Source: Rhizophagus irregularis
Lineage: Eukaryota; Glomeromycota; Glomeromycetes; Glomerales; Glomeraceae
Direction of reading: 5' to 3'
NCBI RefSeq assembly: GCF_026210795.1
Contig: NC_089443.1
Span: 3,100,001 to 3,164,000, forward strand
DNA: 64,000 nt
Numbering within the stretch: position 1 is the first letter of the stretch; every line of letters begins with the position of its first letter. A program made the position numbers and the translations under genes. The notes beneath the pieces were generated by a model. It made no database searches and had not been told where the DNA came from. It saw nothing but the letters and a program-made list of their open reading frames with translations. Positions 1 through 64,000 of this stretch are shown here, piece by piece.

Positions 1-18
1 CTTTTCGGTAAAGTTTTC

Positions 19-543
19 TCAGCATACGGCAATGTCAGCATTCCCCTTTGCAAGTATAATGGATGGAAAACTTTCATTACAGGTAGAGCAAAGACTATGT
101 TTAAGTTTATCAACCTTGTTACGAAATTTCTTTAAGAGATTTCGTTCGAATTCGCTTAGATTATCAATGGGAATCGTGCTATCATGTGTATCCGTGCCAC
201 TGTGGGCTTGACCAGGTATTTGCTGCGGATGCTGCAGATGTGAATGCTGTAAATTGTCTCTTTGAGAATTCAAGTTTTGATTTATTGTATCTTGATTTTG
301 GGGTGAGTTCATCAGATAAGTTCTTCGCTCACGATAACTATTTAGACGTTTTTCCCGTTGTTCATCCGTTTCCACAGCCAACTTCGCGCATTTTCGTCCA
401 GATTTGTCGCGTGCAAGCGCGCCTTCTCTCTCAACGCTTTCATTCGCTCTTTTTCGCTGCCTGCTTTCACGTTGCTTTGCAAGACGAGTTTCACGCTGAC
501 TAGGAGTTTCATTCTCTCTAGCTTTACGCTTTCGAAGAGTGTC
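19..543 (-). pseudogene. Helitron-associated N-terminal repeat protein, fragment
   Basis: The minus frame is open from the TGA at 544-546 down to a TGA at 19-21. It encodes a very basic, repeated 'NE(S/T)..QR..R' pattern (for example ENETPSQRETRLAKQR, then RANESVERE, then TDEQREKRLNSYRERR). Later it has SLCSTCNESFPSI, a Cys-x2-Cys-x-E pattern seen ahead of the replication-helicase region of Helitron proteins. There is no in-frame ATG; the only start is a TTG at 381, so the 5' end is missing or decayed. Just after the Cys motif the frame ends, while another frame continues, so the copy is also frameshifted. I infer a truncated Helitron relic rather than an expressed gene. The family assignment rests on pattern memory, not on a search. 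Confidence 0.5.
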
Positions 544-546
544 TCA

Positions 547-1140
547 ACTTATGAATTTATTATTCATTATATTTATTCGAAAAATTCTATAGTGGCTTGT
601 GTGCGGCTTTTGTTAATAGAACATCGCACAATGTGATCAACATTTTAATTACTTATTTTAATCTTAATGTTACTTTTTAGAACAAAATTGTATTAGTAAC
701 ATGTATAATTATTTTTTTTTATCACGTGAAAATATTTAAACCGCAATTTATTTATTATATTTATTATTACAATTACAATTATTACTAATGATTACAATTA
801 TTAAAATTAATATTTTTTTTCTTATTTTAAGAAATCCAACTAAGTCCAAATACTTTTAACTTAAACGATAAAGAGTATAATATTTAGCGCTCCGGACTCT
901 TAACGGTTTCCGTTTCCTAGTATTGTATTAGAAATTGTAAAACCTGGAAGAGCCTAAAGACCTAAAAAAATGTACTAAAAAAAAAACAAGGGGGAAGGAA
1001 GAAATGAAAAAAATAATATAAACATATGGTGAAACTATAAATATTAGTCAGCCCAATCAAATTTATCACATGATAGGGTGAATCTATATATTAAAAAACA
1101 CTGCAATCACGTGGGCGTTATGTTTAGATTAACCATATAA
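547..1140. other. AT-rich intergenic DNA without recognisable gene
   Basis: This stretch is AT-rich with several homopolymer runs and short Trp/Cys-poor frames. I see no coding signature, RNA gene or inverted repeat in it. Confidence 0.6.
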
Positions 1141-1144
1141 CACA

Positions 1145-2235
1145 GGTCGAACAGATGTCATTGTCGCAAAATTTGCCTGGAATTTTTCTGGCAAATTGAG
1201 AATTATCCTGGTAAATTGGGGTAAATTGTGTTACAATTTTGGGATAATGGAGGACTTACAATTTGGCAAATTTTGTCAAAATGGCGGAATTCCTACAGAA
1301 TTCCTAATTCAAATGTTGAGAAATTTTTCAGTAAATTATCATTAATTGTGGGAAATTTTAGGTAAATTTTTAGTAATTTTATGTAAATTGTAGTGAATTT
1401 AGTCAAATTTTTAGTAATTTTATGTAAACGTAATGTGAATTTAGTCAAATTTTTAGTAATTTTATGTAAACGTAATGCAAATTGTGGTGAATTTATCAAA
1501 TTTTTAGTAATTTTATGTAAACGTATTGTAAATTGTGTAAATTTTAGGCAAATTTTTAGTAATTTTATGTAAACGTAATGCAAATTGTAGTGAATTTATC
1601 AAATTTTTAGTAATTTTACGTAAACGTAATGCAAATTGTGGTGAATTTAGTCAAATTTTTAGTAATTTTATGTAAACGTATTGTAAATTGGAGTGTTTTA
1701 AAAGGCAAATTTTTAGTAATTTTATGTAAACGTAATGCAAATTGTAGTGAATTTAGTCAAATTTTTAGTAATTTTATGTAAACGTAATGCAAATTGTGGT
1801 GAATTTAGTCAAATTTTTAGTAATTTTATGCAAAAGTAATGCAAATTGTGGTAAATTGTAGTGTATTTTTAGTAATGTTATATAAATTGTTGAAAATTTA
1901 GGTGAATTTTTCAGCAATGTTGTGCAAACGTAATACAAATTGTGGAAAATTGTGGTAAATTTTGCATTTTTTCGGTAAATATTAGCTAAACTTTTGATAA
2001 TTTAGTGAAATTTAGGATAATTTTGGACAATTGAGTGAAAAATGTTTTACTGATTTTGTACAATTGAGTGTAAACAGTATAAACGCAACATTTTCGGAGA
2101 CAATTTAGTGAAATTTTGCAATAATTTCGGACAATTGAGTGAAATTTTGCAATAATTTCGGACAATTGAGTTGAAATTTAGTAATAATTTTAAACAATTT
2201 AGTGCAAATACCATGACAATTTAAAACACTGGTTT
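1145..2235. repeat. AT-rich minisatellite, core unit about 52 bp
   Basis: About nine copies of a unit containing 'AATTTTTAGTAATTTTATG' followed by 'TAAACGTAATGCAAATTG' lie between 1330 and 1870. Unit length varies around 43-62 bp because of small indels. On either side the pattern decays into shorter phrases such as 'GACAATTGAGTGAAATTTTG'. Open frames on the minus strand here are repeat artefacts. No splice-like boundaries or hairpins were seen, which distinguishes this block from the next array. Confidence 0.8.
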
Positions 2236-2324
2236 AATAATTTTACATAATTTATTACAATATTATTTATTAACAAATGCACAATTATTATTTAACGATG
2301 AGAATCTATATTAATCTATATTCA

Positions 2325-4378
2325 TCAGATATCCAATGATCCATGGGTAATCCGCACATCTAATTCATTCATGTATCTCCGATGCCAAAGTAGAAGCTGG
2401 TGAAAACCTACAAAAAAGAAAGTAAAGAAACGATAGTTAACGTTTCTTAAAAAAAAATTAATAAAAATTAAGTTTCACAACCAATGTTGCGAAACTCACC
2501 GGTTCATTTTGATTTCCATTATCCAAATGTCCGGAACCTACAAAAAGTAAAAAAAAACGTTAGGTAATGTTTCTTTTAAAAAAAAAGAACAAAAATTAAG
2601 TTTCGCAATGTAACATTGCAAAACTTACCGGTCGTTTCATTCATTCTAACATCCGGAACCTACAAAAAGTAAAAAAGAAACGTTAATATAAACGTTTCTT
2701 TTAAAAAAAGAGTAAAAATTAAGTTTCGCAACACAATGTTGCGAAACTTACCGGTCGTTTCATTCATTCTAACATCCGGAACCTACAAAAGTAAAAAAAA
2801 CGTTAGGTAATGTTTCTTTTAAAAAAAAGAACAAAAATTAAGTTTCGCAATGTAACATTGCGAAACTTACCGGTAGTTTCATTCATTCTAACATCCGGAA
2901 CCTACAAAAAGTAAAAAAGAAACGTTAATATAAACGTTTCTTTTAAAAAAAAAGAGTAAAAATTAAGTTTCGCAACACAATGTTGCGAAACTTACCGGTC
3001 GTTTCATTCATTCTAACATCCGGAACCTACAAAAAGTAAAAAAAAACGTTAGGTAATGTTTCTTTTAAAAAAAAAGAACAAAAATTAAGTTTCGCAATGT
3101 AACATTGCGAAACTTACCGGTCGTTTCATTCATTCTAACATCCGGAACCTACAAAAGTAAAAAAGAACGTTAGTTAACGCTTTTAATAAAAAAACAAAAA
3201 TTAAGTTTCACAATGTAACATTGTTGGAAACTTACCGGTCGTTTGTCATTCATTCTAACGTCCGGAACCTACAAAGTAAAAAGAAACGTTAACATAAACG
3301 TTTCTTTTAAAAAAAAAAGAGTAAAAATTAAGTTTCGCAACACAATGTTGCGAAACTTACCGGTTCGTTTCGAAGTTCATTATCCAAACGTCCGGAATCT
3401 ACAAAAATTAAAAGAAAGAAACGTTTAGTATCGTTTCTTTAAAAAAAATAATTAAAAAAATAAGTTTCGCAATACAATATTGCGAAACTCACCGGTTCGT
3501 TTCGATTTCTATTATCCAAACGTCCGGAACCTACAAAAAGTAAAAGAAACGTACGTTAGTATCGTTTCTTTAAAAAAAAAACATAATTAAAATTAAGTTT
3601 CGCAACAATTGTTGCGAAACTTACCGGTTCGTTTCGAGTTTCAAACGTCCGAACCTACAAAAAAAGAAAGAAACGTTAGTTAACGTTTCTTTAATAAAAA
3701 AAATCAATAAATTAAGTTTCGCAACGATTCGTGTGAAAACTCACCGGCTCGTTTCATCCAAACGTCCGGAACCTACAAAAAGAAGGAAAGAAACGTTAGT
3801 TAACGTTTCTTTTAATAAAAAAAAAAATTTAACAAAAAAAGAAAATATTACCTTTCTTCCAAAGTCCGGGTCGTAATTTCGTCCGGCGTTCCTACAAAAA
3901 GAAGAAAGGAAACGTTAGAAACGTTTCCTAAAAGAAATTAAAAAAAGTAAGTTTCGAACACGAAACTTACCATTTCACTTTCCGAAGTTGAAGACCTACA
4001 CAAAAGAAAAATAGGAAACGTTAGAAACGTTTCCTTACAAAAAAGAATTAAAAAAAATTTTTTTAAAAAAGTTTCGAAGCGAACGCTTCGAAACTTACCA
4101 TTTTCGTTTCCTCGTTTCCTAAGTCAAAAATACCGAAAGACCTAAAAAAAAAAATAAAGGATCGTTAAAAACGATCCTTATAAAAGCAAAAAAAAAAAAT
4201 TTATTTTTAAAGTTTCGAAGCGAAACGCTTCGAAACTTACCATAATTTCAGTAGTCAAAACATCGAAAATCCTACAAAAAAGAAAGAAAGGAAACGTTAG
4301 AAACGTTTCCTTACAACAAAGAATTAAAAAAAAATTTAAATTTAAAAAGTTTCGAAGCGTTTCGCTTCGAAACTTACC
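2325..4378 (-). repeat. Tandem micro-exon/hairpin-intron-like array (16 introns, 15 micro-exons)
   Basis: Read on the minus strand, units of about 80-145 bp (about 122 bp in the most regular part) repeat. Each has a short conserved block flanked by a U-rich ...TAG acceptor and a GTRAG donor. Micro-exons from 5' to 3': 4241-4271, 4099-4141, 3971-3995, 3852-3891, 3745-3772, 3625-3654, 3493-3530, 3361-3398, 3236-3268, 3118-3148, 2996-3026, 2871-2901, 2752-2782, 2629-2659, 2500-2537. A terminal exon runs 2407-2325. Donors are 12 GTAAG, 3 GTGAG and 1 GTAAT. Acceptors are 15 GTAG and 1 TTAG. Typical micro-exons start GTTCCGGA and read VPDVRMNETT in one frame. The terminal exon has a 26-codon frame (RRYMNELDVRITHGSLDI, then TGA). 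Nearly every putative intron has two inverted repeats, one on the donor and one before the acceptor. No single frame passes through all exons, so coding is unproven. It could be an alternatively spliced gene, a noncoding transcript or a hairpin satellite. Confidence 0.7.
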
Positions 4379-4385
4379 TTTGTTT

Positions 4386-4662
4386 TTCTGAAAGACGGTT
4401 CCGGGAAGGGGAAAGGAATGGGAAGGAGTGGGAGAAAAGGGAAGGGAAGGGCGGAGGGCGAGGGAAGGGGAGGGAAGAGAGAGGAAAGAGGGAAAGAGGA
4501 AGGATGAGAGAGAGAAGGGGAAGGGCGAGAGAAAAAAGAGGGAAGGGGAAGGTGGGGAAAGAAAGAAAGAGGGAAAGGTAAGGTCAGAAAAAGAAAAGAG
4601 GAAGGCGAAAGAAAGAAAGGGAGAAGGGTAAGGGCGAAAGAAAGAAGAGGTAAAGGCCGTGA
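4386..4662. repeat. Purine-rich tract (pyrimidine-rich on the minus strand)
   Basis: About 280 bp on the plus strand consist almost only of A and G, mostly GGGAAGG and GAAAG phrases. It lies immediately upstream (minus sense) of the first donor of the micro-exon array. On the minus strand it ends in TCTTTCAG, so it could act as a very long polypyrimidine tract before a 10-nt exon. Long open frames on both strands here are low-complexity artefacts. It could also form triplex DNA. Confidence 0.75.
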
Positions 4663-4667
4663 GAAAA

Positions 4668-4769
4668 AAAATTAAGCTTTTGCTAAAAAAGCTTAATTTT
4701 TTTTTTTTCGTTATACCGCAGCTGAAGCTGCGGTAATTATTAAGTAATATCACGTGATGCACGTGATAT
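4668..4769. other. Three successive palindromes
   Basis: Three inverted repeats follow one another: AAATTAAGCTTTT with its complement (4668-4700), ACCGCAGC/GCTGCGGT with a 4-nt loop (4715-4734), and ATATCACGTG/CACGTGATAT with a 3-nt loop (4747-4769). The last contains two CACGTG boxes. On the minus strand they lie upstream of the pyrimidine tract and the micro-exon array, so they may be promoter-proximal. That role is inference only. Confidence 0.6.
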
Positions 4770-5180
4770 ATAATTTTATATAAATAGGGGCTTTCCCCCC
4801 GCCCCGGAATTTTTTTTTTATTTTAATAATTTTAAATAGATGTATATATATGCTTATATATATATATATATATATCTATTAACTAATACTTTACGAAAAG
4901 CCCCTCCTCTGTAAACAGGTAGAGGCCATAAAGTACCTATAGGGGAGAGCCATTGCTGCTCCCTCCGCCTGTTTATAGTGATAAAAAGAGGGAGTCTTCA
5001 GTAGTAAGGTTTAGTACTAAATTAAACATCACAACACATCGTGTTGATACATTGTTTATATTAACAATGTGATTTAATGTTAAATAATTCATTTAGAATA
5101 TAAATATTATAAATTTAATAATGTTTGTAATTTACAAATAAATAAAAATAAAAATTAACAATTTTAATGTAATTAAGTGT
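4770..5180. other. Intergenic block with GC-rich inverted segments
   Basis: A GC-richer piece (4785-4805) holds AGGGGCTTT. Its complement AAAGCCCCT recurs near 4897, with a (TA)n microsatellite at about 4854-4876 between them. From 4900 to 5000 there are further small inverted repeats (CCTCT/AGAGG, CCTGTTTA/TAAACAGG). It has no tRNA or rRNA signature. The rest is plain AT-rich DNA. Confidence 0.4.
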
Positions 5181-5184
5181 AATG

Positions 5185-6180
5185 CTACATTATCCAGTGT
5201 AATTGTAGTATTTTTTTTGTGTTTTTTAGCGCAATTCCACGTTTTTTAGTGCAATTCCGCATTTTTTAGTGCAATTCCACATTTTCTAGCATAATGTTAC
5301 ATTTTCCAGTATAACGCAAAATTTTCTAAAAAATATAATAATTGTGGTACTTTTTAGTGTAATGCTACATTGTCTAGTGTAATTGTGGTATTTTTTAGTG
5401 CAATGCCGCATAATTTAGTATAGTGTTACATTTTTTAGTATAATTTAATTTAATGTGGAATTTTCCAAAAAATGTGATAATTGCGACGCTTTTTAGTGTA
5501 ACTTTGGTGAAATGCTACATTTTCCAGTGTAATGCCATATTATTGAGCATTTTCAAAAAAAAAATGTAACATTTTAACATTCTGACAAAAGTGAAACATT
5601 TGACCAAAAAAACATAAAATTTGCTGAAAATATGCAACATTTCGACAAAAAAATATAGAATTTTCATAAAAAAATGCACCATTTGCTAGGAAATCGGAAT
5701 ACTTTGACAAAATTTGATTTTAATTGACAATGTTATAACAATTTTATGAAATGTTGTTACAATGATATCACATTGGAGATAAAATGTGGCATTTTCATAA
5801 AAATGCACCATTTGCAAGAAAATTGGAACATTTGACAAAAAAAAAGCAAAATTTAATTTTGATTGACAATGTTATAACAATTTTATGAAATGTTATTACA
5901 TTTGACAAAATGTGGAATTTTCATAAAAATGCACCATTTGGCAAGCAAAATTGGAACGCATTTGACAAAAAAAACGCAAAATTTGATTTAATTCGACAAT
6001 GTTATAACAATGTTACGAAACGTTACATTTGAGATATAATGTAGCATTTTCCCAAATTTTCATAAAATTTATAAAATTTGCTAAATCGGACAATGTTGTA
6101 ACAATGCTATTCCAAAAAATTGCTCAGCGTAATGCAGCATTTTCTACAATTTCCCACCATTTTCCAGGAAAATGGGGAAT
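5185..6180. repeat. Degenerate AT-rich tandem repeats, two unit types
   Basis: From about 5185 to 5560 a 20-25-bp phrase, TTTTTAGTGCAATTCCGCA and variants, repeats. From about 5670 to 6050 roughly three copies of a unit near 125 bp follow. It contains GACAATGTTATAACAATTTT and TTTTCATAAAAATGCACCAT. Copies are diverged, so this is an old array. No gene was found. Confidence 0.7.
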
Positions 6181-6189
6181 TTGCATTTT

Positions 6190-6490
6190 TTGAATTTTGG
6201 ACAATGGTGCTCCTTCGACCTGTGTAAATAAGTCATTTGAATTGTGTAACCTACTCCTATTCGTCGCCAATGTTACACAAGAACAAAAAAGGAAATTTTA
6301 TTTCTGGCAAAAAACTGAAATTTTGAATTACGCAGGATTCCATAAAAGGAAATTGTCAGTTACACAAATTTCCAAAAAAGGAAATTTTATCTTCTGTTAC
6401 TTTTCAGAGAAATTAAAAAAATTGTGTTGCTCAAATTTCCAAAAAAGGAAATTCTTTGCAGATCTTTTAATTCTGGCCGGAATTACATAT
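6190..6490. repeat. Dispersed-motif block with TTTCCAAAAAAGGAAA palindromes
   Basis: The short palindrome TTTCCAAAAAAGGAAATT occurs twice (near 6370 and 6430), with related pieces near 6290 and 6345. The first follows TTACACAA. Similar pieces recur at about 57470 and twice near 60750-60830. The open frame through this block (6197-6493) looks like a by-product of the repeats rather than a gene. Confidence 0.45.
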
Positions 6491-6499
6491 TAACTGTTG

Positions 6500-6888
6500 T
6501 CGTAGACAACAGGTGAACACTAGTAATATATAAAATTTACTAGTAGGTTAAATCATCCAGATTAAATCATCCCGGGTTAAAATAAGTCTTATACTATTAA
6601 ATAAATCAAATAAATCAAGAAAATTAAAAAAATCAAGGGATTATAAAATAATTTTCATAAATTTACTGCACTATATTTTTTATTTTAACAGTTAATATGA
6701 AAAAATATATACATTACTTATATAAAATCCATTACAAATTACATGTTATTACTTAATTTTATGATTTATCATATTTATATGATTATTATATCAATTTATT
6801 ACTAATCAAATAAACTTTTTTTCACAAAATTTTTTTTAACTTTTCTTTTTTTTAAAAAAATTCTCTTTTGAAAGTTTTAATACAATTA
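6500..6888. other. AT-rich intergenic DNA without recognisable gene
   Basis: The sequence is AT-rich with short homopolymers. I see no ORF, RNA gene or repeat structure that can be supported. Confidence 0.5.
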
Positions 6889-6891
6889 CAT

Positions 6892-8379
6892 CCCTATGAA
6901 CTTAAAATATACTTAAAATTTTATTAAAATATACTTAAAATAAGTATCAATTTTAATTCGTGATATATTTATAATATACTTAAAATATGCCTAAAATACT
7001 CCTAAAATATACTTTTAATATACTTGTTTTTACTCAAGTACTTAAATTATACTTAAAGTATACTTAAACTAAAATTTAAGTATAATATAAGTGTATCTTT
7101 TACATGTTTAAAATATTCTTAAAATGTACTTAAAATTCAATTTAAGTATATTTTAAGTATATAAAAAATACATTTATATTGTACTTAAATTTTAATTTAA
7201 GCATATTTTAAGAATATTTTAAACATGTAAAAAATACACTTATATTGTATTTAAATTTTAGTTTAAGTATACTTTAAGTATAATTTAAGTATTTGGGCAA
7301 AAAACAAATACAGTCAACTCTCTTTATAGTCACACATTTGGGACAGTCCATATTTGGTGATTATACTATATAAAAAATTTCTTATATTAGTATATCATAA
7401 TTCTGGCCAAAAATTAACATAATTTTGGCTAAAATTATACTCAAAACTTTATTGTATCGTAACTCCGCCAATATTAATCGTAGAGAGAAGATCATACCGC
7501 CATTTGATTTGTCTTGATGAGACGGTTCCAATGGTATAAAATACATCGAAATCCAATCACTAGATTAATTTCCAAAATTAAAAAAATATTAATGGTTTTT
7601 GTGTAATAACTCTGCCAATATTGATCCTAGAGAGACGATCTTACTACCATTCGATTCGTCTTGATGTGACGAATCTAATGGTATAAAATACATCAAATCC
7701 AATCACTAGATCAATTTCCAAAATTAAAAAAATATTAAATGGTTTTTAAGTAGTAACTCCGTCAATATTGATCACAGAGAGATAAGCTTACCACCATTTG
7801 ATTCGTCTTGATGAGGCGATTCCAACGAGCTATTAATCGTCTTTTTACAATCAATTGGTACTGAGAAATTTAGCAAAATGTTAAATGGCGCAGTAAACGT
7901 AAATCAAGAAATATAATAATGCTGATGCTTACCATTTTGTTGAATAACTCATCAGCTAGTTATCGAAAAGGATAAAACTACTACCATTCGATTCGTCTCA
8001 GTGAGACGATTCTAACAAGCTATAATACATCTTTGTACGATTATTAGATGCCAAGTTATTTAATATATTCTTTATATAACTGTAATTATAAACGGTTCTT
8101 TTTAATATAAGATTTTTGAGGATAGGTGTGATAGTGACTATAGATAGATTGTGACTATATAGAATTGAACATTCAACTGGTGTGACTATATAGTAGAATG
8201 TGACTATAACAGGAGTGACTATAAAGGGAGTTGACTGTACATTAAAAATATATTTTAAAAGTATTTTCAGCATATTTTAAGTATATTATAAGTATATCAT
8301 GAATTAAAATTGATACTTATTTTAAGTATATTTTAATAAAATTTTAAGTATATTTTAAGTACAAAAACTTTTCATAGGG
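6892..8379. mobile_element. Foldback element with long terminal inverted repeats, host of a nested MITE
   Basis: The left arm (6892-7030, starting CCCTATGAA) matches the reverse complement of the right arm (about 8245-8379, ending TTCATAGGG) over about 130 bp. Between them, 7033-7300 is itself a large inverted repeat. CAT flanks both ends (6889-6891 and 8380-8382), a possible 3-bp target duplication. The middle is split by the MITE at 7311-8237. Without that insertion the element is about 560 bp and almost wholly self-complementary. There is no coding capacity. Confidence 0.7.
7311..8237. mobile_element. TA-target MITE, family 1, copy 1 (pogo/mariner type)
   Basis: It begins CAGTCAACTCTCTTTATAG and ends with the inverted counterpart ...CTATAAAGGGAGTTGACTG, flanked by TA on both sides. 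Inside, a unit of about 130 bp with CCATTCGATTCGTC...GACGATTCTAATGG hairpins is repeated three to four times. Open frames on the minus strand are not protein-like. The ends resemble those of pogo/Tigger-type non-autonomous elements. The source transposase is not identified. Confidence 0.85.
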
Positions 8380-8519
8380 CATCTAAAACATATTTGTTTA
8401 AATTATCTATTAATTACAATGAGTTTATTATTAAATAATACAGAATCATCCTTTAATTAAATGACTTTTTTATATAAGTATCTCATTTTTATTATATTAA
8501 AATCTGTATAATAAAGATT
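8380..8519. other. Short AT-rich spacer
   Basis: This plain AT-rich DNA lies between the foldback element and the LINE. Its last bases (8520 onward) form the left target duplication of the LINE. Confidence 0.5.
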
Positions 8520-8709
8520 AATTATATTTTTATTGAAGGGGACTCTTTCCGGAATTATTGTGTACAATATTTCTCGGCAGAAAAATACCATAGGGTATAT
8601 TACAAAGAGATAGAAAATATTTTATTTTATTTTATTTTAATTTTATTACTGTTATTGTTACTACTAACTACTAACTGTTTATACATCAGCATTTAACATT
8701 ACTAACAAC

Positions 8710-11246
8710 ATGAACCATAGTAAATTTTCATTTATTTTTAAAGGTTCTAGCATTATTGATAAAATCTTCTCAGATGAAGACAAATATAAAGCTTTAGCGG
8801 AACTTGCAGGTCCACTCATTTTACATGATGAATATTTGCTTGCACAACGGCTTGGAAATATCAAAGTCGCGTTGGCCTTTTGGATAAGAAGAATACAAAC
8901 GTCTTTGACAAACGATGACCAGGAAGCCTTATACACGCGTTTATTATCAAAACAACAAGACTTACTAATTAGGAATCAGGATTCTATATTATACAATGAT
9001 AATCTTAACATAAATTTACCCCCTGATTGTACACACAATCTAGCCAGTGATAAGGCAGCCACGACGTGTACATCTGATAGCTCCATGGATACACAAAGTT
9101 GTACTACATCACTTGCTAAGCCGCCTCAGTCACGTGAAAATAGCAATTACGCAATACCAACGAACAATAAGAAGAGAAAAACTAAGACTAAAGATTCACA
9201 TTTTTCTGCTACGTCGGACGTGAATAAAGTTCAACAACTGCATAAGGATATTGTACAAAATGACTTTTGCAGGGAAAACCAGATTGAAACGGAGACTGAG
9301 TCAATAAAGAATTTTGAACATATCGATAACAACACTCCAATGGAGGATGTTCTTCTCCTTCCAGCCCTCGATAGTAATCCGCAACAATCTGAAATATTGG
9401 TAGATTTCTCACCGGATAGGAACGATAACACATCGTTGCCAATACAACCATCCACAACAATGAATACGAGCCACGAATCGGATACTATATGGAGAGAATT
9501 ATGGTTGCTCAATCAAGATGTCATAATAAACGATGCTGACGATAATAGCGATAAAAATATCACCAACAATAATGTAAAAGGAACAGTTATGGATTAGGAT
9601 TCCTCCCGATCCATTTCATCATTACAAGAATTCGAATCAGCTATTAAAGCGGCTCCAAACACTACTGACACGAACACTGATGATGCGATGGATCATAAAT
9701 GGTATCCCCCATCAAAAATCAAAAAACCATCAAAAATCCTTTCAGACATCAAAAAACACTCGCCACGCAACAATGTATCTATCCATGCATATACAGAAGA
9801 GAAAGTTGCCACGTATGATGCGTTCATTCCAATTAACGACATTGATCATTACAACATGGTCGAGGATAAGATCTCTTTTATAGAACTCAATGTACGAAAC
9901 ATGTCTGACTACGCTGGCATCGAGTATAACGCAAAGGATAAACAGATAATTATAAAAAACTATGTTCTTGGAGGAATGAGAAGAATGGTTCGCGTTTTCA
10001 ACCACTACTTCAAGACTAGCAATTTCAAGATGACCGAAAAGAAGTACTACACGTTACATGGTCAACGAATCTCAAGCAGAGAATTCAAGATCCTAGAAGT
10101 CCCCAATAATACAGACAAAAATGCTATCGAAAGCAGCATTCGAAGCCTGCTACATGGCTGCCCATTTTTTATAACAGATAAGAGTTATAAATATAGATCC
10201 GAGACCACAATGACTGTTTACTTTACGGTAAAGGATGAATATACCAGGCAATTATTGAAAAACGTCTGGTCCATTGATATAGAAAACTATATATATCGTC
10301 TTGGCCCGCACATTTTAAAACTAGTGATTTTGATGATAGAAAGAAACATAGAGGAGAATTCATTGGCTTTAGTGACGAACATACAGCAGCAAAAGCGATG
10401 GAGATGACATCTCCATTTAATCTGAAGAGTGCCTTCAAACAAAGCCCGGACAAGATAATCGTCGAATTCCAAAATGAGGCAGATCTCTTTAATGCTTGTG
10501 AGAAACGATACCACTTCAATGATTTTAGTGTTAAAGGTTACCCAATTGGCTATAATTGGCCACAAAGAGATCAAGCCATCAGTAAGGTTGCTTGCCAAAA
10601 CCTAGGGGTTTAGACAAGATGGCGTTTCGCCGAAAAGTGAAATTCTGCCGAAACTATATTAAAGTTATATTAAAAAACTGGCAAAACTTTGGAGAAAGGC
10701 GAAACTGCCGAAACTTATTATAAATGCCGAAACTGCCAAAACTCTGCCGAAACTATAATAAATCTATAGTAAAATTTTGACGAAACTAATCGTAAGATTT
10801 TGAAGAGGTTTAGACAAGCAACCTTAGCCATCAGCAAACTTAAAAAAGCACAAAACGTTAATATTCATCATCAGACATGTAATCAATCAACATCAGATGT
10901 TGCCAATGTGCACAACACTAACACGACCCGTTGCTCCAGCGACAACGATAAAATGAATAACGTGGCCAACAAACAACACAAGTCCATAGAATATAAGGGA
11001 AATAATTCTCAACGGAAAATATACAGGAGAGATACTGGCGCAAATAAATCTCGCAGAAACCAGAAAGAGTTTAGTCATTTACCATCGTGCGCTAGTAGCT
11101 CTAATAGTATACCTCTTGGAGTTAATTCAAGGAGGAGATTAAATAATAACAAGAACAACTCGACTAGTACGAGTAAGACACCCGTCGACACATCAAGTAC
11201 GCATAGTAATACACCCATCAATATCAATCGCCAAGAGGATTGGGAT

Positions 11247-11267
<21 letters not shown>
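8710..11267 (+). pseudogene. LINE ORF1 protein (nucleic-acid-binding), broken
   Basis: The frame opens at ATG 8710 (MNHSKFSFIFKGSSI) and runs to a TAG at 9595-9597. The same frame then stays open through MDHKWYPPSKI to about 10315. There a frameshift moves to a frame reading HRGEFIGFSDEHTAAKAM, which resembles the RNP-like strand and helix of an RRM. A further one-base slip lies in GGGG at about 10605. A 188-bp insertion flanked by a 12-bp repeat follows (10619-10806). The C-terminal part (RFRQATLAISKLKKAQ to DWDEVMSLC) is Ser/Thr/Asn-rich and basic. Length would be about 780 residues. Its role in LINEs is RNA binding and chaperoning in the retrotransposition particle. Domain boundaries are estimates. 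Confidence 0.7.
10619..10806. mobile_element. 188-bp insertion inside LINE ORF1 with 12-bp target duplication
   Basis: GGTTTAGACAAG stands at 10607-10618 and again at 10807-10818, exactly 200 bp apart. The insert is rich in GCCGAAACT and CGAAACT phrases and does not match the protein-coding texture on either side. Removing it and one G rejoins the ORF1 frame (NLG then FRQATL). The phrases resemble the subterminal repeats of the hAT-type elements at 21712 and 38257. However, the ends are not inverted repeats and the duplication is longer than 8 bp. The class is unknown. Confidence 0.7.
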
Positions 11268-17105
<5,838 letters not shown>

Positions 17106-17373
17106 TAGGTCCCGTGATCACCAGACATTGAAGATAGGGCCTTTACTGGTGTAAGATGGACCGTTACTAAACGAAGTCTACCTACGGAGTCGAAACGATC
17201 ACTCGACAGTGCACACGTGGGGTACTACTGGTATGACGAGTGGTTTGTAGTTTAATTATATTAGAGTAGTTATTAGGGAATTTTACTTTGTATATATTTT
17301 CTTTATTTTTTTTACTTTAATAAAACTGCAAATGCGCTGCGGAAAAAAAAAAAAAAAAAAATTATATTTTTAT

Positions 17374-18324
17374 ATTTTTTATATACAGTTCCATTTGATA
17401 TTAAAGGTATTAATTTAATTCAGTATGGTAAATTATTTTATAAGAATTCGTTTACTACTAATAGATGTCACTATAAAAAATTTTAACTTTTATATAAAAT
17501 CTTACTTTAAAATTTACTTGGTTAATTAGCTAAAAAGAAAAAAATTATAATAATATAATATGAAATTTCTTTTTATAGTAAAATTTTTAATAAATTTTAT
17601 ATATAAATTTTATTTTAAGTTTGAAAGTAATCTATTTTAAAAGTAGATGGGTATCTCATCTATTCTTGATAATAGATAAACATTTAATTTTATTACACTA
17701 CTTAACCTTTTGAAATTAATACAAAATTTATATCTTTTATCTTTTTTTTTTTGCTAAATTCTATTTTACACTTTTATCAAATTTTAAAATAATTATTTAT
17801 TATTATATTAAATTTGAACAGTTCAATACAATATATAAAATCTGAAAAAAAAAATTGTGTATACATGTATATAAGAAAAAATTTTTTGTGCATATACAAG
17901 ATTTTATTATATATTATATTTAATTCAATTTTTAAAATTTTTTATGCATAATTTTATATACGATATATAAAATAAAAATATTTGTATATAAAATGTGCAT
18001 TATATTAAAAGTAAATGTTTTAAAAAGTTTAAAAATTAGTGAGTAAGTTAAACTGGCTTTTTGGCAAAAAATATTAAAAAAAAGTATCAATATTAAAACC
18101 ATTCTATAGAGGTTTAAATAGCATAAAAGATTTAATTATGTTATAATTTTGTTGTAAGAAAATTAAAAGGAAAAAGAAAGAAGACAGTACTAATAATATA
18201 TACATAAATGCTTAATATAGATATAAAAGCCAAAAAATTAGGCTAATTTAAAGTTATATGATTATTAAAGGTCAAGTATATAGTTAGTTACTTTTGTTTT
18301 ATTTTTTTATTTTCTTTTATGAAG
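17374..18324. other. AT-rich intergenic DNA without recognisable gene
   Basis: Nearly a kilobase of AT-rich sequence contains many homopolymers and no ORF above background. I see no inverted or direct repeats that can be supported. Confidence 0.6.
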
Positions 18325-18984
18325 TACAGTTCAACTCTCTTTATAGTTACACATTTGGAACAGTCCATATTTGGTGATTATAAAGAGATGTGACTATATA
18401 AAAATTTTCTTATATTAGTATATCATAATTCTGGCCAAAAATTAACATAATTTTAATCAGAATTATACTTAAAACTTTATTGTATCGTAACTCTGCCAAT
18501 ATTAATTGTAGAGAAATGATCTTACCGCCATTCAATTCATCTTGATGAGACAGTTCTAATGGTAAAAAATATATTGAAATCCAATCACTAGATTAATTTC
18601 TGAAATTAAAAAAATATTAATGGTTTTTGTGTAATAACTCTGCCAATATTAATTCTAAAAAAATGATCTTACTACCATTTGATTCGTCTTGATGAGACAA
18701 ATCTAATGGTATAAGATACATCAAAATCCAATTACTAGATCAATTTCCAAAATTAAAAAATATTAAATGGTTTTTAAGTAGTAACTCCATCAATATTGAT
18801 CTCAATTTGTCTTGATGAAGTGATTCCAATGAGCTATTAATCGTCTTTTTACAATCACTAGGTACTGAGAAATTTAGCAAAATGTTAAATAGCACAGTAA
18901 ATGTAAATCAAGAAATATGATAATGCCGATGTTTAACATTTTGTTGAATAACTCATCAGCCAGTAATTGTAAAAGGATAAAACT

Positions 18985-19296
18985 TATGGAAAGGTACTAA
19001 ATAGTTGATGTTACCTGTCAAAAGTCCTCCATGAAAGTAGGTGCTTTTTAAAGGTTGTAAAATAAATTGAGTACTAGTATCATGCAATGGGTATAAGATG
19101 AGTAGGTGGCGTATTCTTAGCTTCAGATCAGCCTTAAAATTAGCCTGATGGAAAATGTCTTCATATATGGTTCTGTCTACTTGAGAAATTAAGTATTAGT
19201 AGTATAGTTACCCTTAAAGATGATAGGATACTAGCCCGAGTATGCCTTATAAGAGATAGAGAGAGGCTTGGCCGTAAACACTAGCAAAGTAAAAGA
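18985..19296. mobile_element. 312-bp insertion with 8-bp target duplication, class unknown
   Basis: ATAAACT-type flanks, exactly ATAAAACT at 18977-18984 and 19297-19304, bound a segment absent from the two sister MITE copies. The insert starts TATGGAAAGGTAC and ends CAAAGTAAAAGA. I see no inverted termini, no long ORF and no clear tRNA-type B box. A SINE or an end-eroded hAT derivative are both possible. It is less AT-rich than its surroundings. Confidence 0.65.
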
Positions 19297-19432
19297 ATAA
19301 AACTGCCACCATTCGATTTGTCTCAGTGAGACGATTCTAACAAGCTATGGTACATCTTTGTACGATTATTAGATGTCAAGTTATTTAATATATTCTTTAT
19401 ACAACTGTGATTATAAACGGTTCTTTTTAATA

Positions 19433-20393
19433 CAGTCAACTCTCTTTATAGTCACACATTTGGGACAGTCCATATTTGGTAATTATAAAAAGATGTGACT
19501 ATATAAAAAATTTCTTATATTTGTATATCATAATTCCGGCCAAAAATTAACATAATTTTAGCCAGAATTATACTTAAAACTTTATTGTATCGTAACTTCG
19601 CTAATATTAATCGTAGAGAGATGATCTTACTGCCATTCGATTCGTCTTGATGAGACGGTTCTAATGGTATAAAATACATAGAAATCCAATCACTAGATTA
19701 ATTTCCGAAATTAAAAAAATATTAATAGTTTTTGTGTAATAACTCTGCCAATATTGATCCTAGAGAGACAATCTTACTACCATTCGATTCGTCTTGATGA
19801 GACGAATCTAATGGTATAAGATACATCGAAATCCAATCACTAGATCAATTTCCGAAATTAAAAAATATTAAATGGTTTTTAAGTAATAACTCCGCCAATA
19901 TTGATCACAGAGAGATGAGCTTACCACCATTCGATTCGTCTCGATGAGGCGATTCCAACGAGCTATAAATCGTCTTTTTACAATCACTAGGTACCGAGAA
20001 ATCTAGCAAAATGTTAAATGGCGCAGTAAACGTAAATCAAGAAATATTATAATGCCGATGTTTAACATTTTGTTGAATAACTCGTCAGCCAGTGATTGGA
20101 AAAGGATAAAACTACCACCATTCGATTCGTCTCAGTGAGACGATTCTAACAAGCTATGATACATCTTTGTACGATTATTAGATGCCAAGTTATTTAATAT
20201 ATTCTTTATATAACTGTGATTATAAACGGTTCTTTTTAATATAAGATTTTTGAGGATAGGTGTGATAGTGACTATAGATAGATCGTGACTATATAGGATA
20301 GATTTTAATAATAAAGTGTTTTGAACATTCAACTGGTGTGACTATATAGTAGAATGTGACTATAACGGGAGTGACTATAGAGGGAGTTGACTG
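19433..20393. mobile_element. TA-target MITE, family 1, copy 3 (inner)
   Basis: This is a complete 961-bp element, CAGTCAACTCTC to GAGTTGACTG, inserted at a TA inside copy 2. The host sequence ...TCTTTTTAATA resumes after it as TTAGATTTTTGAGG. It is closer to copy 1 than its host is, so it is the younger insertion. It has the internal CCATTCGATTCGTC hairpin units and no coding capacity. Confidence 0.88.
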
Positions 20394-20536
20394 TATTAGA
20401 TTTTTGAGGATAGGTGTGATAGTGACTGACTATATAGGATAGATTTTAATAATAAAGTGTTTTGAACATTCAACTGGTATGACTATATAGTAGAATGTGA
20501 CTATAATGGGAGTGACTATAAAGGGAATTAACTGTA

Positions 20537-20996
20537 GCTAATTTTTAAGAAACAAATTATCAAAATGGAAAAAATGAATAATTTTTTTTTTACATTATTT
20601 TCTATTTAATAATATTTACTTAGATAGATTTTAGTAAAAAAAACGTAAATGTTATTTGGTCAAATCATGTGATTTATATCAATTATTTCCTTTTTTAAGT
20701 TAAATATTATTAAAATCAGTAAGATCAATTTTTAGTTATGAAATGGATATTATTAAAAAAGAAAATGATCTGCATATACTTATAATCAATATTATATGAA
20801 TGGATAATCAGATTTTATCTCTAATTAGAAAGAAAAATATATAGATGTAGTATTTATTGAATTTTTATCTTTTTATATCATTTCATATTTAATATATTTA
20901 CATATGTCAAATTTCTTTTTTGAAAAAAAATATATAGATTTCATTTATATTATTTTATTGAATTATTTTTATAGTTTCATTATTTTGTATTTAATA
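20537..20996. other. AT-rich intergenic DNA without recognisable gene
   Basis: The sequence is plain and AT-rich; nothing coding or structured can be supported. Confidence 0.5.
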
Positions 20997-20998
20997 AT

Positions 20999-21166
20999 AA
21001 GAGTGAATTTATTTACCACACCCTGCATTACAAAACACATCCTTCTTTTTTTGTAAATTATTTATATCGATCTTTAGTTTATACACCGCACCCCCCTTAA
21101 AATGGCAAATGATAAACATAAAAATATATATAAATTTGTAACGCAGGGTGCAGTAAATATATACTT
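20999..21166. mobile_element. Small MITE, about 168 bp
   Basis: The left end, GTGAATTTATTTACCACACC continuing into CTGCATTACAAA, is matched in inverted form at the right end by TTTGTAACGCAGGGTGCAGT and on into AAATATATACTTA. Inverted repeats span about 30 bp. The interior is AT-rich and non-coding. Target duplication is not certain (TAA/TTA context). A partial relative of the terminus is at about 21661. Confidence 0.6.
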
Positions 21167-21711
21167 ATCAGCGGAATTGAATTTTTGAATTATGACAGAC
21201 GTAATTAAAATGCTGTAATTTGCCATAATTATATGTTTTATTAGTAAACATTTGTACTGATGTAATTGTTTTTGGCTATACCGTAATATTTTGACATTGA
21301 CTTTTTAACTTTACTGAGAAGTATAAGTAAATACATTATTTCTAATAATAATATATATATACTAGCTAATAAAAAAAGATTTATACATATATACTATTTA
21401 TAGCATAACAACTAAACATAGGTAACGAAACTAAAACTTCCCAAAATTCTGTCAGTTTCAATATATACGAAATAGAGTTTTGAAAATGCATATATTTTTC
21501 TGATTTCTGAGTCCTGACCTGAAATTAAAATATACCTGAAATTATTATTAGTTTTCCTTACAGTAAATCTTAAATAAAGGTATCAAATTTAATTTCTAAT
21601 AGTTTGTTCACTATTAAATTATTTCTAACATTAAATCCAAATTAACTATATAATTATTAGAGTAGAATTTATTTACTCCATTATATTTCTCAATCCTCAC
21701 ATAGCGTCAGA

Positions 21712-24700
21712 TAATGATACCGGGCAAAACTGAAACCTTTCGTCACATGACGAAACTGAAATATATTTCGTCACTATACTTAATTTCCGAAATTCCGAAA
21801 TGTTTCATCATCTGACGAAATTATCACATGACGAAACTAAATATAGATAGATCCGCATAGATAATCAAAGTTCGAAATAAAAATTTCTCTAGTACTCCGA
21901 GTCTCCGAATATACAATATAATGTAATGAATATATTATGTAATAATGTGCTTCTATAATCTATATTATAGATATTTCGTGATGAGTACGTCATACGTGTT
22001 GTATTGCTTCTCAACAAACTGACAAACAGACAAAGAAAGTCATTGAAGATTTAAAGTCCATACGTCTAAGGTAAAAAAAGAAATCTAGGTCATCGAATCA
22101 CGAGAGATGAGCATTTTGAACGTTTTAAAACACCTCTCGTTTAAGTCTGCCGGTCATTTTTCAGCAAAATGTACTTATTGTACAAAATACTGGCCTCGTG
22201 GTACTCCAAATGAGCTAGAAGCACATTTAGCAAATGATTGTAAAGATGTTTCAGAGTATATTCGTTCTTTTTACGGTGCGTCTCACGCAAATTTTGGAAA
22301 TGAGAATGCTTCTCTGTCAAATAGTAATAAAAAAAGAAAGACCCAAAACTTGATCAGCGAAATAACTGAATGGTATGAACCGACCACCTTACCCTCTTCA
22401 AAAATAGCCTCTATCACTCGCGCCCTTTTGCGCGCATTTGTGTGTTGTGGCATTCCTTTCTCGGTAATTCAGAATCCATTTTTTATTGAGTTTCTTAATG
22501 AGATAAGACCGGGATATGAATCACCTAGATGAATTACTTAGTAGTAGACTTTTAATCGAGGAAACATCAAGGATCAATAAAAAAGTTGATGTCATTATCA
22601 AGAATTCCAGCAATTTAACGCTTGGTAAGATAGTTTTTAAGTTAATTATTTTTTTTTTATTTTAATATATTTTTAAAATCTAATTTTTTAAAGCTCTTGA
22701 CGGATGGACAAGCCCAACTGGCGCCTCTATCTATAATTACATAATTCTAACACCTGATCGAGAACAATATCTTTATGCCCTTCATGATTACTCTAGTGAT
22801 CATCATACGGGGAATTTCTTGCAAATGGAATTGCCGATGTTATAGAAAAAATTGGTCCTAAAAAAATTACAGCATTAGTTACGGATAATGCTGCTAATTG
22901 TGTTAAAGCACGAGAGATAATTTCAAGTCAATATCCAAATATTATCAACATTCGATGTATTGCTCATTTTGTTAACTTGATAACTAAAGATATTATGGGT
23001 ATGTTTTAAAATTCAAATAATATTATAATTTACAATTTCTAATTACAACTTCTCTAATTTTACTAAATTTAGGTCATGATTTTGCTAAACAAACAATTAA
23101 AAGTTGCAATCAAATTGCATCGTTTTTCAAAAATCTCATACAGGAGGACGTTTATTAGCCGACGCTGCATCCACGTTAAAAATTAAAGGCGGAAGTCTCA
23201 AATCATATTGCGAGACTAGGTGGACCTCTATGTATGAAACTACCAATTCAGTTTCGCGTTTACAAGACACTTTAGAAACTGTAAGTTGTATTTATTACTC
23301 ATCTTATTTTACAAATTATATTACAATTTATATTTTAATACTATAAATAATTATAGGTTTTATTAAACAATCCTAATGATATTACAAGCAAAGCTGTTAA
23401 AAAATATATCCGAAGCTTAGAATTTTTTGGAAATGTTAACAAATTAACAGAGGTTTTAAAGCCAATTAAAACCGCAATTACTTTACTTGAAAGTGCAAAC
23501 ACTAATCTCTCAGACTGTTTCATACAATTAATTTTATTAGCAAATGCTATTAAAAAATTACCTTCTCAAAAAATGATGGAATTTCATCAGCACTGTATCA
23601 AAGCGTTTAATAAACGTTGGGCTAATTTTGATCCAAAATTGTATATACTCGCGTACTTCTTACATCCGGGTTATCGTGGTTAGTATAATTATCTAATTTT
23701 TTTTTGAATATTATAAAACATAATGTAAATATATAATCTAATGATTCTAATCCTTTAATATCTTTAATAGCAACTGGATTAAAAATAGAATATTGGAAAA
23801 TTATAACTACCACTGCAGCGCAAATTTGGCAAAATAATGGAGGGGATAAGAGATCATGTTGACCGTCTCAAAATGCACAAATGCGTAACTATGAATTGCG
23901 ACGTGAGCCATACGATCAAGAATTTGATAGGCAACTTGAAACACCAATGAGTTGGTGGCTTTCAATCAAAGATAAATATGATCATCTTTGTGATTTGGCC
24001 ATAATGATATTTTCTATTACTCCACACAGTGCGGGGTGCGAAAGAGTTTTTTCTACTTTAGGTTGTGGTTGCTATGGTAAGCGAAGACAACGTTTAGGAC
24101 TTTCAAGAGTTGAGGTGCTTACGGCAAAGATTCGTTCATTTTATATATCCAATATAAGAGCCGATTGCTTGTTTATGCTAGCCAAAAATATACAGGGATG
24201 AATTACATAAATGGTTAATGATTCGGTATTTTTACAATTTGAAAATGTGGATGAAAGTGAAACGACTTCGAGCCTTTAGAAATTCAATCACGAAGTTCAA
24301 GTTTTAATAATTGAGAAATTTATTGATTTAAAGAAAACAGTAAGGGAATTAGATGATGAAAATAGTGATACGAAGTGCAAGTGATAGCGAAATTGATAGC
24401 AGTAGTGTTGATGATAATTACGGTGAAGACGATAGTGACAATGAAAATGATAATTTGGAAGTGGAAACTGATGGGTATAATATTGAAGAATTAACTAATA
24501 AATATTTGCTGGATAATGAAGATACGTTGTAAATTGTAGTTAGAAATTAGAATAATAATCCAGAAATCAAGATTTTTTTTTTGCGTATTAATAAATATTA
24601 TAAAAAATTAATGTTCTCAATTGTAAACTTGAATTATTAACGCAAATTGTTTGTAAATTTTATTGATATTAACGAAATTGTTTCAAATGAAACATAAACT

Positions 24701-24899
24701 GACCATAATTTAAAGTTTTTTTATGATTATCATGTGTTTATTGTATTATAATCAGTTACGTTTTAACCAAAATTGGTTTCGTCATTTCGGATAAAAGATT
24801 AAGTTTCGGAATTAGTTTAGGTTTCGGAAAAGGTTTAGTAACTTAAAAAAAATCCTAAACGTTTCGGATTTGAAAAAACAGTTTCGTCCGGAATCATTA
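21712..24899 (+). mobile_element. Complete hAT transposon with 8-bp target duplication
   Basis: GCGTCAGA stands at 21704-21711 and 24900-24907. The termini are TAATGATACCGGGCAAAACT on the left and, inverted, TAATGATTCCGGACGAAACT on the right. The 3188-bp element encloses a decayed hAT transposase gene. Subterminal regions are rich in CGAAAC/GTTTCG phrases, as usual for hAT transposase binding sites. Confidence 0.9.
22107..24201 (+). pseudogene. hAT transposase, several introns and frameshifts
   Basis: Order of parts: BED-type zinc finger (CTYCTKYW...HLANDC, about residues 22-46), then a frame change at about 22530 into LDELLSSRLLIEE. An intron at about 22626-22694 follows, then the catalytic core with ALDGWTSPTGAS and VTDNAANC. 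Next is another intron after KDIMG, then GGRLLADAAS and SYCETRW. A third intron follows DTLET, and the C-terminal dimerisation domain has HSAGCERVFSTLG. Frameshifts are visible near 22530, 22813 (ggggaa) and 23130, with another break near 23860. The D, D and E positions expected of hAT enzymes are still present. The protein would cut and paste the enclosing element in the nucleus. This copy cannot encode it as it stands. Confidence 0.88.
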
Positions 24900-24907
24900 G
24901 CGTCAGA

Positions 24908-25364
24908 TATTATGAATTCCTTGATTTTAGTTTAATTCAGATTTGATGATTATTAAGTACGTGACTTTATCAATATGACATATGGCATAGTTGTTTAAGC
25001 AATTTAATTGGGTAATGCTGGTTTTAAAATATCGGGATAGGTTTTGGAATATTGGAAGTTGTTTCAAGTTTCAGTAAAAGTTTAGGTTACAGGTTGAATT
25101 TTAATTCATATATACTAAAACCTGAAACATTTAAAAATGCTCTTAGGAGTTTCAATACCCATGTTTAATAACAACCTAAAAATGAAGTGCAAATAGGAAA
25201 AGAAAAAAGATATAATATTAGTAATAAAGATAAAAAAATGAAATTGAATAGTAAAAGTATAATAAAAAAAATACTGAAATAGAAAAAAATCCCAGAAAAA
25301 ATAATTGGAATAATAGAATGATTTACTTAGAAAGATTACTGAACAAATTTTTAGGCAGATCTTG
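24908..25364. other. AT-rich intergenic DNA
   Basis: This is AT-rich sequence with short GTTTCAAGTTTCAG phrases near 25060. No gene can be supported. Confidence 0.5.
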
Positions 25365-25365
25365 A

Positions 25366-25927
25366 CTATACATGAAATCGAAATTGGTTAATTTTGACCT
25401 CTGAAATGGTCAAAATGGTCAAAATGATTTTGACTTGAGTTCCTTCAAAAGTCAAAATGGTCGAAATTACGTCATAGTCATATGATTTTATAGTAAACAA
25501 TAGTATTAATTAACGATCTCCGCATCCAGTGATTCGATTTTTATGATCTTTACGCGATTGGATTCAGCTCATCAAGAGGATTCCAATGATATGTATTTCA
25601 TATTTGTAGCATTAATATTGAAGGGATTATTCATGTTTAAAATTTGATATTAAATAGTTTTATAATTTTTATAGTAAACAATAATTTTAAAATTTAAAGT
25701 TAACGATCTCTGCATCCAGTGAGGATTCCAATGATATGTATTTCATATCCGTAGCATCAATATTGACGGAGTTATTCACGTTTAAAATTTTATATTAAAT
25801 TATAATTATAAAAATCACATGACTATGATGTAATTTTGACCATTTCGACTTTAATTTCAACTTTTGACCTTCCCAAGTCAAAATATTTCTACTTTTGGGC
25901 TTTAATTTCAACTTCATGTATAGTTAA
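25366..25927. mobile_element. MITE of about 560 bp with nested inverted segments
   Basis: The left end CTTGACTATACATGAAAT is matched in inverted form by TTCATGTATAGTTAA at the right. A second inverted pair, AAGTCAAAATGGTCGAAATT and its complement, lies inside (about 25450 and 25850). The middle has two copies of a segment with GATTCCAATGATATGTATTT, related in reverse orientation to the internal unit of MITE family 1. Target duplication is not resolved. It is non-coding. Confidence 0.6.
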
Positions 25928-25929
25928 TA

Positions 25930-26670
25930 CTCTTAACCTTTATAATGGTTTAGAAAGTTTACAATCAAATATCTATTTTAGAACGAATATACAGGATTTT
26001 ATAATTTTAATTAACTATGCTTTTTGCTCTTTGTTATTTTATTTTTAGGGGGTTAATAATTGAATGGGATTCAGAGGCATTAAGGAGGTGAAATAAAAAA
26101 TTAATTTTATCTTAAGAATCAGGTTTCTAGAGCGAAATTGATAGAACGTCTTAAGTATATATTACTATAGTAGGTCTCAAATCCAGGTTAAAACTTATAT
26201 AGAAACTAATTGGTTAGTATTCGTTAGTTTAGAATCAGGTACCTGCAACTATTATTATAAAATTTTGTATATTTGTATTATTTTTACGATTTAATCGCTA
26301 ATAAAAAATAAAAAAAATAAAAATAAATAAAAATAAAAATAAAAAATAAAAATTACATAATAAATCAAATACCGTCTGAGAGTGCAAATTAGCAAGCTTC
26401 TTATTATATTTATATATTGTTGCCAAAACAGGTCTAATTATATATAAATCTAATTTATATTATATATATAATTCCAGTTTTTTTGTAATATACTGTATTG
26501 TTAATATATTAAAAATTTTTAGGGTTTTTAGGTTATAATTAACATAGTATAAAATTACTGTATATATATATTTTTTAATATAAAATTTTTAAGGATTTGA
26601 AATTGCTAATATTTTATTTATAAATTTTTGTAATTATATGAAAGTTAAATTTTTTTTCTTAAAACTAATA
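25930..26670. other. AT-rich intergenic DNA with (AAAAT)n microsatellite
   Basis: A simple AAATAAA/AAAAT repeat lies at about 26305-26355 and (TA)n runs near 26460. It probably includes the 3' untranslated region of the minus-strand gene at 26673. Nothing else is recognised. Confidence 0.5.
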
Positions 26671-26672
26671 AT

Positions 26673-26984
26673 TTAATAATTTGTTTTCTCAATATCATTA
26701 TTATCATTTTCATCATCATTTTCATCATCATTTTCATCATTATCTCCCACTGTATCTTCAATATTCTTCTTATCTTCGTTTGTAATGCATAATTTTGATG
26801 TCAAATATGTATTTATACTTTCTTGCAGCAAAATTAAAGCATCAGTTAAAGATTTCATATTTTGACTAGCAGTTGTCACTTTGGTTTGATTGTTATTTTG
26901 AACTGAATTCGTAATTGTATACTCGAATTCTTTTTTATTTGCAATATCATCTTTACTTTGATAAATTGCATGAATTGTAGACAT
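26673..26984 (-). CDS. GON7: Probable GON7 homologue, KEOPS/EKC complex subunit
   Basis: A 103-residue, intronless ORF starts at ATG (MSTIHAIYQSKDD). The middle has SLTDALILLQESINTYLTSK, an amphipathic segment of the L..L..LQ..IN..LT type. The C-terminus is very acidic (DNDENDDENDDEND). Size, the central pattern and the acidic tail fit the small fungal Gon7 family. Gon7 stabilises the KEOPS complex that makes the t6A modification of ANN-decoding tRNAs. This is a recognition by pattern in a fast-evolving family, so a profile search should decide. The 3' side is AT-rich. A divergent gene starts 1.6 kb away on the other strand. Confidence 0.55.
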   Translation of the reverse strand: MSTIHAIYQSKDDIANKKEFEYTITNSVQNNNQTKVTTASQNMKSLTDALILLQESINTYLTSKLCITNEDKKNIEDTVGDNDENDDENDDENDNNDIEKTNY

Positions 26985-28616
26985 CTTTTAATTTCGTTTA
27001 AAAAATTGGGAAAAGTAATATTTGTCATACAATGCGTCATTATGTTACTATTATATATACTATGTCTTATGCTCATGTGATCCGTAAAATTTCATTTTAT
27101 GATAAACATTTTACCAGACTTTATTAATTACATTGTCCCCTATGATTTGTATATAAATATAATTTCATTTTCATTTTTCTCGAGAATCATTAAAACTTTC
27201 AATAAAGTTAATGACACAGCATGATCACACAAATGCTGTCAATCGTTTGGTATCAATCCTTGTCCCAATAATAAATGCTTGACATAGTAATTTCATGAAC
27301 GTAACTGAGTATAGCACTTTTTTCCGATTATTATGGATAAAAATACTACACCTACAATCCTATTATGAAATAAGAATAAACTTTTTAGTACGAATATTAT
27401 GAAAATTAAATAAGAAAGTTCTTGAAGAAAAGATGGTATTATTGTACCAAGTAGTAAAGATGAAAATCAAACTGAAGTCTCTTAAATTCATGTTCAAGTG
27501 AAAGTATTATATTATTAAATGTCTAAACCTAAAATACTTACATCAATACATTCATCAATAACAAAATATTTGTTAAAATTCAAGTGTGAAAAAGATTCTT
27601 ATCACTCAGTCGCTGTATTAAGAAAAAACAATTTCTTACTTATCAAATAAACATAAAAACAAAGATGATAAATAATAAATAACTAACTAGCACTTAGTTG
27701 ATTTCAATGGTTTTTTAACCACAAAAGAGGCGACATTAACAAGTAAAGAGAAGAAAAGGAAAGAATTATAAATTTTAATTGTAAACCGTTAAAAGTGGAT
27801 TTCAAGTCTGGAAAACATAAGCTCAATTGGTCTATGAAATAAATATTAAAAGCTAAAAGCCTTGCTTATAAATGTTGATAAGTAAAGAAATATACTATTA
27901 TAACTTGCAATTAATATAACTCTAAAAGAAAAAATTCGCGAAAACCAAAAAAACAAGGTCAAAAGACTTGCTGCGCATAAGATTTTTACTAACAACTCAC
28001 GTGATGTTAAGGTAAACAATTAATTTGCAAATATCTTTACTATTGTTTCAATGTTTTCATCGTACAAAAAAAATGATCAGACTAGTTTTCTTGTTTCAAA
28101 GAAAAAAGAAATTCTAAAAGTTAAATATAAATGATCGGCCGGTTTGTTTTACCTGCTTCTATGATTAAAGTTTGTGGCTTTTAAATTAAAGATTTTTTGT
28201 AATATAACCGAACCTTTACTTTATTGGTCCATCTGAATGATGTCAGTGATTAAAAATGATCTGCAAGCGGGTACAAATAAAACTACAAAAACGGGGGGTA
28301 AGCAATTTTCTAGTTGTTACAATACATCAAAAGAAAGTAAAAAAAAAAAAAAAATCGGGATTTTATTTTTTAATCACCTTTTCCAATACAATCAGTCCAC
28401 GGCCTTTTCTTTCCCAACTCTTTCACTTTCCTTTGCTATTAAATTTTACGTTCTATTTATTTTTTTTTATTTTATTTTTTTTAAAAAAAAAAAATAAATA
28501 AAAAAAAACAAAAAAAAACTATAGGTAAGCAAGCTTGATAGTGACTATTGTCAGTTAAAAAGATATAAAAATCGATATTTTTATTAACGTTTGTTTTTAT
28601 TCCAACCTTGATAGTT
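26985..28616. promoter_or_regulatory. Divergent intergenic region between two host-like genes
   Basis: About 1.6 kb separates the GON7-like start (minus) from the next gene start (plus). It is AT-rich, has long A/T homopolymers near 28310-28520, and contains no ORF with protein-like composition. It should hold both promoters, but I cannot point to specific elements. Confidence 0.35.
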
Positions 28617-29307
28617 ATGGCGCAACTTGAAGACCTTGCGCAAGGTTTTATATTTTTTTTTTTTTCCAAAATTGTTCCATGTATTACATTCAAGATCGAG
28701 ACGTCTTAAAATTAAAATTTTTTTTTTTCTTTTAAGCCGCACGTCTGGAACATTATAGAAGCCGTCAAGAAGCTGCTAGAGGGTTTGATGATGACCTTGA
28801 ATTTTGTCCTTCTTTGTCAGCAGAAGAGGTATAGAATCTAAAACATTGAATAAGATTAATAGTTTTGATTTAATGTTTATTATTATCCTTTAGCTTGCAG
28901 AAATTCGCCGACAGGTTTCTCACTTAGTCTCACAGGGTCAAGGAAAACAAACAACACCACCACAATATAAACGTCCCATACCTATTATTGACCCTAATAA
29001 TAAAACCCCTCTTAATATTATTCCTACAAAATCCGGTAATTCTTCTGCTACAAATACAGGACAAATTTCAATGCCTTCAACGTTCTTTTCACGACCAGGA
29101 TCACCTTTTTCTTATGGTAGTAATTATTCTCCAACAATGCAACCATATCAATCTTTGACCACTCCCGCCAAAGTAACAAAATCAATACCAATTATCGATC
29201 CTAGTAGTGGGAATATCGTAAATATGCCTAATGGAAATTCAAATAATAACACTAATAATAACAATAACAGTTTCGGGGGGTTCTTTAGCGATATTTCGGT
29301 ACGATGA
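28617..29307 (+). CDS. Three-exon gene, Pro/Asn-rich protein with two IPIIDP motifs
   Basis: Exons 28617-28644, 28737-28828 and 28894-29307 join in phase to give 177 residues from ATG (MAQLEDLAQ). Introns are GT-AG (92 and 65 nt), with T-rich acceptors. The N-terminal 60 residues are helical and charged (ARLEHYRSRQEAARGFDDDLEFCPSL). The rest is disordered, rich in Pro, Ser and Asn, and ends in a poly-Asn stretch before GGFFSDISVR. Two related motifs, RPIPIIDPNNKTP and KSIPIIDPSSGN, resemble the 'I.IIDP.(T/S)G' motif found in fungal eIF4G N-termini. A role in translation is therefore possible but weakly supported. Consistent phase and composition suggest a genuine host gene. Confidence 0.65.
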
Positions 29308-30580
29308 ATATATATAAACAGTACGAAGAGGTCATTTTATTGTAAAAATTAAAATTTTTTTAATTTCATGAACATTTTCATGCAACATCAATAACATAGA
29401 TTTAGGTCAGTTTTATGAATGAATTATTACTTCATAATCCTTTTATTATTCTAGTTTTTCTATTTAGTTTTTGCATTTTAACACACAAATTGTTTATTGT
29501 TTGCACATTACTATTTTTAATTAGTTTTTTGTATAGGCTATATATAATGTCGTCATCTAGACGATTTTTTCATGTAATAAATAACCAAGTGATTTATCAT
29601 TAATTTCATACATAAATATTTACTACGTGGCTTCTATTATTTAAAGGACTTTTAATGATGTTATTTTCATTTATTAATTGCATTTTATTCTTTAATAGGA
29701 TTCAGTTAATTAAACAAAAAAAAAGTATAAACCCTTTATAAAATTGCAATTATAATAGACTGCTAAATATAAATTTGATATATAGACTAGGGATTGTTTA
29801 TAGATGACAAACCTGACTTTGAATCAGTTTCTAATTTCAGCAAAAATAAAAATTACTTTAGAGTCAGGTTAACTTTTATGTAAAAAATTGCTGAGAATCG
29901 TTTCTCAAGAATCGATTTTACTATGTTTTGTCAATTTTCAATAATATAATTTTTTTGACTTTACTAAAACGCACCATTGGTACTTAATACTATAGTATGT
30001 AATTTCACAAAAACTATAGCCTAAACTAAATAAGTACTAATTAAATTTGCTTAGCACCCTTAGAAAAAAGAATTTGAATACTTTTTAGAAATTTTGCAAA
30101 ATAAAAAAAATCAAAAAACTTGTAAAAGTATAAATGCTGCAGCATTAAGTATTTTAATGTTTAATAATATTAGAATAGGATCCCAGATAATTATAGTTAA
30201 AGTCATATCTAACTATGTTTTAAACTTTATACATTATTTATCTTATAATTTTATTAAGTTAATATTATAAAATAATATAGAAAAAATGTTTTTTTTAAAG
30301 AAAAGAATCTTTTGATACCAAAATTATGCAAATTTACTGATTAAAATTAGAGATAAAGTTGTGTAACAAGGCAAAATTTGGCAAAAAAATATACACTTTT
30401 CACTATTAGTATATATAAAAAATAAAAAACTACATTAATAAATATTACTTTTTAAATTACAAAGTTATAAATAGTAGGAAGGCAACTATTTTATTAAAAT
30501 TTTACATTTATATCTTTTAAAATAAATTCACATAGGGGATATGATCTTGATTATAATTGTTTGGAATCCTATAGAATAGT
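29308..30580. other. AT-rich intergenic DNA without recognisable gene
   Basis: It includes the likely 3' untranslated region of the previous gene and a hydrophobic low-complexity frame at 29415-29603 that does not look like a gene. No repeats or RNA genes can be supported. Confidence 0.5.
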
Positions 30581-30744
30581 TACAGTCACCTCTCAATATA
30601 CCAAAATTACTTTTCAAGTATATTAAATTTTTTTATATACTGAAGTTTATATATTTTTTTAAAAAATTTTGTTATATCAAGATTAAAATCACATGATTTT
30701 ATTATACTATAAAAATTGTTATATTAACAAATTTTACAAATTAC

Positions 30745-33120
30745 TTATTACTAATCCAATTATCTAATGATACTTGTTTTTTGTGCTTTTTATAAAAATA
30801 ACTAATTTTACTTTTTACATCTTTTAAAGCAGCTAAATATTTAATTTCAATACTAAAATTATCTGGTAAATTATTAATAAAAGTATTACTTAATTTAATG
30901 AATTCATTGCTTCCAATATAGTCACTTTTAGTTGTATAATTTCTTCTTGCTATTTTCTACTGATTCATTATATTTTATAATATTAATTATACATCAGTAT
31001 CCTTATCTGTAAACTCTTTTTCCAGAATCCTGCTTACTTATAAGATAGGTCACCCCCAGGTAGAATTCTGAATAGGTTGATTAAATTCAGATAACCTGAC
31101 AGGTTGACCTGAATTTTTCAGGTCAGGTTTAGCAATTGCAATTCAGCATCAGTTCAGATTGTAACATTAATATAACCTGAATGACCTGTTGACCTGAAAC
31201 TATAATAAGTGAGTTATGGTATTATAATTCACTTTTTATATAGATTTTATTTAATAAAAGTGAGTTGTGATATCAAAAGTGAATTGCAGTATCAGAATTT
31301 ACTTTTTATATTGATTTTATATAAAAAGTGAATTGTAGTATCAGAATTCATTTTTTTATTATTAATTTTATATATAAAAAGTTAGTTGTGGTATTGTGAT
31401 TCACCTTTTTATATGATTTTAATATAAAAAACTGAATCGCAATATTTCAAAAAAAATGTTTTGCACCATTTTTTTTTGATATTTTAATATAAATCCTGAA
31501 AATTTTCAGGTTTCAGTTTAGGTCAGGTCAAAGATAATCTGATATAACCTGACCTGATCTGACCTGATCTGAAAAAAAAATTTTAGGTCAGTTTTATCAA
31601 TTTACCGACTGAAAAAAAATTTTAGGTTAGGTTATCAATTATCAATTAACTCGACCTGACCCGACCTATTCGAACTCTACCTTCAGGTCTACGTAAAAAT
31701 CATATATAAAATTCTTTGCAGATCCTACTATAAAAGGAAATTTTATGTTACATTGTTATGATTTTTTTCCTTTTTAGCTAATTAACCAATAGAATTAAGA
31801 AAAAAGTAAGGTAAAAACTATTAGTAAAGGCTGAATTTTCTACAGTAACCTTTATTATAAGTAAGTGGGGTCTTTCTTTTTCTTCAATATTAATATTTTT
31901 ATCAATTGTAATAAATTCTTTAGCACTCATTTCTTTCTCATAATCTTGCAAATTAAAATATTCATCTAATAATTCTTGAAATTCTTGCTTCTCAGCTTTA
32001 GAATCTTATTCTTCATTATTATTAGGTAAAGTAAAACAAGAGGAAAAAATTCCAGTTTTTAACCAACAATTATATATAGTCTCATATGTTACAGCATTTC
32101 AAGTTTTCTTACAAAATAAAATAGAATTCATTATTTTTAAACTTGGAATTGAAATATTGAATTCTTGTTTATCATTATAAGCTTCAATTCTATTTTTAAT
32201 AAGTCTTTTACAATATTACATCTAAATTTAAAAATTGTTAATTAATAATAATATTTAACTAATTATCAAAATGTAATAAAATTAATGAATACCAACTTTG
32301 AATGAATTGATAATTTCTGCATCGATAAGTTGTAATATGCTGTAGTATTAGGTGAAAAATAATGGATCATTGTAATATTTATTAATAATGAAGAATTTTT
32401 AATAGTATGAACTGATGCATTATTTATTAATAAAAGAAATTTTTTATTTAATGTTTTCATTTTTTCATTCCAAATAAAACTTTGCATCCAAGTACTTTGT
32501 TTCAATAATAATTAACAGGAAGTTTTGATTTATCATAACCAATCATTTTTCTTGATATTTTAAATTTGTGAATAAATAAAGGTGGCAGCTTAGTTAATCC
32601 AGTAGCATTAAATATTAATAAAATTGTTACTCTATCTTTGGATTTTTTTGTTCCTGATAAAGGTCCAGTATAATTCTAGAATTTAGATTTTTTTTTAAAA
32701 AAAAATAACAAAAAATTAAAATAAAATTCATTTTATTTAATAAACTTATCTGTTTCATCACAATTAAACACATCTTTAAGATCATAATTGCTTATTAATT
32801 CTTATAATTTTTTTTTTTCTTCTAATTCTTTTAATTCTTTTTTACTTGGTCCACTTTAAGCTTCGCCATGTTTATTATATTGCTTCAAATTATATCTTCT
32901 TTTAAAATTGATTAACCAACCATCTGATTCATAAAAGTTTTCAATATTTAATAATTTTGCAAAGTCTTCAGCTTTTGATAAAATTATTTCACCAGTGATT
33001 ACTATTCTATTTACAGCTATAGTATGAATAATTCAAATAGCAAAAGCTTTTTCTAATTGAAAAAATTTTGGTAATCTATCTTTCTGTTTGCTAGCATCTG
33101 AATCATTAACTTTTAATTAT
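30745..33120 (-). pseudogene. pogo/Tigger-type transposase (DDE_1), heavily decayed
   Basis: Reading the minus strand from 33120: a CENP-B-like helix-turn-helix region (SDGWLINFKRRYNLKQYNK, with HGEA), then YDLKDVFNCDET with the first catalytic Asp. Next comes GPLSGTKKSKDRVTILLIFN, then ATGLTKLPPLFIHKFK. FLLLINNASVH follows, where the usual second Asp is Asn, then HYFSPNTTAYYNLSMQ, where the third Asp is lost. NAVTYETIYNCWLKTGI and a C-terminal tail ending VSLDNWISNK complete it. Frames change several times and stops are frequent. An intron-like or inserted A/T block separates DET from GPLSG. With two catalytic Asp residues lost, the copy is inactive. Confidence 0.8.
31058..31682. mobile_element. 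MITE inserted in the pogo relic
   Basis: The left end AGGTAGAATTCTGAATAGGT is matched in inverted form at the right by ACCTATTCGAACTCTACCT. Next to the ends are CCTGACCTGA phrases. The core has four related units of about 60 bp, each with AAAAAGTGAATTG and its complement, so it is hairpin-rich. The target duplication is not clear. It separates the end of the transposase reading from the preceding part. Confidence 0.7.
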
Positions 33121-33299
33121 TTTTTTTTTTTTTTTTTAAGATATTATATATAATATTTTTTGCAATACTGCTAAATTTTTGCCCTAATTCTTTATATATT
33201 AAAGTTAAATTTTTTGGTATAACAAATATAACTTTTTTTTTTTACTAAAGCTTAACACAACTCTTTTTATTTTAATAATGTTTCATTGTTAAAATTTTT

Positions 33300-34000
33300 T
33301 TTTTATTTTTTATAGTGATAGTTTCTAATATAATAAAGAAAGATAAAAGTTAAGTGAAAGTGAAGTAAGTAATTAGCAAAGTAACATTAATACTGAAAAA
33401 TAAAAATGAGAGAAAAATCAATGTAAAGGTTGCAAAAGTTACACAAATTAAATATATTAAATATGGTTTTAATTTTCAGTATAACAAGTTTTTTTTTTTA
33501 TTATATATTATTATAACCCTATAAAAAGTATTATACTTAAAATATATTTAAAATAAGTTATGAAACTTTTTTTTACCAAATTGCCAAATAAAAAATGGTT
33601 CACAATATTTTTATAAAATCATCAAAAGAAAAAACGTTGTGCAACATTTTTTTTAACTAATAAATATTTTGCAAAGTTCAGTAAATTAGTTCGATAAATC
33701 TACCAAAACTGAACAGTAAAGTTTACCAAACAGATTGGTAAAATTTACTGAAACTTACCGAAAGTTTCAGTTTGCAAAACTAATACCAAAACTGAAGTTA
33801 TTGAAACTGATCAGTAAATTTACTGAAAGGTTCAGTTTGGTAAATCAGAATACCAAAACCGTTCTGATACCAAAACTGATCATATGGTTCAGTAGTTACT
33901 GAAACCAATTGGAGCTCTACACCTGATATTGATGATAGAGCCTTGTGGTTAAAATGATCTGTTAAAAATAAGATATTGTATGGAGTTTATGGTTTATTTC
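33300..34000. repeat. AT-rich DNA with a TTTCAGTTTGGTAAA-type repeat block
   Basis: From about 33665 to 33905 phrases such as ACCAAAACTGA, TTTACTGAAA and GTTCAGTTTGG repeat in both orientations and could fold. This is probably a degenerate MITE. The rest is AT-rich spacer. Confidence 0.4.
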
Positions 34001-34009
34001 ATTTTTAGA

Positions 34010-35000
34010 GAATATTACCTTTCAGCTTGGACAATTTGTTGAGAATGGTTTCCTAAAAATTTATTTGATAAGAGTCCACAAAGCAATGCTTTTAGTAGAT
34101 ATGTTTGGCGAATTAGCCAATCCAAATAACTTCGCTCTTTAGTCACAAGTGACAAATATACCCTTTCAGTTGCTTTTATTTTCTATAATTCTTTACATTT
34201 GGCTATAGCCAATATGGGAATGTTCCTTTGCTAATGATGATATGTTTACATCTACTAGCTTATCAAAGTTGAAAACTACACCAAAACCAGGAAGTGTATG
34301 ATAAACCAATCAATAACGGCAAATTCTAATATACAAACGTCAGCCCAAAAATCTTGAAAAAGGATGAAATTATCTGTATCTGGGGCTTATCACATACTAA
34401 CTGAATACAAAGAAGTTGATAATAAGTGAAAGTAAGTTAAAGACATTATTGTATATGATACTTCATATATCTATAACGTTGAGAAAATCTTAGGAGAATT
34501 AAAATAATATAATATAAAAATACATTATTTTAAACATTTGTCAAAGATTAATGTTATGGGCAAAACTATTAAATTTCCAGTTAAACGGCAACATAAATCA
34601 GACTTTTAGAGTCAAAATAGTTTTGAACTCATTTACCCTTTCCCAGTTTAATAAGTTCTAGATGACTAATCTGGAAGGTATATCTGTGAGATAGTTTTCC
34701 GCAAGTTGGAATCTTCACAAAAAGAAATAACAAGAGAAATTCTAAGCTATCATTTATGATATTTCAGAAGAAATGATGATGATTACCTTGTGGGCAGAAT
34801 GTAAACCAACAACATTTTTAATGATGTGCAGTGCTAGTGTGTTTAAAATAATTCAAACAAGTAAAGGTAAGAAAAAGCTTGTGAGCTATTTTGAGAATTG
34901 AAAGGTCACACTCAAGACCTTAGATAAACCACAAGTTTTCCTGACTACTGGAAAGGAGTTGAAATGGCAAAGGCAAAGAACATTCTTAACAAGAAGTCTG
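34010..35000 (+). pseudogene. RRM-protein retroelement, decayed copy D
   Basis: The segment is an old copy of the ORF-bearing element at 49898 and 60918. Matches include the N-terminal part around 34050, the linker, AAACGGCAACATAA(A/G)TCAGA, CCCTTTCCCAGTTTAATAA, GCAAGTTGGA, GATGATTACCTTGTGGGCAGA, TCAAACAAGTAAAGG and GGAGTTGAAATGGC. Indels and stops are spread throughout. It has lost the 3' tail. Confidence 0.7.
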
Positions 35001-35217
35001 GGAATGCTAGATTTATTTTATTTTATTTCAGAGAGAAGTGAACTAATGACAGTGCACAAAAAAAGATACCAATACATTGAAAAGAATCTACACAATTGTG
35101 AGTACTGTGGTAAACAATTTTGTACAAATTTGTACAAAACCTCGCCCTTTGTTAAAGAGTAGAGCACCTCTAGATGAAACTCCGCCATGTAGGTTTGCCC
35201 ATACGCACTGGGTAATA

Positions 35218-35515
35218 AAAAAAAAGGGGATTTCTTTGCCTTCTTCTGAATGGTCAGGTTCTTCAACTCATTATTATTTTTAGAAGCTTTGGTCGAGGAT
35301 TGTTGTTTATCCTTCTTCTTAGACTGATTACTTACCGAATCATTACCTGTTTTCTTCTTCAAGTTAGGAATAGAGTGTCGAACTATTTCAACTCGGCGAG
35401 GTAACTGGTGGTTTATCTAAGGCCTTGAGTGTGGTCTTCCTTTGCTTGTTTGAATTATTTTAAATGCGCTAGCACCGCACTGCATTAAAAATTCACATGG
35501 TTTACGGTTAGCCTA
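35218..35515 (-). pseudogene. RRM-protein retroelement, fragment E (opposite strand)
   Basis: The minus-strand reading gives a TLW-type start near 35515, RKPCEFLMQCGASAFKIIQ, a deleted middle, RHSIPNLKKK and QSKKKDKQQSSTKASKNNN. This matches the C-terminal half of copies A and B. It converges on copy D, so two fragments lie 3' to 3'. Confidence 0.65.
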
Positions 35516-36128
35516 CAAGGTACTTTGCTGAAATCTTCAAATTCGCTACAATATTTTAATGATACATTTTCAACATCTTCATGATGACATTACGATTTTT
35601 TTTGAAGATATCGCAATGATATAGTTATGATAATCTTAATGATACCTTTTCAACATCTTCACGATATCAAATTATGAAATCAATATGATATCGTTCTGAT
35701 ATCAAAATGTTACCGATTTTAATATTGCGAAGATGTTGATGAAAAGGTATCGTTATGATTATTATATTATATCATCACGATATCTTCAAAAAATCGTGAT
35801 GTTGCCATGAAGATGTTACGATGATGTTGAAAATGTATCGATATAATTATCAAACTGTACTGTTACGATATCATTTAAAAATCGTGATGTTATTAAGATG
35901 ATATTAAAAATGTATCGATATAATTATCAAACCATACTGTTACGATATCATTTAAAAATATTATTTTATTTATCACCATTTTCAAAATGGTGCGATCTTC
36001 AAAATAACATTAACAAAAAAATTCGAATCTGAATTTTGTGTAACATAAAGATCTGGTTTATTATGTAACACTTTTTTACATTAAAAATTAATGTCGTGTA
36101 ATAAAAAAATTTATCACGTAATAAAAAA
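35516..36128. repeat. GATATC/ATCTTC-rich hairpin repeat block
   Basis: From about 35550 to 35960, CATCTTCATGATG, GATATCGTTATGAT and related phrases alternate in both orientations. Two close copies of TGTATCGATATAATTATCAAAC are about 80 bp apart. The block ends with TTATCACCATTTTCAAAATG and on into GTGCGATCTTCAA (35970-36002), an inverted repeat of 39851-39883. Similar GATATC-rich sequence is at 41660-41720 and 60240-60500. Confidence 0.6.
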
Positions 36129-37741
36129 ATGTCTTCTGTTTCAATTTCACCAAGAAATTATCAAATTGGCGTCTGTTTTATATGCCAATTATGCATGTAT
36201 TGTGGTATAAATTTGTCATTTGACAATTGTAATTGTAATAAAGACATCAAACCAATTAAAAATAATCATTCTAAAGTGGTATATTTTCGAAACTTAATTT
36301 ACAAACCTGAACAAGTACATGAAAAAACAAAAAATACTTTATTACATAGTAATCAAACATACGGATATAAGTTGGATATTAAACTGCCACATAATTTTAC
36401 ACTTTGTTCTGCATGTAATAGCCAAATTAACCGAGATGTTAAAGCAGCTGAAAAAGAACAAAAAAATATTATTGTAATTTCTCTTTCACCGACAGATGAT
36501 ACTTCTTTTCAACAATTACAAATAGAATTTCGATTACGATTATCTATTAAAAAAAATAAACAATTATTTCCTTCTATAATAATTAGTTTTACTTTAGAAG
36601 ATCCAAATTTTGTTAATTTTAGAAATAAACTTGAAATGTATATCTGTGAACAAGTTGGATTAATTTATCAAAATGAATATAATTTAGCATATAAATCAAG
36701 TACAGAAAGTGGAGCTGGAACACTTTTAGATAATGAAGATGCATTTAGTGAATTTATAAAAGATTATCAGACTATGATATTGGGAAATAAAAAAGTGATG
36801 GTTATTGTTACACTTAAAGAATTATCCAAGAAGCATTCACATCAGGTATTTTATAATTTATTGTTTTAAGAACTATTTATTGAATTGTATTATAATAATA
36901 TTGTCTTTAATTAATATTTTAGGATGAAGTTTCAGAGCAGGAGGAGTCTAATGATGAATTGGAAAACAGAACTCATTTTCATCAAAAAACTAAATCATTA
37001 CCAAAAAAACGTGCTAAAAATCATATACCAAAAGAATCTAATTTAGATGAAAATGAAATGTTAGTTGGATCTTATGTAATAAAATTAAACGATAAGTATA
37101 TTTGTGAAGTTAAAAATCACAAGTATTGTTTTATTAAAGATGATCCTTAAATAACTTTGCAATTAGTTTGTGGGCTAAAGAAATTGTATGTATTTTATTA
37201 ATTTACGTACTTTATAAACAAATTTTAGTAATTAAGTATTTTTATTATAGGTAAATAAAAATGCAGACCTAGATATTCCCCCTAATCATGCTTTATTTAG
37301 TATGATGCATTCGGTAAAAGTAACTAGAAAAAGTTCTTTATCTGACGAATTTACTCAAATGTATCATTCGTCACATCCATCACCATCACCATCACCATTA
37401 CAATCAACATCATCCCTTTATCACATAATTATTCTGACTATAATTCTGATATTCCAAATAGATCTCGTAGTTTATCACTTACTTCAGATCATAGTTTACT
37501 TTCACAAATATCAGATTATAATTTACCAAAAAAAGTTGCGCTAAATATGAAAGATTTTATAGGAGGTTTAGATAAAGAATTTGGTGATGATAAATTTACT
37601 TGTTATTTACCTATTTTTGAAGAACAAGAAATTCGTGTTAGTCATCTTATAACATTATCAGATTCTGAATATATTTTAATGGATGTAACAATTATTGGAC
37701 GTAGACAAACTTTACGTAATGAAGCAAAAAAATATGAATAA
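36129..37741 (+). pseudogene. Expanded AMF family gene, Cys-rich N-terminus and SAM-like C-terminus, frameshifted
   Basis: Exon 1 (36129-36851) starts MSSVSISPRNYQIG. It has a Cys-rich segment (CFICQLCMYC) and LPHNFTLCSACNSQIN. A GT-AG intron (36852-36923) leads in phase to DEVSEQEESNDE and ENEMLVGSYVIKLNDKYICE, then DDP and a TAA at about 37148. Removing one A there restores FAISLWAKEI, then a second intron (about 37185-37250) and VNKNADLDIPPNHALF. A further frame change near 37420 leads to SDYNLPKKVALNMKDFIGGL and LSDSEYILMDVTIIGRR, which looks like the last helices of a SAM domain. I recognise this layout as a large family in Rhizophagus with unknown function. It is either a young pseudogene or carries sequence errors. 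Confidence 0.6.
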
Positions 37742-37828
37742 TTTTTTTTTGTATATTCACTTACTCAATAAAATTGATAGAAAACAAGTGGTTCATCTAT
37801 ATTTTTAATGAAAAGCTTAAGTGTAAGA

Positions 37829-39540
37829 TTATACATCATAAATTGATTCTGCAAAATATTTTTTTGCTATTTCTGGTGTAGTTTGAGCCAATGCAACTAA
37901 AATTAAATAAATTGGATCAAAATAATCTACAAGATCTCTGTATCTTTTTAACCAAGATTTTAATGCTGAGAAGGCTGTTTCAATAGGATTGAAATCTGGT
38001 GAATAGGGAGGTAAATAAAGTACCTTACCACCAATATTTTCTATTGCTGTAACTAAATTATCATCATGATGTATACGTGCATTATCCATAACCAATACAC
38101 TATGCTTAGCTGGGTAAGGATTCATTTGGGGTAACTAAATAAATAAAAGAAAAATTATCAAATAATTATAAATAATTGCATATTATATTACCAGTTGTGT
38201 TAAAACAAAGATTCGAAATCTTTCTTTATCACAGCTTCCCTCCATAATGTCAACAGTAGTGTTTCGGGCGAAACCGAAACTTAATATCTAGCGAAACTTC
38301 CAAAACTTGGCGAAACTGGTTTCGCCAAATGTGCAAAATTCCGAAACTGGCTAATCTCTGAAACCTAAAAAGTCACGTGTTAAACGTTAAACTTTTAATT
38401 GGCTATAAGGTATAATCATATGATTCCAAGATCTCATTTTTCATTAAATTATTTTAGATGTAAGGTAGAATTTTGTACAAGTCCTCATTTTTGACGCTAC
38501 CAAATATCAACTTCCATTTAAAAATTTCGTCATAATCTAATTAGTTGGAATATGATTGAATATTGCAAATATGGTAAAAATATATATATATATATAATTT
38601 ATTTAATATTCCAACTAAAGCAAATAAAATAAATAAATATGAAAACAAGAATGATAAAAAGAATTTAGATTTGCGATTTAAAATTTAATGTTAATTGGAC
38701 GAACGGGCGTGTAATCTACAACTGGATTTTGGATATGAAACAACCAATTAAAAAGTCATGCACGTGACAATTTTAGTTTCGCTAAGTTTCGGAAGTTTCG
38801 CCAGGTTCCAGACATTTCGCCAGGTTTTGGCAGTTTCGGAATAGCTGAAACCGAAACTCAAAATGGGCGAAACGTTTCGCCAATCGCAAAACAGTTTCGC
38901 CCGAAACATTAGTCAACAGCAATAAAACCTTCTAAGGACTATAGTATAACGCTTTCCTCTAACAAAAACGACATTTTTTTTCACTCTAGTATTGATAGGA
39001 GAGTAGCCATACAATCTGGTAAGTGTTCTCTCATCTTTAGCTATTTCATCAATAAAAATTAATTGTTCAGAAGTGTAATGTATTCCAATATTATATAAAT
39101 AAAAACCACGTAAAGCTTCACTCCTTTCTTTGGCAGCTTTTTGTATTTTTTTTCTTGTAATACCGCAAAATTGGAGGGAACGCCATAATGTTGGTATAGA
39201 AACAACTTTTCCAATTCTTTGCTCCATCTAATATACCAATTCATCAAGGTACCAATCTACTTTATCTTTAACCAATCTTTCTAAAACCTATAAATTGTTG
39301 AATTATTAATATTATCCAACAAAAAACTAAATTATAAGTTCTTACCAACATATCTTGTCTTGTAAATATTTTTCTTCTTCCTACTCTACCAGCAAACGGA
39401 TCTCTTACACATCCCCACTTTTTAAAAATTCTACAGACTTTGTTAACAGTAGCTTCACTAACATACATTCTTTTAGCAATTTCTTTCTGCATAAAACCTT
39501 CAGCCTGACAGTAAATAATTCGCCATCTCAAATCTTCACT
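37829..39540 (-). pseudogene. Tc1/mariner-type transposase (DD34E), interrupted by a MITE
   Basis: The minus strand begins with a helix-turn-helix segment (CQAEGFMQKEIAKRMYVSEA, TVNKVCRIFKKWG), then an AT-hook-like GRVGRRK. A GT-AG intron follows (about 39299-39357), then VDWYLDELVY, an in-frame TAG and MEQRIGKVVSIPTLWRSL. FIDEIAKDERTLTRLYGYSP holds the first catalytic Asp. The 655-bp hAT-type MITE then cuts the gene at a GTCAACAG duplication. After it come GSCDKERFRIFVLTQL, another short intron and MNPYPAKHSVLVMDNARIHH, then YLPPYSPDFNPIE. The spacing between the last Asp and Glu is 34 residues. The enzyme would excise and reinsert a TA-flanked element. It is dead here. Confidence 0.85.
38257..38911. 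mobile_element. hAT-type MITE with 8-bp target duplication
   Basis: GTCAACAG flanks it at 38249-38256 and 38912-38919. Ends are TAGTGTTTCGGGCGAAAC and, inverted, TAATGTTTCGGGCGAAAC. Subterminal zones are packed with CGAAACT/GTTTCGCC phrases, and the interior is AT-rich with a (TA)n run. It has no ORF. The termini resemble those of the hAT element at 21712, so a related transposase may have moved it. Confidence 0.9.
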
Positions 39541-39599
39541 TAAAAATTTTCACATTTCAATCTAAAATTATTTTAGTAAGTTAGTATAGTTTGATTTTT

Positions 39600-40730
39600 G
39601 AAAGAATATTTGTCATTTACACTTACTAGTTTGAAAATTTTATAAATTCGCAAAAATTTGATTTGAGAAAGTACTTATTTTTGTAAATTCGAAGGAAAAA
39701 AACCAGTCTAAGCTTATAAAAACCGAACTATAGCAAATAGAAAACTTATATTTTATAACTATAAAAGAAATTTGCAATATTTATTATAAACTTAAAAAAA
39801 GTTCGCAAAAATATTGAAAATTCGTGAATTTTTTATATGGTGTCACATGGTTGAAGATCGCACCATTTTGAAAACGGCGATAAAAATATTAAGATATCAG
39901 GACGACATTTAAATAGTATCAAGATGATATTTGACAAGAATTTAGAGGGTCATGAAAAAATTGTGAAACGTAGGTAGTACATTCAATAATTTTTATTAAT
40001 TGATAATGCCATATATATTATTAATAAGCAATTATGATGGTCAAAATGAAAAACAAAAATAACGTATCGATATCATTGTTATTACAGCTTGAAGTAGTCG
40101 CGTTTTGTCATTATTGATTCACAATTATTGAATTGATAAGTATTGCAAAGTTTAATCGTACTTGGTAAATTATGTAGGTGCATCCCTCTCTAGTAATATA
40201 AAACAATGTAACAATATCGGTATGACAATAATATTATAAATGTTGAATTGATGTAAGTTTCCTGATTATGACGCACCTGGTAAATTACTTCTCTCTCCGA
40301 CGGTTAACATAAAACATTAATATTATAACAAATACTGAATTGATAAGAGTCTGTATTACATACAACGCAAGTTTCTGTGAAATTAAAAATAAGTACCTGT
40401 TAAATTAGACACCTCTCTCTCTCCAGATGGTTAGCTGTTATGACACTAATATTGTATCAAAACTTTGTGACAATTGTTAAATTAATAAGTACACGGATTA
40501 TGGTGCAAGTTTCTGCGAAATTAAAGATACGATCGTACCTGGTAAATTAGACACATCTCTCTCTTCCTGGATGGTTAACATAAACCAACGTGACGATATC
40601 GTTATAACATAATGGAGTAGTTACTCACAATATTATCAGATTTTATCACAAATATTAAATACTACTAGAATTTACCTGTTAACTACATGTATAGCAGTTA
40701 ATGTTTAAAACCTAAACTTGAAAATAAAGT
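39600..40730. repeat. AT-rich DNA with four degenerate tandem units
   Basis: Between about 40130 and 40610, four units of about 75-155 bp carry GTACCTGGTAAATTAGACAC, then TCTCTCTCTC, then GATGGTTAACATAA. Upstream, 39851-39883 is the inverted partner of 35970-36002. No coding sequence was seen. Confidence 0.55.
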
Positions 40731-40737
40731 AAAAAAT

Positions 40738-40885
40738 TTCATTATTTAAATTTTTTCTTGATGTTATTCTTGAACATGCAATATATAATTGTCCATGAGA
40801 AAATACAGGAGTTGAAGATACAAACCAACCCAATTTAATGATTGTTCTTGAGAGTCATTGCAAATGCTGGTTGTTAATCCCAAAA
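40738..40885 (-). pseudogene. PIF1-like helicase C-terminal fragment (Helitron relic)
   Basis: The minus strand reads LGWFVSSTPVFSHGQLYIAC, then SRITSRKNL, which matches the last conserved motifs of PIF1-type helicases carried by Helitrons. Just upstream in another frame AFAMTLKNNH corresponds to the 'AFA.TI.K.QG' part, so there is a frameshift. No 3' hairpin or CTRR end was identified nearby. Confidence 0.7.
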
Positions 40886-41004
40886 AAGATGCATAAATTA
40901 AAGTACTGCATTTATAGAAATCAAACAAAATTTTTTTTTTAAATAAAAATTGGTCTCAGAACACTTGGGTTACCAAGATTTTCAACCTTAAGAATCAAAA
41001 ATGC

Positions 41005-41290
41005 AATAAGTGGGTAAGTGGGTTGAGCTCATCTGGTGGGGCCTACCTCATTAGAGTGTCCCTTAGGTCGTCAGCCATTAGCACCCAACTGCCTATGACC
41101 AATAATACATTACCACTACCTTCTGATACCACAAGATCCCAAGTATTACATAGGAGCATGGCGCTTTTGCTATGTGCATACCCTGCCTCCATGATACTGC
41201 CTACTATATAGAGGTCTTAAAAATGGTACATTTCATCAGCGGCCAAAAAAGACCCTCGAATGATCCCCCAAGTACAGTAGTACCTTTTGT
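41005..41290. other. Less AT-rich island, possible SINE or TE fragment
   Basis: The segment from AAGTGGGTTGAGCTCATCTG to about 41290 stands out by near-even base composition in AT-rich surroundings. Short open frames exist, but none is protein-like. No tRNA-like A/B boxes or inverted ends are convincing. Confidence 0.3.
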
Positions 41291-41639
41291 GAAAAAATTT
41301 CAGGGTAATCTCTCTTTCTTTTCATTCCTTTATTTTCTCTTTTCATTTTTTCACAATGGTTTTTTTCTTTTTTTTCTTCTTTCCCTTTATTCTTTTTCTT
41401 TGGGTATTAATATGAAAAAAAAAATTATTAAAAAAAGGTAAAAACGATTAAAACTGAACGCGTAATTATTTTTGACATGTTATATAAATATCAAAGATAG
41501 TTTAACATAACCCAGCGAGAGCAGAATATGTACCTGTTGTACGCCAGAATAAAAATAGACACGCATATACAGTGGTCTGACTGTAATTGTTAATATGAAT
41601 ATATTTTTTTGAATAAAGTATACTGTTGATAACAATAAA

Positions 41640-41905
41640 AATTGCAAAGTCACGTGCCTAATAAATTCATGAATACGATATCAAACGATATCATAATGAT
41701 ATCGTTATCTTTATTTATTTAATAAATTACGGCATCATAAATAAATATACTGAAAAGAATCATGAGATATTGTACTGCATAATAAAGCTATATAGCTGTA
41801 AAATAATAATTATTTTTTATCCACAAATCAATTTTCGTATCATAGACAAAGTGAATTGTCTGTACGTGGTCAATTATTGATATCGGGAAGATTCTTCTCC
41901 AGTGA
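41640..41905. repeat. GATATC-rich short repeat
   Basis: ACGATATCAAACGATATCAT and TGATATCGTTATC lie within 60 bp and resemble the blocks at 35.6 and 60.3 kb. The remainder is AT-rich spacer. Confidence 0.4.
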
Positions 41906-41908
41906 ATG

Positions 41909-44900
41909 TCAATGGCTTGTCTGAATGCAAAAAAGAGGACATTTCAATACATTGTGAATTCTGTTAATATTGTCAAACCAATCAATAGTAATAAAGGCAT
42001 AATATTTATCATCATTGCCTTTGTATTTGAAGATCCCTTTTATAATCGCATAACATTCACAACTGTCTTCCTTGTGTATTGTTACGACATCACCAATATG
42101 AAGATGTACTTTGGAAAAGATGCCATTGCTTTCTTCCATAGTGTATGTCGCCAATTCATACCAGCTCATTTGAGAATATATAAGAGCTGACTTTTGTCCA
42201 ATGTCCATAAATGAAAGAAGCAGCTCAGATTTGAAATTTGGCAAATTTTTCATGATATTTTCGCTTTAAGATAATATTTGTAATAAAATCCACTGGAGAT
42301 GAAATCGCTATATAAAATAAATATACGTTAATAATTGTGGAAATATCATTTCCTTCCAGTTCTTGTTCATTGGACATAGTAGCTAAACCTCTACAAGGTT
42401 GTGATAATCTTTGATCTGCGCCTCCATCTACTAAATGATGAATTGCAAAGAGCGTAGTATACCGTTTTAACAAGTCTAGTTCGACATTCTTGCAATTTGT
42501 TTGTGGTACCATTGCTTTAAAGATCTGATGCACCATCTCTTTGATACCAACTTGAGTGTTTATAAGAGTACCATAAGTCCTTGTGTGCACCAGGCACCAG
42601 CAAGTGGATATTGATATGCAGGTTTGGTAAGTTAGCAAATTCAGGAAAAAAATAAAAAATTATATAAGAATTATGAATAATTGTACCTTTGGAAGAATTT
42701 TCATTTCTTCTTCAAAGCATTTTTGTAATTCGTCATACGAATCTAATGTAAACTTGCTTTCAAAAACAATCCTCATTGTTTTTGCTACATATACCCAACA
42801 AGCAATTATTACATTTTTTGCCATGTTAATGCGTGATTCTTGAATTCGTCGCAGAATGCTTCTGGATTCATTTTCCTTTAAGCTTGATGTTTCTAAAAAA
42901 CTATTAAGTATAAAAGGCATTATCATAGCGAGCCTAAGATAGTCAGACATCATGAAACTAGCATTGTGACTAATTGGATTTGGCAAAGAGACCATTTTTT
43001 TGGTTTCTTAAAGTTCTTCCAGGCTTTGATAAACTCGTCCTCTCCTTTTTGTGAAAATAATTCGCACCTGTGGAAATCAATAAGCTTTATTAAAAGATTT
43101 TGTTCGTTACATATCTAGCTAAAGTTAATTAAATTCTAAGATCATACGTTAATTTAAGAAGTCATCCAATCTTCCCAGCAGTTGCATGATATACATTTTG
43201 AGGTGTCTGTAGATGCCTTTTTCTTAGCAGCCTATCCAAAATGCTAGGTGTTGTTCTTAGTTCAAACTCAGTACAAAGTCATCTTTGCCTTGTGGTAGCA
43301 GGTTCATTAAATATCTCTTTAAATTGATCGTCAGTGATGTGATGATATCTTGATGTTGCTGGTACATCCTGAGAGAAGTTGGTAAGTGATTCTCGAGAGG
43401 CTGTACAAGTGCGGCAACCTTTATTGGCATTATGTCGTAATACACCACACATGTCATTCCCTTGTGGTAAATCAGCAGTTACGACACCTAAACCAGCTAT
43501 CACCCAAGCATCTTGGCCATTCACTTCCATTAATTTTCCTTGTTCGAATTCATTGAAATTACCACCAAAAGGAACAAACCTGAGAACAAAGTGATTTTTG
43601 AACAACTTTCTTTAACGGGCAGGCATATTTCCGAACTGCATATAAATACCTCCTAACGAATGATAAACATTCCTAAATGTTCTAAAATCATCATAGTATA
43701 TGTCCAAAAACAGCTTATAAACTGGAATTGTTGGAGATGGTGGCTGCCTTATTGAAATATATTCCGAGGGATGTTGATAAGAGAATGTTGCATCACAAAT
43801 GCGCCAGTGTGTATGATGTTTATAAAGTATTTTGGTAATTCGTAGTGTATCTACAGCAACCTTTTCAGAAATTTGTGATGTAGTTATTGTCAAGAATGGT
43901 TCATCTTGTAACCAAACTTCTCCGGAAAGAAAGCGATTTTGTCTTAATTCTCCCTTAAAAGTTCCAGGCAAGTCACTCTAATCTAGAACTTTTTGGATTC
44001 TCAGCCGATACTGTTGATTCTCTTCATTTAATAATATTGCTCTCAATCTGCCAAGTTTTCACTCATTATCGTAATAGTAAACAAAATCGCCGCATTGGTA
44101 TATCTCTATTATATACATATGAAAAAAGTGTTAGTCTCTTGTACTTTATTGCTTCGCCTCTCTTGCATTTAATAAATAATTACCCCTGATATCATTAATT
44201 GTTCTTGACCGAAAAGAGGTGACTCTGCCTATAAGGTACCATGCCAGTACTCGGATTTTGTTTTTGAATCGACACCAGCACCAAAATACATTTCCTTTAA
44301 TAGTGATGGGTTGTTAAGAACATTCCAAATGATATCACTTATTGAAAGTTGATATGCCATCTTTGAATCCTTTAAAGTTGATGGTGTTTTTTTTGATGAA
44401 ATTGAGATAGATTTTGCTGATATTAAGGGAAGAGGAAGACGCTCCCTCCATGCTTGAAATCTTTGAATATTCTTTACAATATGATCTTTATTAAATTCTG
44501 GTCTTATGATAATGTCAACAAGATCTTCATATGCATTTGTTGAAATATTATGCTTATAAATCCAATAAAATAAGGCAGCAGTAGTTAAATTTTGAAAATA
44601 TGGAGCAAAATCACCATCAAAAGATGGTAACTTATCTTTAGCCAATGCTTTATCAACGAATAGCTTTTCTTCTGAGATATCAGAATCATGTCTTTCTTCA
44701 TTATCTGATGACATTGTTTTATATTCTTCATCACTTTCTAAGGACATTATATAATCGCTTTCTGCTTCGCTTCATTGTTCTAAATCATTATCATTATCAT
44801 TTCGTTGTTCTAAATGATCATTGTCAGTTCGTTGTTCTAAATGATCATCATTGCTTTGTTGTTCTAAATCATCACCATTATCGCTTCGCTATTTTATATG

Positions 44901-45104
44901 ATTATCATCGCTTCATTGTTCTAAATCATCATCTCCGTCGCCATATTTGTTGCTAATATTATCATCTTCAAAATCTTTGTATACCATTTTTTCATTGTCA
45001 TCATTATCCGATAATAAAAATCTGTTGGGCAACCTTCTAAAATTATTACGGATACAAAAGGGTAATGCAGCAATATTCGCTTTTCGAGGTTTATTTTGTA
45101 ACAT
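41909..45104 (-). pseudogene. BAH/Tnp2-like transposase family protein, decayed
   Basis: The reading starts at ATG 45104 (MLQNKPRKANIAALPF). It passes a D/E-rich region with repeated DDLEQ units and several stops, then MSLESDEEYKTMSSDNEE. A conserved block follows (DFAPYFQNLTTAALFYWIYK, with ISTNAYEDLVDIIIRPEF). A BAH-like stretch comes next (GDFVYYYDNE, stop, KLGRLRAILLNEENQQYRLR). Then come DIYYDDFRTFRNVYHSLGGI, YMQFGNMPAR, HFVLRFVPFGGNFNEFEQGK, VTADLPQGNDMCGV and a Cys pair (GCRTC). Later parts are LPNPISHNASFMMSDYLRL, KRYTTLFAIHHLVDGG and a second BAH-like tail. The order recalls CACTA/Tnp2-type transposases. I know it as a repeated Rhizophagus family. At least eight breaks make it a pseudogene. 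Confidence 0.65.
44765..44940 (-). repeat. DDLEQ-coding minisatellite
   Basis: Six degenerate units of about 27-33 bp with TTGTTCTAAAT(C/G)ATCAT (plus strand) encode acidic repeats (DDLEQRSDNDHLEQ-like) near the start of the Tnp2-like gene. Unit changes create stops in the decayed copy. Confidence 0.7.
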
Positions 45105-45199
45105 GGCTATGATAATAATTATAATAAGGAATAATAAAATGAAATAAAATCATAAATTTAAAAAATGTCCATGCACGTTTGTGTATTTAATTCATTAAC

Positions 45200-46140
45200 T
45201 GCTTTTATAATATTTTCAATTGGATATCATAGTATCGTGACTGCAGCAAATAAATGGAAATTTTGGGTTAACAAATTTCGTAATGGTTACATTAGTTCCT
45301 TGTCTGTGGTGCATTAACAGAAATTTTGGGCAATGATCTGGTTACATGTAAAGAAATTTTGTATGAAATCATGACCGCAGGACATAAACGGCAATTTATA
45401 TTATGAATTTCATGAAATTTCGAGAAAAAAAAATGTCAATGGTTACATTAGTTCTTGGATCACAGTACATTAATGGAAATCTTGGGGAAAATGATCTAAA
45501 ATTGACGTGTTAACAACAGTTACATGCAAAGAAATTTTGTATAAATATCGTGCGTGACTGCAGAACATAAACGGAAATTTAGATTACTAATTTCTTAAAT
45601 TTTGGGAAAATCAATCAGAAAAAAATGTCAACAGTACATTTTGGTAAAATGATCTAAAATTGACGTGCAAAGAAATTTTGTATGAATATTGTGACCGCGG
45701 GACATAAACAGAAATTTGAATCAATCAGGAAATTTTCTTAATGGCTACATTGTACAATGCATTGACGAAGTTTTGAGGCAATAATTTGAAGAGTTGACTT
45801 CTTTAATGGTTATATGTAAAGAAATTTATATGAATATTGTGACCGCAGGATATAAGCGGAAATTTAGATCATTGAATTTTGGGATAATTGATCAGAAAAA
45901 AAATTCATTAATAGTTAGTTACATTAACTGTTAATGAATTATATAATGAACAACATCGTAACTATAGATATTTGCTCTTGAATTTAGGATTGATGTTTTG
46001 ATAATTACATGTAAAGAAATTTATATAGGTTGCTGAACATAACGGAAATTGGGTTAACAAAGCTTTTCTGAAAAATTGACATTACATTTTAAGAATATCG
46101 TAATCACAGCACATTTAGACAAGACAAATGATCAGAAAAA
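45200..46140. repeat. Satellite-like repeat, unit about 140-185 bp (block 1)
   Basis: Six diverged units share GACCGCAGGACATAAACGG, then AAATTT, ATGGTTACATTA and ACATGTAAAGAAATTTTGTA. Landmarks are near 45241, 45384, 45563, 45701, 45851 and 46036. The same family reappears at 56930-57110 and 57900-59180. It is non-coding. Confidence 0.75.
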
Positions 46141-47310
46141 AATTGTTAGCAATTCGTGTTCCAGTTTATATGAAATTTTGATTTTTATGATTTTAAATTA
46201 TTACAATCAATTATTATGATAAAATCACTAGCAGTGAGCATTTTTATTTATTTATTATTATTTTCCATATGATTTTAGAGAAGAGTTTTTTTAATTACTA
46301 CTTTAACGAAATGTACTAACACTTGTAGACAGGTTCAAAGCATGGGATTTCAACTGGAGCTCAGGGGTATAGATTTCGGTGGGTATTTTATAACATTTTT
46401 TTTTTTAAATCTTTTTTTTTTAATGTACTATTACTAACAGTTCGTTTCTTTTTTTAAGTGGGTTTTCATGATTGCTTTGACGGAATTTTTCTATTTTGTA
46501 AATTATACTAGTAGTTTATGTATTATTATTTAGTTGTATAATAAAATAATTTATTGGCATTTTAAAATATATTAACCATGTTCTGTTAATCTTTACAAAA
46601 TTGTGAAAATTATCATAAAATGGTTTTAAATACATTGTCAGGATGACATATTTTATGATGTTCTGGTAAGCATCGGTAATGGGTTCTAACATGGTTTTCA
46701 TTATTATGTAAAATGTCTTTACAACCATATTAAAATTCAAATTTTAAGTACATTTATGATATCATAAAAGAATTATACAATATCTTGAAAAAATTGCCTT
46801 GTCCAGTAAAAGTAGTCTCATTTTATTTATGAATGTATATTTTAATATACAGTATTTGAAATGTATTAGAGACATTATTCTATTCAATACATTTACTAAA
46901 TTTTATCGACATGGTTAATTTATCGGTAAATAGATCCATGATCGGTAGACGATTATTTCCATGATATGTTTACTATTCGGACACAATTCAATACATTTCA
47001 GCAAAGAATAAATTATATATTAAGCAAAATTATTGATATGAACTTTATTTATGATTAAAAGTATTAATAATAAAAGTATTAATAATGTAAATGTTAAGTA
47101 TAATTACTAAATTATAGTTCTTCTATGCTAAATATTTACTATAAACTATTGATCGAATAAAAAAATCAAAGCCAACAACCAAATGCTATAACATTATAAG
47201 ACCATCAAGTTTCCACGAATATTGAACCTTAAAGTATTATCATCACCACCAGCTCCAGCTACAATGTCCTTTCCATTTGGAGAAATATAATAGCCTCCTT
47301 AATTTGCAAT
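46141..47310. other. AT-rich intergenic DNA without recognisable gene
   Basis: A brief less AT-rich patch (about 46320-46385) is noted but unidentified. The rest has no ORF or structure that can be supported. Confidence 0.5.
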
Positions 47311-47318
47311 CTTCTTAG

Positions 47319-48805
47319 TTACTTTTTTTTATGCTTTCTTTGCTCTCTTTCATCATTATCATCCTTTTCGTCATCATCCTCGGGAAATAACTTTGATCTT
47401 GTAACATCTATTTTATCAGTACAAGCAAAGTCCAAATTTATTGTGTATAAATCTGTATTTGCTATAAAAAAGTTGCGACAAGCTGTCTTGTCATCATCCA
47501 CCTCCTCACTTAAACAACTAATCCCGTAAATAATAACATTTTGGAGCGTTCATTGTCAACCACTGACGAAATATAATTGAAACTGAAACTTTAGATTTTA
47601 ACTGGGAAATATTATCGTTAGTGCAACTATTCTGATATGTGAAAACTATATTCAACCATAATTCGCTCCTCCATCCATCAAAAACTTTTCGAAAACGTTT
47701 TCCCATAAAACCAATTTTTTGTTTGTTTTCTTTCTTCTTAGCAAAATGTGGAAATAATTTACTAATTATATCTTCTATCATTAAATTTTTAGAAGAATGA
47801 TCAAGGTGCCGAGTACGAAAAAATAATGCTCTTAATTCAACGTAAATGATATCTAAGACCCATTTTGGGAGAGAACTATAATTATTTTCTAATATTTCAC
47901 TCATCTGTTTTTGACTATATTCGCAACTAATTTTAGGTTCTGTATATTTATCTGGAACATTTGCGTCAGGTCTTGGGGAAGGACTTCTGGGGTAGTGACG
48001 TTCTTTAGTAAAATATAGAGACAGCAACTCCAAATTGTTATTTATGAGTTGTTGTTCGAAATTATCCCTATAATAAAAATAAATTGGCTCAGAACATATG
48101 AATTATAAATATTACAGATTTACTATATATATTTACATTGGAGTGTGATTCTTCAAAGGCGGCAGGGAATGTGGTGATGTCACCGAAGAGGATTCCAGTG
48201 ATGTTATTATTGATATGGAACTTTGACTTTTCCTGTATTTCTCAGTCATAAAATTGACATATTCAGGTAAAATTAGGCCGAATTCATCCGCTATTTTCTT
48301 CTTAGTTTTATAGGGATCCGGAGATATATTTATTATTTCCTTTACAATTATTAAATATCAAGGTAAATGAACTATTCATATTACAAAAAGAAAGAATAAT
48401 GAATTTCAATTATAGGTCACCTATTTTTTCTTCATCAATTTGTTGAGGAGTTGAGGTGGCCATTGACGTTGCTGATTTTGTTGAGGTTGTTGAGGTTGTC
48501 GAGCCCAGGTTGTTGGGGTTGTTGAGGTTGTTGAGGCCATTGAGATTGAGGTGGTTGTGGCCATTGAAATTGTTGAGGTTGAGATTGTTGAAATTGTTGA
48601 GGTTGTTGCGGCAACTGAAGTTGAGATTGTTGCGGTTGTTGAGATTGAGGTTGTTGCGGTTGTTAAGATTGGGGTTGTTCTGTTGAGGTTGTTGCGGCCA
48701 TTGAGACTGAAGTTGTTGAAATTGCGGTTGCGATGGCTGCTAATGTTTAATATAAGAGCCTTTTTTACGAATTCCTTGTTCTTTATCAAGATCTTGAGAA
48801 GACAT
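47319..48805 (-). pseudogene. Q/P-rich N-terminus and unknown C-terminal domain, broken
   Basis: From ATG 48805 the minus strand reads MSSQDLDKEQGIRKKGSYIK, then a stop. A Q/P/W repeat region follows (QSQWPQQPQQ and many QQPQ units) whose frame slips. Further on, IINISPDPYKTKKKIADEFG, LILPEYVNFMTEKYRKSQ and LPPLKNHTP lead to an intron (48136-48068, GTAAAT...TATAG). This joins in phase to DNFEQQLINNNLELLSLYFT and KWVLDIIYVELRALFFRTRH, then RKVFDGWRSELWLNIVFTYQ. One more frame change near 47520 gives EEVDDDKTACRNFFIANTDL and an acidic/basic tail ending HKKK. The function is unknown. The C-terminal block looks like a conserved DNA- or protein-binding domain of an AMF-specific family. A truncated relative starts at 60112. 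Confidence 0.5.
48456..48730 (-). repeat. QQPQ-coding minisatellite (CAACAACCT type)
   Basis: The tract is built from CAA, CCT, TCT and TGG codons on the minus strand (GTTGTTGAGGTTG on the plus strand). Open frames on both strands across it are repeat artefacts. It encodes the Q/P-rich part of the pseudogene at 47319-48805. Confidence 0.75.
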
Positions 48806-48837
48806 TTTAATGATAGTTAAAAAATGCAAGTCAAAAA

Positions 48838-49345
48838 AAAACAAATATCTCAATTATCCCCTTTTTTTTGTGTTGATCTTACCACATCATGATTAAAAAA
48901 AATTAATCTTTTTCTTGCATCGTAATTATATCTATGATTAATATAATTAATTACAAAAAGAAAAAAAATTCTTTTTGCCATTGATCTTATTACATCATAT
49001 GATACAGATTTTTTTAAGGAAAAAAAAATATGATTAATATAATGATGGATATTGTGATTAAATCATGGCCAAGTAAAATTATTACATTATATGATACAGA
49101 TTTTTTTAAGGAGAAAAAAAAATATGATTAATATAATGATGGATATTGTGATTAAATCATGGCCAAGTAAAATTAATATTTTTCTCACATTGTTATGATT
49201 AATTTCAAAAATAAGTTTCTTTTTTACCATTGATCTCAATAGATTTTCTAAGGAAAAAAATTTGATTAATATAATGACGGACATTGTGATTATCGAGTAA
49301 AAATTAATCTTTTTTTCAATTTTTTTCTTTTTTTTTAAACACAAA
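48838..49345. repeat. Tandem duplication of about 85 bp plus diverged units
   Basis: GATACAGATTTTTTTAAGGA and the following GATGGATATTGTGATTAAATC, then ATGGCCAAGTAAAATTA, occur twice almost identically (48998-49080 and 49091-49172). A third, diverged unit is at 49240-49310. TCTTACCACATCATGAT near 48880 recurs in inverted form at about 59985. Confidence 0.7.
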
Positions 49346-49878
49346 TACAAGTAATGAGAACGAAAAATAAATTCTTTGGAAAATAGAGATTATTTAAAGC
49401 ACTGAACTGAAAGGAATGATTTCTAGGATAGCAAGTGATTTGAACTAAGCCAAAGTTAGAAACAAGATAGTTTCAGTATCTTCAGGCGGTATGGATGAAG
49501 ACAATTCATGTATTAGCCCTTGTTCTACAATTTGATTTTTATCAAACTCACTCTACATTGATTATTTCAGTTCTGTCTCAACTGATCTCCGAGGAAGAAG
49601 CAAAGTAGAAATCAAAGAATAGGAATCATGTATGGAAAAGGAACATCTTAAAAAGAAAGAGGCAACTGAGTAGATGATTCATACTGAAGCTTCTCTTCTC
49701 CTATTTCATCACTGATGCTTTTTTTTATGCGCCTGGTATATGGAGTCAGATATATCTACAGCTGATATCTCTGGTGTTACTACGATCTTCAGGTAACACC
49801 GGAAATGGTATTCTTAGATACAGAATCACAATCACATGATTTAACAATTCTGATAAATTATAACTATTTACACGCAGA
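49346..49878. other. Intergenic DNA without recognisable gene
   Basis: Moderately AT-rich sequence with no ORF above 60 codons. It may include TE remnants, but none can be named. Confidence 0.4.
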
Positions 49879-49897
49879 TGCTTCTTTTATACAGATA

Positions 49898-51829
49898 GAA
49901 AAACTCTTTCCCGAATACATTTTTTACGAAAATTTCTGCGTAATAATTTTTTTTAAAAAATAATCCTCTTTATTAAATTTTATTACATAAATATAAAAAT
50001 GTCTATGGATAAGAGCCGAACACCAAACGAAGCAGCTTTAGACTTTGTTTCCAAGTTTAACGAAATTTATTTTCAGTCTTTTACACACCACTTAAGTTCT
50101 TTTGTACAGGACAGTTTCCTCAAGGACTTATTTGAAAAGAACCCCTCAGTTCCTAAGGATAAAGCCCGGATACTGATAGAAAGGTTTGGAGAAACAGCCA
50201 ACCCTGCGAACTTCACTTCACAAGCTCAGGCTACGAACATACAACCCACCACCCTTTTGCTAATATTTTCTATAGCGCTATATGCTGCGTCCAGGTCTTG
50301 GGATAATTTTTCTGCCCAATTCTATTGCAATTTTGGTGATACGGGTGATGATGATGATGACAATGATGATGAATCTCAAAATACTGAAGATTATCTGATG
50401 GATGAGTCACCTTTGCCAATGCTTGCTGAAGATGATCTTATACGTCAAGGATTTCAAAATCCACCAAATCCAGTACCTATCAAGCTTCCATCAATGCCCG
50501 ATATAGTAACGCCCCTGTTGATCAAACTGTAATACCCGAAAATTCCCAGAAGAAAGATAAACAAAAGGCGCGTATTACAGATGATAAACAAGTCGCGAAC
50601 CAATCAACAAAGGCAATACCTGATGTGAAAACATCAGCCAAAAATTTCCATAAGGGGAAGAAATCATCCGAACCGGAGGCTACACAGATACTGACAGGAT
50701 ACGAAGCTGTCAGAGAGGAGCTAGAGCGAATCCGAGACATTATAGTTTACGATATCCCGTATACCTGGGACCTGCAGAAAATACTAGCAGAGTTAAAACT
50801 TTGGGGGAACGCTATTAAATGTTCCGTTAAACGGCAACATAAGTATCAGACTCTTTGAGTCAAGATAGCACTTTCCTCCTTTGCCCTTCCCCAGTTTAAT
50901 AAATATTGGACGACAGACCTGGGAGGTATACCCGTTAGATGGTTCCTGCAAGTTGGACTTTACGAGAAAGAAAACAACGTGAAAAGTTTCAAGCCGTTAT
51001 TCATGACATTCCGGAGGATATGACGATGGCTACCTTGTGGACGGACCGTAAACCATGTGAATTTTTAATGAAGTGCGGTGCTAGCTCATTTAAAATTATA
51101 CAAACAAGCAATGGAAGGAGGAAACTTGTAGCCTATTTCGAGAATTGGGAGACCACACTAAGGGCCTTAGATACGCCACAGTATTTCGTACCAGATGGTA
51201 AGGAGTTGAAATGGTGTCGACACTCCATTCCTACCTTGAAGAAAGCACAAACAAAACCAAAGGCTAAAAATACACCGAATACGAAAAAGTCAGGTAAGTC
51301 TGACAAAAATTTGGAAAGTAATCAGCCTAAGAAGAAGGATAAACCTACATCCTCGAAGAAAGTCCCTAAAAATAATAACCAGGAGGAGAAACACCCGAAA
51401 ACTCAGAAGAAGGCAAAGAAGTCCTCAAAGAAAAAGGGTGGTAATAAAGATAACAAGGCGGTTTTAGCAGAAATTTTAACTTTATTACAGAAACTAGTTT
51501 AGCCTACGCTTTAATTAGCGGTTTTACGAATTTCAGAATTGTATTATTTTTTAGGATAGAATAGGTTTATGTGTTTGCACCACAATTTCTTGGAAAGGGG
51601 ACTTGTCCTCTCCACTTTTTTTTTTATTTTATTTTTCCCAGTGTGTTTGCCTGGACCTTTATCAGACGTGGTAGTGGTACAGGTCTTTTTTTTTTCAAGA
51701 AGTAAGGGTTGGCTTCTGGCTCCTCTGGAAATCGATGGTAGGATAAATTTGGGTTGTATTACTTCGGAATCATACCCTTTGTTGTATCCCCTGCCGGCTT
51801 CACATAAAATAAATAAATAAATAAATAAA
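49898..51829 (+). mobile_element. RRM-protein retroelement, copy A, with 19-bp target duplication
   Basis: TGCTTCTTTTATACAGATA (49879-49897) is repeated with one mismatch at 51830-51848. The element begins near AACTCTTTCCCGAATACAT and ends in a (TAAA)n tail. The body encodes one ORF1-like protein in broken frames, and I see no reverse transcriptase. Tail and target duplication show target-primed insertion by an enzyme supplied in trans, so it is probably a non-autonomous LINE derivative. Confidence 0.85.
49999..51502 (+). pseudogene. ORF1-like RRM protein of retroelement copy A
   Basis: ATG 49999 starts MSMDKSRTPNEAALDFVSKF. The first segment (about 135 residues, helical, FVQDSFLKDLFEKNP and ATNIQPTTLLLIFSIAL) ends in an acidic linker (GDTGDDDDDNDDE). 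A frameshift at about 50515 cuts it (TAA at 50530). In the next frame DIIVYDIPYTWDLQKILAEL and IKCSVKRQHKYQTL form an RRM-like unit, then a TGA at about 50857. After a further slip at 50943 a second RRM-like unit follows (VIHDIPEDMTMATLWTDRK, FKIIQTSNGRRKLVAYFENW). The Lys-rich tail (KKKDKPTSSKKVPKNNN) ends EILTLLQKLV. LINE ORF1 proteins with RRM folds bind their own RNA. Three lesions inactivate this copy. Confidence 0.78.
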
Positions 51830-51848
51830 TGCTTTTTTTATACAGATA

Positions 51849-52235
51849 TTTAACATCAAATAGTTAGACATATTGTAGCAATATAAGTCACATCTACATT
51901 AAATCAATAATAAATTGTAATCTTTATTATTATAAAGGATCTTTTATGTGATATGTTTATATTTATGAAAAAAATGGAGTTTTAAAGAGCTAGCAATGTT
52001 TTTTCCGCTTTGGGAAGGCATTTCTAGCCCTTCCGTAATAACATATAACTCCTTAATTTTTTCTTTAATAATTGTACTACTAAATTTTCCAGTGAATTTT
52101 CTGGTAACTTTATAAAATTGATAGCTGAAACGTAGCAGCTTAAGATTCTCTTTAAAACAACCTCACGTGATATGAAGTTGTTTACTTTGTTGATAGGATT
52201 TGAACTTTCTGTATATTCACTTTAATAGAAAAAAT
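51849..52235. repeat. Duplicated segment, copy 1 (partner at 55205-55595)
   Basis: From TTGTAATCTTTATTAT to AACTTTCTGTATATTCACTTTAATAGAAAAA this segment matches 55205-55595. Shared phrases include GGAGTTTTAAAGAGCTAGCA, CTTAAGATTCTCTTTAAAAC and CTCACGTGATATGAAGTTG. The downstream copy has a 63-codon frame (55399-55590), but this copy does not keep it. It could be an old gene fragment or an unclassified TE end. Confidence 0.65.
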
Positions 52236-52640
52236 TAAGTAGGTTATAAAATATGGTAATAAATAAACAACATAACGACAATGAATGTACATTTCTCACA
52301 TGCAGAAATGTATAATTAGATCTTTTAATTTGTAGATCAAATAAGTTATTTTTTTTTTCATGCTAAAAGTGGCTGTATTGTTACTATATCTGGCATATTG
52401 GCAGGTAACCATCATGTATATTGTTTATATTAGGTAGCATTGCAGAGTGTAAAAAATTTTCTCGTACATTACATTTTCTCAAAAAAAATATGTATTTATA
52501 TATAGAGGGCCTTTTTTTTCACTTGGTTTCATCTTATACAATAACACTTTATTACTACGTAATTTTATAAACCATCATTACTTCATTACCATATAAATCA
52601 TTGCTTTGCACATATTTTTTTTTGATGTAATTTTATTATT
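52236..52640. other. AT-rich intergenic DNA without recognisable gene
   Basis: No ORF, repeat or RNA gene can be supported here. Confidence 0.5.
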
Positions 52641-52801
52641 TTTCATTTTTTGTTTCCTATTATAATAACGAGTGTCAGTAAAAGACTTCTGGCATACCAA
52701 CTTCCGTACTGATAAAAAGGAGTCCATCCACAGCTTCTGGTATACCAGTTAACGAGTATCATCGGCCTGCTTAGTTTCATTTGAAAAAAAAATTTTTTAT
52801 A

Positions 52802-53333
52802 ATGACGAATAACAAAAGTAACAATAATGATAGAGATTCTGATGTCAAAAATTTTGAGCTCATAAACGTCAATAGAGCTGGAATATCGTATGGAGAACTG
52901 AAACAACTTCACAACATTTCAATGTTGGCTTTAAGCAATGTGAACTTGGGAGATTTTAAACTTAAAACTATTTTAAGTTTAACGCTGATATGTGACAACA
53001 ATTATACCCTACCTCCCGCTGTCAACACCTTCTTCATCGTTATCACTAAGAATATTATATTCTTCAAAAGATGTGTTAATATCTATGACGAACAACAACT
53101 GGTTAATTCCTTATAACCAGTATAAAGAGGCCTGTAAAATTTGTAAGTATTTTGGCCATTCTGTAAAAAGTTGCCCCAATTTAAAATTGCAGTTTCGATG
53201 GGGTAATTATTGTATATGCTGCTGGAAAGCTGAGCATAACAGTGGTGAATGTAAAAATGAACTGGAGGTCATGCTGTTCAATGAAGAGTTTCGTTCTCCA
53301 GAAGAAATTGTAAATTTTTTGATTTATAAATAG
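52802..53333 (+). CDS. Small protein with two CCHC zinc knuckles, frame change inside
   Basis: ATG 52802 (MTNNKSNNNDRDSDVKNFEL) opens a frame with ISYGELKQLHNISMLALSNV that ends at a TAA (53116). The overlapping frame from about 52990 to 53333 carries ACKICKYFGHSVKSCP and YCICCWKAEHNSGEC, two perfect C-x2-C-x4-H-x4-C knuckles. It ends FRSPEEIVNFLIYK. Either an unrecognised intron or a one-base indel joins the parts. Such knuckles bind single-stranded nucleic acid and are common in Gag/ORF1-type proteins, so a TE origin is likely. The protein is otherwise unknown to me. Confidence 0.5.
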
Positions 53334-53516
53334 TTTATTTTTTTTAAAAAAAAATTTTGAAATTTTTTTTTTTCTTACGAAATTTACCATGAGTTGCTGG
53401 TAGCAATGGCAAATTTCAAAAGTTTATCTAGGCCGTGATGGCATGGTGAACTTTTTTTTTTATACTTTTATTGTATGAAATATTTTTCAATTTTTACAAC
53501 CTAATAAAGAGTTAAC

Positions 53517-53935
53517 GGACATTTTTTGAATATTATCTTGAATGCCAGCAGAAAATATAAAAAAAAATTGTTCAATATGGAAGTCAGTAATTTGATGGCT
53601 GTTTAAAAATCTAAGGTTTCTGTTAAGATTGTTTGTTTCTTTACTATAAAAATGCTGATCAACAACTTTTAGTTCAGTAAAATTATTAATTTGTATAATA
53701 AATTCCTTTTATTCAGCAATAAATTTTTGACATTTAATTTTAATTTATAAATATCCAGCATGTTCAAAGCACGCCTTAGCAAAAATTTTGCCAATTGTCA
53801 TACAACTGAAATTTAACATGTCTACTGGATTTTCTACAGATTCTACCCAATCACGATGTTGTCGTAAAAAATTTTTAATATAAAAAATGCTTGCTCGATC
53901 TGTAAGCAATAAATTTTTAAATAATGGAAGATTAA
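53517..53935 (-). pseudogene. Unidentified protein fragment
   Basis: The minus strand reads LFKNLLLTDRASIFYIKNFL, RQHRDWVESVENPVDMLNFS, CMTIGKIFAKACFEHAGYL and, after breaks, FTELKVVDQHFYSKETNNLN, RNLRFLNSHQITDFHIEQF. Composition is clearly protein-like and better than background, but stops interrupt it and no start is visible. I do not recognise the family. It may be part of a TE-borne or expanded AMF gene. Confidence 0.45.
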
Positions 53936-54050
53936 ATTCTTACGGGATTATAATTGGGAGAATAAGATGGCAATAACTCAAGTCATATTTCTTTCTCCCC
54001 GCTAATGCTGACTTTTATGTATAAATACATTATCTAAGATTAAAACGCTA

Positions 54051-55011
54051 TATGGTCCGGTCACTCCAGTGCAAAAATGTTGATACATGAATATCATTAC
54101 CTAAATTGGTAGTATTACACAAAAATCGTCAATCAAGTCATATGAGCATAACAATTATATAATAGGTAAGAAACGTTCCCACCTTCAACTTCATCAACAA
54201 AAACACACCTTTTTTACTCCATGGATAACACAGAACACGACTAAATCCTTTTAACTAGTAACGAAAAAAAAATGATTATTCACGCCCACCAATAATTTTT
54301 AGATATTTGACAATGCCAGAGACAACATCAAGACTTATCACTACGCAAGGAGGTTGCTACAGTTCTTGTTATTAGGGAGGCAACAATTGCGCGCATGGTT
54401 GCTGAATATAATAAAAATGAGATCTTATCACAAAAAAACCATGGCCAACCAAAAAAAGAGCTTAAACTGCGATGTTGTTGAGCTTATACGTGGCCTTGTT
54501 ATTTCTGCAAATATTTCCGATGCCCACTTTCAACACATGTATTATGACAAAAACTTGAAGAAAATGGCCATATATTTCACAATGGACATTAGTACTTCGT
54601 ATACTCCACCTTACCATTGTGAACTACAACCGATCAAGAGAGTTTAGTCTATTGTAAAAGGTGTAGTTGCTAGAGCCAGTCCTCATCCTAATCTTCTCGC
54701 TATTAGAGACAAATTATTGTATGCTTTTAAGAAAAAAGTTACCATTAAAGTTACAATTGGGTTTTGGAAAATGTGTCTTAATAAGGCGAAAAAATATAAA
54801 TATTTATGTGATGATGAAGATTCCGAAGTTGAAGAATTTGATGAATAATAAAAAATTTTATTTAAATTGAAAACTTTAATGAATTTACATTTAAATATGT
54901 CTTAAAACTGAAGTTATAAATAAAATAATTTAAAAAATTTACTTTAATTTTAAGAAAAAATTTTTTTATTAATAGCATATTGGTGTATCAACTTTTTTGC
55001 ACCGGACCATA
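54051..55011 (+). mobile_element. mariner/Tc1-type element remnant
   Basis: The left end TATGGTCCGGT, then TGCAAAAATGTTGATACA, is matched in inverted form at the right by TGTATCAACTTTTTTGCACC, then GGACCATA. The left copy has an 8-bp insertion (CACTCCAG) in the terminus. TA stands at both ends. It encloses parts of a transposase and is internally deleted (961 bp). Confidence 0.8.
54330..54848 (+). pseudogene. Tc1-type transposase, internally deleted
   Basis: An N-terminal part reads REATIARMVAEYNKNEILSQ, then KNHGQPKK, which fits the helix-turn-helix linker. The C-terminal part reads TPPYHCELQPIKRV, a TAG, then SIVKGVVARASPHPNLLAI, RDKLLYAFKKKVT and KYLCDDEDSEVEEFDE before TAA. The usual catalytic Glu of the 'QPIE' motif is Lys, and most of the DDE core between the parts is missing. 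Confidence 0.75.
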
Positions 55012-55204
55012 CTAGTTATTTAACTAAATAAAATATTAAATAAAAATATTTATTATAGTCTATGTGGTTTTATATTTCACTTCAAAAAATGGTAAACAAG
55101 TTGGAAAGAAAAAGAGATGGTTAACGCAGTACAAATAAAAATCAATAAAATCTACGTACAACGCGAAATCAGGTCACATGAATTATTAGCAGAGTGGTGG
55201 TGCT
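55012..55204. other. AT-rich spacer
   Basis: Nothing supported beyond plain AT-rich sequence. Confidence 0.4.
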
Positions 55205-55595
55205 ATGATATATTGTAATCTTTATTATCATAAAGGAATAAAAAACATATCAATGTTATTACGGTCTTTTATGTGATATGTACTGTATTTATGAAAAAAG
55301 ATGGAGTTTTAAAGAGCTAGCAATGTTTCTTTCGCTACGGAAAGGAATTTCTAGATCTTCTGTAATAACATCTAACTCCTTAACCTTTTCTTTGATATTT
55401 GCGCTTTCAGACTATTTTGAAGCATTTTCTGGAGAATTCTATTAATTTATCTAGTGAAGTTTCTGATAATTTTGTAAAATTGATGGCTGAAACGTATCAG
55501 CTTAAGATTCTCTTTAAAACTACCTCACGTGATATGAAGTTGTTTACTTCCTCATCGGTAGGATCTGAACTTTCTGTATATTCACTTTAATAGAA
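55205..55595. repeat. Duplicated segment, copy 2 (partner at 51849-52235)
   Basis: It is homologous to 51849-52235 with scattered substitutions and a 30-bp difference near its start. Within it, INLSSEVSDNFVKLMAETYQ, then LKILFKTTSRDMKLF, is open and looks protein-like, so the pair may derive from a gene exon. Confidence 0.65.
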
Positions 55596-56106
55596 AAAAA
55601 ATTTAAATCATTAAATCATTGTAATAAAATAACAATATAACGATATGAATGTATCGATCATTTTTCTACAATTTGTCAAAATTCTTTTACTAATGTTGAA
55701 AGTACATTTTTCAATTGATATCGATAGTCAGAAAATGATTTATGATATCATTTGTTAATTGACTTCACCACGCTTTGATAAGCATCATACCCTAAAATTT
55801 TTTGTGTTATTTTATTAAACGCATGATCAGGCGGATTTCTAGTTTGCAAAAAAGGCATTTCATTTCTTCGTCAATAAGATGATAATTATCCTAAACAGTA
55901 ATAATATCAATAATACATAATACATCAGTAATTCTGTGTAATAACGATTGTTCTTAATTGGTAAGAATGTAACAACCAAAATAAGAAATGGACTTTATGT
56001 TGTCAGATGATGACGAAGTCAAGGTTGTTAGTAGCAAATTTGTTGATGGCTGCTTCGTCGAGACATCAAGCATTTTGTTTGCCAGATGTAGTACACTTGG
56101 ATGTAG

Positions 56107-56140
56107 GACCAACCAATTGCAAATTTGCAATTGATTGGTC
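56107..56140. other. 34-bp near-perfect palindrome
   Basis: GACCAACCAATTGCAAA is followed directly by its reverse complement with one mismatch. It lies in the likely 3' untranslated region of the minus-strand gene that ends at 56215, so it could form a terminator-like RNA hairpin. Confidence 0.6.
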
Positions 56141-56214
56141 ATTGCGCCAAATTGAACCAGAATTTCTTCTTCGCTTTCTAGAAGTAATATTAAATGAGAA
56201 TAAAATTATATTCA

Positions 56215-56793
56215 TTAATTATGTTCAGATTTTATGTTTTTATCACTTTCATCATTTTCATTTTTTTCTTGTTCTTTATCTTTCTCCCTCCTATTCCTCT
56301 CTCTTCTCTCTTTCTCTCTTCTTTCTTTTTCTCTTCTCTCTTTATCTCTCCTTTCCATCTCTTTCTTCTCATTTTCTCTTCTTTCTTTTTCAATATTTCT
56401 TTCTTCTTGCTCTGGAAGCATATCTTCATTATAATGAAGTAAATTTATTTTTAAATAAATTTGCAGAAATATCGTTTCAATTGAATAATAAAACAATTAT
56501 TATAAGGTATTTACCCAAAATAATTCTTTCAATATCATCATCTTGTCTATTATTACCTTCTCCAATATCTACATCTTGTTCACTTCCTTCCTCTCTCCTT
56601 TCATCTCTTTCCTTATTATAATCACGTGAAGAGTTGGCAACATATGTACGAATAGTTTTTGTAGTCTTTGCAGCCTTTGTTGCCTTGTCTTTAGGTATTA
56701 TTATAATAGTATTAGGCGCAATTACTATATAAAATTTTAAATCAAAAATATAATATTATTACCTTTTCCTGTTACTCCTCTGCGTTTAGTCAT
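56215..56793 (-). CDS. Three-exon gene, highly charged coiled-coil protein
   Basis: Exons 56793-56763, 56724-56515 and 56423-56215 join in phase to 149 residues starting MTKRRGVTGKVIAPNTIIII. Introns are GT-AG, 38 and 90-91 nt. The middle reads YVANSSRDYNKERDERREEG and GEGNNRQDDDIERIIL. The C-terminal exon is almost all E/R/K (ERRENEKKEMERRDKERREK) and predicts a long single helix or coiled coil, ending KNIKSEHN. The second acceptor has a weak pyrimidine tract. Retention of intron 2 would give another open frame with the same tail. The function is unknown. Consistent phases support a real gene, though the tail is low complexity. Confidence 0.5.
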
Positions 56794-56929
56794 GATAAAC
56801 AAACAAAATGGTACTTATTAGTATTATGCTAGTAGTAACATAATGAAATAGGTGATTCCTGACGAAACGAATACAGCATCATCTTTATTTATTTATAGAG
56901 ATTTCTTCTAATATTAAGAAAAAATTACA

Positions 56930-57110
56930 TTGTGACCACAGCACATAAAAGGAAATTGGTTAGCATTTTCGAAAAAAACGTTCATGATTACATTAAATCT
57001 TGGATAGTTGATTGGAAGAATTTGTCAATGGTTACATCGATTCTTTATGATAAAAATTTTGGGAAAATTTGACGTCTTAACGGTTACATGTAAAAGAAAT
57101 TATATATGAG
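56930..57110. repeat. Satellite-like repeat, block 2a
   Basis: CACAGCACATAAAAGGAAAT, TGATTACATTAAATCTTGGA and GGTTACATGTAAAAGAAATT match the units at 45.2-46.1 kb. Confidence 0.6.
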
Positions 57111-57194
57111 TATCGTACTTTACTAAAAATGGCCGATTTTTTGAAATATTTTTATAGACCTAAATACAATGGCTTTTAAAACAATTGTGCAATT

Positions 57195-57626
57195 ACAGTC
57201 AGACCCCCATACAGTCACACCCTATACAGTCACACCTCTTTATAAGAACTCGATTTTGAGAAATGGTTTTAAATACTATCAAATTACCCCTCTATAATCA
57301 CCCAAACGGATATATCATTTCTATTAGTGATTAGACCTCTATTAATCACATCATAATTTCGGCCAAAAAGCAATTTCGCCCAGAATTACAAAACATATAA
57401 TTTTTCTTTCCTTTTTAGGAATTAATGTTACACGACATTCCAAGGCAAAAAAAATTTTGTGGAACGGCTATCACCAAAAAAGGAAATATCTGTAGTGATC
57501 ACATAATTTTATAAATTATAATTTACTAATTTCGGCCAAAATTAAGATATAGTACTGCATATGCATGACTACCTCAATACACTGATTTTATGGGAACCAA
57601 TTAGGTGACTATATGGGGTCTGACTG
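57195..57626. mobile_element. TA-target MITE, family 2 (432 bp)
   Basis: It begins CAGTCAGACCCCCATA and ends TATGGGGTCTGACTG, with TA on both sides (57193-57194 and 57627-57628). Inside is a TTTCCTTTTTAGGAA/AAAAAAGGAAATAT motif like those at 6.4 and 60.8 kb. The ends share CAGTC and GTGACTATA with MITE family 1, so both were probably moved by related pogo-type transposases. It is non-coding. Confidence 0.85.
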
Positions 57627-57899
57627 TATTTTGTAAAATTTTTAAAATATATAAAGATATATTTAAGGTATTTTTGAGATTAAAATATTAAAATAATATC
57701 AAAGGTAATTATATTATAATAATAAAATAATAACAAAAACATTAAAAAATTATTGTGATATTATTTTGAGTTATTTTTATAGACCTAGATATAATATAAT
57801 TACAAAATAATAGCAAAAATATAATAAAAACATTTTGATGTATTAAATGTATTTTTGTAGTATTTTAAAATTATTACAAAATCATTTCCATTTTTAGTA

Positions 57900-59190
57900 A
57901 AGTAACTGTAGAACATAAACGGAAATTGGGCCAACAAAATTTTCAAATTATTGGAATAATTGATCAGAAAATCCTTAATGGGTATATTAGCTCTTTGTCT
58001 GCAGAACATTAATGGTAATTTCGAGCAATATTAATGGTTACAAGTAAATATAAATATCGTGATCACAGGACATAAATGGATTTTTGGGATAATTGATCAG
58101 GAGAAAAAATTTGTTAATGGTTACATAATCAGGGTTGAAGAATTATACTGTACGTACTATATTATGCTACTCTAATACTTAAATAGTAGAGTACATTTTT
58201 TTCACATGTTTAATATATTATATATTTATTTTAATAATTAGGATTGTTCTTTTAATCTAATCTTAATTGAAAAAATATTATATTAAATATTTAACAGTGC
58301 AATATTAATGCAATGTTTACAGTACATTGATGAAATTTTGGGGCAATAGAAAAATTGCGATCGCAGGACATAAAAGGAAATTTAGATTCAGATTTTGGGA
58401 TAATAAAAATTATTAATGTTTACACATTGATTTTTTATCTGCAGCGCATTGATAGAATTCAGGTAATCTGAAAAATTTGATATGAATATCGTGATCGCAG
58501 GACATAAACAGAAATTTAGATCAAAAAATTGATCAGAAAAAAATTTGTCAACAGTTCTGTTGATTCTTTATCTGCAAAAGATCTTTATCTTGGTTACATT
58601 GATTTTTTATCTGCAGCGCATTGATAGAATTCAGGGTAATCTGAAAATTTTGACATGAATATCGTGATTGCAGAACATAAGCAGATTTTCAGGACAATTG
58701 ATCAGGAGAAAAATTTTGTTAATGGTTACATAATCAGGTTGAAGAATTATACTGTATGTACTATATTATACTGTCCTAATACTTAAATAGAATACATTTT
58801 TTCATAAGTTTAATATATATTTATTTTAATAATTAGGATTGACAATGTATACAGTATACAATGCATTGATGAAATTTTGGATAATGGAAAATTGCGGTTA
58901 CATGTAAAGTGATCGCAGGACATAAACAGAAATTTAAATCAAAAAATTGATCAGAAAAAATTTTGTTAACAGTTCTGTTGATTCTTTATCTGCAAAAGAT
59001 CTTTATCTGCAGCAAATTGGTGGAATCGGTAATGATCTGACATGAATATCGTGGTCACTATAAATAAATAGAAATTTAGATCAATAATTGATCGGAAAAA
59101 ATTGTTAATGGTTACATTGATTTTTATTTGCAACGCATTGACAGAATTTGTTACATTAATTCTCTATCTCGGAATTATGTAATGAAATTT
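57900..59190. repeat. Satellite-like repeat, block 2b
   Basis: Eight or more diverged units carry GATCGCAGGACATAAACAGA, then AATTTAGATCAAAAAATTGATCAG and TCTGCAGCGCATTGATAGAAT. Two longer stretches (about 58330-58650 and 58860-59180) repeat the same order of landmarks, so a higher-order duplication is visible. The units belong to the family at 45.2-46.1 kb. Confidence 0.75.
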
Positions 59191-60060
59191 AAAAAAACTT
59201 TTCAAGTTGTTGACCCAAATTTCCTTTTATGTAGTGCAGTCATGATATCACAGTCGTAATATTATAAAAAAAATTACTTTGTGCTTTTTTCCCAAAGAAT
59301 TCAGTTGATACTTTTTAAAGTTTGACTGTCCATATCTTATCAGTTACATATAAAAATACCACATCTCAGATCAGAGTTTTTAGATTTCTAATAAAAAAAG
59401 ATAGAAAGAAAATATCCTCTCCCAAACTTAGTAGAGAAGAAACAGGTATAAAAAAAAATACCTGATATATTAATTCATTAAATAACATATGATAATATTC
59501 ATATAATTTTTTTCATATATAGATAATATGATATTGATCTCGCTAGACAATTTAATAAAAAAACAAACCCGATTGAACAATCTTTGCCAGACTAACATTA
59601 AAAAAATGGCAACATCTGTCTCGTAATAACCAAGTAAAGACCATGGGAGACTGGGCTCAAATGGTGAAAAAAGTATGATCATTTGATTCTTTAATATTTT
59701 GTGATAATTTGAAATATTTAATACTCACCTTCTTTTCAATTTATTTCAATAAAAAAATAAATCTTATGTAATTTTATAATTGTATATATCCGTAAGGGCG
59801 GTAAGAATAAATAAAAATTAAAGATTCATACTTACGAATCTTTAGGTTTTCGTTCTTCAGAAGCCCACCCAAACCTATAAAAAAAAAGAAAGAATGGTTA
59901 GTAAACCATTTGTAATACATCAAAGTATATCAAAAAAAAAATATTTTTTCTTTCAAAATTGACCACCATATTAATTATACTCGATCATGATGTGGTAAGA
60001 TCAATGCAAAAATAAGGAATGAAAGAATTGATTTATAATAATAAAAAGAAAAAAAAAATT
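59191..60060. other. AT-rich DNA, upstream-like region shared with 48.9 kb
   Basis: Mostly AT-rich. TCATGATGTGGTAAGATCAA near 59985 is the inverse of sequence near 48880. The short frame at 59470-59682 is hydrophobic and unconvincing. Confidence 0.4.
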
Positions 60061-60111
60061 TTTTGACTCGAATTTTAACCTGTAGAATCATCATCAAAAC
60101 AAGTTTTAAAA

Positions 60112-60186
60112 ATGTCTTCTCAATATCGTAATAAACCTATACAAGAACAAGAAATTCGTAAAATATTTTTATGTAATCTTGAATAA
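60112..60186 (+). pseudogene. Truncated paralogue of the N-terminus at 48805
   Basis: ATG 60112 gives MSSQYRNKPIQEQEIRKIF, then LCNLE and TAA. The start MSSQ...EQ.IRK matches the beginning of the Q/P-rich pseudogene at 48805. Nothing of the later protein follows. Confidence 0.45.
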
Positions 60187-60235
60187 TATGGCAGCACATT
60201 ATACATATAAAAGTTGTAAAAAAAAAAAAGTTTAA

Positions 60236-60520
60236 TATTTGCAGTATTGCAGATGAGTTGCGATATCAAGTGACAATATCAAATCAATATCGCAAATATA
60301 TCATCCTTTTTTTTGAAATTACCAACATCATAATGATATCAAGGCTGTGCTGATTTGATATTCTTTTGAATAGATATCATCACGATATTTTCACGATAAA
60401 TTATGGTGATGAAATAACGATATCAAATCAACATTATAACAATATCATCACAGAAATTGATACCATTATGACATGAAATTTATATCGTACCCATATCAAT
60501 TCAACTATAGTTGCCGCCAA
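60236..60520. repeat. GATATC/ATCACGATA-rich hairpin repeat
   Basis: GATATCAAGTGACAATATCA, ATATCATCACGATATTTTCA and TATCAAATCAACATTATAAC alternate and could fold. It is related to the blocks at 35.6 and 41.7 kb. Confidence 0.55.
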
Positions 60521-60903
60521 AATTATTATTACGGTTACGGCACGTGCCGTAATCACCGTAATTAAAAACCATAAACCGTAAACCGTAATTGCCGTAATTG
60601 CCGTAATGCCGTAATGCCGTAATTTAACTTGACGCTGTAATGCCGTAGTGTAATATGCCGTAAATAAATAAGACTAAACTTAATTTCAGCCATTCGTAAT
60701 GTCCGGTCAACTTTTTATCGCGTTATATCACGTGACGTTACACCAATTTCCAAAAAAGGAAATTTTGTCCCCCAATAAATCAAAAAATGGGTTACATAAG
60801 GTTACACAAGTTTCTAAAAAAGGAGATATTTTTGCCGATCATTTGGTATTATTCAAGTCACGTGATCATAATTAATTACGGCATTTTATTACGGTTACGG
60901 CAT
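60521..60903. repeat. TACGGCAAT-type repeat with inserted TTTCCAAAAAAGGAAA motif
   Basis: TTACGGTTACGGCA and TGCCGTAATTGCCGTAATGC repeat in both orientations at 60540-60660 and 60875-60908. Between them are two copies of the TTACAC(C/A)A(A/G)TTTC.AAAAAAGGA motif (about 60745 and 60810). This is probably a MITE whose right part is cut by retroelement copy B. Confidence 0.55.
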
Positions 60904-60917
60904 TATTTACGACATAT

Positions 60918-62848
60918 GAAATGATTTCAACTCTTTCCCGAATACATTTTTTACGAAAATTTCTGCGTAATAATTTTTTTTAAAAATAATCCCCTTTATT
61001 AAATTTTATTACATAAATATAAAAATGTCTATGGATAAGAGCTGAACATCAAACGAAGAAGCTTTAGACTTCGTTTCCAACTTTAGCGAACAATATTTTC
61101 ACTCTGTTACATATCACTTAAGCTTCTTTGCATATGACGGTTTCCTTAGCGACTTATTTGAAGTTAACCCCTCAGTACCTAATGATAAAGCCCAGTTACC
61201 GATACAGAGGTTTGGCGAGTCAGCCAACCCTACGAACTTCACTTCACAAGCTCAAGCTACAAATATACAACCCACCACCCTTTCGCTAATATTTTCTATA
61301 GCGCTATATGCTGCATCCGAGTCTTGGGTTAATTTTACTACCCAATTCTATTTAAATTTTGGCGACACGGGTGATGATGATGATGACGACGATGATGGAT
61401 CTCAGAATACTGATGATTATCTGATGGATGAGTCACCTTCGCATAAGCTTGATGAAGATGATCTTATACGCTAAGGATTCCAAAAACCACCAAATCCAGT
61501 ACCTATCAAGCTTCCATCAATGCCTGATATAGTAACGCCCCTGTTGATCAAACTGTGATACCCGAAAATTCCCGGAAGAAAGATAAACAAAGGCGTGTGT
61601 TACAGATAATAAACAAGTCGCGAACCAATCAACGAAGGCAATACCTGATGCGAAAACATCAGCCAAAAATTTCCATAAGGGGAAGAAATCATCTGAACTG
61701 GAGGCTATACAGATACTGACAGGATACGAAGCTGTCAGAAAGGAGCTAGAGCGAATCCGAGACATTATAGTTTACGATATCCCGTATACCTGGGACCTGC
61801 AGAAAATACTAGCAGAGTTAAAACTTTGGGGGAACGCTATTAAATGTTCCGTTAAACGGCAACATAAGTATCAGACTCTTCAAGTTAAGATAGCACTTTT
61901 CTTCTTTGCCCTTCCCCAGTTTAATAAATATTGGACGACAGACCTGGGAGGTATACCCGTTAGATGGTTCCTGCAAGTTGGACTTTACGAGAAAGAAAAC
62001 AACGTGAAAAGTTCCAAGCCGTTATTCATGACATTCCGGAGGATATGACGATGGCTACCTTGTGGATAGACCGTAAACCATGTGAATTTTTAATGAAGTG
62101 CGGTGCTAGCTCATTTAAAATTATTCAAACAAGCAAAGGAAGAAGGAAACTTGTGGCCTATTTCGAGAATTGGGAAACCACACTAAGAGCCTTAGATACG
62201 CCACAGTTTTTCGTACCTGACGGTAAGGAGTTGAAATGGTGTTGACACTCCATTCCTACCTTGAAGAAAGCACAAACCAAACCGAAGGCTAAAAATACAC
62301 CGAATACGAAAAAGTCAGGTAAGTCTGACAAAAATTTGGAAAGTAATCAGCCTAAGAAGAAGGATAAACCCACGTCTTCGAAGAAAGTCCCGAAAAATAA
62401 TAACCAGGAGGAGAAACACCCGAAGAATCAGAAGAAGGCAAAGAATACCTCGAAGATTAAGGGTGGTAATAAAGATAACAAGGCGGTTTTAGCAGAGATT
62501 TTAACTTTATTACAGAAACTAGTTTAGCCTACACTTTAATTAGCGAGTTTACTAATTTCAGAATTGTATTATTTTTTAGGATAGAATAGGTTTATGTGTT
62601 TGCACCATAATTTCTTGGAAAGGGGACTTGTCCTCTCCACTTTTTTTTTATTTTTCCCAGTGTGTTTGCCTGGACCTTTATCGGACGTGGTAGTGGTACA
62701 GGTCTTTTTTTTCAAGTAGTTCGGGTTGGCTTCTGGCTTCTCTGAAAATCGATGGTAGGATTAATTTGGGTTGTATTACTTCGGAATCATGCCCTTTGTT
62801 AAAATCCCCTGCCGGCTTCACATAAAATAAATAAATAAATAAAATAAA
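60918..62848 (+). mobile_element. RRM-protein retroelement, copy B, with 14-bp target duplication
   Basis: TATTTACGACATAT stands at 60904-60917 and at 62849-62862, directly after the (TAAA)n tail. The 5' end has about 11 extra bases (GAAATGATTTC) before the shared AACTCTTTCCCGAATAC. The insertion point is only a few bases upstream of copy C, giving a near head-to-tail pair. Confidence 0.88.
61025..62527 (+). pseudogene. ORF1-like RRM protein of retroelement copy B
   Basis: It is nearly identical in layout to copy A: MSMDKS then a TGA at codon 7 (CGA in A), a second stop near 61473, the same frameshift near 61548, and the same missing base near 61968. VPASWTLRERKQREKFQAVI opens the last frame, which is closed by a TGA at 62243 where A has CGA. 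The Lys-rich tail (KKKDKPTSSKKVPKNNN) ends EILTLLQKLV. CGA at 61881 in the consensus is CAA here and TGA in A. The copy is dead but recent. Confidence 0.78.
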
Positions 62849-62867
62849 TATTTACGACATATTCTGA

Positions 62868-64000
62868 AAAAACTCTTTCTCGAATACATTTTTTACGAAA
62901 ATTTCTGCGTAATAATTTTTTTTAAAAAAACATTTCCCTTTATTAAATTTTATTACAAATATTTAAAAATGTCTATGGATAAGGGTAGAACACCTAACGG
63001 AGCAGCTATAGACTTTGTTTCTGAGTTTCAAGATACTTTTTTTGAAACAATATCACAACACTTAGATACCTTTATACAGGACGGTTTCCTTAAAGACCTA
63101 TATGAAAAAAGCCTACTACACCTGTGGATAAAGCCCAGATGTTAATAGATAGGTTTGGCGAGTCAGCCAACCCTCAGAAATTTATAGAACAGGCCCGTTC
63201 TCTGAACATACAACCGACCACCCTTTCGCTCATTTTTTCTATAGCCCTTTCCGTAGTGTCCAGGTCGTGGGATAATTTTACCACTCACTTCTACATGGAA
63301 TTTGGAGATATGGGTGATGATGAGGTTGAACCTGATTTTTTCGATGAGTCAGAAGATGATGAACGGAATGAAGCTGAATTAGGCTCTCGGCTGAGCGAAT
63401 TAGGAGTACAAACACCAAATCCAGTACTTGAAACGCCTCCAATACTGCCCGATGTGGAAATGACTATTGCTGATCAAACTGTGACACCTGAAACTTCCCG
63501 GAAGAAAGATAAACAAAAAGCGCGTGCTATAGTTGATAAACAAGTCAAGAACCAATCAACAACGGCAAAACCTGATGCTAAAACATCAGCCAAAAATTCC
63601 CAAAAGAATAAGAAATCACCTGATAATGAAGTTACTCAAATACTGACAGGATACGAAGCTGTCGGAGATGAGCAGGAGCGAATCCGAGACATAATAGTTT
63701 ACGATATCCCGTATACCTGGGACTTGCAGAAGATATTAGCAGAGTTAAACTTTTGGGGAACACTATCAAGTGTTCGGTTAAACGCCAACACAAGTATCAG
63801 ACTCTTCGAGTCAAGATAGCACTTTTCTCCTTCTCCCTTCCCCAGTTCAACAAATATTGGATGACAGACCTGGGAGGTATACCTGTGAGATGGTTCCCTG
63901 CAAGTTGGACTTTACGAGAAAGAAAACCACGTGAAAAGTTCCAAGCCATCATTCATGACATTCCGGAGGATATGACGATGGCTACCTTGTGGATGGACCG
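62868..64000 (+). mobile_element. RRM-protein retroelement, copy C, cut by window end
   Basis: It starts AACTCTTTCTCGAATACAT right after the target duplication of copy B. It differs from A and B at many sites, especially in the acidic linker, and lacks two frameshifts that A and B share. Its 3' tail lies outside the window. Confidence 0.8.
62970..64000 (+). pseudogene. ORF1-like RRM protein of retroelement copy C (partial)
   Basis: ATG 62970 reads MSMDKGRTPNGAAIDFVSEF. A one-base loss near 63112 (EKSLLHL) interrupts it. The next frame is open from 63124 (VDKAQMLIDRFGESANPQKF) through IVYDIPYTWDLQKILAEL. A further indel near 63770 shifts the first RRM-like unit. The part after it keeps GIPVRWFPASWTLRERK in one frame, where A and B have lost a C. 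The linker is longer and more acidic than in A (EVEPDFFDESEDDERNEAEL). Confidence 0.75.

Follow-up and report, generated by a model that had tools for sequence, protein, structure and literature searches.

CACTA/Plavaka transposons carry terminal inverted repeats that typically begin with CAC, and their target site duplications are 2–3 bp long. Non-coding multi-intron snoRNA host genes contain many short introns between uninformative exons. According to PMC11075540, Plavaka elements (CACTA/EnSpm superfamily) are prevalent in Rhizophagus irregularis DAOM197198. PMC8469720 describes fungal introner-like elements and sister stwintrons as repeated spliceosomal introns that occur in families, have stable predicted structure, reside in host genes, and possess intron-long symmetry. 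The SP7-like effectors of R. irregularis, as described in PMC11333574, are encoded by genes with tandem repeats; the repeats form part of the protein, which has a signal peptide, and the first repeat is preceded by a conserved intron.

We analysed a stretch of 64,000 nucleotides (the window, C15:3100001-3164000) from the 146.7-Mb, 32-contig genome of R. irregularis, which contains a tandem array of intron-like blocks and micro-exons. This array is almost certainly the interior of a CACTA/Plavaka-type element. The elements of the array family have CAC-type inverted ends, 3-bp target duplications, and subterminal repeats, and their ends are common to one partner element bearing tnp2 (PF02992), whereas in their interior an array of micro-exons and hairpinned introns takes the place of transposase genes. 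No description of a micro-exon array as transposon cargo was found in the open-licence papers searched. The array elements share repeated introns and stable predicted structure with the introner-like elements, but stand apart in having up to 19 consecutive introns within a transposon and, in place of intron-long symmetry, a pair of distinct local hairpins. Like snoRNA host genes, the array has many short introns between uninformative exons; unlike them, it has no snoRNA match in Rfam. A search of window positions 1000–6400 at E ≤1 gave 12 matches; none reached its gathering score, on which a known structured RNA was rejected, and none was to a snoRNA family, which leaves a snoRNA host gene unsupported. 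The array resembles the SP7-like genes in being a tandem repeat of the same fungus, but it keeps no reading frame.

A 401-bp piece used as the query matched at least 270 places in the genome at E ≤0.001 (40 of 240 first-look candidates were scored), and 40 loci were fetched for the family comparison. In an all-against-all comparison, similarity started and stopped sharply in most of these loci, and the element termini were inverted repeats beginning with CACAGGTCGAA. We found 28 end pairs and left out three with a spurious inner left end (the second rows of L012 and L046, and L042), which gave 25 elements; the other 15 loci had one or no recognised end within the fetched sequence. A 3-bp target duplication was present in 21 of the 24 elements with both ends and enough flank, the exceptions being a 4-bp repeat in L036 and no 3-bp match in L020 and L032. 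Shuffled flanks gave a mean of 2.2 matches over the 28 end-pair rows. Ends with at most 2 mismatches occurred 81 (right) and 76 (left) times genome-wide, and the reversed controls gave 0. The array is thus the cargo of a mobile element in dozens of copies, not an isolated gene, which the first-pass annotation had no means of seeing. The parts of the copy in the window are as follows.

1141..6224, minus strand: whole DNA transposon copy of 5,084 bp with the array as cargo (sharp similarity ends, inverted ends, target duplication)
6200..6224 (C15:3106200-3106224), minus strand: left terminal inverted repeat CACAGGTCGAAGGAGCACCATTGTC, 1 mismatch to the family pattern
1141..1165 (C15:3101141-3101165), minus strand: right terminal inverted repeat GACAATGACATCTGTTCGACCTGTG, 0 mismatches to the family pattern
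6225..6227, no strand: target site duplication TTA, left copy (flank comparison)
1138..1140, no strand: target site duplication TTA, right copy (flank comparison)
5650..6224, no strand: left end with subterminal tandem repeats, 84% shared with the partner L049 (alignment); the repeats extend inward to 5222
1141..1963, no strand: right end with subterminal tandem repeats, 86% shared with L049 (alignment)

Among the 25 array elements, no open stretch exceeded 214 codons, and the longest was of low-complexity make-up; direct inspection of the open frames of the window copy showed no transposase-like frame. L049, the sole partner examined, is a longer stretch of 8,871 bases (8.9 kb) between ends of the same type. 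A fragment of tnp2 transposase lies within it (PF02992, E 3.4e-8, scoring above the curated cut-off), and the frame next to this fragment gave 300 protein matches; among the 120 matches listed, many had PF02992, and the named sources include R. irregularis and Diversispora. The best outer alignments of L049 with eight array elements covered approximately 0.44–0.69 kb at 83–93% identity at the left end and 0.5–0.8 kb at 84–89% at the right end, and the inner repeats aligned in several registers. The middle of L049 (approximately 1.0–7.6 kb) gave no alignment with any of the 25 array elements. Further end pairs 8–9 kb apart are present in the genome-wide end listings. Since the tnp2 transposase sits in L049 with the same ends, the array element in the window is probably non-autonomous.

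On the minus strand from 4377 to 2408, 16 intron-like blocks are arranged around 15 internal micro-exons, and putative transcription signals lie on both sides of the array.

4872..5011, minus strand: conserved block with TATAAA (4977-4972), putative core promoter (conserved; promoter role suggested)
4390..4660, minus strand: C/T-rich leader, putative first exon (seen in the sequence; exon role suggested)
2408..4377, minus strand: micro-exon array of 16 intron-like blocks and 15 internal micro-exons (sequence, folds)
2250..2407, minus strand: putative terminal exon with AATAAA (2271-2266) in a presumed poly(A) role, far end provisional

The donors of the window introns were GTAAG (12), GTGAG (3), and GTAAT (1), in agreement with the first-pass annotation, which had counted 15 GTRAG and one GTAAT. 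It had likewise reported TAG intron ends, which we located in 16 of 16 introns, and intervening blocks of 25–43 nt, which we measured in all 15 micro-exons. Its repeat unit of about 80 to 145 bp was wrong, the donor-to-donor distance being 107–142 bp. The introns were 79–106 nt long, and the least similar pair shared 61% identity over the alignment. The units in the window are duplicates, and the 16 agreements are therefore not 16 independent events. The 140-bp TATAAA block was present in 37 of the 40 loci, in 34 of them at 462–719 bp upstream of the first array intron, and is followed by the C/T-rich leader; its predicted fold had a z of −1.98, with 10 of 200 shuffles equally good. The start of the putative terminal exon was found again in some other subfamilies. 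By eye, several other subfamilies (L026–L048) have a purine-rich stretch 3′ of the array, before the terminal exon, with frames rich in K, R, E, and G. The make-up of this stretch is complementary to that of the C/T-rich leader, which would make long-range pairing possible.

To describe the introns of the family, we took profile hits from the 40 loci (532 at E ≤0.01), kept those below 0.001 with a fitting length, and counted 430 introns at ≥30 bits. The donors were GTAAG (329), GTGAG (77), GTAAT (11), and others (13), and the acceptors were TAG (414) and others (16), in a count that sought GT and AG near the expected place and is biased towards them. A branch-like motif was present in 371 of the 430 introns (CTAAC in 270, TTAAC in 70, other accepted forms in 31) and absent from 59, and its A lay mostly 21–28 nt before the AG (5th to 95th percentile of the introns with a motif). 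The other strand of the same stretch gave CTAAC in 0, TTAAC in 126, TTAAT in 61, CTAAT in 6, and none in 237 introns, i.e., weak branch-like forms in 193 of 430. The signals of a U2-type intron (GT donor, branch-like site, T-rich tract, AG, and their spacing) were thus found at the sequence level. Our baseline of ordinary R. irregularis introns is one alpha-tubulin intron, which is too few; clean baseline introns were also sought in the transposase gene of L049, where there was no candidate. The lengths of 373 internal exons fell into classes 1, 2, and 0 mod 3 in 154, 141, and 78 cases, respectively, and exon lengths in the array family ignore the reading frame.

Most of the window introns were predicted to form two hairpins. 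In the first, predicted in 15 of the 16 introns (missing in intron 5), the donor region base-pairs with a near copy of itself immediately downstream; the second encloses the branch site and was predicted in 14 (missing in introns 11 and 15). Folding five of the 16 introns after removal of a few bases from their 3′ ends gave z values of −3.5 to −8.7 against dinucleotide shuffles. The consensus fold of all 16 had 19 pairs, 9 of which showed at least one change on both sides, and compensatory changes were seen in the donor hairpin. In random samples of 80 from the 40 loci, the mean z was −4.6 for the first 40 nt of the intron, −2.9 for the last 48 nt, and −0.5 for the exons, and values below −1 were obtained for 91%, 91%, and 31% of the samples, respectively. 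We obtained 58 distinct strings from 100 listed donor hairpins; the search pattern had dictated the outer arms of these hairpins. In the 58 strings, 173 of 195 inner cells pair, compared with 2000 shuffles that averaged 124 paired cells and never exceeded 145; as some of the strings are related, this excess is not a probability. The flanks of the donor-type hairpins are asymmetric: of 297 such hairpins in the 40 loci, 276 had GT on the side of the donor and 11 had AC on the opposite side. A wobble test for structure at the RNA level was mixed (G-T vs A-C, 104 vs 65 in the donor stem and 71 vs 87 in the branch stem) and is therefore not used as support. The non-Watson-Crick cells of the donor stem in the 40 loci were mostly CG to TG or CA changes at intron positions 9–10, as expected from methylated CpG.

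The explanation that we favour, with moderate confidence and from sequence evidence, is a transposon-borne, spliced, essentially non-coding RNA unit whose splice sites are held in hairpins. That the array is transcribed and spliced appears likely, at a strength well short of certainty. The interior of the element would have its own TATA promoter and a C/T-rich leader and would be transcribed along the minus strand of the window; the product would be a long, essentially non-coding RNA with many short introns removable by the ordinary spliceosome. Local hairpins would bury the donor and the branch site, and splicing would therefore be expected to proceed slowly or only under certain conditions, so that retained and spliced forms coexist; we infer that the hairpins may regulate splicing. 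The size of the array would change by unequal exchange, and new copies would be spread by the transposase of partners such as L049. The array might mimic a gene to the RNA-silencing system of the host or hold spliceosomal parts, although any benefit to the element is speculation.

The main rival to such a spliced unit is a neutral satellite, in which a real exon-intron unit was amplified in a transposon, the splice motifs are relics, and the palindromes were kept by hairpin-templated repair or gene conversion. We consider it unlikely but worth serious attention: the units are tandem and homogenised, the copies are young, and CpG-type changes dominate the stem mismatches. The first-pass annotation had taken the retention of every splice-like boundary as unexpected of a neutral satellite. 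In this family the copies are young and belong to one element, and the kept signals there therefore prove little; this part of the argument is weaker evidence of function than supposed, and arrays outside the family weigh more.

A genome scan for the exact donor hairpin pattern (GTAAGTTTCG, 5–16 bases, CGAAACTT) gave 566 hits (0 in the reversed control). The same hairpin without the GT requirement gave 839 hits (control, 5); some hairpins are counted twice in the 566, and at most two thirds of the 839 therefore have GTAAG, i.e., at least one third lack an adjacent GTAAG. AACGTT hairpins with CT before the second arm gave 1130 hits (control, 30), and all AACGTT hairpins in the genome gave 3507 (control, 286). 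The abundance of AACGTT hairpins without the CT fits the neutral satellite. Satellite-like AACGTTGCGAAACGTT-type palindromes without CT before the second arm, many of them approximately 79 or 154 bp apart, were observed at G000 C1:2817731-2820984, and these palindrome arrays may not be intron arrays.

The 41 clusters formed by the first 100 listed hits of the 566 comprised 11 inside paired family ends, 3 near one end, and 27 outside, where "outside" may include worn copies, as ends with more than 2 mismatches were not sought. We hand-picked five outside samples of 701 bp each from the listed GTAAG hits on contigs C1 and C2, each the sole exact hit of its cluster. By eye, all five were divergent micro-exon arrays of the same plan, and a chain finder recovered chains of 2–5 introns from them. 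Three more arrays of unlike sequence and like plan occur in the flanks of fetched loci.

L030, oriented 1-2000 (C7:5229001-5231000): extra array
L023, oriented 5640-6480: extra array
L047, oriented 5640-6001: extra array

One of these three flank arrays stands before a truncated copy of the window element. Among 25 chain-finder introns from the eight divergent arrays, the branch motif was on the sense strand in 21 and on the other strand in 3. The chain finder demands GT and AG, and these introns are therefore no evidence for either. The 25 include one 150-nt block across two units in the L023 flank, where the finder failed, and the first L054 intron (143 nt), which may be wrong. Two of the sampled arrays were dispersed: the L050 query had four copies including itself, on four contigs, at 97–100% over 490–541 of 541 bases, and the L052 query matched 20 other places at 76–91% over at least two thirds of 701 bases. 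We estimate that the genome contains hundreds of arrays.

These divergent arrays speak against the neutral satellite, since donor, branch-like motif, spacing, and AG co-occur in them (GT and AG were demanded, the rest was not). So do the retention of strand-asymmetric features and the folding contrast between structured introns and sampled exons that are on average unstructured (mean z −0.5). In a second reading, transposition proteins would bind the palindromes at the DNA level, the palindromes would continue the CACTA subterminal repeats inwards, and the splice signals would be incidental. Many palindromes do contain CGAAAC/GTTTCG, and subterminal repeats occupy both element ends. We regard this reading as very improbable, given that L049 has the same ends and an interior without alignment to the array elements, that 27 of the 41 hit clusters lie outside detected family ends, and that donor and branch site are strand-asymmetric. 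Introner-like elements that each inserted on its own and piled up in the transposon seem very unlikely. Their likeness to the array lies in the repeated introns with stable predicted structure that PMC8469720 describes for fungi, but all five sampled outside hits were arrays and none was a single intron in a coding gene, and the window introns have two short local hairpins, not one intron-long inverted repeat.

We examined the coding potential of the array for a protein-coding repeat gene, secreted or effector-like, in which micro-exons would be chosen by alternative splicing. Full in silico splicing gave a longest open stretch of 64.5 residues (median of 40 loci), compared with 55.8 for shuffled bases. 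The first donor is immediately preceded by an ATG in 29 of the 40 loci, which favours a coding gene, but the window copy has AAG in its place (4378-4389). The conceptual splice product of L010 matched 15 deposited proteins, 14 under NCBI R. irregularis names and one in UniRef from the same species. A first tracing of these proteins, which allowed array splice sites only, found a path for 0 of 15. A second tracing, which allowed every GT or GC[AG]AG and every AG, placed 4 of 15 exactly on the 40 loci, where other paths are also possible.

P0004, traced on L023: 8 introns, 7 identical to array introns
P0008 (OCT59_027914), traced on L024: 14 introns, 11 identical to array introns
P0009, traced on L015: 10 introns, 7 identical to array introns
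P0012, traced on L011: 11 introns, 7 identical to array introns

Of the other 11 introns in the four paths, 5 skip exons and 6 rely on splice sites that are not in the array set. The models differ in the exons skipped, and 5 of the 15 proteins contain, by eye, a piece of intron. P0008 belongs to an annotation of this R. irregularis assembly. According to PMC10234402, Illumina RNA reads went into building the gene models and Nanopore RNA reads into refining them. The four traced models skip exons or use odd donors, apparently holding the frame, and may therefore be ab initio predictions. These models indicate that gene finders recognise the array introns, although recognition does not prove that these introns are spliced, and the skipped exons point to the deposited proteins being artefacts of keeping the frame. 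An effector or other coding repeat was rejected on frame and stops despite the 15 protein matches. An SP7-like or other repeat effector was likewise rejected, as there is no long in-frame repeat protein, exon lengths are off-frame, and the open stretch is close to shuffled. With four proteins traced exactly through 8–14 introns each on one side, and the off-frame exons, near-shuffled open stretches, and disagreeing models on the other, we judge the protein-coding gene to be improbable.

The first-pass annotation, which had offered an exon-intron module, an effector-type repeat gene, or a new kind of non-coding locus, is partly supported as a whole. The exon-intron and non-coding readings both gain from the branch-like motifs at a set distance, the covarying donor hairpins, the many copies, the arrays of like plan, and the gene models on the same introns; the exon lengths and the open stretch after full splicing leave the effector reading unsupported. 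A broader and more tentative proposal, which we hold possible but doubtful, is that R. irregularis harbours a class of RNA units not described before, represented by several mobile families with hundreds of micro-exon arrays between them. In this class, donor and branch site would lie in conserved hairpins, and the units would be carried as transposon cargo and kept because slow splicing or splicing on a signal protects or serves the element.

If the array is spliced, it represents transposon cargo of little but introns in a fungus for which PMC11075540 reports 40 Argonaute-like genes. It would then be a test case for splicing as a shield of mobile elements from RNA silencing, and would show how structured donor and branch sites may be and yet still be spliced. 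If it is not spliced, the array consists of striking palindromic repeats that imitate introns and mislead gene finders. The array elements might account for part of the unclassified repeats of the genome, and they suggest that, in some cases, transposon RNA has been deposited under the label of a hypothetical protein.

No additional donor hairpins of the array type turned up when the remainder of the window was scanned. At 8710-17105, open frames resemble, by eye, a non-LTR retrotransposon (endonuclease, reverse transcriptase, and RNase H), and this putative retrotransposon is flanked by related 147-bp tandem repeats at 7460-7825, 18488-18787, and 19593-19952. Two look-alike open frames at 49999-50532 and 63124-63819 share, by eye, an NIQPTTL..LIFSIAL motif and are perhaps copies of one mobile gene.
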